The notes: generated by a model not told the origin, from the letters alone. Shown: positions 1-40,271, counted from the stretch's first letter. The stretch: 40,271 nucleotides of DNA from an uncultured Nitrospirota bacterium (GCA_913051775.1 CAJXCL010000013.1:1-40271); one strand, 5' to 3'. Numbers and translations: made by a program.

Positions 1-145
1 ACTCGAACTATTTAATAATGCAGAGTTTCCGGGATTGTGACTGCTAATACCCTGACTGTTGAAAACATTTTAAAAACTGATTTATCAGGTATATCGAATA
101 TGATGAATCAGAACTTGTAAAAAATAAGCGATGACAAGCTATTTT

Positions 146-179
146 AGGGAAAAGGTTGAAATAAAAAAACTTTCTCCCT
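146..179. other. Imperfect hairpin near left edge
   Basis: A 12-bp arm beginning AGGGAAAAGG (146-157) pairs with AACTTTCTCCCT (168-179) around a 10-nt A-rich loop, with one mismatch and one G-T pair. It lies downstream of the minus-strand HTH gene and could end its transcript, but there is no clear U tract. The rest of 1-206 shows only a short open frame ending at the stop near 120, with no recognisable product. Confidence 0.25.
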
Positions 180-206
180 GTCGGTCTGAACTCGATTTAA
201 TGCCTG

Positions 207-434
207 CTATTTGTTTTTAGACTTTTTTTTAGCTTTAGACCGGTATTCAATCAAATCACTAATGGTGCAATTAAAATGCTTACAAAGTTTTTCAAGTACA
301 TCAATATTTATTAACTGGGCCTTTTCATGATATAGACTTGCAATTGTGCTCCTGTTAACTTTGAGTGCCTTTGCTAAATCGGCTATTTTAAGTTTTTCTT
401 CACCCATCAATTTGGACAAATGACATTTAATCAT
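207..434 (-). CDS. XRE/Cro-type HTH regulator (phage-like repressor)
   Basis: A 75-aa protein with a helix-turn-helix at about residues 15-40 (key residues IADLAKALKVNRSTIA) followed by the typical third and fourth helices (VLEKLCKHFNCTISDLI) and a lysine-rich tail. This matches the compact Cro/C1 or YozG type, which binds DNA as a dimer. It is divergent from an excisionase-like gene and the integrase, with a 157-bp shared control region containing a promoter and a palindrome. That is the layout of a lysogeny or element-maintenance repressor, although the exact target is inferred. It could also be an ordinary small chromosomal regulator. Confidence 0.8.
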   Translation of the reverse strand: MIKCHLSKLMGEEKLKIADLAKALKVNRSTIASLYHEKAQLINIDVLEKLCKHFNCTISDLIEYRSKAKKKSKNK

Positions 435-495
435 AGTGTAAATTTACAGTAAAAAAATAGCAGCGTCAAATTAAAGGATTTTAAAATAAAAAAGC

Positions 496-524
496 TTGAC
501 TAGAGCTATATGGTATAGCATAAT
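496..524 (+). promoter_or_regulatory. Promoter with palindromic operator, drives xis-like gene and int
   Basis: TTGACT (496-501), a 17-nt spacer and CATAAT (519-524) form a near-consensus sigma-70 promoter pointing at the xis-like gene. A perfect palindrome, GCTATA-TGG-TATAGC (505-519), fills the spacer. A repressor bound there would block RNA polymerase directly. The divergent HTH protein at 207-434 is the natural candidate. The promoter fit is seen in the sequence; the repressor link is inference. Confidence 0.45.
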
Positions 525-591
525 GATATTTAGATTATTAATATAATGTTATATGTAGCACATAGGGGCTTGAAGTGTTGGAGCTATAAAA

Positions 592-807
592 ATGAAACTC
601 CTGTCAATTTTTGATTTTTTAGAAACCCAGTTTACCGGAAATAAGAGACCAAGTGAGCGTTCAATTAAGCGCTGGATCAAAAGCGGAAACTTCCCCTTTA
701 TGTCAATAAAAATGGGGAATCATATTTTTATTGATATTGACTCTACTGAAAATACGTTGCAAAGAAAGAAAAATCCACTTGTAGAAAGGATTTTAAATAA
801 TGGTTAG
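592..807 (+). CDS. Excisionase-like small DNA-binding protein
   Basis: A 71-aa protein containing RSIKRWIKSGNFPF followed by KMGNHIFIDID, the helix-turn-helix plus wing pattern of excisionase/AlpA-type proteins. The last 8 bp overlap the start of int (ATGGTTAG: int ATG at 800, stop TAG at 805-807), so the two are translationally coupled; xis and int overlap similarly in phage lambda. A GGAG about nine bases before the ATG serves as ribosome site. The role as recombination directionality factor is inferred from the fold pattern and the position upstream of int. Confidence 0.6.
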   Translation: MKLLSIFDFLETQFTGNKRPSERSIKRWIKSGNFPFMSIKMGNHIFIDIDSTENTLQRKKNPLVERILNNG

Positions 808-1867
808 ACCTCGTAAAAAAGGGATGAAGGACTTGCCGTTAAATTTATATGATAACAAAGGATATTTTTACTATCGGCATCCTGTGACTGGTAAATCAAT
901 CTTTCTTGGGAGAAACAGGGAAGAGTCTATAGTGGCAGCGCATGATGCGAATATTTTGTTGATTAAAAAGACTAACCTTATTGATAAAATTACTGGAAAA
1001 GCAGATTCTTTTTCTAAGTTTCTTGATTATTTTGACACAGAGATACTTCCAAAATTAAAGTTCGCTAAAAAAACTGTACAGGGTTATCGGGAAAAAATTC
1101 CACATATAAGGAATGCCCTTGGAAAAATCTCAACAAATGAAATTAGTGTAAAGGCTACTTCTGATTTTTTGGATAGTTTTCCGGATGTTCAATCTAACAG
1201 ATATAGATCATTACTTATCCTGATATTCAAACATGCTGTAGCAAAGGGTAGGGCGGATAACAATCCTGCTTATGAGACTATTCGAAAAATTGAGGATGTA
1301 AAACGTAAAAGGCTATCAAGTGAAGGATATAAAGTTATTTGGGATAACGCAACGCCTGAGATACGTAATGCTATGGATTTTGCGTTGCAGACATTGCAGA
1401 GAAGGGAAGAGATTGCCAATGCAAAATTTGAAGATATAAAAGAGGATTGCCTTTACATTCAGCAAAAGAAAACGGGTATGCCAATTAAGATTTTGATTAC
1501 AGCACCGGTTTATAAAGTAATAAACAGTTGTCGAGATATTGTAGCCAGTAAATTTATTATACACCAGGGAATTAAGGCCAATAGATTGCGAAGGTCAAAA
1601 AAAATGACGCCGGAAAGTTTAACCAAAGGATTTGCAAGGGCAAGAAACAAGTCAGGCTACTACAATAATCTTAAACCATTAGAGCGACCTTCATTTCATG
1701 AGATAAGGGCATTAGGAGCTGATTTATATAGAGAGGCAGGTTGGTCAGAAAGTGAGATACAGAAACTTTTAGGACACACTTCTGAAAAGATGACTCAGCT
1801 CTATCTGGATCGTCATAAGATCCGGTGGATCGAAGCTAATTGTGGATTGGATTTGGATAAGCAATAA
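800..1867 (+). CDS. int: Lambda-type tyrosine integrase
   Basis: 355 aa, almost the length of lambda Int (356). It has an arm-type DNA-binding domain at 1-65 (DLPLNLYDNKGYFYYRHP, GKSIFLGRNRE resemble lambda Int), a SAM-like core-binding domain at about 70-165 and a catalytic domain from about 175. Catalytic residues are visible: R201 (in LQRREE), K224 (KKTG), H300 and R303 (HEIR), H326 (LLGH) and nucleophile Y335. All are intact, so it should be active. It reads toward tRNA-Pro, 100 bp downstream, the presumed attachment site. A two-site (arm plus core) integrase of this class needs accessory DNA sites; candidates lie at 1900-1932. Confidence 0.95.
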   Translation: MVRPRKKGMKDLPLNLYDNKGYFYYRHPVTGKSIFLGRNREESIVAAHDANILLIKKTNLIDKITGKADSFSKFLDYFDTEILPKLKFAKKTVQGYREKIPHIRNALGKISTNEISVKATSDFLDSFPDVQSNRYRSLLILIFKHAVAKGRADNNPAYETIRKIEDVKRKRLSSEGYKVIWDNATPEIRNAMDFALQTLQRREEIANAKFEDIKEDCLYIQQKKTGMPIKILITAPVYKVINSCRDIVASKFIIHQGIKANRLRRSKKMTPESLTKGFARARNKSGYYNNLKPLERPSFHEIRALGADLYREAGWSESEIQKLLGHTSEKMTQLYLDRHKIRWIEANCGLDLDKQ

Positions 1868-1899
1868 AAAGTGTGACTTTTGCCTTCGAACCTTTCACG

Positions 1900-1932
1900 T
1901 TTTGGGAATATTTTGGGAATTATTTGGAAAGG
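1900..1932 (+). repeat. Three tandem 11-bp repeats, candidate integrase arm sites
   Basis: TTTTGGGAATA (1900-1910), TTTTGGGAATT (1911-1921) and the weaker ATTTGGAAAGG (1922-1932) lie directly end to end between the int stop and the tRNA. The spacing of one helical turn and the position next to the int 3' end match the P'1-P'2-P'3 arm sites of lambda att. The repeats are seen; their function is inference. Confidence 0.45.
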
Positions 1933-1966
1933 AATTTAAGTAATCTTGTAACCTATTGAAAAAGTA

Positions 1967-2041
1967 TCGGGGAGAGAGGATTTGAACCTCCGACCCCCTG
2001 CTCCCAAGGCAGGTACGCTAACCAGGCTGCGCTACTCCCCG
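1967..2041 (-). tRNA. tRNA-Pro (anticodon UGG)
   Basis: The minus strand folds as a full 75-nt cloverleaf: acceptor CGGGGAG/CTCCCCG with discriminator A, D arm with GCGCAGC...GGTTAGCG, anticodon stem CCTGC/GCAGG with loop CTTGGGA (anticodon TGG) and a T arm with GGTTCAAATCC. CCA is not encoded. The 3' end faces the integrase, so this is the likely chromosomal attachment site; the tRNA is intact, as expected if the element restored its 3' end. No second copy of the 3' segment is visible in 1-1960, so the far end of the element is outside the window. Confidence 0.95.
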
Positions 2042-2171
2042 ATTTAAACAGTGCATCACATTTATTGTCAGTTTTTAAATGGGATATGTGATTTTTTGTA
2101 TGAAAGAACCAAAAGATAGAATTATAACCTGATTCATATTTCTGAATCAAATGTTCTTGATTCCTGTCTAT

Positions 2172-3209
2172 TTAACTATTAAGGATCAAGGTTTCAGAAA
2201 AACCCTGCACAGACAATTTCCGCTGGTAAAGCGCAGCGTCCCTTCTTGTTTTGAAGAAGCCAATATAAACCTTATTAACATCCATGGTCATAGGTACTCT
2301 GACAATCCCGGTGGTAAACCCCAGTTCTGACATTTTATATCTTAATTTTACAGCGTTACTTTTTAAATAAAAACTACCTGTTTGGAGAGTATAAATATTA
2401 TCCTTTACTGATTTCAGCCTAGCATTGATTCCTTCATTTTCCAAATCAATGATGGCTTCTCTTGCCATTTTTAACTCCGAAAATTTACCTGCATATACAC
2501 GATACATATTCACCGCTTCTTTTACTAAGGTGTTGGATGGAGAAAATCCGTTGTTTTTTAAAGAGCGAATTAAATTATCAGCATTCTTCTTAATAACAAA
2601 GTGACCGAATTGAATATAATACTTCCCTGATTTGGACGTTTCAGGGACCAATATTTCAGTTGCCTTTTGCGGCGAAGGTGCCGAAGGTTTTGATATTTTT
2701 TCAACAGAGGATTGTTTTAAATTCAGTGGTGCTAGTGAAAGTGGTTTTGAAGCTTTTTCTTCGATTTGTTTCTTGGGCAGGTCAACTTTTTTAGGGGGAG
2801 GTATCTTTTCTTCTATTTTCTCTTTTTTTATTTCCTCCAATATTTCTATATCTTCTTTCTGTGGCAAAGTTTTATTTTCATCCTTTTTTTTCACTTCCTC
2901 CTTTGGTAATGCACTTTCTTTTTTCTCTATCTTTTTTAAATCTTCTTGTATGGGCATAGTTTCTTTAACCAATTGATCCGTAAGAGGTAGTTCAGCCAGA
3001 TTAAAAAGTTCTTCTTCTTTATTAAGGACATTATAATAATTAATTCCAAAGTAGACTCCGATGATAGTGAGCAGGCCTAAAGCGGATATCAGGAAAACTC
3101 TGGCGTTCTTCTTTCTTAGTTTTTCCTCCTGGTAAAATTCTTCTTCAATTTCTCTATCTTCCATTAATTCGGCTAATTCTTTTTCACCAATATTTTCATC
3201 TTCTTTCAT
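2172..3209 (-). CDS. Membrane-anchored SPOR-domain protein
   Basis: 345 aa: an acidic cytoplasmic head (1-35), one membrane helix (about 37-58), a long Lys/Glu/Pro-rich linker (about 60-190) and two SPOR repeats at the C terminus (about 194-270 and 271-345). The repeats show YYIQFGHFVIKKNADNLIRSL and IYTLQTGSFYLKSNAVKLRY. SPOR domains bind peptidoglycan strands stripped of stem peptides, so such proteins gather at division septa. The topology places the SPOR repeats in the periplasm. AGGTGA lies a few bases before the ATG and supports the start. It stands alone between the tRNA and a divergent gene. Which division or wall function it serves cannot be told. Confidence 0.85.
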   Translation of the reverse strand: MKEDENIGEKELAELMEDREIEEEFYQEEKLRKKNARVFLISALGLLTIIGVYFGINYYNVLNKEEELFNLAELPLTDQLVKETMPIQEDLKKIEKKESALPKEEVKKKDENKTLPQKEDIEILEEIKKEKIEEKIPPPKKVDLPKKQIEEKASKPLSLAPLNLKQSSVEKISKPSAPSPQKATEILVPETSKSGKYYIQFGHFVIKKNADNLIRSLKNNGFSPSNTLVKEAVNMYRVYAGKFSELKMAREAIIDLENEGINARLKSVKDNIYTLQTGSFYLKSNAVKLRYKMSELGFTTGIVRVPMTMDVNKVYIGFFKTRRDAALYQRKLSVQGFSETLILNS

Positions 3210-3349
3210 TGAGTCACCTGCTTAAAAAAAAACCAAATAGTTAAATATAACATTTACAAGGATTCACGTATTCTAACTGATTTTCTGTTTTCAGAAAGCT
3301 TATTTTCCTTTTTAGTTATCGGAATAATGGTACAGGTATTATTTTATTT

Positions 3350-3378
3350 TTGTCAAATTATTATAACTGGGATAAAAT
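3350..3378 (+). promoter_or_regulatory. Possible sigma-70 promoter for the U32 gene
   Basis: TTGTCA (3350-3355), 17-nt spacer, TAAAAT (3373-3378). It points toward the U32 peptidase gene but lies 160 bp before its start, leaving a long leader that includes the REP hairpin. AT-rich sequence makes chance matches likely. Confidence 0.3.
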
Positions 3379-3433
3379 AAAAAAATAAATAGTTCAAAAT
3401 AACAATCTGATATGAAAGTGTTTAGCGAGCGCA

Positions 3434-3456
3434 TTCCCCGTAGTTTGTCGCGGGGA
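3434..3456. repeat. REP-like GC-rich hairpin
   Basis: CCCCG at 3436-3440 pairs with CGGGG at 3451-3455 in a local GC peak within AT-rich DNA. The flanks (ATT before, AGC after) resemble the widespread ATTCCCCGC...GCGGGGAGC palindromes. It may be a decaying copy, since the inner stem is mismatched. Confidence 0.5.
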
Positions 3457-3538
3457 GCTTCAATTTTCCGTCAAAGCTCAAAGGCTCAAAGAAGTAAATA
3501 CTCAGTGTTTTTATGTCTTTGCGGCTAATAATAAAAAG

Positions 3539-4789
3539 ATGCAATTAATGAAAAAACCAGAGCTTCTCATTCCTGCAGGAAATTTTGAAAAACTAAAGGT
3601 TGCGATCCATTATGGAGCGGATGCTGTTTATTTAGCGGGACCAGAATATGGCCTGCGAAAAAAAGCGGGAAATTTTCCTTTACAGGAACTTGAAGAAGCT
3701 GTTAAATATGCCCATGAGAAGGAGACAAAAGTTTATGTAACAGTTAATATATATCCGCGAAACAGTGATCTTAACGGGATTACCGTATATTTAAAAGAAA
3801 TTGAAAATCTTGGGGCGGATGCCGTTATTATTTCAGACCCCGGTGTTATTCATATTGCAAAAAAAACTGTTCCACAGCTGCCAGTTCATTTGAGCACTCA
3901 GGCTAACACTACTAACCGGGAATCGGCGCTATTTTGGAAAAATCAGGGGGTAAAAAGAATCTGTCTTGCAAGGGAACTGTCTCTTCAGGAAATAAAGGAG
4001 ATCACAAAAAAAACGGATATGGAGATAGAGCTTTTTATCCACGGAGCTATGTGTATATCTTATTCCGGACGCTGTTTAATGAGCAAGTATATGGCAGGTC
4101 GGGACGCGAATGAAGGGGACTGTTCTCAAACCTGCCGTTGGAAATATTATCTGATGGAAGATAAAAGGAAAGGGGAGTACTTTCCTGTTGAGCAGGATGA
4201 AAGAGGCACTTATTTCTTCAGCTCTAAGGATTTGTGTTTAATCAAATATATTCCAGAACTCATTCAATCCGGTGCCTCTTCGTTTAAAATAGAAGGACGG
4301 ATGAAAAGTATTTACTATAATAGTATGGTGACTAAAATTTATCGTGAAGCAATAGACACATACTGGAAAAACAGGGAAAACTATTTATACAATTCAGAAT
4401 GGGAAAAAGAGCTTTCCAAAACAAGCAATCGCGATTTTACAACCGCTTTTTTCAATGGAAAAGCGGATAATGATATTTCAACTTCTTCTAACGCAATTCA
4501 GACATATGATTTTTTAGGCATTGTCAAAGAAGCTCTTTCTCAGAGCAGGGCTTTGGTTGATATTAGAAACAAATTTGTATCTGGAGATGATGTAGAGTGG
4601 GTAGGAAAGAGAGGAAAACCAGCATCTCTTAAGATTGGTTCAATTCTCGATGCCGAAGGTGTTAGGAAAAAAGAAGTCGTTCAGCCTAACGAGGAAGTTA
4701 TCATTCAATTTGACGCGCCGGTTGAAAAATATGACATATTGCGAAAAAAAAGAAATGAAGGATATCCGCATAAGATGCCGGATTCGTAA
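3539..4789 (+). CDS. U32-family peptidase-like protein
   Basis: 416 aa. The N-terminal barrel begins with ELLIPAGNFEKLKVAIHYGADAVYLAG, and the family signature with clustered cysteines is present (HGAMCISYSGRCLMS, then GDCSQTCRWKY, at about residues 172-205), followed by SSKDLCLI and FKIEGRMKS. Relatives such as TrhP and RlhA act in RNA hydroxylation using prephenate-derived chemistry, so the 'peptidase' label may mislead. An in-frame ATG at 3548 is an equally good start; neither has a clear ribosome site. The 3' end overlaps the DUF4911-like gene by 35 bp, suggesting joint translation. The specific substrate is unknown. Confidence 0.9.
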   Translation: MQLMKKPELLIPAGNFEKLKVAIHYGADAVYLAGPEYGLRKKAGNFPLQELEEAVKYAHEKETKVYVTVNIYPRNSDLNGITVYLKEIENLGADAVIISDPGVIHIAKKTVPQLPVHLSTQANTTNRESALFWKNQGVKRICLARELSLQEIKEITKKTDMEIELFIHGAMCISYSGRCLMSKYMAGRDANEGDCSQTCRWKYYLMEDKRKGEYFPVEQDERGTYFFSSKDLCLIKYIPELIQSGASSFKIEGRMKSIYYNSMVTKIYREAIDTYWKNRENYLYNSEWEKELSKTSNRDFTTAFFNGKADNDISTSSNAIQTYDFLGIVKEALSQSRALVDIRNKFVSGDDVEWVGKRGKPASLKIGSILDAEGVRKKEVVQPNEEVIIQFDAPVEKYDILRKKRNEGYPHKMPDS

Positions 4790-4967
4790 AGAAGATATAG
4801 CTTACGTGGATGCTCTGTTCGAATCTTATGAAAATTTTGGGGTAGTTACTACTATTGATCCAAAAGAAGCAATCATTATATTATCTATCTCTCCTTCCTT
4901 TTTTTCAGAAACAAAAGAATTACTAACTGCCTTAAAAAATGAGATTGAACTCGAAATAATCAAATAG
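4755..4967 (+). CDS. DUF4911-like small protein, overlapping the U32 gene
   Basis: 70 aa from ATG 4755 in another frame than the U32 gene. It contains RIRKEDIAYVDALFESYENF, then VVTTIDPKEAIIILSIS and a C-terminal helix (ELLTALKNEIELEI). It resembles the small DUF4911 family, which I recall as a neighbour of U32 peptidases. A longer frame opens at 4635, but its first 40 residues are out-of-frame U32 sequence, so 4755 is preferred. The overlap of 35 bp suggests translational coupling and a shared function. No catalytic motif is visible; the alpha/beta pattern could be a small regulatory fold. Confidence 0.7.
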   Translation: MKDIRIRCRIRKEDIAYVDALFESYENFGVVTTIDPKEAIIILSISPSFFSETKELLTALKNEIELEIIK

Positions 4968-5085
4968 CGTTCAGTTTAGGCTCGGCGGTTTGCAGGGGCA
5001 GTTTCAATCCTTGTTTTAAATTGATTAAGTTTTTTGTTATGATGCAAATTTATTCCATTTACTGATTCATTTAGAAGGTTCTTTT

Positions 5086-6150
5086 ATGAAAGCCATTATT
5101 TTATGCGCGGGGTTAGGAACAAGACTTTATCCTCTAACCCTCTCTATGTCCAAACATTTAATTCCTCTTGCTAATAAACCTATACTTTTTTATTCTCTCG
5201 AGATGATGCGGGATGCGGGGATTAAGGAAGTCGGTTTGATTATTGGAGAAAAAAACAATGACATTAAAGACGCGGTTAGCGATGGAAGCCAATGGGGATT
5301 AAAAGTAACCTATATTTTGCAACAAAATCCTAAAGGCCTTGCCCATGCAGCCAAGGTGGCACAGAAGTTTGTTGGGAAAGATCCGTTTGTCATGTATTTG
5401 GGAGATAATCTACTTAAAGAAGGTTTGACAGACTTTATTAACAGCTTCAATCAAAACAAACCCAATGCGTTAATTTTGTTATACCATGTTGATAATCCTT
5501 CCCAGTTTGGTATAGCGGAGCTTAATGAGGAACGCATTGCCAGGGTCATGGAAAAACCTGAAAACCCGCCAACAGATCTGGCAATAGTCGGAGCGTATTT
5601 ATTTGATAAAAATATTTTTACAGCTATTGACAACATTAAACCTTCAAAAAGGAATGAGCTGGAAATTACGGACGCAATTCAGTATTTGATAGAGAAAGAC
5701 TATGTAGTGCAGCCTCATATTGTTAAAGAATGGTGGAAAGATACCGGGCGTCCTGAAGAAATTTTAGAAGCAAATCGATTCATGCTGGACAATATTGAAT
5801 CCGGTATAAAAGGAACTGTTGACGAAAGTTCAAAGATTACCGGAAACGTGTTGATTGGAGAAGGCACGGAAATTATTAACTCTGATATATGCGGGCCGAC
5901 AGCGATTGGGAAAAATTGCAAAATAGTAGATTCATTTATCGGATATTATACTTCAATAGGAAACAACTCCTTAATAGAAAACAGTAAAGTCCAACAGAGC
6001 GTGGTCATGGAAAATGGGACAATGTTGCATTTGAGGGACCAAATTTCTGACAGCCTTTTTGGAAGAAATGTTACATTGAAAAGTTTTCAGGGAAAGTCTG
6101 CTGAATCTTGCTTTGTACTCGCTGACCACAGCTTTGTAAAGATATCTTAA
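5086..6150 (+). CDS. Glucose-1-phosphate thymidylyltransferase, long (StrD/RmlA) type
   Basis: 354 aa. The nucleotidyltransferase domain (1-235) starts KAIILCAGLGTRLYPLT, with the sugar-nucleotide signature GxGTRLxP, a lysine in SKHLIPL and the Mg-binding YLGDN. The C-terminal third (about 245-350) is a hexapeptide-like beta helix (ITGNVLIGEGTEI, GPTAIGKNCKI). This matches the long RmlA/StrD family that makes dTDP-glucose for deoxysugars. The beta helix is regulatory or oligomerising in the family and seems without acyltransferase function. It ends 8 bp from the convergent moeA with no obvious terminator. A UTP- or CTP-using relative is possible. Confidence 0.85.
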   Translation: MKAIILCAGLGTRLYPLTLSMSKHLIPLANKPILFYSLEMMRDAGIKEVGLIIGEKNNDIKDAVSDGSQWGLKVTYILQQNPKGLAHAAKVAQKFVGKDPFVMYLGDNLLKEGLTDFINSFNQNKPNALILLYHVDNPSQFGIAELNEERIARVMEKPENPPTDLAIVGAYLFDKNIFTAIDNIKPSKRNELEITDAIQYLIEKDYVVQPHIVKEWWKDTGRPEEILEANRFMLDNIESGIKGTVDESSKITGNVLIGEGTEIINSDICGPTAIGKNCKIVDSFIGYYTSIGNNSLIENSKVQQSVVMENGTMLHLRDQISDSLFGRNVTLKSFQGKSAESCFVLADHSFVKIS

Positions 6151-6158
6151 GTTACTAA

Positions 6159-7370
6159 TTAATTTCTTAAAACCTGCACTTCAACCTGCTGACCGGATTT
6201 CAGTTCTGTTTCTGATTCAGGAATGATAAGAAGAGAATTTGCGGAAGCTAGTGAAGCGAGCATGTTGGAACCCTGTCCGCTCAATGCGGAGACTGAATAA
6301 CTTCCGTTTATATAAGTTAAAGTTGATCTCAGGAAATGTCTTCGTCCATCATCTTTTTTCTTAATGCCTTCAGTCAGCGTAGCGCGGATGGTTTTACGAA
6401 AAATATCGGTATGTCCGCTCATTTTTAGGATAGCGGGTCTCACAAACTGCTCAAAAGAAACAAAAGAAGAAACTGGGTTACCGGGAAGACCGAAAAGAGG
6501 ACGCTTGCTTAACATGGAAAAAGTCAACGGTTTTCCCGGTTTCATAGCAATCTTCCAGAAAACGATTTCACTTCCCAAATCCTGAATGGCGTCTTTAACA
6601 AAATCATAATCCCCTACAGAAACTCCACCCGATGTAACTATAATATCCGCCTTATTAGCAGATTTTAGTTTTTCTTTTATATCATCTTTTCGGTCCCGAA
6701 CAATTCCTAACAACATGGGTTTAGCACCGCTTTCCAAAACCTGGGACGCGAGGAGATAGGTATTGCTGTTAATGATTTGATGATCCTCAGCTTTTGCGTC
6801 CACATCAACTAATTCATCGCCGGTAGATAAAATAGCTACTACAGGTTTGCGGTTAACGGATAATTTGGCGTACCCAGCTGTGGCGATAATAGCGATGTTC
6901 GATGATGTTACAAGGTCTCCCTTTGAAAGAAGGATATCGCCTTTTTTAAAGTCTTCTCCCTGTTTTCGGACGTGGCTTCCTTTTTTTTGCGGTTTCAAGA
7001 TCGAGACAGAACCGTTTTTTTTCTCAGTTTCCTCTACCATTACGACGGTATCTGCTCCGCCAGGTACCACAGCTCCGGTCATAATCCTTGAAGCTTCACC
7101 AGGATTGATGGATTTTGTAGGCTTTTGTCCCGCGGGAATATCTTCAACAACTTTTAATGAGAGGGGATTATTTTGATCAAGGGAGGAAATATCATTAAAA
7201 CGAAGCGCATAACCGTCCATAGCGGAATTATCAGCCGGCGGGTTATCCCTTTGCGCGCAAATATCTTCCTGTAAAACAGCTCCGAGAGTATTTAGCAAAG
7301 GAATATTTTCAGGTTCAAGAGGTTGGAGTTTTTCTAAAATGATATTTTGGGCTTCTTTAACTAATATCAT
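6159..7370 (-). CDS. moeA: Molybdopterin molybdenumtransferase
   Basis: 403 aa from ATG 7370. Inserts molybdate into adenylated molybdopterin, the last step of molybdenum cofactor synthesis. Hallmarks: PPADNSAMDGYAL near the N terminus, ILSTGDEL, SGGVSVGDYDFVKD and GLPGNPVSSFVSFEQFVRP, with a C-terminal beta domain. An ATG 18 bp further upstream exists, but 7370 overlaps the moaE stop as ATGA, which argues strongly for this start and for coupled translation. The pair moaE-moeA is an operon; moaA, moaC, moaD and mogA are not in the window. It implies molybdo- or tungstoenzymes in this organism. Confidence 0.95.
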   Translation of the reverse strand: MILVKEAQNIILEKLQPLEPENIPLLNTLGAVLQEDICAQRDNPPADNSAMDGYALRFNDISSLDQNNPLSLKVVEDIPAGQKPTKSINPGEASRIMTGAVVPGGADTVVMVEETEKKNGSVSILKPQKKGSHVRKQGEDFKKGDILLSKGDLVTSSNIAIIATAGYAKLSVNRKPVVAILSTGDELVDVDAKAEDHQIINSNTYLLASQVLESGAKPMLLGIVRDRKDDIKEKLKSANKADIIVTSGGVSVGDYDFVKDAIQDLGSEIVFWKIAMKPGKPLTFSMLSKRPLFGLPGNPVSSFVSFEQFVRPAILKMSGHTDIFRKTIRATLTEGIKKKDDGRRHFLRSTLTYINGSYSVSALSGQGSNMLASLASANSLLIIPESETELKSGQQVEVQVLRN

Positions 7371-7783
7371 GGATGATCTTCGACCCAAACATCACCGTCC
7401 GTAGTGATCTCTTTTTTCCAGATAGGAACGGTTCGTTTTAATTCATCTATCGCCCATTCACATGCTTTAAAGGCGGCTTTTCGGTGTTCAGCTATTGCAA
7501 TTATCAGGACAATATCATCCGCTATTTGAATTTCGCCTATACGATGTATCACGGAAAGATCAAAAATATCAAATTTTTTTATGGCTTCTTCTCTCAAGGT
7601 TTCGAGTTTTTTGAGGGCCATTTCTTCATAAGATTCAAAAAATAATTCTTTAATTTGTTTTCCTTTAGAAGACTCCCTCGCCGTGCCGATAAAAGTCACC
7701 ACCCCGCCTGTATTACTGAATTGAGATCGAAGGTTTCTGACCTCGGTATCTACGAGAAAATCTCCTTCCTGAATTTTTATCAT
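7367..7783 (-). CDS. moaE: Molybdopterin synthase catalytic subunit
   Basis: 138 aa. MoaE adds sulfur from MoaD thiocarboxylate to precursor Z (cPMP). Visible family residues: GGVVTFIGTAR (R36), IHRIGE (H80, R81), EHRKAAF and the active-site lysine region IWKKE (K123, K124). Length is typical. It overlaps moeA by 4 bp. MoaD must be encoded elsewhere. Confidence 0.95.
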   Translation of the reverse strand: MIKIQEGDFLVDTEVRNLRSQFSNTGGVVTFIGTARESSKGKQIKELFFESYEEMALKKLETLREEAIKKFDIFDLSVIHRIGEIQIADDIVLIIAIAEHRKAAFKACEWAIDELKRTVPIWKKEITTDGDVWVEDHP

Positions 7784-8154
7784 TACTTCATATCCTCCGT
7801 TATAATTTGGGACTCTATAGAATAGTGCATGGAAAATTTAAAATCAAGAAAAATGACGAAACTCATATTTTGATTAGCGATTGCGAACCTAACTATCATT
7901 GATAACTTTTTTTAGTTCAGCAAGATGCTCAATATCTCCTTTCCAAAGAATAATTTTGTCTAAATTGATCATCCAAATAAATCCATAATAAACCTCAAAT
8001 TGACAAAATGAGCTAACCATAATCCTTACAATCATTATGAAACTGACCAGCCTGAGAACCAGAAAGTTTTAACTTTAAACTGATCGTTGTGGTATATCGT
8101 GTTACTTCTTGTCCCGTGGATTATTCCACTGGGGAGCAACTTTTCAATTTTCAG
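7784..8154. other. 371-bp intergenic region between moaE and mqnA
   Basis: AT-rich. It holds one small open frame on the minus strand (7889-8035) and otherwise nothing I can identify. The mqnA stop lies at its far edge, so any transcript from mqnA to moaE would run through it. Confidence 0.5.
7889..8035 (-). CDS. Possible small protein or gene remnant (48 aa)
   Basis: Open frame from ATG 8035 to TAG 7889. The second half (NLDKIILWKGDIEHLAELKKV) has protein-like, amphipathic composition, while no start ribosome site is seen. I do not recognise a family. It may be the tail of a decayed gene. Confidence 0.25.
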   Translation of the reverse strand: MIVRIMVSSFCQFEVYYGFIWMINLDKIILWKGDIEHLAELKKVINDS

Positions 8155-8958
8155 CTAGTTATCGTCACCAATAAAATTCAGTTTCGGTTTTGACTTAATA
8201 AACCCATGACTGAATGCTAATGAAAAAAATTCTTTAAGCCCTTCCTGCTCTGCATTCCCAAGGGTATAACGAATCTTGTATTTCAGATAATCCGCGCATT
8301 TTTCTTTTGTGATTCCTAATGTTCGCGCTTCATCTTTGCTTATCTGTTCAATTGAAGCTAATCCCTCGTCACGTGATTTTAAAATCGTCTTTATGATGTT
8401 TTGATCTAACTCTACTTCTTTTCTAACACATAAAAGAGCGTGAACAAATGGTTTGCCGGTGAGTTGAAACCACTCCTGGCTGAGATCATGAATAATTTTT
8501 CCAGTTCTTTCAAATGAAAATGTATTGTCCCCTATAATCAAAGCAGCGTCATTTGTGGACAGCATTTTTTCATAATCCGGTTCTGTGTGACTAAAAAAGG
8601 GGAGTCTATTAAATTTTTCTTTAAATAGAACTTTTAATAATACGATAGAGGAAAGGGATCGATTATCTGCCGCTACTGTTTTTATATCTTCCATTTTTGT
8701 TTTACTGGTCAACAACACCGTATTAACAGCTCCAAGGGAAGAAATTGAAATATTATTTACAAGGAGATAATCAGAATTTTTCGCGTATTCAATGGAAGGC
8801 ACAAATGATAAATCCAGCTTTTTCCGCCTTAGCAATGACGCCAGAACGGCAGGAGATTCCTGTATGATTTCCAGATTACGTATATTTTTCTCAATAAGGG
8901 GAATCAGAATCGGTTTCGAGTTCAGGAAATTGTGGCATCCAAATTTAATTTTTTTCAT
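8155..8958 (-). CDS. mqnA: MqnA-family chorismate dehydratase
   Basis: 267 aa. MqnA dehydrates chorismate to 3-[(1-carboxyvinyl)oxy]benzoate, the entry to the futalosine route to menaquinone. The family pattern is visible: HNFLNSKPI at 9-17, FVPSIEYAKNSDY, SSLGAVNTVLL, DNRSLSS and ALIIGDNTF. It has the two-lobe periplasmic-binding-protein fold without a signal peptide, hence cytoplasmic. Its neighbours in the window make chorismate (aroDE, aroA, aroK). MqnD belongs to a related fold, but the LNSKP and GD motifs fit MqnA better. Start ATG 8958 has no strong ribosome site. Confidence 0.85.
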   Translation of the reverse strand: MKKIKFGCHNFLNSKPILIPLIEKNIRNLEIIQESPAVLASLLRRKKLDLSFVPSIEYAKNSDYLLVNNISISSLGAVNTVLLTSKTKMEDIKTVAADNRSLSSIVLLKVLFKEKFNRLPFFSHTEPDYEKMLSTNDAALIIGDNTFSFERTGKIIHDLSQEWFQLTGKPFVHALLCVRKEVELDQNIIKTILKSRDEGLASIEQISKDEARTLGITKEKCADYLKYKIRYTLGNAEQEGLKEFFSLAFSHGFIKSKPKLNFIGDDN

Positions 8959-9057
8959 GGTATATATTATTACACGATAATGCCTTATTTATTAGAAGTT
9001 TTTATCTCTTTAAAAACGAAGAGTGCGCAGTGCAGTTTTTCAGCAAAAAAAAATATT

Positions 9058-9259
9058 TATAACCGCGAAGCGCACGAAGATCAAGAAGAAAAAGTGATGA
9101 TTATAAAACAAATCTTTTAATGCCTTTGTTTAAGGTCTTTAGAATAAAGTTAATTAATAATCCCACTTTTAAATTTGAGAGTTTCAAATATGTTAATATC
9201 TGAGCTTTATGAATTTAATTTTAGGCTTCTTCGTGATATTCGTGTTCTTCGTGGTTATA
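9058..9259. repeat. 30-bp imperfect inverted repeats bracketing a gene relic
   Basis: The left arm (9058-9087, beginning TATAACCGCGAAG) and the reverse complement of the right arm (9230-9259, ending CTTCGTGGTTATA) match at 25 of 30 positions. Between them lies the GxxExxY relic, so the pair may mark the edges of a mobile or repeat unit. Confidence 0.5.
9101..9205 (-). pseudogene. C-terminal fragment of a GxxExxY-family protein
   Basis: Reading from 9205 down to the TAA at 9101-9103 gives AQILTYLKLSNLKVGLLINF followed by NKGIKRFVL. This is the typical C terminus of GxxExxY proteins, a family of short proteins of unclear role that recur in repeat-rich genomes. The N-terminal part with the GxxExxY motif is missing, so this is a remnant. 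The call rests on memory of the family consensus. Confidence 0.65.
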
Positions 9260-9284
9260 CATTAATTATTTAAAAAAATTATCC

Positions 9285-9361
9285 ACAAAATCCTTGCTAA
9301 AATGGGACACCACGTGGGGTATCCCACTCTAGAAACAAAACTTTACAAATTTGCAGTGCAG
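9285..9361 (+). repeat. Dispersed repeat, copy 1 (77 bp)
   Basis: It aligns without gaps to 33692-33768 at about 61 of 77 positions; the shared core includes TGCTAAAATGG and GTATCCCACT. Both copies lie upstream of plus-strand genes (aroDE and the NCS2 permease). Function unknown. Confidence 0.6.
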
Positions 9362-9431
9362 GTTTGTAATCCTAAATCTTTATTTGCTACAATAAGAACT
9401 TAAGTAATTTATGGAGGGTTAACATTAATAG

Positions 9432-10892
9432 ATGATTTGTGTTCCTATTACATCAAAAACTGTCAGCGAGGCAATATATAACATTAAAAAAGCTGAAAAT
9501 GTGGCGGATATTATTGAGCTGCGTGCTGACTATTTAAAAAATCCGGATTTGAAAGTTCTTTTGAACTCCACTCAAAAGCCGGTTATTGTAACCTGCCGGA
9601 AAAAATATGAAGGGGGACTATATGACGGAGACGAGAAGGGGAGGGTAGATATTCTTCTCAATGCGATTGCCGCAGGAGCCGATTATGTTGATATTGAACT
9701 ATCCACGCCAGAACCTTTACTTGAGGATATTAAAAAGAAACAAGCTGAAACCCGTTTAATCCTTTCTTATCACAATTTTAAACAAGTTCCTGAAGACCTT
9801 CAGACAATATTTGACAGGATGCTTCAAAAAGGGTGTGAGATTATCAAAATAGCTGTGATGGCCAACTCTATAGAGGATAATTTAAAAATCTTTGACATTA
9901 TTGAACAGGCAAAAAATAAAAAAATCAATATTATTGCCTTTTGTATGGGAGAGTATGGAGAAATCAGCAGAATATTATCGCCCATCTTTGGCAGTTATTT
10001 GACGTTTGGTTCATTAAGCAGGGGAAAGGAGTCTGCTCCCGGCCAGATCCCGGCTGATATTTTAAAAAATATTTACCGCGTTAATGAGCTGAACAGCAAT
10101 GTAAATATTTACGGCCTCATAGGTAATCCTGTGAAGGAAAGTATGGGATATCTTATTCATAACAGGTCATTTGTGAATAAAGAGCTTAATAATATTTACC
10201 TGGCTTTCCTTGTTAATGCTCTTCCTTCGTTTGTCAGCTGTTACAGGAAGTATTTTAAAGGGATGAGTGTAACCATGCCGTTCAAAGAACAGGTGATTCC
10301 CCTGTTGGATGAGATTGATGGAACGGCAAAGAAAATAGGCGCAGTTAATACATTGCAAATAAGAGACGGAAAACTATTCGGCTGCAATACGGATTGTTCG
10401 GGGGCGGTAAAAGCGTTGGAGGAAAGGATTGAATTAAAAGGAAAAAATGTTTTTATGATAGGGGCGGGAGGCGCTGCTAGGGCAATAGGATTTGGGATAA
10501 TGGAAAAAGGGGCCGGTGTTTACATATTTGATGTGGATACTCTTAAAGCAGATTCTTTGGCAGGAGACCTGGGATGCCAGACAACATCTGTAGAATCCAT
10601 AGGTTCTAATTTTGAAATCTTGATTAACTGCTCTCCCGTAGGCATGCAGCCCAACGTAGATCAGACACCTTTTTCAAAGGAAAGATTAAAAAAAGGAATG
10701 GTTGTTTTTGATGCGGTTTATAATCCGCTCAAAACGCGGCTTTTACGAGAGGCAGAAGAGATAGGCTGCATCACAATACCTGGAATAGATCTTTTTGTAA
10801 ATCAGGCTGTGGATCAGTTTGAACTTTGGACAGGTGAGAAGGCGCCGAAGGACCTTATGAGGGAAATTGTGATTGAACGGCTTAGTAGTTAG
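9432..10892 (+). CDS. aroDE: Bifunctional 3-dehydroquinate dehydratase / shikimate dehydrogenase
   Basis: 486 aa, a fusion known from Planctomycetes, Chlamydiae and plants. Residues 1-220 are type I dehydroquinase: E29 (IIELRADYL), H114 (SYHNF) and Schiff-base K139 (IIKIA). Residues 225-486 are shikimate dehydrogenase: IGNPV (230-234), K285 (TMPFK), GAVNT, D321 (CNTD) and NADP loop GAGGAAR (344-350). In the substrate loop the usual HSxSP reads ESMGY, so the second shikimate-binding Ser is Gly239. GGAGG at 9413-9417 is rather far (14 nt) from the ATG. Together they perform two consecutive steps of the shikimate pathway. aroA and aroK follow on the same strand. Confidence 0.95.
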   Translation: MICVPITSKTVSEAIYNIKKAENVADIIELRADYLKNPDLKVLLNSTQKPVIVTCRKKYEGGLYDGDEKGRVDILLNAIAAGADYVDIELSTPEPLLEDIKKKQAETRLILSYHNFKQVPEDLQTIFDRMLQKGCEIIKIAVMANSIEDNLKIFDIIEQAKNKKINIIAFCMGEYGEISRILSPIFGSYLTFGSLSRGKESAPGQIPADILKNIYRVNELNSNVNIYGLIGNPVKESMGYLIHNRSFVNKELNNIYLAFLVNALPSFVSCYRKYFKGMSVTMPFKEQVIPLLDEIDGTAKKIGAVNTLQIRDGKLFGCNTDCSGAVKALEERIELKGKNVFMIGAGGAARAIGFGIMEKGAGVYIFDVDTLKADSLAGDLGCQTTSVESIGSNFEILINCSPVGMQPNVDQTPFSKERLKKGMVVFDAVYNPLKTRLLREAEEIGCITIPGIDLFVNQAVDQFELWTGEKAPKDLMREIVIERLSS

Positions 10893-11129
10893 TTTATAGT
10901 TACTTGTTATTAGTTATTGGTAACTTGTGTGGGTGCCATGGATTAACCCTGTGGAGTTCACTTTTATTTAATCTACAGGTACAAATCTACTTTTTTGTAA
11001 ATTGAGCTTATTATGGAATAACAATAATTATAATCTACAAAGCAGGCTTGTTTGTCCTTGTTTCAGATTGGGGCTTGCGGCTCTATACTGTTACCTATTA
11101 ATTAATAAATTTTAACCACTGCCTTCATT

Positions 11130-12389
11130 ATGATTGAGATTAAACCCATTTCGAAACTTGATGCTGTTCTAACTGTTCCTTCATCAAAAAGCTATTCTAA
11201 CCGTGCTTTGCTGATTGCTGCTCTTGCTGACGGGGAAAGTCACATATACAACTGCCTCAAATGCGAAGATACACGCTACATGATAAGTGCATTAAATAGT
11301 CATAATATCAATATAGTAGAAGATAAAACTAAAGTAACAGTTCATGGGTGTAACGGTTTTCCCGGAACTTCTGGAAAAAATATTTTTGTTGGAAACGCCG
11401 GAACAACGATGAGGTTTTTGTGTTCTTTCGCGGCTCTTTGTCTGGGTGAAACTATAATCGATGGAAGCTGGAGGATGCGACAGCGGCCTTTAAACGACCT
11501 TATTGATGGGCTATCTCCGTTAGGTGTTGAAATAATTTCTCAAAATGAAAACGGGTGTCCGCCTGTAAAAATTAAAGGTGGAGGTATTGATGGAGGAGAA
11601 ACCGAGATGAATGGAGATAAAAGCAGCCAGTATTTTACCTCAATCCTGATGTCTTCACCTTACGCAAAAAAAGACGTATTAATTAAAGTAAATGGGGAAT
11701 TGACTTCCAGGCCATATATAGATTTAACTATTGACCTTATGAGGATATTTGGAGTAAATGTTGAAAACAATTCCTACTCGTCTTTTTTTATTAAATCAGG
11801 GAATGGTTATAAAGCGAGAGAATATACGATAGAGTCGGACATGACCAGTGCGACTTACTTTTTTGCGGCAGCAGCTATTACAGGAGGAAAAGTCAAGGTC
11901 AAAAACATAAATATATCTACTATGCAGGGAGATATTAAGTTTGTAGATATTCTAAAAAAAATGGGTTGTATTGTTCTTAAAGGAGAAAATTTTATAGAAG
12001 TCGAAGGAGGCGGTTTAACAGGGATCAATGTGAATATGAACGAGATGCCGGATGCTGTCCAGACTTTAGCTGTAACTTCACTTTTTGCCAAGGGGGAAAC
12101 GCGGATTACAGGAGTATCAAACCTGAGAATTAAGGAAACTGACCGCATAAAGGCTCTTGCAACAGAATTGTCTAGACTCGGAGCACAGGTCAGGGAATTG
12201 GATGATGGATTAGTTATTATACCCGGTAAAATGCAGGCCGCTGAAATTGTAACTTATGATGATCACCGTATGGCCATGAGCTTTTCCCTGGCAGGACTAA
12301 AAATTCACGGCATCAGGATTAAAAACCCGGGCTGTGTAAATAAATCTTTCCCTGATTTTTTTAAAAAGTTAGAATCATTAGTTTCTTAA
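11130..12389 (+). CDS. aroA: 3-phosphoshikimate 1-carboxyvinyltransferase (EPSP synthase)
   Basis: 419 aa. Joins shikimate 3-phosphate and PEP to form EPSP. Visible: PSSKSYSNRALL (K20, S21, R25), the PEP/glyphosate loop GNAGTTMRF (88-96), RQRP (R119), catalytic D308 (EMPDAV), E336 (KETDRI) and R380 (DDHRMAM). All key residues are present. The loop reads GTTMRF where the common class I enzyme has GTAMRP, so sensitivity to the inhibitor cannot be predicted simply. It lies 237 bp after aroDE and 111 bp before aroK, same strand, perhaps with its own promoter. Confidence 0.95.
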   Translation: MIEIKPISKLDAVLTVPSSKSYSNRALLIAALADGESHIYNCLKCEDTRYMISALNSHNINIVEDKTKVTVHGCNGFPGTSGKNIFVGNAGTTMRFLCSFAALCLGETIIDGSWRMRQRPLNDLIDGLSPLGVEIISQNENGCPPVKIKGGGIDGGETEMNGDKSSQYFTSILMSSPYAKKDVLIKVNGELTSRPYIDLTIDLMRIFGVNVENNSYSSFFIKSGNGYKAREYTIESDMTSATYFFAAAAITGGKVKVKNINISTMQGDIKFVDILKKMGCIVLKGENFIEVEGGGLTGINVNMNEMPDAVQTLAVTSLFAKGETRITGVSNLRIKETDRIKALATELSRLGAQVRELDDGLVIIPGKMQAAEIVTYDDHRMAMSFSLAGLKIHGIRIKNPGCVNKSFPDFFKKLESLVS

Positions 12390-12500
12390 TAAAACAAGAT
12401 AAACATGGTTAGGGTGCAGTAGACAGTCTACGGTTTTTTCTGACAACTGTCCCCTGACACCTGATAACTAAAATATTTTATAAAAAATTTTTTTAAAATT

Positions 12501-13001
12501 ATGAACATTGTGCTGATTGGATATAGAGGAACAGGGAAAAGCACCATAGGTAAAGTGCTGGCTAAAAAGTTAAACAGGCTTTTAATTTCTATGGATGAGC
12601 TAATAGTAAAAAAAGCTGGTATGAGCATCCCTGAAATTGTGAAAAAGCACGGATGGGATAATTTTAGAGACCTGGAGTCAGAAGTGGTCAAAGAAATATC
12701 AAATATAAACAGTTGTATAATAGATTGTGGCGGCGGGGTAATCCTGCGGGATGAAAACGTAAAAAACCTGAAACAAAATGGAAAGTGTTTTTTGTTAAAA
12801 GCGGATATTGATACTACTATTTCTAGAATTCAGGGAGATGCTAACCGTCCGGCTTTAAAAGAAGGGATGAGCTTCAGAGAAGAGCAGGAAAAGGTTTTAA
12901 AAGAAAGGGAAGCAAAGTATAAAGCCTCAGCAGATGTAGAGATAGATACTTCAGTGCTGTCAGTCGACAAAGCTGTAGAAAAAATTCTGGAATATATTTA
13001 G
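12501..13001 (+). CDS. aroK: Shikimate kinase
   Basis: 166 aa, typical length. Walker A is GYRGTGKST (7-15); D32 (MDEL), R56 (FRDLE) and GGG (77-79) form the shikimate site, and the lid has R116 (NRPAL). Phosphorylates shikimate with ATP, between the steps of AroDE and AroA. The gene order aroDE-aroA-aroK keeps the late shikimate pathway together. A weak CAAGTA-TACTTG hairpin lies after the stop. Confidence 0.95.
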   Translation: MNIVLIGYRGTGKSTIGKVLAKKLNRLLISMDELIVKKAGMSIPEIVKKHGWDNFRDLESEVVKEISNINSCIIDCGGGVILRDENVKNLKQNGKCFLLKADIDTTISRIQGDANRPALKEGMSFREEQEKVLKEREAKYKASADVEIDTSVLSVDKAVEKILEYI

Positions 13002-13090
13002 CAGGTCGTCGTCCAACTCAAGTAGTTTTACTTGCCTTCAAAAAATTTTTACAAAATGTTAATTTAGGCAACAGTCAGTTAACATTTAAC

Positions 13091-14158
13091 TCATTCCTGA
13101 AGAAAAATAGTTGACTCTTTGTATCTCTCGACCCCTCTTTTCAAAAACACATTTAATACTGCAGCAATCGGCACTGCAAGCAATATCCCTATAAATCCAA
13201 AAAACCGTCCTCCCGCAAGAATAGCGAGCATAATAACAACCGGGTGCAGCCCGATTTTATCCCCGACAATGCGCGGTGTAATGAACATTCCTTCCATTGC
13301 CTGGGCGATCCCGAACACCAAAAGCACGCCCAGCAGATGAGCCACGTCATGAAATTGTAAAACAGTCAGAAGAATTGCCGGAATCAATCCAACCAATAAG
13401 CCTAAATAAGGGACTATATTAGCCAAACCCGCTACAATACCTATAACTATGCTCATTGGTGTACCTATAATTGACAAACCTATACTATAAAAAACAGCCA
13501 GAATGATAGCCACGGTTAACTGTCCCCTGATAAAACCACCTAAAACTTCATTGGTTTCCTGTTTCAGCTCAAAAACAGTTTCCTTATATCTTGTCGGGAT
13601 AAGAGCCTTAATTTTTTCTTTAATAGGGTCTATGTCTTTTAAAAAATAAAAACATGAGATAGGAATAATAATCAGGTTAATCATGGTAATGATGAAATTT
13701 AACATGCCGGAAAAACCAGACCACAATAAAGAAGATGTGGAAGCTAAAAGTTTTGGAGGTATATTGCCGAGTTTCTCAGTCAGGTTACTGATAACTTCTT
13801 TAATTCGAGCTGGATCTTCTTTAATTACATTCTCGAAAATGGGTGAAAACCATTGGTGAATAGTTACTGTGTAGTCCGGCATATTGCCGGCAAGTCTTTC
13901 TACCTGCAGTTTTATAGCGGGAAAGACAATCATCCCTGTTAACGTAAGTATAATTAAAATGAATAAAAGAAAAAAAACAATTGCCATAGTTCTGGGTAAT
14001 TTCCATTCTTCTAGCTTGTCAACAAGAGGATCCAGGGCATAGGCAATCATAAAGGCTATAACAAAAGGAGCTAAAATCTGACGCGTTGCATAAAGAATAA
14101 TGCAAATAGCAATTATTCCGATGATATAAAAGTAGTTTTTACTGTCGCTTGATTGCAT
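13091..14158 (-). CDS. AI-2E/PerM family membrane protein
   Basis: 355 aa with about eight membrane helices: two or three in the first 85 residues, an extra-membrane region at about 85-145 (ERLAGNMPDYTVTIHQW), then hydrophobic segments to the end. The family features PRTMAIVFFLL, ELKQETNEVLGGFIRGQL and GLLVGLIPAILLTVLQF are clear. Relatives include autoinducer-2 exporter TqsA and sodium/proton antiporters, so substrate cannot be assigned. It is convergent with aroK (90 bp apart). Confidence 0.85.
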   Translation of the reverse strand: MQSSDSKNYFYIIGIIAICIILYATRQILAPFVIAFMIAYALDPLVDKLEEWKLPRTMAIVFFLLFILIILTLTGMIVFPAIKLQVERLAGNMPDYTVTIHQWFSPIFENVIKEDPARIKEVISNLTEKLGNIPPKLLASTSSLLWSGFSGMLNFIITMINLIIIPISCFYFLKDIDPIKEKIKALIPTRYKETVFELKQETNEVLGGFIRGQLTVAIILAVFYSIGLSIIGTPMSIVIGIVAGLANIVPYLGLLVGLIPAILLTVLQFHDVAHLLGVLLVFGIAQAMEGMFITPRIVGDKIGLHPVVIMLAILAGGRFFGFIGILLAVPIAAVLNVFLKRGVERYKESTIFLQE

Positions 14159-14281
14159 AAATCTATTTTATTTTTGGATTGAGCATTAGGCTCTTTTTGA
14201 CAACCTCTGCGCTTAGCCCCGCTTGGTGTGGTTTAGTGCTTTAGGATGTCCGAAAACTGTCATTCCGGGCTTAATTGAGTA

Positions 14282-15199
14282 CTATGGATTCTCATCTTTA
14301 TCTATAATGTTGGCTATAAAACTGGTATAAATTTTTTTTCCTGCAGCCATAAACGCGTTAAGTTCCCCTACTTCCTTGTTAGCATTTGCTATTGTTACAA
14401 ATTCGCTTCTTGCCCCCAAAATTTTCCCGGTTTTAGTTTGATAAGCTTTAAGGCTTATGTTTGCCTGATAGTAGCGTAGATTAGGATTTTCAGGGTCACT
14501 TCCTTTTTCTCTCGCCACGGCATTGCCTGTTATTACAATTTGTGCACTGCTCAGTAAACCGGCCTGAATAGCAGCCTGGATATCCCCTTTTATTGATTTT
14601 TGTATAAGGACTACATCTACCTTATCCATTAAGGTATCTCGATCAACAACGCTTGAACCTTCTGATTCAATTTTTTGAACCAAGAACATTTCTGACATGG
14701 GAATGTACTTCCAGAAATCATCTTCATTAGAAGAAAACAATCCGCGCTCTCTTATAATAATCAACACTTTCTGTCGCGTATCAAGGTTATTCTTTAAAGT
14801 ATCTTGTGAGGCGAGCAGGGACTTAATGTAGTTGGGATAGAGAATTATTTTTAACGTAACAGAATAAATATTATATTCTTCATCAAATGATTCAGAAAGA
14901 AAACTGTAACTATGAATATAATCTTCACTATTAGAATAGATACTACTTACCCAAGCATAATTATTTAGCAGCACTTCCGGGGACAGTATTGATTCCACAG
15001 TTTTTTCTACGGCTCTTCTTATGGCATCTTTTGTAGCGCTTTCTTTTGCCGCTGCCCGGTTATTGTCAACAACCTCTGCGAACCCGTCCATTTCAAGAGT
15101 GTCCAGAAAAGAATCTTCCTGCGCTTGCACAGAAGTTATTTTGCCAGAAGAGAGCAGTATTGCAGCTAAAAATACAGTTATTCTACACAAATAATTCAT
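14282..15199 (-). CDS. Secreted protein with FlgT/LPP20-like N-terminal region
   Basis: 305 aa from ATG 15199. A signal peptide is evident (MNYLCRITVFLAAILL... ending near VQAQ). The mature N terminus (GFAEVVDNNRAAAKESATKDAIRRAV) has the pattern of FlgT-N/LPP20-type domains, where an Ala-rich helix follows a beta strand. Further on, VLIIIRERG and AQIVITGNAVAREKGSD suggest the FlgT middle domain, which is TolB-like. An upstream TTG at 15238 would add 13 residues before the signal peptide and is less likely. In flagellated bacteria FlgT stabilises the motor; here no flagellar genes are near, so the function is open. Confidence 0.6.
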   Translation of the reverse strand: MNYLCRITVFLAAILLSSGKITSVQAQEDSFLDTLEMDGFAEVVDNNRAAAKESATKDAIRRAVEKTVESILSPEVLLNNYAWVSSIYSNSEDYIHSYSFLSESFDEEYNIYSVTLKIILYPNYIKSLLASQDTLKNNLDTRQKVLIIIRERGLFSSNEDDFWKYIPMSEMFLVQKIESEGSSVVDRDTLMDKVDVVLIQKSIKGDIQAAIQAGLLSSAQIVITGNAVAREKGSDPENPNLRYYQANISLKAYQTKTGKILGARSEFVTIANANKEVGELNAFMAAGKKIYTSFIANIIDKDENP

Positions 15200-15379
15200 T
15201 GTTTTATCCAAGTATAGATGACTTTTCCTTATTTGCAAAAAAATAATTTATCCGTTACTTGTTATTACTCCCGAAGTTCTGCCTGTCACTCTGAGTTCAT
15301 TCAACTAAGTTAAGCTCAGCTTTGGAAGCTAAGGACAGGCTTTCTTGAAGCGTCTATCGCTTTTATTATTGTGTGTAAA

Positions 15380-15408
15380 ATTCCCCTTTTGAGAGGGAAT
15401 CAAGGGGG
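15380..15408. repeat. Short palindromic repeat ATTCCC...GGGAAT
   Basis: ATTCCC (15380-15385) pairs with GGGAAT (15395-15400) and is followed by a GGGGG run. This resembles the 'ATTCCCCTTTTGAGAGGG' type of intergenic repeat seen in many environmental genomes. Confidence 0.4.
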
Positions 15409-15592
15409 TGTATAAAATCAATACTGATTGCTGAAAGCTGACCGCTATTCGCTTCATTATTCCCATTCCAGTCCTTTAATGTCTAAAAAAAACAGAAATG
15501 GTTTGATAATCGCTAATCAAAAAATTGTTGCCCAAATGAATTATGTGAAAAACATGCTTCTGCAGATTAAGCATGAGAATGATATTTGTCGC

Positions 15593-15634
15593 CCTGAGCC
15601 CTTCGATAAACTCAGGACAGGTTTTGTCGAAGGG
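15593..15634. repeat. PEPFDKLRT-type palindromic repeat
   Basis: Two interlocked inverted repeats: CCTGAG (15593-15598) with CTCAGG (15611-15616), and CCCTTCGA (15599-15606) with TCGAAGGG (15627-15634). When translated it gives the familiar spurious peptide PEPFDKLRTG. It is a widespread REP-like element. Confidence 0.75.
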
Positions 15635-15783
15635 TATTAGAATTTATGAAACTGCTTTGGGCGATAGCCCATCGAGTCGCGATACCAATTCCTTTAATTT
15701 CCTTTTACCTCCTTTATTTTGGATCTCTATCCTGCTATTCTGCCTTAATAGACTTTTCAACATAGATGTAGAGCATAATAAAA

Positions 15784-16698
15784 ATGTTTTTTAGATTTTC
15801 AGACATTATTCCAAGAGAACACGGGGTGTGGGCAATATTACTTGTCCCCTATTTTTCCGGAGCTTTGGCGAGAGGGAAACCGGGAGTTCCATCCTTGCTG
15901 CTGTTGATTTGTGTCATATCTCTTAATTTACTTAGAGGCTGTGGAGAGTTTTATTCATTGAACATTGTTAATAAAAAAGAATTCTATCCAAACATAAAGC
16001 GTCGAGGTGACGCAACCAAAAGGAGCTGTCGCTCCGGTGAGCTACAAAAAAAAAATTGCTCAAAAAATAAGTTTTTACAGAGTAATAGTATAAAGTCATT
16101 TTACATCTACACTTTTTTTATTTTTGTTTTATTTTTACTTCTATCATCGGCTCTTCTATTTTATTTTCAATTATGGAATTTGTTGATTTTTGGATTTTTA
16201 GCTTTTTTGTTGATTGGTTTGTATTATCTGATAATTATTAAAAAAAAATATAAGCGAATTACCCAACAGTTCATTGCCTTTTCAGGACTGACTCTTACTG
16301 CTCCAGCGGCATATTATGTTACTACAGGAAATTGGGACGGTAATGTTTTTATAATCTGGATACTAAATGTCATTTTTTTTCAATTAGGAATGCTGTATGT
16401 CCATAACAAAATAAGTTTGCATCAAAAAAGAAAACAAATTGACTCTTTTATTGATAAATTGAAGTTTACTTCAAATCTGTTCACGGGATGGTGTTTCTCT
16501 GTAATTATCTTGTATGGTCTTTTTCTTGCGGGCTTACTTGATCCCGTTTTTTTCGCTATATTACTGCCCATATCCATTCATATTATTAGCGGTATTTTTT
16601 TTTACAAAAGAGAATTACAGATTAAACGAATGGGATATTCTCTTGTAGGACAGGACATCTTCTTTCTTATCATTATAATTTATCTTTTTCGGTTATAA
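15784..16698 (+). CDS. YwiC-like integral membrane protein
   Basis: 304 aa. The N terminus (IIPREHGVWAILLVPYFSGAL) is the YwiC-family hallmark PREHGxWA. Several hydrophobic segments follow (about 15-50, 108-150, 160-205, 230-255, 285-304), so it is an inner-membrane protein of unknown role. A charged, cysteine-containing loop at about residues 72-93 (KRRGDATKRSCRSGELQKK) is not typical and is encoded by two tandem DNA hairpins (15999-16035), which looks like an in-frame repeat insertion. Known for the family: conserved, uncharacterised. Confidence 0.75.
   Translation: MFFRFSDIIPREHGVWAILLVPYFSGALARGKPGVPSLLLLICVISLNLLRGCGEFYSLNIVNKKEFYPNIKRRGDATKRSCRSGELQKKNCSKNKFLQSNSIKSFYIYTFFIFVLFLLLSSALLFYFQLWNLLIFGFLAFLLIGLYYLIIIKKKYKRITQQFIAFSGLTLTAPAAYYVTTGNWDGNVFIIWILNVIFFQLGMLYVHNKISLHQKRKQIDSFIDKLKFTSNLFTGWCFSVIILYGLFLAGLLDPVFFAILLPISIHIISGIFFYKRELQIKRMGYSLVGQDIFFLIIIIYLFRL
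15999..16035. repeat. Two tandem hairpins inside the YwiC-like gene
   Basis: GCGTC-GAGGT-GACGC (15999-16013) and GGAGC-TGTC-GCTCC (16022-16035) are both perfect stems in a GC-rich island inside an AT-rich gene. They keep the reading frame open and encode a hydrophilic loop. Confidence 0.6.
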
Positions 16699-16752
16699 AC
16701 TAGGTCTTAAACAAAAAACTCACGATTTAAATGATGAATTGGGTCAAAAAAG

Positions 16753-16813
16753 GGGTCAAGTTAATCCTTGACTACATGTTAATTTTAAATGAAGCTAAAA
16801 ATAGACTTGACCC
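16753..16813. repeat. Inverted repeat with GGGTCAAGT arms
   Basis: GGGTCAAGT (16753-16761) and ACTTGACCC (16805-16813) face each other across 43 bp, and another GGGTCAA lies at 16741. Such GGGTCAAGTCTA motifs often flank REP-associated transposase units. No transposase is present here, so this may be a nonautonomous or decayed copy. The rest of 16699-16964 shows nothing else. Confidence 0.4.
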
Positions 16814-16964
16814 ATTTTAGATGTTACTCAAGAGAGGATTGAAAAAGGTTAGTAGCTGGGAGAGGGGTGACGGGGGTTTCTAATATAATTATATGTGTTT
16901 TTGGATACGAAAATCAAAAAAAGAGTTTAATTTTTAACTTGAATATCTTGAAAGTCTCAAATTA

Positions 16965-17162
16965 CTACTCAGGAAAAATGCTACTTTTTTGATCCAGTTT
17001 ATATCCCAAAGCTATAATTATTTTTCTCCTGGTATCTAGGCGGCATTCATGTCCTTTTTCAATCCGGTCAATGGTTTGAACTGAAACATTCGCCATACGT
17101 GCCAGCTCAGCTTTGCTCATCATTTGCAATTCTCTAATTTTTTTTACGTGGTTGTTGTTCAT
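16965..17162 (-). CDS. Small XRE-family transcriptional regulator
   Basis: 65 aa, almost entirely one helix-turn-helix: KKIRELQMMSKAELARMANV, then SVQTIDRIEKGHECRLDTRRKIIIALGYKL. The recognition helix and the IEKG turn are canonical. No effector or oligomerisation domain is present, so it likely acts as a simple dimeric repressor. A palindrome TACTCATGAGTA lies 69 bp upstream of its start and could be an autoregulatory site. Its target genes are unknown. Confidence 0.8.
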   Translation of the reverse strand: MNNNHVKKIRELQMMSKAELARMANVSVQTIDRIEKGHECRLDTRRKIIIALGYKLDQKSSIFPE

Positions 17163-17628
17163 AAAACCCTTTCTTATTAATTGCCACTTCTTATCAAAAC
17201 AAGTAATTTATTTATCGAAAAAATGATACTTACTCATGAGTATAATACCATAAAAACACCTAATTTAATATTTTATTATGATAGTTATCAAATAATTATA
17301 TGTCTTGTAATCTTGTGGTTTTACCGTAAAAAATAAACAAAAAGAGGGTTTACTTTCTTTTAAAGAGCATGTGCTGAATTAAATGAAGTTCTTCCTAACC
17401 TAATTGTGGTTGCGGTAGAAGACTGCACTGTGCACTATGCACCTCAACGAAACGAGTTTTAGAAGGGATAACAGGATAGACAGGAAAAAGCACAATAAAG
17501 CGGTCATTATCTACGGAGCTTACGAAAAACAGAGGGCAGACGACAATGAGCAGAAGGTAGTATCTACGTCCCAATTAGTTTTTAAAAATTGAGCTTGCTT
17601 TTAGACCGATTTTTCTTATTATACAAAT
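17163..17628. other. 466-bp divergent intergenic region
   Basis: Between the XRE gene and an unknown plus-strand gene. Apart from the palindrome at 17231-17242 and a GTGCACTATGCACC-like stretch near 17425-17440, I see no structure and no supported gene. Confidence 0.5.
17231..17242. promoter_or_regulatory. Palindrome TACTCATGAGTA, possible operator
   Basis: A perfect 12-bp palindrome in AT-rich DNA upstream of the XRE regulator, next to a TATAAT-like string (TATAATACC). Length and position suit a small HTH dimer. A chance palindrome of this length in the gap is possible. Confidence 0.35.
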
Positions 17629-18711
17629 ATGGAGAAAATTAATAATTTATTCACGGAATTTGTAAATAATCTGAAAAATAATGGTTCAGAGAATTATCAA
17701 AAATACTTCTGTAGACCAGATGACCGGTTTGAGTTTGAAATAGAAGCGTTTAAAGATTTTATAAAGAAACATGAAGTTTTTCCCGATGAATTTGAGCTAA
17801 TTCCTAAAAATAAGAATATCGCGAAATTAAAATACAAGTACAGGAACTCATCAGGGGAAGCAGAAGAAAGATCGGACAACTCCACGTGGGTGCCGATGAA
17901 AAAGGACGGAGAAAGCTGGAAGATTTCCAATAAGGGAGAATATTTAAAATGTCTGGCCGAATCAAAAAAATGGAGAAAAATCAAAACAGAAAATATTATT
18001 TTTTATTTTGATTCTTTCCTGAAAAAAACTTTAGACCAGATGAACGCGGAAAGCGGGTCCTCTGAGTTAATAAATATTAAAAAATATCTTGATATAGAAG
18101 AAGAGCTTAATATTAGCTATATTGTCTATGACGATGAAAAATCACTTCATGAATTAGGATTTAAATCAAACCTCGCGGGTCATGAATGGATAATTTCGAA
18201 TTACCCCTGTGATGTGTTTCAGCTCATTTCTCTTTGCATAAGACGCCTGAACCCGGAACTCCCAAAATATTTCCTCTACGGATTTTCCACTTATTATGCG
18301 TATTATATTTCAAATTCGTCTTTTCCACTTTTTAACTTTCCAAAAGAGGATTTTAACAGGTTAGCGCTAAACAGCATAAAGTACGGTTATTATATTAAAA
18401 TCATAAAACTGCTTAACAACACAGAGTTTCAAAAGTGGACTGAAATGGTATCCATTATGTCTATCCTTTCTCAGCAAGCAGCGCATCCTAATTTAATGGT
18501 TTTTTTAATCACCGCGTCGTTTTTTAAATTTCTTTTTGAGAGCGAAACTGTTGGTGAAAGTCCTGATATCAGGAAAAAACGGATTATTGAAATTCTAAAA
18601 ACAGGCAAAGAGAATGATTTTGAAGATACGTTTAAGAAATTAACAGGTCTGAAAATCAAAAAAGCTGAGAAGCTCTGGAAGAAAGATCTGAAAATAAAAA
18701 GCAGAATTTAA
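17629..18711 (+). CDS. Uncharacterised cytoplasmic protein
   Basis: 360 aa, no signal peptide and no membrane segment. I do not recognise a family with confidence. The N-terminal part (20-120) is charged. The middle (about 185-240) has GHEWIISNYPCDVFQLISLCIRR, then PELPKYFLYGFSTYYAYY. This resembles the layout of peptidase-MA/gluzincin domains, in which HExxH is followed by a Trp/Phe-x-x-x-Gly-Phe-Ala motif, but the HExxH itself is absent. If related, it would be an inactive derivative. Codon use and base composition look like those of its neighbours. It is preceded by a long gap and has no operon partner on its strand. Confidence 0.7.
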   Translation: MEKINNLFTEFVNNLKNNGSENYQKYFCRPDDRFEFEIEAFKDFIKKHEVFPDEFELIPKNKNIAKLKYKYRNSSGEAEERSDNSTWVPMKKDGESWKISNKGEYLKCLAESKKWRKIKTENIIFYFDSFLKKTLDQMNAESGSSELINIKKYLDIEEELNISYIVYDDEKSLHELGFKSNLAGHEWIISNYPCDVFQLISLCIRRLNPELPKYFLYGFSTYYAYYISNSSFPLFNFPKEDFNRLALNSIKYGYYIKIIKLLNNTEFQKWTEMVSIMSILSQQAAHPNLMVFLITASFFKFLFESETVGESPDIRKKRIIEILKTGKENDFEDTFKKLTGLKIKKAEKLWKKDLKIKSRI

Positions 18712-18760
18712 TAAGCGAAAAAAAATCGTTTAACGATGAGTTTGCTGAGAATAATAAAGG

Positions 18761-19000
18761 CTAATCAGCTATATTAACTTTAGAAAAATCCTTTTTCTTC
18801 TTCTTTTTTTTTTGTAAGCCCATTTCATGTTCTATGATCTTTTTAAGCCCTTCCAGTACCTCCTTCTTTGCTTTTGAAAAGTGTTCAACAATGTCGCTAC
18901 ATTCATCTATTTTATCTTTAAAACCATCAAAAAGTATACAAATAGGACATCTTGCATCTTTCTCCTCTCTGCGTGCATTACTTTTCTTTTTTTTCTTCAT
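18761..19000 (-). CDS. Small CPIC-motif protein next to ArsA
   Basis: 79 aa from ATG 19000, placed after a GGGGG at 8 nt; an ATG five codons earlier has no such signal. It begins with a run of lysines, then carries ARCPICILFDGFKDKIDECSD (two Cys two residues apart, a third about 14 residues later) and a helical, amphipathic region, and ends in a poly-Lys stretch. The Cys pair could bind metal or be redox-active. It overlaps arsA by 23 bp, so the two are co-translated. Family unknown to me; the lysine-rich ends suggest contact with nucleic acid, lipid or an acidic partner. Confidence 0.7.
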   Translation of the reverse strand: MKKKKKSNARREEKDARCPICILFDGFKDKIDECSDIVEHFSKAKKEVLEGLKKIIEHEMGLQKKKKKKKDFSKVNIAD

Positions 19001-20195
19001 TATGATTACCCCCATTAAAAAAGATTGTTAATTCTTTATCCTTCAGCTTTGCGTTAGAAACAGACATATTCTTACAATATCTTGGCAAGGGAATAAAGCG
19101 TTTAAAACTTCCAATTCTTACAATAAGCTCATCCCCGCTCTTGCTGAGATCAATGTCTTTTTTATCGACAAAGGGTAAAACAATGCTAAGCTTGTATTTA
19201 TCTTTAATCTTTTTAAATGAAAATGGTTTTATAACCTTTGATACCGCTAATGGATTTCTCTTACCGTAAATCTCCTTACCAAATCTTTCTAAATCATTAA
19301 TTCCTACAACTTCATGACTTTGCAGATTAATTTTTTTTATTGCAATAGGGGAAAAGTAATCTTCCATAGAATCTATATATCTGCTCTGAACCTCTCGCCA
19401 GGTTTTAAAATATCTGCTAAATCCATCATCCGGCATTATCCTATTGATGAATATTGAATCGACATGCATACCATAAAGGCAAAAATACATGAACGATCTC
19501 TGTGTTTCTTTCATAACAATCTTTTCGGGATTGGTGATTAATCTTACGGAAGTAGTATGGTAACTCTTCATAATTTCCTCAATACCTCTGAGCTTCTTAT
19601 ATAGGTTTTGTATTGATTGAAAATAGAGATCCCCTGGAATTGGGACTGAAGTGACTTTATTTGCTATTGGTCTTACAATTCTTGCCAGATTTCTTTCCAG
19701 TTTGAATAATTTTTTCATATACCACTCAAGAGCAGTGGGCATAATGATAAACCTTAATGATTCTCCAGTAGGAGCGCAATCCAGCAAAATCACGTCAAAT
19801 CTCTTTTCTTTAAAATATCTGTTAATATAAAAAAGGGCGCTGACTTCTTCCATACCAGGTAAAATAGCCATCTCTTCTGCCAGTATCTCATCCAGGCCCG
19901 TTGCATTAAAAAGAGATGAGATGTATTTATGAATATCGCCCCAATTTTCTTCTATCTCTTCTTGCACATCAATCTCTTGTATCCACAAGTTTTTGCATAC
20001 TTTAACCGGTTTGCCCCTCTCCCTGTCCATTAACCTCTTATCCATGTCAAAGGAATCGGAAAGGCTGTGTGCCGTATCAAGAGACATAATGATTGTTTGT
20101 TTGCCTCGTTTTGCACAAGAAACCCCTGTTGCTGCGGCAACTGTTGTCTTGCCAACGCCTCCTTTGCCAGCAAATAAAATAATGCGTTCGCTCAT
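18978..20195 (-). CDS. ArsA/Get3-family ATPase with C-terminal HSP20-like domain
   Basis: 405 aa. P-loop GKGGVGKTT at 10-18, switch I DTAHS at 40-44, switch II LDCAPTGES at 138-146, all intact, with the signature lysine K11 of the SIMIBI class. The last 80 residues (about 318-395; KYKLSIVLPFVDKKDIDLSKSGDELIVRIGSFKRFIPLP) form an alpha-crystallin-like beta sandwich known as the ArsA HSP20-like domain. There is a single ATPase half, so it should dimerise as Get3 does. It is flanked by a PEBP gene and a Cys-rich small protein rather than arsB/arsR, so arsenic resistance is unlikely. A protein-targeting or metallo-chaperone role is inferred. Confidence 0.9.
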   Translation of the reverse strand: MSERIILFAGKGGVGKTTVAAATGVSCAKRGKQTIIMSLDTAHSLSDSFDMDKRLMDRERGKPVKVCKNLWIQEIDVQEEIEENWGDIHKYISSLFNATGLDEILAEEMAILPGMEEVSALFYINRYFKEKRFDVILLDCAPTGESLRFIIMPTALEWYMKKLFKLERNLARIVRPIANKVTSVPIPGDLYFQSIQNLYKKLRGIEEIMKSYHTTSVRLITNPEKIVMKETQRSFMYFCLYGMHVDSIFINRIMPDDGFSRYFKTWREVQSRYIDSMEDYFSPIAIKKINLQSHEVVGINDLERFGKEIYGKRNPLAVSKVIKPFSFKKIKDKYKLSIVLPFVDKKDIDLSKSGDELIVRIGSFKRFIPLPRYCKNMSVSNAKLKDKELTIFFNGGNHNEEKKEK

Positions 20196-20243
20196 CCTTG
20201 TTTGTGTTCCTTTTTTGGTACGCCCGAAAGGCGTTAAGTTTTG

Positions 20244-20711
20244 TTACCGCCCGTAACTTCCGGTGGTAGTTGCCTGGGCGAGTATTTTACCTTCCAAAGC
20301 TTTTTTGAAATCAGAAAGAGAAACATTTGCATCCAGGTCCAATTTATCCACACTCAACGCATAGACAGTACAAACATAAGGATGATTACCGCTTCCTGCC
20401 GGAGGTTGCGGTCCACCATAACCAACACTGCCATAGGTGTTATTGAGTTCCTTGCATCCTGCTGGCATATTTTTCCCTGACGCTCCTTCCTCAATGCTGT
20501 TCGTACTTGCTGGAATATTGATGAGAAACCAATGAACCCAGTTGTTGGCAACAGGATGCGGGTCAACAATTGAAAAGGCAAAAGATTTCGTTTCTGCAGG
20601 GGCGTTGTTCCAATCAAAAGGCAGAGATATGTTCTCTCCCCCGATTTCTTTCATAATATACGTGGTGGAAATATTATCTCCGTCATCAAAAGCATCAGAT
20701 TTTAATTCCAT
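20244..20711 (-). CDS. YbhB/YbcL-type PEBP protein
   Basis: 155 aa. The PEBP ligand-pocket motifs are present: FAFSIVDPHPVANNWVHWFL (usually DPDAP) and GYGGPQPPAGSGNHPYV followed by VYAL. No signal peptide, so cytoplasmic. AGGAGGT four bases before the ATG is one of the best ribosome sites in the window. It sits 49 bp upstream of arsA on the same strand. Bacterial PEBP functions are poorly defined; the kinase-inhibitor name comes from eukaryotic relatives. Confidence 0.9.
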   Translation of the reverse strand: MELKSDAFDDGDNISTTYIMKEIGGENISLPFDWNNAPAETKSFAFSIVDPHPVANNWVHWFLINIPASTNSIEEGASGKNMPAGCKELNNTYGSVGYGGPQPPAGSGNHPYVCTVYALSVDKLDLDANVSLSDFKKALEGKILAQATTTGSYGR

Positions 20712-20762
20712 CTTACCTCCTAAAAAAACTCATACTGGTGGTTAACAATAAAAAGGGAAGAA

Positions 20763-21356
20763 CTATTCCCCTGTTTTTTTTCTTTTTTTCATCATTTCTT
20801 TAACAGAAGCCGGGATGAGGTTGTCCATAACTTCGCTTATAAGTTCACCAGTTACTTCTTTACATCCCTTTTTTTTCGCTTGATCTTCTATGGCTTTCTG
20901 CGCCATGCCCCTCACAAAAAAGGGAGCTTTTTCAAGACGGTCTTTGGCCTCCTGTGTCCAGGTTAATCCGTCCTTTTTAGACTTTGTTTCATTGAAATAC
21001 TTTTCAAATTTGTTCAGAATCGACTGGTTCTTTCCCGTCCGCTTTTCTAAAAAGGACTGGATGTCCCCTATCACTTCTTTTTTTCTGACGTTTTTCATTT
21101 TTTCTTTGGCTTTATCAAATGCTTTCATTTGCAATTCTTCAAACCCCATATTTTTCATGCGACGCGAGGCAAATTTCATGGATTCATCCCTTATCTCTGA
21201 TAACAATTCGGAAGTAATCTCTTTCATCCCTCTTTCTTTTGCCCTGATAACCATTAATTTCTTAATTCCGGAGCGGACAAAGTCCGGGGCATTCATTACT
21301 CTTATCTTTGCCTCTTCAGACCAGATAATTCCCTCAGTATTCGAAAAATCTTCCAT
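20763..21356 (-). CDS. Double PCP_red-domain protein
   Basis: 197 aa with two copies of the small helical domain found at the C terminus of light-independent protochlorophyllide reductase subunit B. Copy 1 spans about 10-58 (WSEEAKIRVMNAPDFVRSGI, then ERGMKEITSELLSEI); copy 2 about 126-175 (WTQEAKDRLEKAPFFVRGMA, then KKGCKEVTGELISEV). A lysine-rich helical linker joins them. There is no chlorophyll gene nearby, and the domain also occurs alone in non-photosynthetic bacteria. AAGGAG supports the start. It sits 52 bp upstream of the PEBP gene, in the ArsA cluster. Confidence 0.8.
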   Translation of the reverse strand: MEDFSNTEGIIWSEEAKIRVMNAPDFVRSGIKKLMVIRAKERGMKEITSELLSEIRDESMKFASRRMKNMGFEELQMKAFDKAKEKMKNVRKKEVIGDIQSFLEKRTGKNQSILNKFEKYFNETKSKKDGLTWTQEAKDRLEKAPFFVRGMAQKAIEDQAKKKGCKEVTGELISEVMDNLIPASVKEMMKKRKKTGE

Positions 21357-21422
21357 GAATTCTCCTTTAAGTATTTCTCAGCGATCTCCGTGCATTCTGC
21401 GGTAAATTCCTAAGATCTTTTA

Positions 21423-21908
21423 TCAGGGTCTTAAATTCCATGAGGCCCGGGCTAACATATAAAAGGTCATACCGATTAAGGGTAAAACATATTCAACAGA
21501 ATCAAACGTATCTTCACTGAGAAGAGCAGCGCTTGCAATCAAAAAGCGAATTAAATAAAAGATTGCTAAAATAATTACGAGCGTGCGATATCCATTATAT
21601 ATAAAATAGGTTAGCCCCAAAAATAAGGTTCCAGCGAAAACCCCAATAGAAGTGACTAGACTATCGTAACTGATGGTATCTGATTTAGAAACGATATTAT
21701 CTATTCCCGGAATATTTTCCGCAAAAATATCCTCTAAGATGCCGGCAAAATCATGAGACGGCATGGTGACATAAAAAACTGCCAGATACACAATGCCAAT
21801 TAAAAGGTATGCATATGCCGCATGATGATATTTTGCAGTTTTTTTGTGCTCTTCATTAATATATTCAGGATATTTAGTCTTTTTGGTGTAAGTTGGCGGA
21901 CCAAACAT
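21423..21908 (-). CDS. Unknown four-helix membrane protein
   Basis: 161 aa with hydrophobic segments at about 31-49, 84-105, 108-130 and 137-155. The N terminus (GPPTYTKKTKYPEYINEEHKKTAKYHH) is charged and His-rich. I recognise no family. It is the first gene of the minus-strand cluster leading to PCP_red, PEBP and ArsA (67-bp gap), so it might anchor that system in the membrane. Confidence 0.7.
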   Translation of the reverse strand: MFGPPTYTKKTKYPEYINEEHKKTAKYHHAAYAYLLIGIVYLAVFYVTMPSHDFAGILEDIFAENIPGIDNIVSKSDTISYDSLVTSIGVFAGTLFLGLTYFIYNGYRTLVIILAIFYLIRFLIASAALLSEDTFDSVEYVLPLIGMTFYMLARASWNLRP

Positions 21909-21994
21909 TATATTCTAATTTTATGGCAACAACTATTGTTTGTCAACGGCGTCAATCTTGCGGTTTATACTTTGCTATGTTAATTTAATGACTT

Positions 21995-23083
21995 ATGAAA
22001 AATCAAATATTTGCTGTAATAATGGCCGGGGGATCAGGAATCCGGTTTTGGCCAAAAAGCAGAAAAAAATTACCAAAACAGTTTTTAAAAATTACAGGTG
22101 ATAAAACCATGATTCAATCAACTGTTAAAAGGATTGAATCTTTTGTTCCTTATCAGAATACTATAGTTGCAACCAATATTCTTTACTCAAAGACGGTTCA
22201 AGGTCAACTCCCTTACATTCCTTATGAAAATATTATCCTGGAACCTGTTGGAAGAAATACTGCGCCCTGTATAGGTCTTGCCGCGTTAATTGTAGAGCAG
22301 AAAGACAGCAACGGTGTTATGCTTGTTCTTCCTGCCGACCATTGGGTTAAGGATGACAGGCAATTTTGTAACGAATTGAAAATAGCTGCGACGATAGCTG
22401 CGGAAAAAGAAACACTTATTGCCTTTGGAATTAAACCATCTTACCCTGAGACCAGTTATGGATACATTCAATGCGGCAAGAAAAGAAGCCTGATACCTGA
22501 AACCGAGTATGAAATATGCCAAATTGAAAAATTCAGAGAAAAACCTGATATTAAACAGGCGGAGGCGTTTGTTAAAAGCGGAAACTTTTATTGGAATTCA
22601 GGGACATTTGTTTGGAAAGCATCCGCTATTTTAGAAGAAATTGAAAAATCTTTACCCTTTTTGCATAAAGGGCTCATGAAAATCAAGGAACATTTTGGAA
22701 AAAATAATAAAAAAGAAGAGATTGATAAAATCTTTTCGTCCTTCCAATCCGAATCCATAGATTTTGGGGTTATGGAAAAAACAAATCGTGCGGAAGTAAT
22801 TCTTTCTCAAGTTGACTGGAGCGATGTCGGAAGCTGGAAAGCCCTTAAAAACCATTTGCCGGCAGACAACTCCGGTAATGTTGTTTCAAAAAAACATATC
22901 CTGATCGACACGAACAATTCTATTATTGAGGGCAATGAACGAATGATTGCCGCTATCGGTCTTAAAGACATGGTTGTTGTTGATACAAAAGATGTTTTAT
23001 TGATATGCCCGAAAGAGAAGTGTCAGCAAATTAAAAATCTGGTTGAGCAGCTTAAAAAAGAAGGGAAAGATGAATTTTTGTAA
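21995..23083 (+). CDS. manC: Mannose-1-phosphate guanylyltransferase
   Basis: 362 aa, the short form without a C-terminal isomerase domain. Makes GDP-mannose from GTP and mannose 1-phosphate. Visible: VIMAGGSGIRFWPKSRKKLPKQF, ILEPVGRNTAPCIGLAAL, VLPADHWVKD, GYIQCG, EKFREKPD, NSGTFVW and VDWSDVGSWKAL. The signature GGxGTRxWP has Ile for Thr (GGSGIRFWP). Product use is likely in surface polysaccharide or glycolipids; the RmlA-like enzyme and GT39-like enzyme in this window could use the same pathways. Confidence 0.92.
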   Translation: MKNQIFAVIMAGGSGIRFWPKSRKKLPKQFLKITGDKTMIQSTVKRIESFVPYQNTIVATNILYSKTVQGQLPYIPYENIILEPVGRNTAPCIGLAALIVEQKDSNGVMLVLPADHWVKDDRQFCNELKIAATIAAEKETLIAFGIKPSYPETSYGYIQCGKKRSLIPETEYEICQIEKFREKPDIKQAEAFVKSGNFYWNSGTFVWKASAILEEIEKSLPFLHKGLMKIKEHFGKNNKKEEIDKIFSSFQSESIDFGVMEKTNRAEVILSQVDWSDVGSWKALKNHLPADNSGNVVSKKHILIDTNNSIIEGNERMIAAIGLKDMVVVDTKDVLLICPKEKCQQIKNLVEQLKKEGKDEFL

Positions 23084-23096
23084 GACTGTTTCTACC

Positions 23097-23117
23097 CACG
23101 AAGATCAAATCTTTCGT
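23097..23117. terminator. Hairpin between convergent manC and the coiled-coil gene
   Basis: ACGAAGAT and ATCTTTCGT pair with one bulged T, in the 54-bp gap between convergent genes. A bidirectional terminator is plausible, though no long U tract follows. Confidence 0.3.
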
Positions 23118-23137
23118 AATTGTTGTCTGTTTTATAG

Positions 23138-23923
23138 TTACTTAAAAACTTTCCCTTTCATCCACTTAAAAGTTTCACCTGTTTTTTGAAAAATAGTCCC
23201 TGCAGTATCTTCTATTAATTTTATAATCTCATTCCTGACATCTTTGCTTGATATTTCTTTTACTTCCGGTTCTTCCTCAACTTCGGCTTCTTCAATCGTT
23301 GTTTTTGTTTCTTTTTTAATTTCTAATATTTCCGACTGACTCTTTTGGAAGGGAAGTTCAACTTGATCTTGCCGGGGGGAAAGGAAATCCGTTTTTTTGT
23401 CTATTTCAACCTGTAATACTTTTACCTCATTTTGTAAAACTGAAATTTGATTTTTGAGATCATTTACACTGCTTAAAAATTCCTCCAGAGCATTGCTATT
23501 ATTTTTAAAAGACTTTAGCGCCTCTTTGATTTTACTCTGTTCTTCTCGAATACGATTAATGCTATTGTCTTCAAAAGACTTAATGGCCTCTTTGATTTTA
23601 GCTTGTTCTGCTTGAACACGAGAAATTTCCTCGATGGTCTCTTTTATTTTTTTATTTATCAGTAAATTATTCTGGATTGTGTTGCGTGAATAGTAGATCG
23701 TCCAGGCCATGACACCAATAAGAAGTAACAAGAGGATGGTCTTAAAAAAAGTGGAGAGATTTAATTCCCGGGTATTTGTTTGCTCCCTTTCAGGGATGTC
23801 AGGCATTACTTGTTCTGAAAGGTCTTCCTTTTTTTTGGTTTCTTTAGGTTTCTCATGTGTCACATTATCAGAAGAGGTTTTGTCTTTCTTGAGGGATTTT
23901 TTTTGATCAGATTTGTCGGCCAT
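23138..23923 (-). CDS. Single-pass membrane protein with periplasmic coiled coil
   Basis: 261 aa: a charged N-terminal 55 residues, one membrane helix (about 61-78, KTILLLLLIGVMAWTIYY) and then a long coiled coil (85-185). Inside it a repeat of about 22 residues occurs twice (EQAKIKEAIKSFEDNS and EQSKIKEALKSFKNNS). The C-terminal part is acidic, then ends in TGETFKWMKGKVFK. Its ATG overlaps the hisG stop (TAATG), so it is translated with the histidine genes. No family recognised; perhaps a scaffold or envelope-spanning protein. Confidence 0.75.
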   Translation of the reverse strand: MADKSDQKKSLKKDKTSSDNVTHEKPKETKKKEDLSEQVMPDIPEREQTNTRELNLSTFFKTILLLLLIGVMAWTIYYSRNTIQNNLLINKKIKETIEEISRVQAEQAKIKEAIKSFEDNSINRIREEQSKIKEALKSFKNNSNALEEFLSSVNDLKNQISVLQNEVKVLQVEIDKKTDFLSPRQDQVELPFQKSQSEILEIKKETKTTIEEAEVEEEPEVKEISSKDVRNEIIKLIEDTAGTIFQKTGETFKWMKGKVFK

Positions 23924-24801
23924 TAGTAGATGATTTTATTTAAGGGGTACTCTACAATGCCAGAAGCTCCAGACTCTTTTAATTTAGGAATAATTTCCCT
24001 GACCTCTTTTTCTTCAATGATTGTGTTTATATCCACCCAATCTTGATTGCTCAGTTCCGAGATGGTAGGCTTCTGAAGAGCGGGTAAAATTTTGAGAACA
24101 TTACCCAGGTTCTTTTTCTTTACATTCATCATAAGACCAACCCTTCCTTCAGCCGCTAAAGCTCCTTTGAGTAGCATAACAATTATATCTACTTTTTTCT
24201 TTTTCCAAGGGTCTTTGTAAGAATCTTTGTTAACAATAAATTTTGTATTGGATTGCAACACAGTATCCACAATTCTCAGGCCATTGGCTCTTAAAGAACT
24301 TCCTGTTTCGGTAACTTCCACAATAGCATCCACAAGGTTTGGGGCTTTTACTTCTGTAGCTCCCCATGAAAATTCAACATGTGCTTTAACACCATGTTTT
24401 TTTAAATAGCCGGATGTAAGGTTTACTGCCTCTGTGGCAATTCTTTTCCCTTCAAGGTCTTTTGCCGATTGAATATCTGAGTTATCAGGAACTGCAAGGA
24501 CCCAGCGAACGGGTTTTGAACTTACTTTGGAATAAACCATATCTGCAATCTCTTCTACAGACGCATTGTTTTCTACAATCCAGTCTTTTCCCGTCAAGCC
24601 CGCATCTAGGACACCCTGCTCAACATAACGTGCCATTTCCTGGGCTCTTATGAGTAAACATTCTATTTCGCTGTCATCAATGACCGGTGTATAAGAGCGG
24701 CTGCTAAAAATAAGGCTATAGCCAGCTTTTGCAAACAGCCGTGCCGTTGCTTCCTGCAAACTTCCTTTTGGAATTCCTAATTTTAATACATTTTTACTCA
24801 T
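23923..24801 (-). CDS. hisG: ATP phosphoribosyltransferase, long form
   Basis: 292 aa. First step of histidine synthesis (ATP + PRPP). The start [18 protein letters not shown], the [11 protein letters not shown] loop and the PRPP-binding region [17 protein letters not shown] are canonical. The last 75 residues ([22 protein letters not shown]) form the HisG_C regulatory domain, typical of the long, histidine-inhibited type that does not need HisZ. Its start overlaps the hisI stop as ATGA. Confidence 0.95.
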
Positions 24802-25169
24802 TTATAAACTTTCTCCGGATCGAATATTTTTTCTCCGATGATTTTTAATTTTCCATTTAATTTCCTATAAAAACAGCTTTTATAACCTGTATGACATGCA
24901 GCACCGCCAACCTGCTCGACTTTTAATATAAGAGTATCTTCATCGCAATCCACATAAATTTCCTTTACATTCTGGACATTTCCGCTTTGTTCGCCCTTTA
25001 ACCATAATTTATTTCTTGAGCGACTGTAATAGCAGGCTCTCCCTGTTTCCAGGGTTTTATCCCATGCTTCTTGATTCATAAACGCAAGCATCAGGACTTC
25101 CCCAGATTCAAAATCCTGAGCAATCACAGGAATTAATCCATTCATTTTTTCAAAATTTAGTTTTACCAT
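24798..25169 (-). CDS. hisI: Phosphoribosyl-AMP cyclohydrolase
   Basis: 123 aa. Opens the purine ring of PR-AMP, step 3 of histidine synthesis. Signature [19 protein letters not shown], metal-binding DCDEDTL and the CHTGYKSCF cysteines are all visible. It is the stand-alone cyclohydrolase without the HisE domain. It forms a tightly coupled unit hisI-hisG-coiled-coil protein; the other his genes are elsewhere. Confidence 0.95.
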
Positions 25170-25566
25170 CTATTCCATTCTAAAGGGGAAGTGCAGAAGG
25201 ATCAGTTACAAGAAAAATCTATTCCCTGGCGGATAATTCATCCTATTCCCATTTACTATCTTTTTGGCTAGATTTTAAAATTAGGTTAATAGTATATAGT
25301 ATTTCCTGATAAAAAGTTAGATAAAATAAAATATTACAGTTAGTATGTCAAATTATTTATTTCAATATATAAAACCTGGATCTAGGGGCCAGGTCAGAGT
25401 TAATAAACTATGTTCTGTCGGGTCATTCCCTAATGGACTTATTTCTATACCGGCCCATCCGGAACCGAATTATAATTTACCTTGTTATGGATTTCGAATC
25501 CGTAATAGAATGCAGATATTTTAATATTTGTTAATATCGGTCTAAATTATTTCTAAGAGATAGAAA
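25170..25566. other. 397-bp divergent intergenic region
   Basis: Upstream of both hisI and the carboxyspermidine dehydrogenase. It holds one small open frame (25345-25524) and a short CCTGG/CCAGG stem near 25376-25394. No other structure found. Confidence 0.5.
25345..25524 (+). CDS. Possible 59-aa protein
   Basis: ATG 25345 to TAA 25524. It carries VRVNKLCSVGSFPNGLISIP and CYGFRIRNRM, a composition closer to real protein than to random AT-rich frames. No clear ribosome site and no family recognised. The frame could also be a C-terminal relic of a larger gene. Confidence 0.25.
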   Translation: MSNYLFQYIKPGSRGQVRVNKLCSVGSFPNGLISIPAHPEPNYNLPCYGFRIRNRMQIF

Positions 25567-26742
25567 ATTAGCAGAGTACTTATAATTGGGGCAGGTGGTG
25601 TTGGTGCCGTTGTGGTGCATAAATGCGCTAAGGTACCAGAAGTATTTTCTGAAATATGCTTAGCCAGTCGGACATTAGAAAAATGTGAAAGAATAAAAAA
25701 ACAGATTGGCAGGTCTATAGAGGTTGCAGAGGTAGACGCAGACAATCAAAATGAGGTAATCGGACTGATTAATCGCTTTAGACCCGATATTGTCATTAAT
25801 GTTGCCCTGCCATACCAAGATATTTCTATTATGGAAGCCTGTTTAGCAACAGGAGTTGACTACCTTGATACTGCTAATTATGAACCCCCTGACGATCCTA
25901 AATTCTGTTACAAATGGCAATGGGATTATCATGATCGTTTCAAAGAAAAGGGGATTATGGCTTTATTAGGTTGCGGGTTTGATCCAGGGGTAACCAACAT
26001 ATTTTGCGCTCATGCCAAAAAGGAACATTTCGATGAAATTCATTATATTGATATTCTTGATTGCAATGCCGGGGATCATGGTTATGCCTTTGCGACAAAC
26101 TTCAACCCCGAGATCAATATTCGTGAGGTGACTGCTAAAGGAAAGTTTTATGAAAATGGCGAATGGAAAGAAACAGATCCTTTGACTGTACACAAAATAT
26201 TTGATTTTCCTTCGATTGGTCCGAGGAAGGCTTATTTGATGTATCACGAAGAATTGGAATCTCTTGTAAAAAATTTACCTGAAATGAAACGTATTCGTTT
26301 TTGGATGACCTTTTCGGATAGCTATCTGGATCATTTGAAAGTACTTCAAAACGTGGGCATGACCCAAATTGATCCGGTTGAATTTGGGGGAAAGAAAATA
26401 GTCCCATTGAAATTTCTTAAAGCTGTGCTCCCTAATCCAGCTTCTTTAGGCGCTCATTATAAAGGCAAGACTTGCATCGGATGCCTGATTGAAGGAATTA
26501 AAGACGGCCAGAATAAAAAAATATATATCTATAATATTTCTGATCATGAAGTATGCTATAAAGAAGTTAAGGCTCAGGCAGTTTCTTACACAACTGGTGT
26601 GCCGGCAATGATCGGGGCTATGCTTATGGTGACTAATGTTTGGCAAGCAAAAGGTGTGTTTAATTTGGAAGAATTCAATCCTACTCCTTTTATGGAAAAA
26701 CTGAATTTTTATGGATTGCCCTGGATAGAAAAAAAAATATAA
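25567..26742 (+). CDS. Carboxy(nor)spermidine dehydrogenase, apparent ATT start
   Basis: 391 aa if begun at ATT 25567. It condenses putrescine (or diaminopropane) with aspartate semialdehyde to carboxy(nor)spermidine using NADPH. The first residues SRVLIIGAGGVGAVVVHKC are the Rossmann nucleotide loop; then ICLASRTLEKC, LDTANYEP, GCGFDPGVTNIF and DCNAGDHG match the saccharopine-dehydrogenase-like CASDH family. The first usual start (GTG 25612) would delete the GxGGxG loop, and a TAG stop lies just before ATT. AAGAGA six bases before ATT is a weak ribosome site. The gene precedes the partner decarboxylase. Confidence 0.88.
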   Translation: MSRVLIIGAGGVGAVVVHKCAKVPEVFSEICLASRTLEKCERIKKQIGRSIEVAEVDADNQNEVIGLINRFRPDIVINVALPYQDISIMEACLATGVDYLDTANYEPPDDPKFCYKWQWDYHDRFKEKGIMALLGCGFDPGVTNIFCAHAKKEHFDEIHYIDILDCNAGDHGYAFATNFNPEINIREVTAKGKFYENGEWKETDPLTVHKIFDFPSIGPRKAYLMYHEELESLVKNLPEMKRIRFWMTFSDSYLDHLKVLQNVGMTQIDPVEFGGKKIVPLKFLKAVLPNPASLGAHYKGKTCIGCLIEGIKDGQNKKIYIYNISDHEVCYKEVKAQAVSYTTGVPAMIGAMLMVTNVWQAKGVFNLEEFNPTPFMEKLNFYGLPWIEKKI

Positions 26743-26788
26743 ATTTTTTTATTTGATCAGCGTTCTCTACGGCAAAATGTTACAAAAT

Positions 26789-27949
26789 ATGAAAATAGAT
26801 TTAAACAAGATACCAACTCCTTGTTATATTTGCGATGAATGCGCATTAGAGCGTAACCTGAGGGTGCTGGGTTCTGTTCAGGAAAAAAGTGCTTGTAAAA
26901 TAATACTGGCACTGAAGGGCTTCGCGATGTTCAGCATGTTTCCTCTTATACGGAAACATCTCAAAGGAACTGCTGTTAGTTCATTGGACGAGGCACGGTT
27001 GGGTTTTGAAGAATTTGGTGCTGAGGTGCACGTATATGCGCCGGCTTATAAAGATGATGAATTTGAAAGTTTATTATCGTACGCGGACCACATAAGTTTT
27101 AATTCTTTTTCACAATGGCGTCGATTCAAGCCAATAATCTCTAAATATAAAAAGAAAAAAATTGAACGTGGCATTCGGATTAATCCTCAGCATTCCGAAG
27201 TAAAATACCCCATTTATGATCCGTGCAGCAAACATTCCCGCTTGGGCGTAACTGCTGAACAGTTTAAAGATGAGGATTTGGATGGCATATCAGGCTTACA
27301 TTTTCACAATCTTTGCGGACTTAACGCTGATGCCCTTGAACGTACTTTGAAAGTTCTTGAGGCAAATTTTGGACATTACATCAAACAAATGAAATGGATG
27401 AACTTTGGAGGCGGACATCACATTACCAGAGAAGATTACGACATTGACAAACTATGCGAACTGATTATTGATTTCAAGGAACGTTATCAAGTGGATATTT
27501 ATCTGGAACCAGGAGAAGCAGTTGTGCTGAACGCTGGAGTGCTGGCAGCTTCGGTACTGGATATTATCCATAATGAAATGGATGTCGCTATTCTTGATAC
27601 ATCAGCCGCCGCCCATATGCCGGATGTAATAGAAATGCCTTATAAACCTAAAATACTTGGCGCATCTTCAACCGGCAACGAGCATCCAGTTACGAGTAAC
27701 AAGTATATCTACAAGCTTACCGGGCTGACCTGTCTAGCCGGAGACGTGATAGGAGATTATTCTTTCCCTGAGCCTCTACAAGTTGGATCAAAATTAATTT
27801 TTCTAGATATGGCTCATTACACGATGGTTAAAAACAACGCCTTTAACGGTATTCGCCTTCCATCTATAGCTATTTGCAACTCAAAGACCGGGCAAGTACG
27901 AGTTGTCAAAGAATTCAGGCATGAAGATTATAAGAATAGATTGTCTTAA
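26789..27949 (+). CDS. nspC: Carboxynorspermidine decarboxylase
   Basis: 386 aa from ATG 26789 (MKIDLNKIPTPCYICDE). PLP enzyme of the alanine-racemase-fold group; decarboxylates carboxy(nor)spermidine to (nor)spermidine. Lys43 (ALKGFAMFSMF) is the PLP lysine; RGIRINPQHSEV, HFHNLCGLNADA, NFGGGHHI, LEPGEAVV and LDTSAAAHMPDV are typical. Longer starts at TTG 26753 and ATG 26777 exist, but alignment with the family favours 26789. It follows the dehydrogenase closely on the same strand, so the two form a polyamine operon. Confidence 0.93.
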   Translation: MKIDLNKIPTPCYICDECALERNLRVLGSVQEKSACKIILALKGFAMFSMFPLIRKHLKGTAVSSLDEARLGFEEFGAEVHVYAPAYKDDEFESLLSYADHISFNSFSQWRRFKPIISKYKKKKIERGIRINPQHSEVKYPIYDPCSKHSRLGVTAEQFKDEDLDGISGLHFHNLCGLNADALERTLKVLEANFGHYIKQMKWMNFGGGHHITREDYDIDKLCELIIDFKERYQVDIYLEPGEAVVLNAGVLAASVLDIIHNEMDVAILDTSAAAHMPDVIEMPYKPKILGASSTGNEHPVTSNKYIYKLTGLTCLAGDVIGDYSFPEPLQVGSKLIFLDMAHYTMVKNNAFNGIRLPSIAICNSKTGQVRVVKEFRHEDYKNRLS

Positions 27950-28000
27950 AAAAAATAGAGTTATGAAGTAACCCGATCTGACACAGGCGCAAATGAATAG

Positions 28001-28020
28001 CCTAGCCGTTTACGGCTGGG
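28001..28020. repeat. Hairpin at left end of IS200-like relic
   Basis: CCTAGCCG-TTTA-CGGCTGGG: an 8-bp stem with one T-G pair and a 4-nt loop, 50 bp before the transposase frame. Subterminal hairpins of this kind are bound by Y1 transposases. Confidence 0.55.
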
Positions 28021-28069
28021 AAATAGAAAAAAATATATTCCCTTTAAGGGCGTTTAAAAGAAACAAGAC

Positions 28070-28501
28070 GTGCCTCATACATTTTACAAAATGTGGATTC
28101 ATTGCGCTTGAAGTGCGCGCATAGGTGTCCACTTATTGCATGAGGAATCCGGGGAAAGGTTTATTCTCATATTAAAAAAAGCTAAATTTGAAGGATATTT
28201 TCTTGATGCAACTAATGGATCAGACTATCATGTCCATTGCTTGTTATCGTTAAATCCTAAATATTCTATTAGCGAAGTTATAAATAAACTTAAAGGTGAG
28301 TCATCTCACTGGATAAACTCATAAAAATTAACAAAAAATCACTTCGCCTGGCAAAATGGATTTTCGGCATTTTCAGTAAGTGAATCCATGGTAGAAAAAA
28401 TTAGGAACTACATTCTTAACCAAAAGCTGCATCATAGCAAACTATCTTTTGCTGGAAAAATAGAAAAATTATTAAAATTGCATAAAGTAAATAAAAAATA
28501 A
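28070..28501 (+). pseudogene. IS200/REP-type Y1 transposase, dead copy
   Basis: One frame of 144 codons with two internal stops: TGA at 28109-28111 (a likely Trp codon, in WIHCA-stop-SARI) and TAA at 28322-28324. Reading through gives PHTFYKMWIH, the HUH-type metal motif YHVHCLLSL, KLKGESSHWIN, then HFAWQNGFSAFSVSES and the catalytic-Tyr helix IRNYILNQKLHH. Both active-site motifs remain, so the inactivation seems recent. The single short open stretch at 28136-28324 should not be called a gene. Confidence 0.88.
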
Positions 28502-28584
28502 GGACCTAAATACACTTAAATAGATCTCACTTACTAATCCAACCCATAAATGGATAGGCTGTTTTAAAATTTTCAATCTACAGT

Positions 28585-29499
28585 TTAAAATATTCCCCTA
28601 TCTTTCAAAAAAGCAATACCCTGTTTTGCATCGACTGGATTTACTTTCTGGTTAATTTCCATAACTCGGATAGTTTCCGGCTTTAAATAAGATTTTACCA
28701 TGTCAAAATCTACTGTACCACACCCGGGCGCATTATGGTCATTGTATCCATTGAGTACATCGTGCAAATGGACACCGATTAAGTGATTGTGAAATGTTTT
28801 TAATAACCTCTCCTGTGAAATTCCAAACAGTGTTTCATTTACTTGAGCATGGCCGGTATCGTGCCAGTAAGCAAGCTTACTGCCGTTAAAGCTGCTGAAG
28901 ATGGTTTTGAGTTCATTCATGTCAGGGAACTCAAAGAAGTAATATCTGTTTTCCAGCCCCACATCTATACCGAGTTTTTCTGCTTCTTTATTAATTTCAT
29001 CAAGACTCTTGAACAAAGCCTCGAAACTTTTTCCTTTGTTTGTTGTACGGTTTTGTGATATCTCTCGCAAAGATATTTCTGCTTCCCTCGAATGAATTTT
29101 TCCTTCGTCATAAAATTTTTTCATTATATTAATTGGTTCATCACCCGGTATACGTCCACAATGAAGTATGATCACACGCGCTCCAATATCCGCGGCATTT
29201 CGCAATGTCTGTTTAACTTGATCTACTCCGCGCACCCTTTTTTCTTCTTCCATATCGCTTATTAAATACTCTTCGGCTCCCCTAACTCTGCCCTGAGGAG
29301 AAGGGCAGACAGCATGCATACTAATAATTTTTATTCCCCAGGCAGAACAATTTTTTTTTATTTCTTCAAAGGCTTCGCTCAAAATTCGAAATTCCAGTTC
29401 CAGCATACTCATACCGGTTTTTTTCATTGTTTCTATTAGTACTTTCGCGTTACTGGTTAGACCGGAACGCCAGCAAGTTGATATGGCACAAATGCTCAT
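28585..29499 (-). CDS. Sugar-phosphate isomerase/epimerase-like TIM-barrel protein
   Basis: 304 aa of the AP-endonuclease-2/xylose-isomerase-like family. Metal-ligand candidates are in the usual order: H in ISMHA, H in IILHCG, E in GLENRY, D and H in WHDTGHA, H in VHLHDVLNGYNDH and E in RVMEIN. No signal peptide. It stands alone, convergent to the polyamine genes' strand. Substrate cannot be assigned; an endonuclease IV role is unlikely because the ending sequence differs. Confidence 0.8.
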   Translation of the reverse strand: MSICAISTCWRSGLTSNAKVLIETMKKTGMSMLELEFRILSEAFEEIKKNCSAWGIKIISMHAVCPSPQGRVRGAEEYLISDMEEEKRVRGVDQVKQTLRNAADIGARVIILHCGRIPGDEPINIMKKFYDEGKIHSREAEISLREISQNRTTNKGKSFEALFKSLDEINKEAEKLGIDVGLENRYYFFEFPDMNELKTIFSSFNGSKLAYWHDTGHAQVNETLFGISQERLLKTFHNHLIGVHLHDVLNGYNDHNAPGCGTVDFDMVKSYLKPETIRVMEINQKVNPVDAKQGIAFLKDRGIF

Positions 29500-29634
29500 A
29501 ATATTTAAAAATTATTTGGACGAAGATTTTCTAAAATAAAAAACTATCTCATCAAGTTGGCCTATTATACATTATAAAATGTGCTACAATTAAATCTATA
29601 AGAATTTTATGAGTCAAGCGTTAAGGAGATTTCA

Positions 29635-30825
29635 GTGAAATATATTGTTTTATTGGGAGATGGGATGCCGGACTACCCTCTGCCTGATCATGATAATAAA
29701 ACCCCGTTGCAAATAGCCAATACACCTAATATGGATTTTTTGTCGAAGAACGGAATCACTGGTGGAATAAAAACAATTCCTGATGGCTTTCCTCCGGGAA
29801 GCGATGTGTCAAATCTGTCTGTCTTTGGATATGATCCTGAGCTTTATTATACAGGGCGTTCTCCTTTGGAAGCGGCAAGTATGGGTGTTGATCTAGGTTC
29901 CGGGGATATAGCCTTCCGTTGTAACCTTGTTACCCTGAAACCGGTTATGAATGATCTTGTTATGGATGATTATTCCGCCGGACATATTTCTTCTGAAGAA
30001 GCAAAAGAATTAATCAATTTTCTTAATAGTAAATTAGGGAATGAAAATTACACTTTTTATCCCGGCGTTAGTTACCGTCATCTCATGGTTTGGAAGGGCG
30101 GAAAAGAAAATATGGATTTGGCTCCGCCTCATGATTTGACGGGCAAGGGGATAAAGGATTTTATTTTACCCCGACGTGATGAGATTATAGAACTGCTGAA
30201 TAGTTCACAAATGCTTTTAAAAAACCATACTGTAAATCTCAAAAGAGCAGGGGAGGGGAAAAGACCGGCGAATAGCATATGGCTCTGGGGAAGCGGGAAA
30301 AAACCTGCCATGCCAAACCTGAAAAAGATGTACGGTCTTGAAGGAGCAGTAATCTCAGCCGTGGACCTTTTAAAAGGGATCGGCATTTATGCCGGGCTTG
30401 ACGCGATAAACGTACCAGGAGCCACAGGGTATATCGATACGAATTATGAAGGAAAAGTAAACAGCGCTTTAAAAGTTCTTGAAGAAAAAAATTTCGTTTA
30501 CATACATGTGGAAGCCGCTGATGAAACTTCGCATGAGGGAAGTTTTGAAAATAAGATAAAGGCCATTGAAGATTTTGACTCTAAGGTTGTTGGAAAAATT
30601 CTTAAGGGAATAAAAGGATATAAAAAATACAAAGTTCTTTTAACTTCAGATCATCCCACCCCCCTGAATCTTATGACCCATAGTTCTGAAAATGTTCCTT
30701 TTGCTATTTATTCTCCGGATATGAATGGAGATAAAACTATCTCATTTAGCGAAGATTTGATTAAAGAGGGTTCAAAGAATTTTGAAAAAGGATTTGAAAT
30801 GATGGAGTATTTTGTTCGCGGGTAA
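29635..30825 (+). CDS. ApgM-family metalloenzyme, likely homoserine kinase
   Basis: 396 aa, GTG start after AAGGAGAT. Alkaline-phosphatase superfamily, cofactor-independent phosphoglycerate mutase (archaeal type): metal and nucleophile region LLGDGMPDYPL, then PPGSDVSNLSVFGYDP, HVEAADETSHEGS and TSDHPTPL. Some bacterial members of this family act as homoserine kinase; a Bacteroides example has been shown experimentally. Here it ends 6 bp before aspartokinase, which strongly favours the homoserine (threonine) role. I see no ordinary ThrB in the window. Phosphoglycerate mutase remains the alternative. Confidence 0.85.
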   Translation: MKYIVLLGDGMPDYPLPDHDNKTPLQIANTPNMDFLSKNGITGGIKTIPDGFPPGSDVSNLSVFGYDPELYYTGRSPLEAASMGVDLGSGDIAFRCNLVTLKPVMNDLVMDDYSAGHISSEEAKELINFLNSKLGNENYTFYPGVSYRHLMVWKGGKENMDLAPPHDLTGKGIKDFILPRRDEIIELLNSSQMLLKNHTVNLKRAGEGKRPANSIWLWGSGKKPAMPNLKKMYGLEGAVISAVDLLKGIGIYAGLDAINVPGATGYIDTNYEGKVNSALKVLEEKNFVYIHVEAADETSHEGSFENKIKAIEDFDSKVVGKILKGIKGYKKYKVLLTSDHPTPLNLMTHSSENVPFAIYSPDMNGDKTISFSEDLIKEGSKNFEKGFEMMEYFVRG

Positions 30826-30831
30826 AATCAA

Positions 30832-32061
30832 ATGAGATTAATTGTGCAAAAATATGGAGGTACTTCCGTAGGAAGCGTCGAGCGCATTAAAGAAGTGGCC
30901 AAAAAAATAGTAGCGTCTAAAAAGGATGGACTGGATATTGTTGTGGTTGTATCTGCTATGGGAGGTGAAACGGACAAGCTTGTAGAGATGGCGTATGAAA
31001 TTTCTCCCGAGCCTGGAAAACGTGAAATGGATATGCTTCTTTCTTCCGGAGAAAGAGTGTCGTGCTCACTTCTTGCAATGGCTATTCAAAATATTGGATA
31101 TAAAGCCGCTTCTTTCACGGGCAGACAGGTGGGGATTCTAACGGACAGCGCTCATACGAAGGCACGAATTAAAAAGATTGAGGCGCATAAGATTAATAGG
31201 GCATTTAAAGAAGGTTTAATAGTTATCGTAGCAGGATTCCAGGGAATCGATGAAAAAGAAAATGTGACAACTCTGGGGCGCGGAGGTTCTGATACTTCCG
31301 CAGTAGCTCTGGCCTCTGCTCTAAATGCAGATCTTTGCGAAATATATTCTGATGTTGAAGGTGTATTCACTACAGATCCTAATGTCGAGCCTGAAGCAAG
31401 GAAATTAAATAAAGTTTCTTATGAGGAAATGATGGAGATGGCAAGCTCCGGCGCAAAAATTCTTCAGATTCGTGCGGTTCAATTTGCAAAGAAATATAAT
31501 GTCCCTGTATATGTAAAATCGTCTTTTAAAAAAGGTGATGGAACCTTAGTTACCAAGGAGGATTCTGATATGGAAGAAATTGAAGTATCTGGCATTACTT
31601 ATGATAAAGATGAAGCTAAAGTATCAATAATAGGGGTACCGGATAAACCGGGTATTGCTTCTAAAATATTTAATGTTGTGGCTGATGCAAATATTGTTAT
31701 TGATATGATAATTCAGAATATCAGCCATGAGGGATTGACTGACATCTCATTTACCGTGCCTAAAAACGATGCTAAAAAAAGTTTGGAATTGGCCAAAGTC
31801 GTTGGAAAAGAAATCGCGGCGAAAGATGTGAAGATAGACAAAAATATGTCTAAAATATCTATCATTGGTGCGGGGATGAGGAGCCATTCCGGAATTGCCG
31901 CGAAAATGTTTCGAGTGCTGGCAAAAGAGAATATTAATATTCTTATGATCAGCACGTCGGAAATCAAAATCTCATGCGTTATAAAAAATAAATACACGGA
32001 ATTAGCTGTTAGGGTGCTTCATAAAGCATTTGGGCTTGGAAAAGAAAATAAAAGGAAGTGA
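30832..32061 (+). CDS. lysC: Aspartokinase with two ACT domains
   Basis: 409 aa. First step of lysine, threonine and methionine synthesis. Kinase domain 1-240: KYGGTSVG (7-14), GFQGIDEKENVTTLGRGGSDTSAVAL, YSDVEGVFTTDP. ACT domains follow (about 262-330 and 342-409: VSIIGVPDKPGIASKIFN, ISIIGAGMRSHSGIAAKMF). Length and layout match the B. subtilis AKII type, in which an internal start yields a beta subunit; such a start is present at 31570. It overlaps no gene but lies 6 bp after the ApgM-family gene, so they form an operon. Lysine and/or threonine feedback is expected from the ACT domains. Confidence 0.95.
   Translation: MRLIVQKYGGTSVGSVERIKEVAKKIVASKKDGLDIVVVVSAMGGETDKLVEMAYEISPEPGKREMDMLLSSGERVSCSLLAMAIQNIGYKAASFTGRQVGILTDSAHTKARIKKIEAHKINRAFKEGLIVIVAGFQGIDEKENVTTLGRGGSDTSAVALASALNADLCEIYSDVEGVFTTDPNVEPEARKLNKVSYEEMMEMASSGAKILQIRAVQFAKKYNVPVYVKSSFKKGDGTLVTKEDSDMEEIEVSGITYDKDEAKVSIIGVPDKPGIASKIFNVVADANIVIDMIIQNISHEGLTDISFTVPKNDAKKSLELAKVVGKEIAAKDVKIDKNMSKISIIGAGMRSHSGIAAKMFRVLAKENINILMISTSEIKISCVIKNKYTELAVRVLHKAFGLGKENKRK
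31555..31572 (+). promoter_or_regulatory. Internal ribosome site and start for an aspartokinase beta subunit
   Basis: AAGGAGG (31555-31561), 8 nt, then in-frame ATG 31570, codon 247 of lysC. Translation from here would give a 163-residue protein of the ACT domains only, essentially the size of the B. subtilis beta subunit. The match is the best ribosome site in the window. Confidence 0.7.
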
Positions 32062-32134
32062 GTTGGATTTATACTATTAAACTGTAAAAACTTCTTTTTT
32101 TAGGAATTTTTTTTCTTTTGTTCTCTAGAGAAGA

Positions 32135-32151
32135 AGCCGCTATTTGGTAGC
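32135..32151. terminator. Hairpin between convergent lysC and nucleoside permease genes
   Basis: CCGCTA-TTTGG-TAGCGG forms a perfect 6-bp stem in the 192-bp convergent gap, with T-runs just before it. It could end minus-strand transcripts (A-rich on plus before it means U-rich in neither clear case) or be a REP-like unit; a T-rich, similar stretch lies near 36070-36110. Confidence 0.3.
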
Positions 32152-32253
32152 GGTAACTTGCCGCTTTATGAGATTCTCTTTACAAAATAATATTTGTCGT
32201 ACTAGCCATATATTATTGACATTATCAGGATGTGGATGGGGAGGAGATAATTT

Positions 32254-33528
32254 TTATCCACTGTAAAAAAATCCAGCTACAGAAGCGGTCATAAAAGTGG
32301 CCAGGGTACCTCCAAGAATACATTTGATAGCAAGGCTTGCCAATTCTCTGCGTTTTGTTGGTACTATGGTACCGATACCACCTATCCAGATAGCTGCAGA
32401 GCCAAAATTGGCAAACCCGCATAACGCGTAAGAGGCAATAACCACTGTACGGGGAGACAGTGAAATACCGCTTGATAGTAAATTGGAAAAACTTGTATAA
32501 GCGACAAACTCGTTGATAATAGTTTTTTCTCCTATCAGTCTGGAGATTACCGAACAATCGGCGGCAGGAATGCCCATAAGCCAGGAAAACGGCCAGACGA
32601 TATATCCTAACAACCCCTGGAGTGTCCAGTCTAAAGTAAGTCCTGAGACACTTGTAATCCCATTTCCGATAAAGCCGACAAAATAGTTAGCCATGGCCAC
32701 TAATGCTACGAATGCGATCAGTGTTGCTCCGATATTCAGGGCAAACATTGCTCCTTCTGAAGCTCCGCGCGCGGCAGCATCAAAAACGTTGGCGCTGTCT
32801 TTTTTTTCTTCAGGAGGAATATGGCCACTAGTAACAGGGGTTTTCGTCTCCGGCACCAAAATTTTGGCTATTACCACTGCTGCTGGAATGGACATGAGGC
32901 TGGCAGTAATGAGATGACCGGCTATATTTGGAAAATGTGGCTGCATCATTTTAACGTAAGCGCCAAATACACTGGACGCTATCGTAGCCATACCCGTCGT
33001 CATAACTACCATCATTTCTGAGCGTGTCAACTTTTCAACGAAAGGGCGGATGGTCAAAACAGATTCAAACCCAACAAAGAGATTTGCGGATGCACAAAGA
33101 GATTCAGCACCGCTGATTTTCATAAATTTAGTAAATATCCAGGCGAAAAAAGAAATAACTTTTTGCATAATACCAAGATGATATAGGACAGCCATTAATG
33201 ATGAGAAAAAAATTATAAGAGGTAATACTTGGAATGCAATGATAAATCCAAAAGAACCTTCCGTGCCTGGGGGAAGAGCCAGTGGACCGAAAATAAATTG
33301 AGCCCCAACATCCGAGAAACTTAATAATTTACTGGCTACTTTATTTAAAAAATCAAAAAATACTTTCCCGGTATCTGTGAAGAAAACAAAAATACCGAGT
33401 AGGATCTGCAGCCCAACACCGACACCCACTGTCCTGAAATTTACAGCCTTCCGATTTTCCGACATGAAATAGGCAACTCCCATCATGCAGAATATTCCAA
33501 AAAAGCTAATAAAGTTATATATTTGCAT
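32254..33528 (-). CDS. NupC/CNT-family nucleoside transporter
   Basis: 424 aa from ATG 33528 (MQIYNFISFFGIF). CNT proteins import nucleosides with Na+ or H+. The family core is visible: GAESLCASANLFVGFESVLTIRPFVEKLTRSE, VMTTGMATIASSVFGAYV, GASEGAMFALNIGATLIAFVAL, GIPAADCSVISRLIGEKTIINEF and GFANFGSAAIWIGG. Starts further upstream (to 33594) fall in a GC-rich repeat-like stretch and add residues without hydrophobic character, so 33528 is preferred. The next genes handle purines (NCS2 permease), consistent with nucleobase/nucleoside salvage. Confidence 0.9.
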   Translation of the reverse strand: MQIYNFISFFGIFCMMGVAYFMSENRKAVNFRTVGVGVGLQILLGIFVFFTDTGKVFFDFLNKVASKLLSFSDVGAQFIFGPLALPPGTEGSFGFIIAFQVLPLIIFFSSLMAVLYHLGIMQKVISFFAWIFTKFMKISGAESLCASANLFVGFESVLTIRPFVEKLTRSEMMVVMTTGMATIASSVFGAYVKMMQPHFPNIAGHLITASLMSIPAAVVIAKILVPETKTPVTSGHIPPEEKKDSANVFDAAARGASEGAMFALNIGATLIAFVALVAMANYFVGFIGNGITSVSGLTLDWTLQGLLGYIVWPFSWLMGIPAADCSVISRLIGEKTIINEFVAYTSFSNLLSSGISLSPRTVVIASYALCGFANFGSAAIWIGGIGTIVPTKRRELASLAIKCILGGTLATFMTASVAGFFYSG

Positions 33529-33921
33529 TTTGCCTTTATAAATTGAACGCAGATTTCGCATAGCGGCCAGGGGGCCGCAACCAGAATTCGACAAGGAGAG
33601 CTGAATTAGACTGCTTCCGAAGGAAAGCCGCCCAAAGGGTTGAGGCTATGAATGGCCGAAATCAAATAGATTTACCGCCCTGATGCTGCTAACAAAATTT
33701 ATGCTAAAATGGAACACCATATGCTGTATCCCACTGTGGAAACGCAATTTTATAAATTTACAATGCAGATAAAACTGGTTGGCACAGATTAAAGCATATA
33801 AATAGGTGGGATTCTATAGTTTTTTGACTTGTCATGCTCATCTCAGCGATCTTTGTGGACTCTGTGGTACTAAATTCATCACGTATTGCCAGAAAAACTT
33901 AATTTTGCTATATTCCCCGTG
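33529..33921. other. 393-bp divergent intergenic region
   Basis: Between two permease genes. It holds a GC-rich stretch (about 33560-33655), the second copy of the 77-bp repeat (33692-33768) and, near 33845-33872, text like 'ctcagcgatctttgtggac' of the kind seen at 3478-3530 and 21372-21402. No purine riboswitch pattern was recognised. Confidence 0.5.
33692..33768 (+). repeat. Dispersed repeat, copy 2 (77 bp)
   Basis: Gap-free match to 9285-9361 at about 79 %. It lies about 150 bp before the NCS2 permease start, in the same orientation as copy 1. Confidence 0.6.
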
Positions 33922-35256
33922 ATGATGAAAATACTGAAAGACCATTTTGATTTAGAAAAAAACGGCACGAATATAAAAACCGAGTTTATTGGTGGGGCCA
34001 CCACGTTTATGACTATGGCCTATATTATTTTTGTCAATCCCGCCATACTTTCCGCACCTGGCGGATCAAATATGGATTTCAGCGCTGTAACAGCCGCTAC
34101 CTGTATTGCCGCAGCTTTTGCAACATTGATGATGGGTTTTATCGCCAATTACCCAATCGCTTTAGCTCCTGGAATGGGATTGAATGCCTTTTTCAGTTTT
34201 GTTGTCTGCGGGAAAATGGGTGTTCCCTGGCAAACCGCGCTTGGAATTGTTTTTGTCTCCGGTGTTATATTTACTCTCTTATCCGCATCCCGGATAAGGG
34301 AATTAATAGTTAATTCTATCCCGCATTCATTAAAACTGGGTTCAGCAGCAGGCATTGGGCTTTTTATAGCATTTATTGGACTGAAGTCCGCAGGTTTTGT
34401 AGTTTCCGATCCTAATACCTTTGTCACCCTCGGAGCACTCAGTTCTGCGCCAACTCTTCTTTCTTTTGCAGGATTGATCATTCTCATTACACTTTCAGCA
34501 AGAAAAGTTAAAGGAGCTATATTAATCAGTATTCTCATTACCGGAATTATTGGCATTTCCTTTGGTATGATAGAGTTTAAAAATATTATTGGAACCGCGG
34601 ACTTATCAAAAACATCCTTTAAACTCGATATCATTGATGTTTTTCAGTTAAAATATCTTGCTCCTATCCTTATTTTTCTCTTTTTTGATATGTTTGATAC
34701 CATAGGTACTTTAGTCGGGGTAGGGGAACAGGCAGGTTTTATAAAAGACGGAAAACTTCCAAGAGGCAATCGGGCGCTTGTAAGCGATTCGGTTGGTACA
34801 ATTGTGGGTTCTTTACTGGGCACATCAACGGTTACCAGTTATATTGAAAGTTCGGCAGGTATCTCATCTGGTGGTAGAACCGGTTTGGCAAACGTGTTCA
34901 CATCACTATTTTTTATAACGGCCCTGCTTTTTGTGCCATTAGCTGAAATGTTTGGAGGAGGGTATCAGGTCTCTGAAAATGTTTTTTTATATCCCGTAAC
35001 AGCCCCGGCCTTGATAGTTGTGGGGTCTTTGATGATGACCAATATTACAAAAATCCAATGGAGCGATATTACAGAGGCATTTCCCGCTTTTTTAACGATC
35101 ATTTTAATGCCACTCACTTTTTCAATTGCAGAGGGGCTTGCCGCGGGTTTTGTTTTTTATGCCTTCTTGAAACTCGTATCAGGCAGAAGCCATGAGGCAA
35201 ACTGGCTCGTTTATGGATTAAGTCTGATTTTAATTTTGCGATATATTTTTTTATAA
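33922..35256 (+). CDS. NCS2-family (AzgA-like) purine permease
   Basis: 444 aa from ATG 33922; a TTG at 33886 would add 12 residues not usual for the family. Hallmarks: KNGTNIKTEFIGGATTFMTMAYIIFVNP, NYPIALAPGMGLNAFFSF, FLFFDMFDTIGTLVGVGEQAGF and SYIESSAGISSGGRTGLANV. These match hypoxanthine/guanine or adenine permeases of the AzgA branch with about 13 membrane segments. It is divergent from the CNT nucleoside permease and precedes a class-I amidotransferase-like hydrolase by 24 bp. Confidence 0.92.
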   Translation: MMKILKDHFDLEKNGTNIKTEFIGGATTFMTMAYIIFVNPAILSAPGGSNMDFSAVTAATCIAAAFATLMMGFIANYPIALAPGMGLNAFFSFVVCGKMGVPWQTALGIVFVSGVIFTLLSASRIRELIVNSIPHSLKLGSAAGIGLFIAFIGLKSAGFVVSDPNTFVTLGALSSAPTLLSFAGLIILITLSARKVKGAILISILITGIIGISFGMIEFKNIIGTADLSKTSFKLDIIDVFQLKYLAPILIFLFFDMFDTIGTLVGVGEQAGFIKDGKLPRGNRALVSDSVGTIVGSLLGTSTVTSYIESSAGISSGGRTGLANVFTSLFFITALLFVPLAEMFGGGYQVSENVFLYPVTAPALIVVGSLMMTNITKIQWSDITEAFPAFLTIILMPLTFSIAEGLAAGFVFYAFLKLVSGRSHEANWLVYGLSLILILRYIFL

Positions 35257-35280
35257 ACGACCAATAATTAATATTAAGTT

Positions 35281-36009
35281 ATGTTATCAAAAAAACCGAT
35301 AATAGGAATCCTTTGCGATATAAATAAAGAGGAGGGGAAAGAAGACCGTCCGCTTTATTTCGTTAAATCTAATTATATCTCTGCGATAAAAGAAGCAGGA
35401 GGTATCCCTTTGATAATCACACCCTTAAAAGATGAAAACGACCTGACAAAAACACTTAATCTTATTGATGGTTTGTTGATACCGGGAGGTGATGATATTG
35501 ATCCGAAATATTTTAAAGAAGAGCCGCATCCATCTCTAGAGCTGATTGACCAGGAGATAGTAGAATTTCAAATGGGTTTTTTTAATAAAGCTTTGAATAA
35601 AGGTATGCCGGTATTTGGCATTTGCGCAGGTCTTCAGATAATTAACATCGCCTGTGGTGGTAATATTTATCAAGACATCCCGGCTCAATATTCAAATCCG
35701 ATCCAACATAAGAAAAATGAAAATGAAAAAAAGGATTTGATTCACAATGTAAGGATTGAAAAAAATACAAAGCTTTATAACATTCTAAAAAAGGGAGAGG
35801 TAAGCGTAAACAGCACCCATCATCAAGCATTAAAAGATGTTGCTGAGGGGTTTATGGTTACTGCCCGGTCAGACGACGGGATAATAGAGGCCATCGAAAG
35901 TAGGAAACACCGATTTGTAATTGGCGTTCAATGGCATCCGGAAGATTTGTACAAGGAAAATAATCTTTTTCTGAAATTGTTTGAAAGACTTGTTAGTGAA
36001 TCCGGATAG
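35281..36009 (+). CDS. Gamma-glutamyl hydrolase-like class I glutaminase (peptidase C26)
   Basis: 242 aa. Catalytic triad residues are visible: C115 in FGICAGLQI, H219 and E221 in VQWHPED. The N terminus PIIGILCDINKEEGK and the motif GLLIPGGDDIDP are typical of PuuD-type enzymes that cleave gamma-glutamyl-GABA. No puu genes are near. The gene sits 24 bp after the NCS2 permease, so an operon with purine uptake is likely, and a role on another gamma-glutamyl amide is possible. Confidence 0.88.
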   Translation: MLSKKPIIGILCDINKEEGKEDRPLYFVKSNYISAIKEAGGIPLIITPLKDENDLTKTLNLIDGLLIPGGDDIDPKYFKEEPHPSLELIDQEIVEFQMGFFNKALNKGMPVFGICAGLQIINIACGGNIYQDIPAQYSNPIQHKKNENEKKDLIHNVRIEKNTKLYNILKKGEVSVNSTHHQALKDVAEGFMVTARSDDGIIEAIESRKHRFVIGVQWHPEDLYKENNLFLKLFERLVSESG

Positions 36010-36193
36010 AGCGAAACTCCCCGGAATTGACCATAATCTTTTATCGGTGTTTAGATAGCTTATACCATTACACTGCAAAAACCTCTTTTTTGAGAAAGTT
36101 TTTTGTTTTTTTCAGGGTGGCAGCCCAATTTGCTTGCGGTCACTCTGTCAGTTTATACAACATCGGAGACAATTGAGAGGCAAAAGAGATGCG

Positions 36194-36424
36194 TTATTTT
36201 TTATCTTCGGCGGCAGTGGCAGGCTCTTCTTTTTTGTCTTCAAGTGAAGGTTTGACTTCATCCTTGACTTCATCCACTTCCTCTTGTATTTCTTTTGTGG
36301 CTTTTTTGAAGTTTTTAATCCCTTTTCCTAGCGCATCACCTATTTGAGGTAATTTGCCTGCACCAAAAATAATTAATACCATTATCAGAATTATAAAAAG
36401 TTCACCCATTCCAGGCCAAATCAT
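36194..36424 (-). CDS. tatA: Sec-independent translocase subunit TatA/TatE
   Basis: 76 aa: membrane helix [21 protein letters not shown], the hinge FGAGKLP and an amphipathic helix ([19 protein letters not shown]), then an acidic tail. AGGAGG with 5 nt before the ATG supports the start. TatA oligomers form the pore for folded, often cofactor-containing proteins; moaE/moeA imply such molybdoenzymes. TatC is not in the window. Confidence 0.93.
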
Positions 36425-36748
36425 AAACCCTCCTATTTAAAATTTTGTGAGTAATATTTAATTTAAATAATAGTTTATATCAGTTGATAGTTAAAAGTCA
36501 ATCATTCTTTTAACTTGAGTCTATACCCTAAATTAAACTATAGTGAATGCCATAACTGCAGTATTTTCCTCTATCTAATTCCCGACTTGATCGGGAATCT
36601 ATTGAATGGGAGTAATCCCCAAGGTTTTTTTCTGAAACTGAAATTACTAAAGACTATAGCGGCAAAGACCGGGTAATTTCCGCAAGGTTTTACACATATA
36701 AAACACAGGAAACTATATAAAATTTTAATTAAGACACCTAAAATATAT
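36425..36748. other. 324-bp divergent intergenic region
   Basis: It holds a REP-like hairpin (36578-36598) and, from the TAA at 36674 on, an open frame that continues into the glycosyltransferase but has no ATG, GTG or TTG. Nothing else was found. Confidence 0.5.
36578..36598. repeat. REP-like hairpin
   Basis: ATTCCCGA-CTTGA-TCGGGAAT: a perfect 8-bp stem with 5-nt loop in an AT-rich gap. It belongs to the common ATTCCCGACTTGATCGGGAAT type of dispersed palindromes. Confidence 0.6.
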
Positions 36749-38254
36749 ATTCAATCAAACCTTTCTCGTAAAAGCAATTTTAATTGGCTATTTTGGCTTG
36801 CTCCTGCTCTTCTATCGCTTTTTCTGCTTTTATATCGCTTATCTGATGTTGCAGGTTTATACAGAGATGAAGCAACATTTGGGTTGTTTGCAGAATTAAT
36901 TCAAGAAGGCTATCGACCAGTTAGAGGTTATTTTAATATATATACATCTCCAGTTCATTCTTACATAATTGCAATTTGCTTCTCATTGTTTGGTGAATCC
37001 ATAGGATCTTTACGGATAAGCGGAATATTATTTAACCTGCTTGCTGCATGTGCATATGTTGACATGGTTCGTCGTTTATTCCCCAGTTTAGCCATTTGGA
37101 GTTTTTATTTCCTCATAACCATGCCTTTTTATATAGTCATGTCGCGAATAGCAGGTGAGAATTATGCTCTAAATCCTTTTTTTTTGTTTGTTGGCATGTG
37201 GAGTTTTTATGTGATTGGATCTAGTGAAAAAAAATGGTTTTCAAAAGCGGGATACACTATTAGCGGTTTGTTTTTTTACATGGGAGTTTGGAATCATGTT
37301 GTTTTTCTACCAACTGTCGTAAGTATAATTATTGGTTATTGTGTTGTTTCCCGTGTGAATATAAAAAAAGCATTAACAGTATTCCCTTGGTTTATATTCG
37401 GTGGTCTTATTGGAGTTATTCCAAAGCTGTATGGCGTAATAGTACATGGCTACAGTTTCATTCCCCAAAAAAGCATAAAAGGAATTCCTGCGCTTTCGAA
37501 CACCTTAATAAATCTAATTTACACACTAGGTGGTGATGGCCTTTATGCCAAAATATGTGGAGAAATACTTTTTTCTTTTAACTGGTTCCTACCACTTAGT
37601 GTAGTTGTTTCTGCAATCATACAGTTGCGTTCAAAGACTACTCCAAGCCGAAAAAAAATGTGGAAAATCACAGTATTATGTTTCTTTTTTAGTTCTTTGG
37701 GAACATGGCTTATCACTCCTTTAGGATTAAGCGGACCAAGATTGTGGTTGCTACCACTATGGTTTATTCCTTTTCTGCTTGCTCTCTCATTGCCTGTTTC
37801 TGTCAAATGGCTTAAGATCTCCATAGGAGTTATAATAATATCTATAAATTTGTTGTCGACTGGTTTGAATTATTTTTACAATTTTTTACAGGATGGAGGC
37901 ATCCCTAAAGATAATATTTACATTGGAGGATTCTATGACAGCGGCTTAAATTTTATTGACATGAGGCCACTTGTGAAAAAACTGAATAAATATAAGAGTA
38001 ATAAACCAATCTATATAGAGGATGTTAACACACACCGAATGCTGTTTCTAATTAATAAGTCTTATAGGAGCAGGGTAAAAGTCATCAAAGATATAAAAAA
38101 AGGAGAAAGACTGCCAATTAATAGTCTTGTGATACGTTATAAGTTTAAGGATGGCCGTAAAGTTTGGGCTGTTATAAATATTAATAAATCAGTTGCTGCT
38201 TTAGACTCAGCTCTTTCAACGTCAAATTATGCTGTATACAAAGTTGTGAAATAA
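36749..38254 (+). CDS. GT39-like membrane glycosyltransferase, start not canonical
   Basis: Coding signal runs from about 36749 to 38254 (501 aa). Before the first usual start (TTG 36884), the same frame already encodes NWLFWLAPALLSLFLLLYRL (helix 1) and then GLYRDEATFGLFAELI, the Asp-Glu loop that is catalytic in PMT/ArnT-type (GT39) enzymes. About ten further membrane segments follow, with a soluble C-terminal tail. The frame opens at 36677 without ATG, GTG or TTG; ATT at 36749 is one candidate. It uses a polyprenyl-phosphate sugar donor by family analogy. A damaged 5' end is the alternative explanation. Confidence 0.75.
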   Translation: MQSNLSRKSNFNWLFWLAPALLSLFLLLYRLSDVAGLYRDEATFGLFAELIQEGYRPVRGYFNIYTSPVHSYIIAICFSLFGESIGSLRISGILFNLLAACAYVDMVRRLFPSLAIWSFYFLITMPFYIVMSRIAGENYALNPFFLFVGMWSFYVIGSSEKKWFSKAGYTISGLFFYMGVWNHVVFLPTVVSIIIGYCVVSRVNIKKALTVFPWFIFGGLIGVIPKLYGVIVHGYSFIPQKSIKGIPALSNTLINLIYTLGGDGLYAKICGEILFSFNWFLPLSVVVSAIIQLRSKTTPSRKKMWKITVLCFFFSSLGTWLITPLGLSGPRLWLLPLWFIPFLLALSLPVSVKWLKISIGVIIISINLLSTGLNYFYNFLQDGGIPKDNIYIGGFYDSGLNFIDMRPLVKKLNKYKSNKPIYIEDVNTHRMLFLINKSYRSRVKVIKDIKKGERLPINSLVIRYKFKDGRKVWAVININKSVAALDSALSTSNYAVYKVVK

Positions 38255-38500
38255 GGCAAAATTTCTATGGAGTTGAGCTCAAAAGCAGAGTTCGAGCCAA
38301 CGCTATAAAACCTTTAAAAGTCTGTAGGAAATGGAAAGTTTGATACGTTGTTGGAAGAGCAATTAGCATATGGTAGCCGCATAACGAAAAAGTAAGCAAA
38401 ACACATTAAATGGAAATAGCCCAACCATTCCAAACCTTAACAATGTTAAGAAGGCTTGTTTACATAATGACCGATGTAGCAACTCAAATGAGAAATCATT
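38255..38500. other. Gap with no recognised gene
   Basis: No supported reading frame. A small perfect palindrome CTTAAC-AAT-GTTAAG lies near 38436-38450, followed by AAGAAGGCT, which recurs in the large palindrome 50 bp on. Confidence 0.4.
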
Positions 38501-38532
38501 GTCATAAGAAGGCTAAATAGCCTTCTTATGAC
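38501..38532. repeat. 32-bp perfect palindrome
   Basis: GTCATAAGAAGGCTA (38501-38515), AA, TAGCCTTCTTATGAC (38518-38532): a flawless 15-bp stem with a 2-nt spacer. It directly abuts the recombinase fragment, whose ATG (38528) lies in the right arm. No U tract, so a plain terminator is unlikely. It may be a recombination site, a repeat end or an RNA hairpin that hides the start. Confidence 0.7.
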
Positions 38533-38695
38533 TAAACACAATCTAAATGAGTTATTCAAAACAAATAAAAGGAAACTACGCAGTGGTGTTAATGTGCGTG
38601 TTATTGCTGAATTGGCATCACACAAAAGCATACAGACTACACAGCGTTACATAGACATTAATGATAAATTGTGTAGTAAAGCTATTGAAAGCTGA
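38528..38695 (+). pseudogene. C-terminal fragment of a tyrosine recombinase
   Basis: 55 aa. After about 19 unrelated residues it reads GVNVRVIAELASHKSIQTTQRYIDINDKL, the end of XerC-type integrases with the LxxHxxIxTTxxY motif; the catalytic His (in ASHKS) and Tyr (RYID) are there. The Arg-Lys-His-Arg part is missing, so it cannot be active by itself. It marks a past recombination event at this locus. Confidence 0.75.
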
Positions 38696-38696
38696 A

Positions 38697-38843
38697 ATGG
38701 AAAGTCTGTGGCAGCAGATGGTGGAAGCGAAAAAGCGTGAACGTGCTGAAGCGTTGAAGAAAGTGAAAGAGATTTGCAGAGAGTTCAGCTTTACAGCTGG
38801 AATGCTTAAGGGTGCTTTGGCTGAAGGTAGGAAAAAGAAATGA
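38697..38843 (+). CDS. Short H-NS-like oligomerisation-domain protein
   Basis: 48 aa from ATG 38697 (an in-frame start exists at 38661). Sequence MESLWQQMVEAKKRERAEAL, KKVKEICREF, SFTAGML resembles the N-terminal coiled coil of H-NS-family proteins; the DNA-binding C-terminal part with its Gly-Arg loop is absent. The stop overlaps the ACP start as ATGA, so it is translated with the biosynthetic genes. It may be a truncated relic or a small modifier. The family call rests on weak similarity. Confidence 0.4.
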   Translation: MESLWQQMVEAKKRERAEALKKVKEICREFSFTAGMLKGALAEGRKKK

Positions 38844-39115
38844 ATATAGAACAAGCTAAAGATATTGTCATCAAAGTTATTGTTGAAGCATTAGAAGACA
38901 AGGTTGAAGTTGCTGAAGATATGCAGCTAATTGGCGGTGATTCATTGCTAGATTCAATGAAACTTGTTGAAGTTTGTCTCTCGCTCGAAGATCTGGCTGA
39001 TGAGTATGGTTTTGAATTTGATAGGACTTCAGAAGCTGCAATATCGAAGTCACGCAGTATGTTTCTGTGTGTCGCGATATTAGCCGAAGAATTCTTAAAC
39101 CAATCGGAGGCGTAG
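38840..39115 (+). CDS. Acyl carrier protein-like
   Basis: 91 aa. Three-helix carrier fold with the phosphopantetheine site DSMKLVEV (Ser39) preceded by GGDSLL. The loop between helices (FEFDRTSEAAISKSRS) is longer and less acidic than in fatty-acid AcpP. It overlaps the upstream ORF by 4 bp and the stop lies 2 bp before the SDR start, so the genes are one transcript. Together with a reductase and an acyl-activating enzyme it suggests acyl-group synthesis or transfer for a surface sugar. Confidence 0.8.
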   Translation: MNIEQAKDIVIKVIVEALEDKVEVAEDMQLIGGDSLLDSMKLVEVCLSLEDLADEYGFEFDRTSEAAISKSRSMFLCVAILAEEFLNQSEA

Positions 39116-39117
39116 TT

Positions 39118-39795
39118 TTGATCTTAATAACTGGGGCAAGCAGAGGACTAGGTAAAGCAATTACTGAACGCTTAGTTGAAAAAGGTGAGAAGGTTGTTGG
39201 ATTAGCTAGATCAACTGAATCACTTGAGATTGAAAGTATCAAATGTGATGTAAGTAATTACTCATCTGTGAAGCAGGCAGCTCGTGAAGTTAAAAGGATG
39301 AAAGAGCCAGTTAAGGCATTTATAAATGCAGCTGGAATAGCGTCTATGAACATGGCTGTAACCACAGACGAGTCAACAGTTCAGAAGTTAATACAAACAA
39401 ATCTTGTTGGAACTATTTATTGCTGCCAACTATTTGCTCCCATTATGTTACGTCAAAAATATGGGTGCTTTATTAATTTCTCAACAATAGCAGTTGCTCT
39501 AGCTCTCAAAGGGGAGTCTGTTTATGCTGCATCTAAAGCTGGGGTCGAGGCCTTTTCTCGAACCTTTGCAAGGGAGATGGCTGACTTTAACGTACGTGTA
39601 AATATAATTGCTCCAGGGCCTATACGCACAGATCTATTGCGCGGAATTACTGATACGCAAATCGAAAAAATAACATCGCAGCAAATTATTCCAAAGCAAT
39701 TTGAAAAATCAGATGTTTGTGATTTAGTTGAACTTCTTATTGATAAAAAGGCTTATTCTTTAAGTGGGCAGACCCTCAACCTCGGAGGTGTCTAA
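39118..39795 (+). CDS. SDR-family reductase (FabG-like), TTG start
   Basis: 225 aa from TTG 39118, placed 7 nt after GGAGG (39106-39110); the longer frame from 39067 lies in the ACP gene. NAD(P) loop TGASRGLG (5-12), NAAG (70-73), Ser122 region, Y136 and K140 (YAASK). The C terminus SLSGQTLNLGGV is the usual end of FabG-type proteins. It likely reduces a 3-oxoacyl or keto-sugar intermediate in the ACP cluster. Substrate not determined. Confidence 0.88.
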   Translation: MILITGASRGLGKAITERLVEKGEKVVGLARSTESLEIESIKCDVSNYSSVKQAAREVKRMKEPVKAFINAAGIASMNMAVTTDESTVQKLIQTNLVGTIYCCQLFAPIMLRQKYGCFINFSTIAVALALKGESVYAASKAGVEAFSRTFAREMADFNVRVNIIAPGPIRTDLLRGITDTQIEKITSQQIIPKQFEKSDVCDLVELLIDKKAYSLSGQTLNLGGV

Positions 39796-40216
39796 TGGAT
39801 ATTATTAAGAATCTGACACCGCGTTGGAATGAGATTGATTATCCTTTTTTGATTCACGCTAACGGCGAATTACGTTTCAGTGAAATAACTGATCAAAAGT
39901 CAGTGGACTTATTTGAATCAAAAGCGGTGACGTTGTGGCATTAATCGGAGACTTTGATCCTCAGTCAATACTTACGCTTCTCAAATTGATTGATAAAAAC
40001 GTAATCCTTGTACCGTTAACTGATGATACAAAGGCGCAACATGATTACTTTTTTGAGTTTGCACTAGTCGACGTTGTTGTTAAAGATAATGTAGTTACGA
40101 GATTGAAACACAATCATAAGCACGAATTTATTGAGACGTTGCGCGAACAAAATCACGCTGGTCTAGTTTTGTTTTCAACTGGTACTACTGGATGACCAAA
40201 AGCTATTTTGCATGAT
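39795..40216 (+). pseudogene. Broken AMP-dependent acyl-activating enzyme
   Basis: Starts ATG 39795, overlapping the SDR stop (TAATG) after GGAGG. The first frame reads to TAA 39944, but from about 39920 the homology continues in another frame (KSGDVVALIGDFDP), so one base seems lost near 39915-39923. The second frame reaches the adenylate-forming P-loop STGTTG, where a TGA (40193-40195) replaces the next residue before PKAILHD. Sequence then stops matching at 40217, where an insertion-sequence end begins. It would have loaded a fatty or other acid onto the ACP. Frameshift and stop could also be sequencing errors. Confidence 0.75.
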
Positions 40217-40271
40217 TGACCCTACCCCGAAAAACTGATCCACCCTTAAAATTAGTATTGTGATAAAACAT
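40217..40271. mobile_element. Terminal end of an IS3-like insertion sequence (partial)
   Basis: From 40217 the sequence begins TGACCCTACCCCGAAAAACT and GATCCACC follows. A TGA-start, C-rich then A-rich tip followed by CCACC is typical of IS3-family inverted repeats. It lies exactly where acyl-activating enzyme similarity ends. The element continues beyond the window, so family and orientation are tentative. Confidence 0.55.

Follow-up and report, generated by a model that had tools for sequence, protein, structure and literature searches.

Get3d proteins (NosGet3d/All4481 and AtGet3d; NF050088, NosAFP) combine a Get3 fold with a C-terminal alpha-crystallin domain (aCD) and bind tail-anchored proteins in vitro (PMC10248533). 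According to the authors of that study, it is unclear what role the aCD plays, and targeting would need partner proteins that are unknown (PMC10248533). An ArsA ATPase is also teamed with an HSP20 domain in gas-vesicle clusters, where the two are separate genes (Castillo and Saier 2010, PMC2963123). The locus described here lies in a stretch of 40,271 nucleotides from an uncultured Nitrospirota bacterium; "the window" refers to this whole stretch. It encodes an ArsA/Get3-type ATPase that shares the Get3 fold, the C-terminal aCD and the absence of the CXXC zinc motif with Get3d. Unlike AtGet3d and NosGet3d, for which incomplete active sites have been described, the window ArsA has an intact P-loop and switch motifs. 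ArsA proteins of this type also differ from Get3d in their hosts, which are Desulfobacterales and further groups not known to be phototrophic, and in having a gene-neighbor partner, here called the CPIC protein, while none has been described for Get3d. The archaeal Get3/TRC40 proteins (3ug6, 3zq6) have neither an aCD nor a CPIC partner. Get3d-like proteins are ancient, and a strongly linked small partner carrying a recognizable crystallin-docking motif brings both questions, the role of the aCD and the identity of its partners, within reach of tests on two small genes.

Results

A preliminary description of the window proposed a cluster of five genes. A search for ORFs and domains confirmed that all five ORFs are real and correctly placed, co-directional on the minus strand at 21908-18761 (Table 1), and plausible ribosome-binding sites were seen in the stretches that were read. 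The intergenic distances are 66, 51 and 48 bases, each one base shorter than first given (67, 52 and 49), and arsA and the CPIC gene overlap, as had been noted, by 38 bp. The CPIC start is more likely the ATG at 19000, preceded by GGGGGT, which yields a protein of 79 aa and still overlaps arsA. An intrinsic terminator between the PCP_red and PEBP genes was considered as an operon boundary and rejected; a hairpin and a T run are present, and they are no stronger than in shuffled sequences (z 0.03). Near the cluster, the region 15784-18711 codes for a YwiC/UbiA-like membrane protein and a 360-aa protein with no family match.

Table 1. Positions of the five genes and of features within the ArsA and CPIC proteins, numbered from the first nucleotide of the window
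Feature	Position	Strand	Remarks
Four-helix membrane protein gene	21423-21908	-	161 aa; no family match
Double PCP_red protein gene	20763-21356	-	197 aa; PCP_red x2, 81 bits
PEBP (YbhB/YbcL-type) gene	20244-20711	-	155 aa; PBP/PEBP 124 bits
arsA, ArsA/Get3-type ATPase with C-terminal alpha-crystallin (HSP20-like) domain	18978-20195	-	405 aa
ATPase domain	19266-20186	-	GKGGVGKT P-loop, SLDTAHSLSDSF, DCAPTGESLRF; PF02374
Alpha-crystallin domain (aCD)	19017-19202	-	PF17886; beta-strand pattern in L022 model
CPIC gene	18761-19015	-	84 aa; no family match; homologues adjoin arsA elsewhere
C-P-I-C of CPIC protein	18938-18949	-	First Cys-Pro common, second Cys not conserved (alignment)
Amphipathic helix of CPIC protein	18806-18889	-	Conserved motif; hydrophobic moment; homologue modelled as one helix, pLDDT 80-85
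C-terminal V-N-I of CPIC protein	18770-18778	-	[IV]-x-[IV] tail, proposed to dock on aCD

Pfam domains and relatives bear out the identification of the window ArsA as a Get3-type ATPase with an HSP20-like tail. The protein matches PF02374 (ArsA_ATPase) at residues 4-310 with 318 bits, PF17886 (ArsA_HSP20) at residues 332-393 with 78.5 bits, and TIGR00345 with 250 bits. The closest solved structures by sequence are the archaeal Get3/TRC40 proteins mentioned above. A scan of 84,980 species genomes produced 30 relatives, of which 29 are near full length and share 43-58% identity; their hosts are Desulfobacterales, other former Deltaproteobacteria, Acidobacteriota, Latescibacterota, Poribacteria, Nitrospirota and Nitrospinota. 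The catalytic motifs of the ATPase are invariant in 23 relatives. These ArsA proteins stop shortly past the last crystallin strand, leaving no C-terminal arm, with the exceptions of L141 (tail KKKVKI) and of L022, a fusion discussed below that a quick tree places as the sister of the window ArsA (SH-aLRT 82). We do not file the window ArsA as Get3d because its match to the NosAFP equivalog NF050088, 135.6 bits, falls under the 325 cut-off, and the quick tree took in relatives of the window ArsA only, with no named Get3d sequences.

The ArsA of arsenite pumps is a pseudodimer of about 580 aa encoded together with ars genes. This identity was rejected for the window protein, which has a single ATPase domain within 405 aa and scores 80 bits against TIGR04291 (cut-off 650). 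As the preliminary description had it, no arsenic genes were found among the window ORFs scanned.

Most of the 30 ArsA relatives are followed by a small overlapping gene homologous to that of CPIC, and such homologues adjoin arsA in loci from Desulfobacterales, Myxococcota, Acidobacteriota and Latescibacterota. Among 291 genomes of the class that includes L023 (Desulfobacterales), ArsA of this clade, defined by matches over 600 bits, is present in 25, the CPIC profile in 23 and both in 22 (hypergeometric 8e-29, with shared descent ignored). Where they co-occur in this class, the coordinates place the two genes next to each other on the same strand, and in the loci read the overlap is usually about 20 bases. 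The only one of the 23 CPIC genomes lacking ArsA is G323, where a contig end truncates the gene. Of the three ArsA genomes with no match to the CPIC profile, two have a small, divergent gene downstream whose product has the same tail, recognized through a weak profile match in L130 and by eye in L133; no CPIC-like gene was found in the third, G276. In Acidobacteriota, ArsA is present in 27 of 247 genomes and CPIC adjoins arsA in 20 of these, 18 times downstream and twice upstream. The two upstream cases speak for a link in function and against an accident of gene overlap. The other acidobacterial ArsA genomes comprise one fusion, one CPIC-like helix that lacks the tail (L159) and five with neither. 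Only one of 16 Latescibacterota genomes, the one already known, has ArsA of this type. Counting against the two-component explanation proposed below, aCD-ArsA occurs without CPIC in Poribacteria, in Nitrospirota/Nitrospinota, in tandem arsA pairs and in L164-L166. No CPIC match was found in seven genomes whose aCD-ArsA is more distant (322-366 bits). Even so, we are highly confident that ArsA and the CPIC protein are partners.

Other neighbors of arsA vary. The poribacterial loci have a multi-TM gene downstream in the place of CPIC. In Nitrospirota/Nitrospinota loci, similar hydrophobic peptides of 30-32 aa are encoded directly after the aCD-arsA gene (L047:9258-9356, L049:9264-9356) and are possibly a lineage-specific membrane partner. 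Genes of the arsA type stand in tandem with no CPIC in L213 and in the acidobacterial L160 and L161, and the products of these tandem genes may form heterodimers. Fusobacterium vincentii has two aCD-ArsA genes in tandem, with no partner found. A conserved upstream partner was sought and discarded, as the upstream genes scanned change with the lineage (thioredoxin-like, methyltransferase, cation efflux, YceG, WD40, PAP2, FAD oxidase).

The aligned CPIC homologues have in common an early Cys-Pro, an amphipathic helix (ARIEFLxGIxxLxDERIExL in consensus), a linker rich in basic residues and, at the C-terminus, [IV]-x-[IV]. The latter is the motif that docks the C-terminal arm of small heat-shock proteins on the crystallin groove. 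All 52 complete CPIC tails listed contain [IVL]-x-[IVL], although this list was compiled by hand, selected by homology and includes many near-identical tails; the background among other ORF ends of the same loci is 16.5% for [IVL]-x-[IVL] and 3.8% for [IV]-x-[IV]. The ArsA of L022 is a natural fusion that ends ...LDSLEKVIQSRRKRGRRMTRIEVQE, a CPIC-like tail; its 33 extra residues correspond to the end of CPIC minus most of the helix. The helix of L159, which has no tail, counts against the explanation proposed below. A comparison of CPIC with the PDB returned only chance-level coiled-coil matches. The acidobacterial homologues L149, L151, L152 and L153 have a second, N-terminal stretch rich in I-x-I/V (EIKIVIP, EIRITIP).

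Two AlphaFold2 models bear on the position of the tail. The L022 fusion was modelled with an alignment of 42 sequences from which the CPIC fragments, misplaced by MAFFT, were excluded (pLDDT 86, pTM 0.85). Foldseek found archaeal Get3/TRC40 (3ug6, 3zq6) as the best match to this model and a full-length match to Get3d (NosGet3d, AtGet3d). The linker, residues 395-420, is disordered, with almost all pLDDT values <50. Residues 421-431 (GRRMTRIEVQE) have pLDDT values of 72-74, a moderate confidence, and the model assigns a strand or bridge at 425-427 and 429-430, which includes the IEV segment. The tail is thus predicted to pair with another strand, and the aCD groove would be the site; in the window aCD, the groove is expected at the beta4 IDL and beta8 AKL positions. 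The second construct joined L151 ArsA in frame to its CPIC protein with the stop read as Gln, an artificial arrangement by which no read-through is claimed. The helix of this model, residues 416-449, is confident; the tail is undocked and disordered (pLDDT 29-39), which counts against docking. One of the two models thus supports docking, and we lean only slightly toward the CPIC tail docking on the aCD of ArsA.

The other three genes of the cluster behave differently. No PEBP, PCP_red or four-helix homologue was found near arsA in 86 loci totalling 586 kb (relatives from the genome scan plus 57 further loci, the latter taken with about 1.5 kb on each side). Within the phylum of the window, PCP_red is present in 73 of 77 genomes, usually in several copies, and 65 of the 77 have the four-helix protein; the ArsA-aCD fusion was seen only in the window's own genome (60 genomes in one search, 77 in another). 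The four-helix gene stands directly before a double-PCP_red gene in four relatives that have no ArsA of this type (L195-L198). These two genes are a separate conserved pair, an undescribed PCP_red module outside the ArsA system. The protein encoded at 21423-21908, once suggested to be the membrane partner of ArsA, goes with PCP_red instead. PEBP orthologues with 62-67% identity were found in two relatives, G001 and G005, where they do not share a contig with the PCP_red and four-helix genes, and as far as tested the PEBP gene is also outside the ArsA system. As ArsA-aCD was seen in no other genome of the phylum, it is likely that arsA-CPIC arrived by transfer beside a resident four-helix/PCP_red pair. 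A real gene pair can in this way be set apart from three coincidental neighbors; co-conservation holds for arsA and CPIC and fails for the remaining three of the five genes.

Two side observations concern the PCP_red genes. The four-helix/PCP_red pair lies beside DUF481 (L195, L197) or CcmF (L197) genes. Elsewhere in the window's genome (L209:3665-4960 and L210:5626-7947), one fusion joins PCP_red to a radical SAM/SPASM protein and another joins five copies of PCP_red to Usp and a rubredoxin-like domain.

Discussion

We propose that the products of arsA and CPIC form a single chaperone or targeting factor of two components, driven by ATP and related to Get3d, an explanation that, taken as a whole, we regard as reasonably probable. 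ArsA would be a Get3-type ATPase with an intradimeric Walker-A site and an aCD without the C-terminal arm that small heat-shock proteins normally have, and the CPIC protein would supply the missing arm in trans by placing its [IV]-x-[IV] tail in the beta4/beta8 groove. The docking proposed here is the tail-in-groove docking of small heat-shock proteins with a C-terminal IXI motif; in the window the motif sits on a separate small protein. The flexible basic linker of the CPIC protein would carry the amphipathic helix, which may shield or deliver hydrophobic clients, membrane proteins perhaps among them, or regulate the ATPase, as Get4 regulates yeast Get3. A chaperone or targeting role for hydrophobic or tail-anchored clients is suggested by homology to Get3d.

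The rival reading with the best case keeps the partnership and changes the role of the tail. On this view the CPIC protein would be a small regulator or a dedicated client whose helix touches the ATPase domain, and the tail would serve for degradation, dimerization or another purpose. The helix is conserved as well as the tail, and the L151 model is confident in the former and not in the latter. However, the tail persists while the N-terminal half of CPIC varies, the L022 fusion keeps mainly the tail with most of the helix lost, and in the model of this fusion the tail is a beta strand. We judge a client or regulator of this kind to be rather unlikely, with docking through the tail still the reading we prefer.

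Two further readings assign a metal or a larger gene set to the system. A redox or metal chaperone, made of ArsA and a CxxC metallochaperone in the manner of ArsA-ArsD, might be suspected from the CPxC that the window protein shares with several homologues from Desulfobacterales, and from a CPVC in an actinomycete protein described below. On the homologue alignment we reject such a reading of the CPIC cysteines, and the metal or redox component imagined earlier is not supported: many homologues have another residue in place of the second Cys (CPVG, CPIY), and others lack the two altogether. The CXXC zinc motif that cytosolic Get3 has at its dimer interface is absent from all 42 ArsA homologues checked, and no arsenic genes were found adjoining arsA. 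A pair of the ArsA-ArsD kind is very improbable. Even less probable, to the point that we give it hardly any weight, is the original proposal of a five-gene ATP-driven chaperone or insertion system with a membrane partner and PCP_red as a metal or tetrapyrrole component. The five genes do share direction, close spacing and plausible ribosome-binding sites, but the 86 ArsA loci without the other three families, the pairing and the wide distribution of the four-helix and PCP_red genes without ArsA of this type and the lack of conservation of the CPIC CxxC all speak against it.

The arsA-CPIC pair may have a wider meaning. In Nonomuraea gerenzanensis, the one actinomycete examined, a gene for ArsA plus ArsA_HSP20 is directly followed by a gene for a 145-aa DUF5304 protein (PF17230, 32.4 bits, threshold 26.8) with the CPVC, a helix of the form HL..A..EL, a charged linker and the tail EHIDLN, a C-terminal I-x-L. 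This protein is longer and much more acidic than the CPIC proteins and matches their profile weakly (12.7 bits); in the other direction, the PF17230 model matched no CPIC homologue of alignment A1 at E 0.1. No mention of DUF5304 was found in the literature searched, and its likeness to CPIC suggests a possible function. As a tentative generalization, to which we give somewhat less than even credence, there could be a general bacterial Get3-type machine in which a previously undescribed CPIC family, distantly including DUF5304, docks by [IV]-x-[IV] on the aCD of the ATPase itself. If this is true, it would provide the partner that the aCD of Get3d-like proteins has lacked, and give this domain a role across at least four phyla.

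HSP20 and ArsA also meet as separate genes among the relatives of the window's genome. No GvpA was detectable in the window's genome itself. In three of these relatives (L206-L208), an ArsA gene immediately follows a gene of HSP20 size and precedes a large gene. In L208 the HSP20 was confirmed and the large gene codes for a Cdc48-like AAA protein; a gas-vesicle protein and a GvpL/F-DnaJ fusion are encoded at this locus too.
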